A stretch of 10,712 nt of DNA from Eubacterium sp. (GTDB lineage Bacteria; Bacillota; Clostridia; Oscillospirales; Acutalibacteraceae). The position numbers and the translations under genes are program-made. Positions 1-10,712 of the stretch are shown here, one piece after another. The stretch covers positions 1 through 10,712 of the forward strand of contig JAFYGD010000008.1 in the NCBI GenBank assembly GCA_017543415.1, given 5' to 3'. Under the pieces are notes generated by a model, which was not told the DNA's origin, did no database searches, and saw nothing but the letters and a program-made list of their open reading frames with translations. Position 1 is the first letter of the stretch, and every line of letters begins with the position of its first letter.

Positions 1-1664
1 ACGTGAACATCATTCTTTGCGACGGCGCTAAGCTGACAAATCCCAAAGGCATTGCCGTTTATGAAAACGAAGGCAGCCTGACGATTTACGGCCAGAGCGG
101 CGGCACCGGCGAGCTGGTAATTGAAAAGGCGGTCGGCCACAGCAATGAAGCGGCAATCGGCGGCAAGCAGTTTAAAAACAGCGGCGTTATCACCATTAAC
201 GGCGGCACGGTAACCGCCTGCGGCGATTATGCCGGCGCCGGTATCGGCGGCGGCAACAAGAGTGGCGGCACCGTCATCATCAACGGCGGCACGGTGAACG
301 CCAGTGGCAGCATCTATTCCTCCGCCATCGGCGGCGGCTACTACGGCAAGGGTTATGTAACGATTAACGGCGGCAAGGTGAATGCTCACGGCGTTATCGG
401 CGGTTTCAAAAACAGCAACGGCGCCATCCGCTTAAGCTGGAACAAAGCCTCCGACAGCATCTATGCGGAAGCGTATCAGGGCAGCCTTACCCTTGTAAAG
501 ACCTTTGTGGACGAGAACGGAATGGACTACATGGCAGCGGACGCGGTGACAGCCAAGGACATTGCCTGCAAAACGCTGCTGCCGTCGGAGAAAACGGCGC
601 ACGTCTATGACGAGCCGGAATGGTCCTGGGCAGAGAATTACACCGCCGCCGTGGCGGTGTTCACCTGCACCGAATGTCAAAGACAGAAAATGATAAACGC
701 CACTGTTACAAGCGAGGACAGGGACGGCAAGCATATCTATACGGCAACCGCCACCTTTGAGGGAAACACCTATACCGACACAAAAATGACCGCCATGCCG
801 GCAGCGAAGGATATTTACAACCTGACCGTTACGGAAAATATTGATGTGAATATTCTTGTGGACGTAAACGGCCACGCCGCGCTCGGCGAGGAGATAGACA
901 AGATTGTCTACACCTATCCGGATATCACCACGCAGGTGAAAAAGACGGTTACCGAAACCGTGGAAGCAGCCGACATCACCACCGACGAAAACGGCTACTT
1001 CGCAAAATCGTTCACGATGGCGATTGCCCAGGCGAACGAGCCGATTACGGCAACGATTTACTTCACGGGCGGCACAACAAAGGATATTACGGTTTCCGTG
1101 GCCGCCTACTGCGATTACATTATCACAAACGCAGCGGCGAACGGCTATTCCGATAAGCTGGTGAACCTGTGCTACGCCGTGCTGGATTACGGCAAGAACG
1201 CGGCGGATTACTTCAACTATTCCTATGATGAATATCCATCCTATAACTTACCTTCCTACTTTAACGCTGAGCCTGAAATTGACAGTAAGGCGGGAATTAA
1301 GAAGGGAAGCGTAGTAACAGGAATCGCTTCAACGCAGATGTTTATTCTGTCTAAGGCTACGATGCGCCTTACCTTCAGGGACGACCTCAGCTCCGTAGAA
1401 GTAGTAAGTGCGAAGATAGGCGAAAAAGCGCTTACCGCCGAAAAGGTAAAGAACAACGGCAAGGACGCAGTGGACATCAGCGGCATTTATGCAACGGAAC
1501 TCAGCAAGCCGATGATTCTTGAGCTTTCGGACGGAACAAAGGTACAGTATTCCGCAACGGATTGGGCAAAGAGCATTCTGACACACAGCACAAACGCAAA
1601 ATCCAAAGCGCTTGCAAAATCGCTTTACTTCTACAGCAAGGCTGCTAATGATTACTTTGCATAA
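1..1664 (+). CDS. Large secreted/surface repeat protein, 5' partial
   Basis: This is the 3' part of a gene that runs in from the left edge. The open frame starts at base 3 with a GTG that has no ribosome binding site and is most likely an internal valine. Near the start (residues about 63-134) are three glycine-rich repeats of about 27 residues built around [IV]x-INGG-[TK]V and AIGGG/GIGGG, as in beta-helix-like surface proteins of gut Clostridia. Next come a 'EPEWSWAENY...FTC' segment and a 'YTATATFEG' segment, which often occur together in such proteins as recalled family knowledge, then a beta-rich region and a C-terminus ending AANDYFA. There is no LPXTG anchor, C-terminal membrane segment or dockerin in the visible part. 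The signal peptide would lie outside the window. It is probably exported and binds or displays something at the cell surface; no enzymatic motif is seen. It is followed closely by a small gene, probably co-transcribed. Confidence 0.8.
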   Translation, partial: VNIILCDGAKLTNPKGIAVYENEGSLTIYGQSGGTGELVIEKAVGHSNEAAIGGKQFKNSGVITINGGTVTACGDYAGAGIGGGNKSGGTVIINGGTVNASGSIYSSAIGGGYYGKGYVTINGGKVNAHGVIGGFKNSNGAIRLSWNKASDSIYAEAYQGSLTLVKTFVDENGMDYMAADAVTAKDIACKTLLPSEKTAHVYDEPEWSWAENYTAAVAVFTCTECQRQKMINATVTSEDRDGKHIYTATATFEGNTYTDTKMTAMPAAKDIYNLTVTENIDVNILVDVNGHAALGEEIDKIVYTYPDITTQVKKTVTETVEAADITTDENGYFAKSFTMAIAQANEPITATIYFTGGTTKDITVSVAAYCDYIITNAAANGYSDKLVNLCYAVLDYGKNAADYFNYSYDEYPSYNLPSYFNAEPEIDSKAGIKKGSVVTGIASTQMFILSKATMRLTFRDDLSSVEVVSAKIGEKALTAEKVKNNGKDAVDISGIYATELSKPMILELSDGTKVQYSATDWAKSILTHSTNAKSKALAKSLYFYSKAANDYFA

Positions 1665-1676
1665 AGGAGGTATATG

Positions 1677-1820
1677 ATGAACGATTATATGTATCAGGAA
1701 CCTGAATTCAAGGTAATTAAATACAAAAGTCAGGATGTTATTACTACATCGGGCACCATAACGCCACCGTGGGGCGGTGAAGAAGTAACAAACCCCGAAT
1801 TCCCTGAGATTGGGCTATAA
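1677..1820 (+). CDS. Small 47-aa protein with DVITTSG motif
   Basis: A short gene lies 12 nt after the stop of the surface-protein gene and should be on the same transcript. AGGAGG at 1665-1670 lies 6 nt before the ATG at 1677. A second in-frame ATG at 1674 is only 3 nt from it and is less likely. The product is acidic, has no signal peptide or membrane segment, and reads roughly as YQEPEFKVIKYKSQ, then DVITTSG, then a Pro/Gly/Glu-rich tail (TPPWGGEE...NPEFPEIGL). From memory, small proteins of the form 'Y..P.ie...fe..DVI.TSG' are widespread in gut Clostridia and usually annotated as hypothetical; I know of no established function. The start signal, the close coupling and the terminator right after its stop make it a convincing gene rather than a chance frame. 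A RiPP-like precursor is one possibility, but no maturation enzyme is visible. Confidence 0.8.
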   Translation: MNDYMYQEPEFKVIKYKSQDVITTSGTITPPWGGEEVTNPEFPEIGL

Positions 1821-1854
1821 AAAAAATCACATAAAAAATTACACATTACAATTT

Positions 1855-1890
1855 AGGGCTCGGAGTTACCGCTCCGAGCCTTAAACTTTT
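1855..1890 (+). terminator. Intrinsic terminator after the surface-protein/small-gene unit
   Basis: Arms 1857-1865 (GGCTCGGAG) and 1872-1880 (CTCCGAGCC) pair perfectly around a 6-nt loop. One G-T and one A-T pair extend the stem to 11 bp. The following TTAAACTTTT tract is interrupted but T-rich. Confidence 0.75.
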
Positions 1891-2035
1891 CGAAAAACAG
1901 AACAGGCGTGCCTGCCCCATATATACGGTTTTAAGCTCTCCCTTAGTAATTCCTCCGATTGTTGATATTTATATAACAAACCATATGAATACACAAATCA
2001 AATATTTTAATTCTGCCTTTATTGACATTGCCTGT

Positions 2036-2064
2036 TTTCTTTGATACTATACAGTTGTTATAAT
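2036..2064 (+). promoter_or_regulatory. Extended -10 promoter of the aldo/keto reductase gene
   Basis: TGT-TATAAT at 2056-2064 is a perfect -10 with the extended TG. The -35 in register (about 2036-2042, T-rich) is poor. A consensus TTGACA stands further upstream at 2022-2027; with 17-nt spacing it would pair with the weaker TACTAT at 2045-2050, so two overlapping promoters are possible. The ATG follows at 2096 with AAAGGAG at 2083-2089. Confidence 0.6.
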
Positions 2065-2095
2065 GTGTAAAACGTTTTTTTGAAAGGAGCTTGCT

Positions 2096-3229
2096 ATGAA
2101 TTACCGCAATTTCGGCAAAACGGGAGAAAGGATTTCCGCGCTCGGTTTCGGCTGTATGAGGCTTCCCGAAAATGAGGAGGGCGACAAGCATTTTATCGTT
2201 CAGGAAAAGGTTGACGAAATGCTCGCCTGCGCTTTTGAAAACGGAGTCAACTATTTTGACACCGCGCCCCATTACTGCAACCACAACAGCGAAGCTGCGG
2301 TAGGCCATGCCGTTAAGAGCTTCCGCGATAAAATACTTATTTCAACCAAATGCCCCATGGACGACGATTTGACTCAGGAAAAATACCGCCGTCTGCTTGA
2401 AAGAAGCCTAACGCGGCTTGACACGGACCATATTGATTTTTATCATTTCTGGGGAATCAACCGCGATAAGTTTGAAAGGCTGATACTGAAAAACAACCTT
2501 CTTGAAGCGGCTGCAAGGGCTAAAGAGGAAGGTCTGATTCGCCATATTTCCTTTTCCTTCCATGACGACCCGGGCGTGATTAAGCTGATTATCAACACTT
2601 CCGAAAAAGAAGGCGTTAAAATGGAATCAATGCTCTGCCAGTACAACCTGCTTGACCGCTCAAACGAGGAAATGATTAAATATGCAAACGAAAAAGGGCT
2701 CGGCACGGTTGCAATGGGGCCCGTCGGCGGCGGAAGGCTCTCCGCCCCCACAGACCTTTACAGCAAGCTAACCGGCAAGCCCGCTATAGCAACCTACGAG
2801 CTGGCGTTTAAATTCTGCCTGGGCAACCCGAACCTTAACTGCGCTCTTTCCGGAATGCAGGATATTGATATGGTACGCAAAAACACTAAGGTTGCTTCCG
2901 ACAGCGCGGCTTTTTCCGAGGAGGAGTGGCAGCAGCTCGGGCTGGCTATGGAGGAAATTAAAAAGTTTTCAGAGCTTTACTGCACGGGCTGTAAATACTG
3001 CCAGCCCTGCCCTATGGAAATTAATATCCCGCGCCTTTTTGAAATGTATACCTACTACAACGTTTACGGCTTAAAGGACCACGCAAAGCATATGATGAAG
3101 GAATATATAAAGAAAGGCGGCAAAACCTTCGAGCACTGCATAGACTGCGGAGCCTGCGAGGATAAGTGCCCGCAGCACCTTGCAATCCGCGAAAACCTTG
3201 AAAAGGTATGCAATCTCCTCGGCGAATAA
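2096..3229 (+). CDS. Aldo/keto reductase with C-terminal 4Fe-4S dicluster domain
   Basis: A 377-aa cytoplasmic oxidoreductase. Residues 1 to about 280 form an AKR TIM barrel: it opens with the typical YRNFGKTG...S.LGFGCMRLP, and the catalytic tetrad is visible as D55 and Y60 (FDTAPHY), K85 (STKCP) and H117 (FYHFWG). The C-terminus adds two ferredoxin-like cysteine clusters, C296-x2-C-x2-C-x2-CP and C348-x2-C-x2-C-x3-CP (C358), enough for two [4Fe-4S] clusters. This matches the 'aldo/keto reductase, 4Fe-4S dicluster' family common in anaerobes (COG1453 type). The family presumably moves electrons between ferredoxin-like carriers and a carbonyl or quinone-like substrate, but the substrate is unknown. 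A strong AAAGGAG 6 nt before the ATG sets the start. It has its own promoter and terminator, so it is monocistronic. Length is normal and no motif is missing. Confidence 0.93.
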   Translation: MNYRNFGKTGERISALGFGCMRLPENEEGDKHFIVQEKVDEMLACAFENGVNYFDTAPHYCNHNSEAAVGHAVKSFRDKILISTKCPMDDDLTQEKYRRLLERSLTRLDTDHIDFYHFWGINRDKFERLILKNNLLEAAARAKEEGLIRHISFSFHDDPGVIKLIINTSEKEGVKMESMLCQYNLLDRSNEEMIKYANEKGLGTVAMGPVGGGRLSAPTDLYSKLTGKPAIATYELAFKFCLGNPNLNCALSGMQDIDMVRKNTKVASDSAAFSEEEWQQLGLAMEEIKKFSELYCTGCKYCQPCPMEINIPRLFEMYTYYNVYGLKDHAKHMMKEYIKKGGKTFEHCIDCGACEDKCPQHLAIRENLEKVCNLLGE

Positions 3230-3238
3230 CATATAATT

Positions 3239-3266
3239 AAAAGCCCTCTTTTGAGGGCTTTTGTTT
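3239..3266 (+). terminator. Intrinsic terminator of the aldo/keto reductase gene
   Basis: AAAAGCCCTC (3239-3248), loop TTTT, GAGGGCTTTT (3253-3262), then TTGTTT. Because the A-rich left arm mirrors the T-rich right arm, it could also act on minus-strand transcripts. Confidence 0.9.
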
Positions 3267-3277
3267 ATGCAATTATG

Positions 3278-3306
3278 TTGCATTGCTTTGTTTTATGATT
3301 TATAAT
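3278..3306 (+). promoter_or_regulatory. Promoter of the double zinc-ribbon membrane protein gene
   Basis: Perfect TATAAT at 3301-3306 with a weak -35 TTGCAT at 3278-3283 and a 17-nt spacer. It lies just after the preceding terminator and 34 nt before the start codon. Confidence 0.6.
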
Positions 3307-3340
3307 AGAGTTCTGAATAGTTTTATGAGGTGTACTTGTC

Positions 3341-4120
3341 ATGTCAATGATAAAATGTCCTGTATGTGATAAAAAGATAAGCGATAAAGCAGTATCCTGT
3401 CCTGTATGCGGATATGTTATTCCAAAATCACAAAACAACTTCTGCGGTGAATGCGGTGCTTCTTTGCCGGCAGGTGCAACGATTTGCCATAATTGCGGAT
3501 GTCCTGTTGAAGCCGCATCTGCAAACGGAAAACATTCACAGCAGCTTGAGGTAACAATTAACAAAAGCAGCAAAAGCAAAAAAGGAATTATTGCCTGCAT
3601 TGTTCTTGTTCTTGTTATTGCAGGCGGATGGCTTTTATTCTCACAATTACAAGCATATCTATATAATGACACTTTACGGGAAACTATCAGCTTGATTGCT
3701 GCCGGTTCGGTTGAAGCTGAAGAAGCAGGCGGACTGATACACGATGTTTGGTATAATACAATTTTCAATGAAAGCGATTCAGAAACAGACAAATATACAA
3801 AAAATGCATTCGGTGATTTCAACGACGATTTTAACGATTCACTTGAAACCCTGTATGCCGACCCGGAATTCACTGAAAAAATAGAATCAATAGAAAGCAA
3901 TCAGGACGATGTTGTCAGCAACATGAAAGAGCTGACCAATCCTCCCGATAAGTACAAAGAAGCTTATGCTTCGTTAAAAACTCTGTATTCCGATTATATG
4001 GAATTTTCAAATCTGGTTCTTGAACCGTCAGGAAAAAATATATTTACATATACCGAAAGCTTCAATAACTGCGAAGAAAAGCTGGGAAAAGACCTTGAAG
4101 CTGTAAGGCTGTATTTCTGA
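3341..4120 (+). CDS. Double zinc-ribbon, single-pass membrane protein
   Basis: A 259-aa protein. Two short zinc ribbons stand in tandem at the N-terminus: C6-x2-C9 with C20-x2-C23, and C35-x2-C38 with C49-x2-C52. A basic linker (SKSKK) leads to one membrane helix at about residues 82-101 (GIIACIVLVLVIAGGWLLF). The remaining 155 residues are acidic, soluble and probably helical, with no motif I recognise. By the positive-inside rule the zinc ribbons face the cytoplasm and the acidic domain faces outside. This zinc-ribbon plus one-helix layout is common and functionally unassigned in Clostridia; sensing or scaffolding at the membrane would be a guess. GAGG at 3327-3330 lies 10 nt before the ATG at 3341; an in-frame ATG at 3347 is worse placed. 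It has its own promoter and terminator. Codon use is more AT-rich than in the neighbouring reductase. Confidence 0.85.
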   Translation: MSMIKCPVCDKKISDKAVSCPVCGYVIPKSQNNFCGECGASLPAGATICHNCGCPVEAASANGKHSQQLEVTINKSSKSKKGIIACIVLVLVIAGGWLLFSQLQAYLYNDTLRETISLIAAGSVEAEEAGGLIHDVWYNTIFNESDSETDKYTKNAFGDFNDDFNDSLETLYADPEFTEKIESIESNQDDVVSNMKELTNPPDKYKEAYASLKTLYSDYMEFSNLVLEPSGKNIFTYTESFNNCEEKLGKDLEAVRLYF

Positions 4121-4144
4121 CGCTTAACCTTGATGGCATAACTA

Positions 4145-4172
4145 AAAGGCAGACGAATGCTCGTCTGCCTTT
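4145..4172. terminator. Shared terminator between convergent genes
   Basis: A perfect 12-bp stem AAAGGCAGACGA (4145-4156) / TCGTCTGCCTTT (4161-4172) with loop ATGC sits between the plus-strand zinc-ribbon gene and the minus-strand superoxide reductase gene. T-rich sequence follows on both strands, so it can serve both. Confidence 0.88.
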
Positions 4173-4186
4173 AATTGTTTATGTTT

Positions 4187-4555
4187 TTATGCCTTCCAGA
4201 GGCTGTGAAGGTTGCAGTAAGCGTACGCTGCTTCAACCTTTTCCCCTTCGCAAAGAGCGAAGCAGGCCTTCGGCGCGTCGCCGGGGTTAAGCGGCTTTCT
4301 CTGGTTGCCCTTGTCGGTGCTGATTGCAATCCACTCAATGTAGTGCTCGGGAGCCATGGGATGTTCAACCTCGCCTACGGTTACCGTTACTGCGTTTCCG
4401 TTTACTTCAACAACGGGAACGTGCTTTTCAACAGCAGCGTCTGTAGTTCCGGGTATGATTTCGCTCATTTTTTCGCCGCAGCACATAATCGGCACGGGGC
4501 TGTCCTTTACAACGGCAACAATTTTACCGCAGTGCTTACAGATATAAAACTTCAT
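4187..4555 (-). CDS. dfx: Superoxide reductase (desulfoferrodoxin, two-iron type)
   Basis: A 122-aa cytoplasmic enzyme that reduces superoxide to hydrogen peroxide without making oxygen, typical of anaerobes. The N-terminal desulforedoxin-like FeCys4 site is complete: C6-x2-C9 and C25-C26. The catalytic Fe(His)4Cys centre is also complete: H45 within the EKH motif (E43, K44), H65, H71, C114 and H117 (CNLH), in the same order and nearly the same spacing as characterised desulfoferrodoxins. The open frame extends upstream to 4627, but the ATG at 4555 has AAAGGAG 8 nt upstream and gives the family's normal N-terminus (MKFYICKHCG), so it is the start. Transcription comes from a strong promoter facing away from the lipid operon, with a 7-3-7 palindrome over its -10 box that suggests peroxide- or metal-responsive repression. 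The electron donor (rubredoxin or similar) is not in the window. Confidence 0.96.
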   Translation of the reverse strand: MKFYICKHCGKIVAVVKDSPVPIMCCGEKMSEIIPGTTDAAVEKHVPVVEVNGNAVTVTVGEVEHPMAPEHYIEWIAISTDKGNQRKPLNPGDAPKACFALCEGEKVEAAYAYCNLHSLWKA

Positions 4556-4575
4556 TTTTAAAACTCCTTTTTCTT

Positions 4576-4592
4576 TTATTATATCATAATAA
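4576..4592. promoter_or_regulatory. Operator-like palindrome over the superoxide reductase -10 box
   Basis: TTATTAT (4576-4582), ATC, ATAATAA (4586-4592) is a perfect 7-3-7 inverted repeat covering the -10 hexamer at 4578-4583. Its length and AT-rich character recall Fur/PerR boxes (PerR consensus TTATAAT-N-ATTATAA), though the central spacing is 3 rather than 1. PerR control of superoxide reductase is known in Clostridium; assignment here is inference. Confidence 0.5.
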
Positions 4593-4606
4593 CCGACGCT
4601 TTTCAA
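4578..4606 (-). promoter_or_regulatory. Promoter of the superoxide reductase gene
   Basis: On the minus strand, TTGAAA (4606-4601) is followed by a 17-nt spacer and TATAAT (4583-4578), with an extended-10 TG just upstream of the -10. The start codon is 22 nt downstream, leaving only a short leader. Confidence 0.85.
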
Positions 4607-4620
4607 CGCAAAACGGCGTA

Positions 4621-4649
4621 TTGTCATTTTTAAAAATCTGTGTTATAAT
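4621..4649 (+). promoter_or_regulatory. Promoter of the lysoplasmalogenase/lipid kinase operon
   Basis: TTGTCA (4621-4626), 17-nt spacer, TATAAT (4644-4649), with an extended-10 TG at 4641-4642. The spacer contains the perfect palindrome ATTTTTAAAAAT (4626-4637), which may simply reflect AT-richness or be an operator. It is divergent from the superoxide reductase promoter, with 14 bp between the two -35 boxes. Confidence 0.87.
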
Positions 4650-4687
4650 AGTTTTTAGACAATCATTGATTAATTTGGAGGTGCAGT

Positions 4688-5341
4688 ATGAAGTACGCCG
4701 GTTGGGCATTTCTGGCGGTGTTCGTTATTTCAACCGCCGTTCACCTTTACGCTTCGCTGAAAAAGGATATGAAGCTGAGGAACATTACAAAACCGTTTAT
4801 TCTTCTTTCCCTGCTCGGCTTTTACGTTCTTGAGGCAAGCTTTGTTTCTGTATTCATAATACTTGCGCTTGCTTTCAGCTGGCTGGGCGACGTTCTGCTT
4901 ATGCCGAAAGGAACAAAGTGGTTCACGGCAGGCGGAATTGCGTTTATGATAAGCCACGCGTTTTTCATAGCGGGCTACTGCAGGGATATTGTTTTTACGG
5001 CAATCCCCGTCTGGCTGATTGCCGCCCTCGGCGCGTTCTTCGTCATAACGGTAGGCTACATATTCTCAAAGCTTAAGCCTCATCTGCCGAAGGCGCTGTT
5101 TTACCCGATGTTTTTATACCTTCTGATTAACGGCGCAATGAACTGCTTTGCAATTTTCCGCTGCGTAAGCAATCCCACGGCGGCAACAATTACAACCGCA
5201 ATAGGCGCGGCGCTGTTCTTCATTTCCGATTCTTCCCTGTTCTTCGTTCGCTTTAACAAGGAAAGCAGGATGAAAACCCATTTTATTGTAATGCTTACAT
5301 ATTCAATCGGGGAGTTCCTGATTGTTTTAGGTCTTTTATAA
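4688..5341 (+). CDS. YhhN/TMEM86-family membrane protein, probable lysoplasmalogenase
   Basis: A 217-aa integral membrane protein with about eight hydrophobic segments. YhhN (PF07947) hallmarks are visible: a KP at 35-36 before the second helix, WLGDVLL around D68, the FMISHAFFIAGY stretch around H90, ISDSSL around D181, and the family-typical closing YSIGEFLIVLGLL. TMEM86B, a member of this family, hydrolyses the vinyl-ether bond of lysoplasmalogens; many anaerobic Clostridia make plasmalogens, so the same role is plausible here, though not proven for bacterial homologues in general. GGAGGTG at 4677-4683 sets the start. It is the first gene of an operon: the next gene begins 15 nt after its stop and is a lipid kinase, consistent with work on membrane lipids or their breakdown products. 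Length is normal and the protein looks intact. Confidence 0.85.
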   Translation: MKYAGWAFLAVFVISTAVHLYASLKKDMKLRNITKPFILLSLLGFYVLEASFVSVFIILALAFSWLGDVLLMPKGTKWFTAGGIAFMISHAFFIAGYCRDIVFTAIPVWLIAALGAFFVITVGYIFSKLKPHLPKALFYPMFLYLLINGAMNCFAIFRCVSNPTAATITTAIGAALFFISDSSLFFVRFNKESRMKTHFIVMLTYSIGEFLIVLGLL

Positions 5342-5356
5342 AAAAGGAGGCAAATT

Positions 5357-6175
5357 ATGAAATACTATCTTTATAACTCCAGGGCGAATAACGGCATTAA
5401 GCCCAACGTTCCAGCAGGTACCGAGCTTGTTGACGCGGTAGGAATCGACTACCCCGCTTACCTTGCGGGCCTTAACGCTGACGACGAGGTTGTGCTTGTC
5501 GGCGGAGACGGAACGGTAAACTATTTTATCAACGCGGTTAAGGGCGTTGAAATCAAGAATAACATTTACCTTTTCGGCTGCGGAACGGGCAACGATTTCC
5601 TTACGGACATAGGCAAGGCTCCCGAGCAGGAGGTGCTTCTTAACCCGTACCTTGAAAAGCTCCCCACCGTTTATGTTAACGGACTTGAAAAGCTTTTCAT
5701 CAACAATATGGGCTTCGGCATTGACGGCTACTGCTGCGAGGTTGCGGACAAAATAAAGGAAACGAACCCGCAGGAAAAAATCAACTATTCCGGCATTGCT
5801 ATCAAGGGGCTGCTGTTCCACTTCAAGCCCTGCCATGCAGAGGTTACAGTTGACGGAACCAAGTACGAATTTGACAACGTATGGATTGCTCCTACAATGA
5901 AGGGTAAGTACTACGGCGGCGGAATGGATATGGCGCCTGACCAGGACCGTTTTTCAAACAAGCTGACCGTGGTTGTTTACCACTGCAAGTCAAAAATCAA
6001 GGCGCTTATGGCTTTCCCGTCAATTTTCAAGGGCGAGCACCTTGCAAAAACGGATATAGTCAAGGTATTCACGGGCAACGAAATAAACGTTAAATTCTCA
6101 CGCCCCTGCGCTGCGCAGATTGACGGCGAAACCGTTTTAAACGTAAGCGAATACACCGCAGTTCAGCCTGAATAA
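5357..6175 (+). CDS. Diacylglycerol kinase-family lipid kinase
   Basis: A 272-aa protein with the DAGK catalytic fold (PF00781). The nucleotide-binding loop GGDGT is at 49-53 (VLVGGDGTVNYFIN), the second family motif GCGTGNDF at 74-81, and the C-terminal QIDGE at 254-258. The likely reaction is ATP-dependent phosphorylation of a lipid hydroxyl such as diacylglycerol on the cytoplasmic face of the membrane; the exact lipid cannot be read from sequence. It is somewhat shorter than the usual 290-310 aa, and the N-terminal 'NP..G.G' strand is reduced to NSRANNG, a small departure from the norm. AGGAGG at 5345-5350 precedes the ATG by 6 nt. It lies 15 nt after the lysoplasmalogenase-like gene, so the two are co-transcribed and may act in sequence in phospholipid/plasmalogen turnover. 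Confidence 0.9.
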   Translation: MKYYLYNSRANNGIKPNVPAGTELVDAVGIDYPAYLAGLNADDEVVLVGGDGTVNYFINAVKGVEIKNNIYLFGCGTGNDFLTDIGKAPEQEVLLNPYLEKLPTVYVNGLEKLFINNMGFGIDGYCCEVADKIKETNPQEKINYSGIAIKGLLFHFKPCHAEVTVDGTKYEFDNVWIAPTMKGKYYGGGMDMAPDQDRFSNKLTVVVYHCKSKIKALMAFPSIFKGEHLAKTDIVKVFTGNEINVKFSRPCAAQIDGETVLNVSEYTAVQPE

Positions 6176-6193
6176 TATAACAAAAAACACCGC

Positions 6194-6226
6194 TTGGGAG
6201 AGCCTTCGTAAAGAAGGTTCTCCCAA
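6194..6226 (+). terminator. Strong hairpin after the lipid kinase gene, possible terminator
   Basis: TTGGGAGAGCCTTC (6194-6207) pairs with GAAGGTTCTCCCAA (6213-6226), 14 bp with one G-T pair and loop GTAAA. No proper T-tract follows on the plus strand (TTAAATTAATCC); on the minus strand TGTTTTTTG follows. It may end the operon or be the first arm of the nested-hairpin element behind it. Confidence 0.5.
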
Positions 6227-6228
6227 TT

Positions 6229-6404
6229 AAATTAATCCTTGCGGATTAGTGAAATATTCTTTCAGAATATGAAATTGCTTCGCAATGAAATACGCCTGCG
6301 GCGTATGTAGGATTAATTTGATTTCATATTGAGCACAGCGAGATATTTCACAATTTGCTCTGGCAAATTATTTCATATTGCGCAGCAATATTTCATTAAT
6401 GAAA
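6229..6404. repeat. Nested multi-hairpin palindromic element
   Basis: A compact array of small perfect hairpins. A closing stem AAATTAATCCT (6229-6239) / AGGATTAATTT (6309-6319) encloses ATATTCT-TTC-AGAATAT (6254-6270), ATTGC-TTC-GCAAT (6274-6286) and ATACGCC-TGC-GGCGTAT (6290-6306), each separated by GAAAT. The second half has AATTTGC-TCTG-GCAAATT (6352-6369) and ATATTGC-GCA-GCAATAT (6375-6391), separated by ATTTC, the complement of the first-half spacer, and ends in the palindrome TTTCATTAATGAAA (6391-6404). The mirrored spacers mean the two halves can also pair with each other. No coding frame explains it. I recall similar GAAAT-separated hairpin arrays between genes in gut Clostridia, so it is probably a dispersed repeat; a MITE-like origin or a processed RNA are both possible. 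Confidence 0.75.
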
Positions 6405-6430
6405 GACCGTTCCTTTTTCGGTCTGTTTTT
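6404..6430 (+). terminator. Intrinsic terminator at the end of the hairpin element
   Basis: AGACCG (6404-6409), loop TTCCTTTTT, CGGTCT (6419-6424), G, then TTTTT at 6426-6430. It lies directly after the palindromic element, so an RNA reading through that element would end here. Confidence 0.65.
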
Positions 6431-6456
6431 CTGTAACTCTTGTCAAGAAGAACGCA

Positions 6457-6602
6457 ATGGCACGTTTGACATTTTATATCAAAAGTACGTTGCTTCTAAA
6501 GAATGAAGCAATTATATTTATTGAATTATTAGTGCTGAATCCTTCACCCGCGATTACGATAAAATCAACAAGATGTTTGAAAGAATAACGAGCAAGAAAT
6601 AA
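6457..6602 (+). pseudogene. Possible decayed coding fragments
   Basis: A 43-codon frame from the ATG at 6457 begins MARLTFYIKSTLLLKNEA and runs to a stop at 6588. An overlapping frame, open from 6525 to a stop at 6602, ends AESFTRDYDKINKMFERITSKK. Both look protein-like rather than random and neither has a good ribosome binding site, so they may be the two ends of a gene broken by deletion and frameshift. The first resembles, loosely, the N-terminus of some tyrosine recombinases, but I would not assign it. The rest of 6431-6604 shows no promoter or other gene. Confidence 0.25.
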
Positions 6603-6604
6603 AC

Positions 6605-6636
6605 AACAGCCTTCGGTTAATCCGAAGGCTGTTTTG
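6605..6636. terminator. Bidirectional terminator after the HEPN-motif gene
   Basis: AACAGCCTTCGG (6605-6616) / CCGAAGGCTGTT (6622-6633), a perfect 12-bp stem with loop TTAAT. TT-G follows on the plus strand and GTTTATTTC on the minus strand, where it directly follows the stop of the minus-strand gene ending at 6638. Confidence 0.82.
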
Positions 6637-6637
6637 T

Positions 6638-7216
6638 CTAATTATTCTTTTTGTAGCATTCACCGTTATTTTTTGTGAAACATATATCCACAAACAATTC
6701 AGGATGACTTTTGCTTAATCGTCTTAACCTCGCTGCTTCATTATACAGCAGGCGAGCGTATTCTCTTCCGTTTATAGCTATTTCCTTACATTCACTTTTA
6801 CGAGATTTGTATTCAAAAGCGTTTTTATATAAACCGTGAATATATGTATTCCTTTTTGTTATCCATGCAGATAAAAACTGCTTTTTATAGAAAAAACCAT
6901 CTTTTATCTTGGAGCGTTTGAATACTTCAGGGTGCTTGTTTCTCGTTTCTTTAATACATAAAATTCTTTGAGAAATATTGACATTCTTTCTCTCACTAAA
7001 AGGCAACTCTTTATTACACGGCAAACCGAGAACGCCGCAGATTATTTCGAGTCTGCTCTCTATTGCTGCGTACTCCAAAAAGATTGCTTCCAAATAAAAA
7101 CCATTTTCGATAGCGCAATCGCACTTGTCAAAAAAGTCTTTATGCATTCTAACTTGCTCTTGCTTCAATTCTTTGTCGTCCATATAATTCTCGTCATCAC
7201 CAATCAATATCATCAT
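6638..7216 (-). CDS. Small HEPN-motif protein, putative ribonuclease
   Basis: A 192-aa, soluble, helix-rich, basic protein with no signal peptide or membrane segment. Residues 40-65 (FYLEAIFLEYAAIESRLEIICGVLG) form an amphipathic helix, and residues 122-127 read RNTYIH, which fits the HEPN motif R-[N/D]-x3-H in the expected place in a later helix. HEPN domains occur in RNA-cutting toxins, abortive-infection proteins and nucleotide-binding partners of minimal nucleotidyltransferases; which applies here cannot be told, and no nucleotidyltransferase is adjacent. The start is uncertain: ATG 7216 lies 16 nt after the stop of the upstream zinc-ribbon/TPR gene but has no clear ribosome binding site, and ATG 7183 (starting MDDKELKQ) has only a weak GAG. 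Translational coupling to the upstream gene is likely. The gene is strikingly AT-rich, like its partner, which suggests acquisition as a pair. Confidence 0.75.
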   Translation of the reverse strand: MMILIGDDENYMDDKELKQEQVRMHKDFFDKCDCAIENGFYLEAIFLEYAAIESRLEIICGVLGLPCNKELPFSERKNVNISQRILCIKETRNKHPEVFKRSKIKDGFFYKKQFLSAWITKRNTYIHGLYKNAFEYKSRKSECKEIAINGREYARLLYNEAARLRRLSKSHPELFVDICFTKNNGECYKKNN

Positions 7217-7232
7217 AAGAAAAATGGCGAAT

Positions 7233-8126
7233 TTATATCAATCCAAGACTTTTAGCGTATGCAAACAGGCATATTCCTGCTACGATTCCAATAACAAGTA
7301 TAATAACTGCATATTTTTTAGGGCGTGCATATTGTTCCTTTTTAATTGCTTCAACATTTATTATTGGAATATTATAATTAGGCTCATATTTTTTAATTTT
7401 ATTTGCATAGGTCTTTATTATTTCTGATTCAACGTTTACGTATTCACTAATTAATCCAAATTCATTAATAATAGTTTTACTATTTTTTATAGCTTCTTCC
7501 CAAACGTTTACAGGAGTTGCATCTGCAAAGTCATCTCCAAAAACAGACACTATACTATCTCCAAAACTATAGAGAATACCATTTAAAGTTTTTGCACGTG
7601 AATAGAAAGCAGCAGTGGAGTTGCCTTGTAATAAATTTGCTTTATAATAGCTTTTTGAATAATTATATCCTATTAAAACATAAGCACACAAATCACTAGC
7701 AATATCCGCTAGACATTTCTCAACTTGTTCTTTTTCAATAACACTTGTTTTTAATAGTTGTAATGATTCTTTAACACAATTCTCTATTTTTTTACAAGCA
7801 CTTTCTATTTCTGAAATCTGCAAACTAAATAGATCAAGAAAACAAGAATAAAAACAAGCTTCCCAACTTGTTGGGTCTTTTAACAATATATCATTATAAA
7901 AACCAACAGCCTTTTCATATTCTTCATTATCTTTAGCACGTCTTGCAAGAACAAACAAATTCTTAATTGCCTCGGTATTGTCAATTGATACTTCGCCACG
8001 ATGTTCTACAACGATTTTTTCTTGAATAATCTTTGTGCCGCAGTAGTTACAAAAGCCAAACTCCCTGTTTTCATCAATCTCAACATTTGCTCCACAACTA
8101 GGACATTTAACTGGAAGCATTCCCAT
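7233..8126 (-). CDS. Zinc-ribbon/TPR protein with C-terminal membrane anchor
   Basis: A 297-aa protein. It starts with a zinc ribbon (C8-x2-C11, C26-x2-C29; KCPSCGANVEID...FCNYCGTK). Residues about 50-95 read as a TPR-like helical pair (AKDNEEYEKAVGFYNDILLKDPTSWEA), and more helical sequence follows to about 265. A single hydrophobic helix (YAVIILVIGIVAGICLFAYA) near the C-terminus leaves about six residues after it, so the protein is probably tail-anchored with the rest in the cytoplasm. Similar zinc-ribbon/TPR proteins are common and unassigned in Clostridia. The open frame extends upstream to 8240, but AAAAGGAG at 8143-8136 lies 9 nt before the ATG at 8126, and translation from there begins with the zinc ribbon. 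It is the first gene of a two-gene unit with the HEPN-motif gene and is preceded by a structured RNA with a terminator. Strongly AT-rich codon use. Confidence 0.83.
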   Translation of the reverse strand: MGMLPVKCPSCGANVEIDENREFGFCNYCGTKIIQEKIVVEHRGEVSIDNTEAIKNLFVLARRAKDNEEYEKAVGFYNDILLKDPTSWEACFYSCFLDLFSLQISEIESACKKIENCVKESLQLLKTSVIEKEQVEKCLADIASDLCAYVLIGYNYSKSYYKANLLQGNSTAAFYSRAKTLNGILYSFGDSIVSVFGDDFADATPVNVWEEAIKNSKTIINEFGLISEYVNVESEIIKTYANKIKKYEPNYNIPIINVEAIKKEQYARPKKYAVIILVIGIVAGICLFAYAKSLGLI

Positions 8127-8150
8127 ATTTTTATTCTCCTTTTCATTAAT

Positions 8151-8179
8151 AAAAAATGCGTACAGCCGAAACTGTACGC
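8151..8179 (-). terminator. Terminator/attenuator before the zinc-ribbon/TPR gene
   Basis: On the minus strand, GCGTACAG (8179-8172), loop TTTCGG, CTGTACGC (8165-8158), A, then six T (8156-8151). The ribosome binding site of the zinc-ribbon/TPR gene begins only about 8 nt further on, so genes beyond are reached only by read-through. Confidence 0.8.
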
Positions 8180-8207
8180 CAAAAACGCAGCTCCAACTGT
8201 CGCCAAA
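8163..8207 (-). repeat. Imperfect 20/21-nt direct repeat in the RNA
   Basis: On the minus strand the unit TTTGGCG-ACAGTTGGAGCTG (8207-8188) is repeated as TTTGGCG-TACAGTTTCGGCTG (8183-8163). The first copy supplies the 3' arm of stem P1; the second supplies the loop and most of the terminator stem. The RNA's 5' GCCAAA can therefore pair with either UUUGGC. Confidence 0.6.
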
Positions 8208-8319
8208 CACTTTACAACTACCACAAACAATAGTATGCAAATAAGAGCCTGCATTTTTATCAGATGATAAAAATGCACACTAATGCTTGTGGATTAAAAA
8301 TAAAGTATTTGGCACTTAC

Positions 8320-8348
8320 ATTGTAGCATAATATAATATTTATTTCAA
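8320..8348 (-). promoter_or_regulatory. Promoter of the structured RNA/zinc-ribbon-TPR/HEPN unit
   Basis: On the minus strand TTGAAA (8348-8343), 17-nt spacer, TACAAT (8325-8320), with an extended-10 TG one base before the -10. Confidence 0.82.
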
Positions 8349-8355
8349 TGAAATA
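8341..8355. promoter_or_regulatory. Operator-like palindrome over the -35 box
   Basis: TATTTCAATGAAATA is a perfect 7-1-7 inverted repeat that contains the whole -35 hexamer (8343-8348). A repressor bound here would block the promoter; AT-rich chance palindromes are also common. Confidence 0.4.
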
Positions 8356-8488
8356 ATCTTTTCATAATTTATAAGGCGATTTTCGGCAAAAAGTATTGAA
8401 CTACGCTTGGGAAATATGCGAGTCAGTTGTTCAGTTTTTCGCGTTCGTACATTTTACCATTTAAAGTTTTATATCAAAGACGGCAAAT
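8356..8488. other. Gene-free spacer between two minus-strand transcription units
   Basis: No frame with a ribosome binding site, no convincing promoter and no strong hairpin is seen here. It separates the terminator of the 8602-9165 gene from the promoter of the RNA unit. Confidence 0.5.
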
Positions 8489-8518
8489 AAAAAAAGACGA
8501 GGAGTAAACCCTCGCCTT
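8489..8518 (-). terminator. Intrinsic terminator of the 187-aa protein gene
   Basis: On the minus strand AAGGCGAGG (8518-8510), loop GTTTACT, CCTCGTCTT (8502-8494), a 9-bp stem with one G-T pair, followed by an unbroken T run to 8489. Confidence 0.85.
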
Positions 8519-8556
8519 ATAAATAGCTGTTTAAAACCTAACCTTCTTTATGTAGG

Positions 8557-8580
8557 ACGCCCCTTCGGCGGTGTTTTTGT
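8557..8580 (+). terminator. Small hairpin with T-run on the plus strand, no gene served
   Basis: CGCC (8558-8561), loop CCTTC, GGCG (8567-8570), extended by A8557-T8572 with one bulged G, then GTTTTTGTTTTG. It resembles a weak plus-strand terminator, but no plus-strand gene lies upstream. It may be only a structure in the 3' untranslated region of the minus-strand gene ending at 8602. Confidence 0.3.
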
Positions 8581-8601
8581 TTTGTTAACCAATTATCTTT
8601 G

Positions 8602-9165
8602 TCAGAAGGTCTTTTCAATAATCAGCTCAACCTTTGAGCCGTTAATGCGCACCTTAACCTCGTCTGCAAGGCTTGCAACTATTGAACGTTCCAGCTCGTC
8701 CCATTCGTCTTCTTTCATCTGAGCCTTATAATTGCTGAGCGTCCATTCGTTGAAAGTAACGCTTCCGACCGGCTCAACTATGCCAAGACTTACCGCGTCC
8801 GAATAACCGCTTTCCATGGTATTGATAGCTGATTCAAAGGCGGACTTAACCTTTGCCATAAAGCCTTTAACGTCGTTTTTACCGCTTGTTGATACGGAAA
8901 GCAGCTTTTCCCTTTTCGCTGCGTTCATAGCCGTCTGCGTAAGCAGGTGGAGCTGATAATCGTTGTCCTCTGCCTCAATCCAGAAATCCGATTCAAGCTC
9001 GCCCGTAAGGTTCTGAACCATTCCCATAAGCTCTTCGGTAAAAAGGCGAAGGTGAATTGCGTCCTTTTTATCAAGCTTTTTAAATGCGGCAACGCCCTCT
9101 GCCTGTGAAAGCGCGGCTTCAATTCCGTTTCCGTCGCCGGTAATATGAATAACGTCAGATTTCAT
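8602..9165 (-). CDS. Uncharacterised 187-aa protein
   Basis: A soluble, acidic protein with no signal peptide or membrane segment. Residues 38-75 (HLRLFTEELMGMVQNLTGE...FWIEAEDNDYQLHL) faintly resemble the first helix and strand of GHKL/anti-sigma-type ATPases, where an E-rich N-box stands in that place, but the later glycine-rich ATP-lid motifs are not visible, so this would at best be a degenerate or non-catalytic version. The C-terminus (EWDELERSIVASLADEVKV...VELIIEK) looks like a compact alpha/beta end. I do not recognise a named family with confidence. AAAAGGAG at 9180-9173 lies 7 nt before the ATG at 9165. It lies 115 nt downstream of the LarA-like gene on the same strand with no clear terminator between them, so co-transcription is possible. 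A strong terminator follows. Codon use matches the flanking core-like genes. Confidence 0.75.
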   Translation of the reverse strand: MKSDVIHITGDGNGIEAALSQAEGVAAFKKLDKKDAIHLRLFTEELMGMVQNLTGELESDFWIEAEDNDYQLHLLTQTAMNAAKREKLLSVSTSGKNDVKGFMAKVKSAFESAINTMESGYSDAVSLGIVEPVGSVTFNEWTLSNYKAQMKEDEWDELERSIVASLADEVKVRINGSKVELIIEKTF

Positions 9166-9199
9166 AGCTTTTCTCCTTTTGACTTTCGGTTATTGTCTT

Positions 9200-9219
9200 A
9201 CTCCCTTTTACAAGGGAGT
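9200..9219. repeat. Perfect inverted repeat between the LarA-like and 187-aa protein genes
   Basis: ACTCCCTT (9200-9207), loop TTAC, AAGGGAGT (9212-9219). No T-tract follows on the minus strand, so termination is doubtful; it could be an RNA-processing or stability hairpin or an operator. An AT run (TATATATATATTAT) lies beside it. Confidence 0.4.
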
Positions 9220-9280
9220 TCTTTATATATATATTATGCCGTTTGAACTTTGTTTTCTTTTCTCTTTCTGCCGGCGTAAA

Positions 9281-10561
9281 CTATTCTTCAAACTTTTCAC
9301 GGTTAATCCAGAGCCCGAGAGCGGGGTTGGGGATATAGTAAATCTCCTCTCCGTCAACCGTATTGTAACCGTATTTCAGTTCGTTAGGGTTGTATTTCTT
9401 TGCAAGCTCGTCATAGTCAGCCGCGTTGAATCCTGCCGAGGCGATTTCCTCTTTGGTAATATTCTTAACGGCGTAGGTTATTGTAAACCTGCCGTCCGAA
9501 GAGCCGTGAATAAGGTGCGCCGCGGCGCCCATATTTTCACGCAGGTCGGCGTTTTCGGGCTTTCTGAACTCCTCAAGGGTATGAAGCCTTCCGCGGTAGC
9601 CGTACTTACGGATAAGCGCGTCAACCGTATCGTCCTCGCCGAAGCGCTCGACGCCCGGGGCAAGGATAATAAGCTCGCCGCCGTCAGCCATAGCCATTCT
9701 TGTACGGTAAACGGCCTTGTTGCCGAGCCAGGTGCTTTTGAATTCGGAGGGGTCAAGGTAAACAACGCATTTTTTAAGCCCGTGCTCAACAAAATCAATA
9801 TTCTTCTTCTGCGCAAGCTTTACAGCGTTTGTAAGGCATTCCCTGCCCTCGCCGATAAACAGCCCGTGGGTGTGAATGTTTCCGCCGGGCGCGGTTGTAA
9901 CGGTAAGCACGAACATAATGGGGCGCTCGCTTAAGAAATGCTCCATACCGTAATCGAACATCCTGCGGACGGGCGTGAAGTCCTTGCCCATCATACGCTC
10001 CATACCGTAAACAGCGCCTACCATATGGGATTTATTAATCATTTCACTTCCGCCGACGCCCACAAAAAGGTTTTTGGAGTGGTTAGCCATACCGATAACC
10101 TCATGCGGCACAACCTGGCCCGGGGAAATGATAAGGTCATAGCTTTCGTCCAGCACAAGGCGGTTTACCTCCGCGTTTACGGGCTCGTCCCATAGTCCCT
10201 CCGTGATTTCACTAAGGAAGCTTTCCGGAATTTCGCCGAGCCTGACAACGTCCGTACGCCAGTTGTGAACGAGCATTTTTTCATACGGAATATCGCCGAA
10301 CATCGCGTTCCACTGCTCTTTCGTCACGGCAACGTGGGTGCCCAGCGCAGGCATAATGTCAACCTTTACTCCCTGTTCGGTAAGAGCATGGTAATAAACG
10401 TTGGTTATATAACCCGCGTTTGAATGAAAGCGCGTGAAATCAGGCGGAAGGATAAGAACCTTTTTAAGCTCTCTGCCCTCAAGCGATTCAAGAAGGGCTT
10501 TCTTTATTTCCTCCTGCGTTAAGCCGCTTTCGGTTTTTGCAATCAGATATATATCTTTCAT
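9281..10561 (-). CDS. LarA-family (nickel-pincer nucleotide) racemase/epimerase homologue
   Basis: A 426-aa cytoplasmic protein of the lactate racemase/DUF2088 superfamily. Comparing with Lactobacillus plantarum LarA (D72, R75, H108, H174, K184, H200), the counterparts here are D41 and R44 (PPDFTRFHS), H76 (GTH), H153 (VPHEVIG), K163 and H179 (INKSHM). The H-K-H spacings of 10 and 16 residues are identical to LarA. K163 would hold the nickel-pincer nucleotide, H179 would bind nickel, and H76/H153 would be the catalytic acid-base pair. Many LarA homologues act on hydroxyacids other than lactate, so the substrate is open. No larB, larC or larE is in the window. GGAG at 10573-10570, 8 nt upstream, sets the start. 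The ATG overlaps the stop of the upstream HAD gene (ATGA), indicating an operon and translational coupling, and suggesting the substrate may be linked to a phosphorylated sugar or sugar acid. Confidence 0.88.
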   Translation of the reverse strand: MKDIYLIAKTESGLTQEEIKKALLESLEGRELKKVLILPPDFTRFHSNAGYITNVYYHALTEQGVKVDIMPALGTHVAVTKEQWNAMFGDIPYEKMLVHNWRTDVVRLGEIPESFLSEITEGLWDEPVNAEVNRLVLDESYDLIISPGQVVPHEVIGMANHSKNLFVGVGGSEMINKSHMVGAVYGMERMMGKDFTPVRRMFDYGMEHFLSERPIMFVLTVTTAPGGNIHTHGLFIGEGRECLTNAVKLAQKKNIDFVEHGLKKCVVYLDPSEFKSTWLGNKAVYRTRMAMADGGELIILAPGVERFGEDDTVDALIRKYGYRGRLHTLEEFRKPENADLRENMGAAAHLIHGSSDGRFTITYAVKNITKEEIASAGFNAADYDELAKKYNPNELKYGYNTVDGEEIYYIPNPALGLWINREKFEE

Positions 10562-10712
10562 AGTCTGTTCTCCAGAAGAAGATTAATTGCCTTTGCAACG
10601 CCGCCGCAGTTACAGTCGTCCGTAACATAATCCGCAGCCTTTTTTACCTCGTCATAAGCGTTGCCCATTGCAACGCCAAGTCCCGCCGCTTTCAGCATTG
10701 TAATATCGTTGG
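10558..10712 (-). CDS. HAD-family (Cof-type) phosphatase, C-terminal fragment
   Basis: The last 50 residues of a minus-strand gene that begins beyond the right edge. The fragment opens NDITMLKAAGLGVAMGNA and continues EVKKAADYVTDD...GGVAKAINLLL, the unmistakable end of a Cof/YidA-type HAD phosphatase (motif IV GDxxND followed by IxML..AG.GVAMGNA..EVK..A..VT......GVA..I). The GD of the catalytic motif lies just outside; the ND is visible. Such enzymes dephosphorylate sugar phosphates and similar metabolites. Its TGA overlaps the ATG of the LarA-like gene by 4 nt, so the two are co-transcribed. One small oddity is the Cys pair in DDCNCGG where the family usually has N/D and polar residues. Confidence 0.92.
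   Translation of the reverse strand, partial: NDITMLKAAGLGVAMGNAYDEVKKAADYVTDDCNCGGVAKAINLLLENRL

Follow-up and report, generated by a model that had tools for sequence, protein, structure and literature searches.

Terminating riboswitches, c-di-GMP-I/GEMM among them, combine a structured 5' leader, a pseudoknot and an intrinsic terminator with a gene directly behind, and they precede many unlike genes. The c-di-GMP-I/GEMM class occurs in many copies per genome, and its regulon includes diverse surface-related genes. The leader RNA described here lies in a stretch of 10,712 nt from a Eubacterium sp. genome (contig JAFYGD010000008.1, assembly GCA_017543415.1; hereafter the window). It resembles terminating riboswitches in all of these respects, but it has neither an Rfam match nor a visible antiterminator, its transcription apparently starts within the sensor stem, and it is duplicated in tandem as a whole unit, promoter included. 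6S RNA provides a further point of comparison through its long interrupted hairpin, similar size and closing stem. Unlike 6S RNA, the leader RNA is present in many copies per genome, has a terminator behind it and, in most copies, a start codon, and carries a putatively pseudoknotted linker. Gut-1 RNA (RF01706) is likewise a small structured RNA of gut bacteria, and a copy lies 1.9 kb off in the window (6224–6296, plus strand; 67.6 bits, above cut-off). It consists, however, of three short hairpins with GUGAAAU spacers and is unrelated in sequence or structure. A sub-threshold Gut-1-like match (6421–6340, minus strand; 40.4 bits vs 50) lies in opposite orientation, 43 nt from the Gut-1 RNA.

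A survey of human microbiomes listed 3161 candidate RNAs (Fremin & Bhatt 2021, PMC8040213). Judged from passages of its main text, the palindromic terminator-like class reported there is similar in kind, and its candidates may include a partial model or fragment of this leader RNA. No description of the RNA was met in the openly accessible papers covered, including main-text passages of the structured-RNA surveys PMC8040213, PMC11109978 and PMC8632094. A search of Rfam release 15 over the window and 38 other loci gave nothing at the RNA's position that reached the gathering threshold. The best score there in the window came from mir-1426 (25.1 bits vs 71), and neither the 6S model (RF00013) nor the T-box model matched at the RNA in any of these loci. 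The earlier note on this DNA had recognised no known class, and the search agrees with it. The RNA is of a familiar kind, a terminator-controlled leader, and appears to be new in class and architecture.

The element occupies the minus strand. Its promoter (8320–8348) consists of a -35 box TTGAAA (8348–8343), a 17-nt spacer with TG before the -10 box, and a -10 box TACAAT (8325–8320). The predicted transcription start, 8313, lies 7 nt past the -10 box and is the first base of P1, a 13-bp stem in the family consensus pairing (8313–8301 with 8214–8202). Its 5' strand (GCCAAATACTTTA, 8301–8313), assigned from fold and covariation, and its 3' strand (UAAAGUGUUUGGC, 8202–8214) enclose the remainder of the structured domain. 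An A/U-rich internal loop (5' side 8293–8300) separates P1 from P2, whose 5' strand (8275–8292) ends in a conserved GURUGY and whose 3' strand (8221–8238) begins with a conserved GCAUAC. By consensus, P2 comprises 17 bp, including two G-U pairs, plus one mismatch. P3, the apical hairpin AUUUUUAUC-AUCU-GAUAAAAAU (8253–8274; strands 8274–8266 and 8261–8253), carries an A/U tract that is almost invariant across the family. Directly after it comes strand X (GCAGGCUC, 8245–8252), unpaired in the consensus P1–P3 fold and the putative partner of the linker. This linker, GACAGUUGGAGCUGCGUUUUU, spans 21 nt (8181–8201) between P1 and the terminator, and its positions 8194–8186 are predicted to pair with strand X. 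The intrinsic terminator GCGUACAG-UUUCGG-CUGUACGC ends in U6 (8151–8180; hairpin 8179–8158). The features that the earlier note had read from the letters, namely the promoter, transcription predicted to begin with the opening base of the 13-bp stem, the long interrupted hairpin and the U6 terminator, are thus all present on the minus strand.

The minus strand from 8348 to 8151 reaches a minimum free energy of -68.4 kcal/mol, against -35.1 +/- 3.2 for 200 shuffled sequences (z -10.45; no shuffle as low). The single-sequence minimum reproduces the consensus pairings, except for two pairs moved from P2 to P3 at the junction. The plus strand (8151–8348) also folds, with a z of -6.19, as expected because the element is a near-palindrome. 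The fold exceeds chance in a further respect, in that the promoter-RNA-terminator unit recurs elsewhere with compensatory changes.

Related copies are widespread. Within the genus, BLAST with the window stretch (E <= 0.01) gave matches in 55 of 80 genomes, own genome included, and up to 12 matches in a single genome, no more than 9 candidates having been scored in each; copy numbers in general rest on 7 to 12 scored candidates per genome. The own genome, 68% complete, holds one full copy. Two covariance models extended the search, R1 built from 33 copies and applied at E <= 0.01 to a family sample, and R2 built from 67 copies and applied at E <= 0.001 to an order sample. R1 matched 119 of 398 genomes in 50 of 135 genera; R2 matched 121 of 394 genomes in 68 of 168 genera, or 19 families as counted from the listing. 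At the same threshold, R2 gave matches in 57 of 245 genomes of a class sample, 55 of these labelled as same class and hence from other orders. Beyond the own genome, R2 yielded no match in the phylum sample (1 of 398); the genomes listed for that sample include members of the own genome's family, order and class, none of which matched. The taxon samples overlap, and the own genome is present in each. An exact-pattern scan returned 93 stretches (80 loci given), mostly from metagenome-assembled genomes titled Eubacterium, Ruminococcaceae, Oscillospiraceae or Clostridia, with one Clostridium sp. CAG:217. A record titled Bacteroides sp. (JAMPEQ010000001.1) holds an RNA copy typical of the clostridial family, probably through a naming or binning error. 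Judged from these sequence matches, the interval in the window is one copy of a leader RNA family that extends across class Clostridia, the class being taken from the record titles of relatives.

Covariation supports the P1–P3 structure decisively. Among 67 distinct copies, 95.6% of alignment cells hold standard pairs, against 36–48% when partners are slid, and 23 of 34 pairs show two-sided changes. The covariation score is 0.395, compared with 0.150 after shuffling, and none of 500 shuffles reached any of five measures. A second set, 30 distinct copies of which most come from genomes labelled with other orders, has 96.0% of cells paired and 26 of 34 pairs varying on both sides. These alignments were fitted to the covariance model and are biased towards it, whereas the arm-swap test is alignment-free. 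In that test, on 36 genus copies, replacing the P1b arm with that of another copy gave equally good pairing in 13 of 1244 cases. For P2, 83 of 1252 foreign arms were as good, a count that includes one mis-parsed row (L017, energy 100000), which voids the corresponding means. P1 itself is nearly invariant within the genus, and elsewhere it changes with compensation, as in GCCAAACA/UGUUUGGC, GCGACACAA/UUGUGUCGC, GCUACACAA/UUGUGUAGC and ACCACACAA/UUGUGUGGU. The correlation of P1 and P2 lengths was left unused, as the parser merges helices and parsed 120 of 145 copies. The absence of covarying homologues, or conservation of a coding frame in place of the stems, had been named as grounds for abandoning the RNA. 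The homologues covary in both sets and in the arm swaps; no conserved frame was noticed, and copy length ranges from 126 to 183 nt.

The position of the RNA relative to transcription and translation signals is similarly regular. A terminator follows it in 172 of 175 distinct copies, a total that leaves out three weak antisense matches. In 128 of 175 copies, a Shine-Dalgarno sequence and start codon lie within 60 nt past the U-run, an arrangement seen in 475 of 3000 random windows drawn from the same loci; the remaining 47 copies lack the pair within that distance by the pattern used. The median distance from U-run to start codon is 21 nt, which leaves no room for another promoter. A promoter score of 9 or more out of 12 was obtained for 154 of 173 copies, and the distance from the -10 box to model position 1 is exactly 5 nt in 141 of 173. 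For the first 120 copies, a promoter is present at 85.8%, compared with 3.5% of shuffled upstream sequences. An open reading frame of at least 50 aa begins within 260 nt downstream in 113 of the first 122 copies; the nine others are explained by contig ends, decayed or missing genes, or a next gene further off. In the window, the Shine-Dalgarno sequence (8142–8136) and the start codon (8126) of the controlled gene directly follow the terminator, so that the RNA is read as a leader and not as a separate gene ahead of an operon. Of the two options left by the earlier note, a dedicated RNA gene or a regulatory leader, the second is upheld by the gene directly behind the terminator, and the stand-alone gene is not. 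A covarying structured domain in the 5' leader and an intrinsic terminator between that domain and the start codon give the locus two of the features expected of a riboswitch or terminator-controlled leader. The promoter is strong and constant, which would place regulation at the leader. Attenuation through a leader peptide was considered and seems unlikely, since transcription apparently begins within P1. In eight loci (L010, L011, L013, L016, L017, L018, L023 and L036), a conserved block resembling TACAAATCCTATGCTCGCTACAGTCTGTGACATAT lies just upstream of the -35 box; it is perhaps an activator site or the trace of a duplication.

A further pairing, missed in the earlier note, would join strand X after P3 to the linker before the terminator. 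It is supported by compensatory variants and conserved complementarity. In the consensus, X plus the P3 3' strand (AAAAAUGCAUGCUC) can base-pair with the linker sequence GAGC[U]AUGCGUUUUU. In 141 parsed copies (4 of 145 unparsed), the mean energy of the X-linker duplex is -15.6 kcal/mol, which shuffling of X raises to -7.2, and in the same copies the linker shows no excess pairing with the P2 3' strand (-8.0 vs -7.8 kcal/mol shuffled). Compensating X/linker variants include ACUC/GAGU, UCUC/GAGA, GCUUC/GAAGC and ACAGGCUUCU/AGAAGuCCUGU. In 14 copies read as lacking GCUC in X, one of them (L154) mis-parsed, the own linker pairs better than swapped linkers, a result reached by 14 of 5000 permutations. 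An A at the first base of X goes with U in the linker in 9 of 11 parsed copies, and a G goes with C in 120, U in 22 and A in 5 of 147; here 14 of 175 copies are unparsed, and L097 and L209, marked unpaired, are visibly mis-parsed. The two strands are nearly invariant in most copies, and for this reason variation leaves the pairing untested there. Foreign linkers were as good as the own linker in 559 of 1184 cases among genus copies. Over 118 copies (4 of 122 unparsed), own linkers scored -11.39 and others -10.97, a small difference that 3 of 5000 permutations reached. A few variant copies pair poorly, for example L108 at -5.5.

Since P1 and P2 both sit between the two strands, X-linker pairing would form a pseudoknot if these stems stay folded. 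The linker also repeats, in its U5, the U5 of P3 and can therefore in principle displace P3, which suggests an exchange of strands in which linker U5 and P3 U5 would compete for the A5 of P3. Pairing of X with the terminator region shows a slight excess (-9.5 vs -7.7 kcal/mol shuffled), and the X-linker pairing abuts the terminator without overlapping its arm. No classical antiterminator is visible, because the terminator arm lacks a strong conserved complement upstream.

The genes behind the RNA are diverse and often encode surface proteins, along with amidases and lipoproteins. BspA-type leucine-rich repeats are the commonest domain (12 of 93 proteins). By a crude classifier, 51 of 104 downstream proteins are exported, against 37 of 325 controls, a rough comparison in which controls have at least 120 aa, downstream genes are taken from 50 aa and related downstream genes are not collapsed. 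In four loci (L228, L234, L237 and L239), copies precede a small protein of 79 aa that looks AbrB-like by eye and has a C-terminal zinc ribbon; it is a possible regulator within the regulon. The type III toxin-antitoxin system ToxIN is an unlikely model, because the downstream genes are diverse. An association with an upstream avd or four-helix-bundle gene was dropped, the motif being near 3 of 122 copies.

In the window, the controlled gene encodes a zinc-ribbon/TPR-like protein of 297 aa (7233–8126, minus strand; Shine-Dalgarno sequence 8136–8142), with weak zinc-ribbon Pfam matches below cut-off. Of 30 homologue loci, own locus included, 8 have the RNA immediately in front of the gene, and the seven closest homologues are among the eight. 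This gene is a genuine partner of the RNA, though not an exclusive one. The second gene (6638–7216, minus strand) encodes a HEPN-like protein of 192 aa, for which Foldseek with the structural model gave a best E of 0.55. It has no match in 79 congeneric genomes (1 of 80 with the own genome), although 54 of those 79 have RNA matches. A PADLOC scan of 93 downstream proteins gave scattered matches, with one HTH model represented by three members and 23 models by one each. The idea of an RNA-based accessory or defence unit built around the HEPN gene was dropped on these counts: a gene found in 1 of 80 genus genomes does not form a conserved unit with the RNA. The HEPN-like gene is probably co-transcribed here, and it is incidental to the conserved unit.

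Cyclic di-GMP was considered as the general signal. Among genus genomes, a GGDEF match occurs in 17 of 55 with the RNA and 5 of 25 without it (Fisher p 0.42), and none was found in 11 RNA-bearing genomes that are at least 90% complete and have at least three RNA matches. This signal is unlikely, because 38 of 55 RNA-bearing genus genomes lack a GGDEF match and there is no association. The diversity of downstream genes is itself too great to name a ligand.

We interpret the RNA as a new riboswitch-like class of attenuator, a cis-acting leader whose terminator would gate read-through in response to a signal, and assign this reading a probability of roughly two in three. Structure, distribution and position are observed; the regulation, its direction and the sensing are proposed from them. 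The strong, near-consensus promoter would start the transcript at the first base of P1, as its position suggests, and the nascent RNA would fold into a P1-P2-P3 rod. Strand X would then pair with the linker as a pseudoknot, which could migrate into P3 as linker U5 competes with P3 U5 for A5. By default, RNA polymerase would stop at the terminator and release an RNA of ~163 nt. A signal, be it a metabolite, an ion or a protein, would on being bound or missed shift the state of pseudoknot and P3 and permit read-through into the gene. Many copies per genome would bring a regulon made up largely of surface and accessory genes under the control of a single signal. Several observations count against this reading. 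No classical antiterminator links the pseudoknot to the terminator, X and linker vary too little to probe their pairing in most copies, and the diverse regulon points to no ligand. Some copies lack a gene close behind, 47 of 175 lack the Shine-Dalgarno sequence and start codon within 60 nt, and tandem arrays repeat promoter, RNA and terminator and not an aptamer within one leader, an arrangement unexpected for a simple riboswitch.

Seven such arrays of two to four copies were compared, and each unit has its own promoter and terminator. Mean identity between units is 0.61 for the arms, 0.79 for the promoter and 0.87 for linker plus terminator; between random copies it is 0.60/0.59, 0.62 and 0.76, respectively. 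The arms within arrays are thus as diverged as those of random copies. One array (L241, G032:C60, positions 466–1412) holds four complete RNA units in tandem, spaced 265–267 nt apart; the gene after it looks by eye like a PIN/NYN-type nuclease. One genome carries two identical copies 930 nt apart (L236, 2001–2148 and 2931–3078), apparently a fresh duplication.

Duplication of complete transcription units with diverged stems would suit a stand-alone noncoding RNA gene, 6S-like or a trans-acting sRNA, in which the ~163-nt product is functional and the gene behind lives on leaky read-through. Transcription that began with the first paired base and ended at a dedicated terminator would yield a compact and protected molecule, and copies persist where the gene has decayed or is absent. 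A free RNA gene, however, need not precede genes at all, let alone a set enriched in exported proteins, and yet 128 of 175 copies have a Shine-Dalgarno sequence and start codon within 60 nt behind them. Together with the finding that no Rfam family, 6S included, matches at the RNA, this makes the stand-alone gene unlikely. Strong sequence conservation in and after P3 would also be compatible with a leader that, once bound to RNA polymerase, causes the enzyme to disregard the terminator immediately downstream, for which phage HK022 put RNA and the LoaP/EAR elements are models. The variable terminator sequence, with no strong conserved complement upstream, fits such a terminator-indifferent mechanism. 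This proposal leaves the signal input unexplained, we know of no polymerase-modifying element of this structure, and we regard it as improbable.

The many dispersed and tandem copies and the long near-palindrome could instead be those of a mobile promoter-terminator cassette, MITE-like or similar to integron attC sites, that folds for transposition and spreads for its own sake. The P1 ends GCCAAA/TTTGGC presumably resemble attC core sites. In a phage collection, 2 of 50,697 records match, MT835845.1 and MT837627.1, both titled Bacteriophage sp. and from human faeces. The second carries HTH, integrase-like and replication-like genes by eye and may be an integrative element, but the genes of the first mark it as a bacterial contig. 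Viral contigs, scanned twice with an exact pattern, gave no match, nor did plasmids, and no cassette-style gene arrays were seen in the loci read. A cassette of this type is also at odds with arms that differ freely and yet remain complementary (13 of 1244 foreign P1b arms as good) and with a promoter, and mostly a start codon too, at fixed distances. It is the least probable of the explanations weighed here.

The riboswitch-like attenuator can be extended to a broader picture, which we put forward tentatively and at somewhat below even odds. The RNA would be a class-wide, previously undescribed sensor of riboswitch type, in which a pseudoknot that exchanges strands with the apical A/U hairpin takes the place of a classical antiterminator. 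In gut Clostridia, most of them uncultured, it would tie many surface-protein and accessory genes in each genome to one intracellular signal, having spread and diversified as complete promoter-sensor-terminator units. The leader RNA also offers a handle for annotating many unnamed genes. If the proposed regulation is true, it would represent a cis-regulatory RNA class that is abundant in gut and rumen Clostridia and as yet uncharacterised, and a directly testable switch of unusual architecture. It would also link a signal to the surface proteome, including BspA-type repeats, amidases and lipoproteins, of organisms known mostly from metagenomes.
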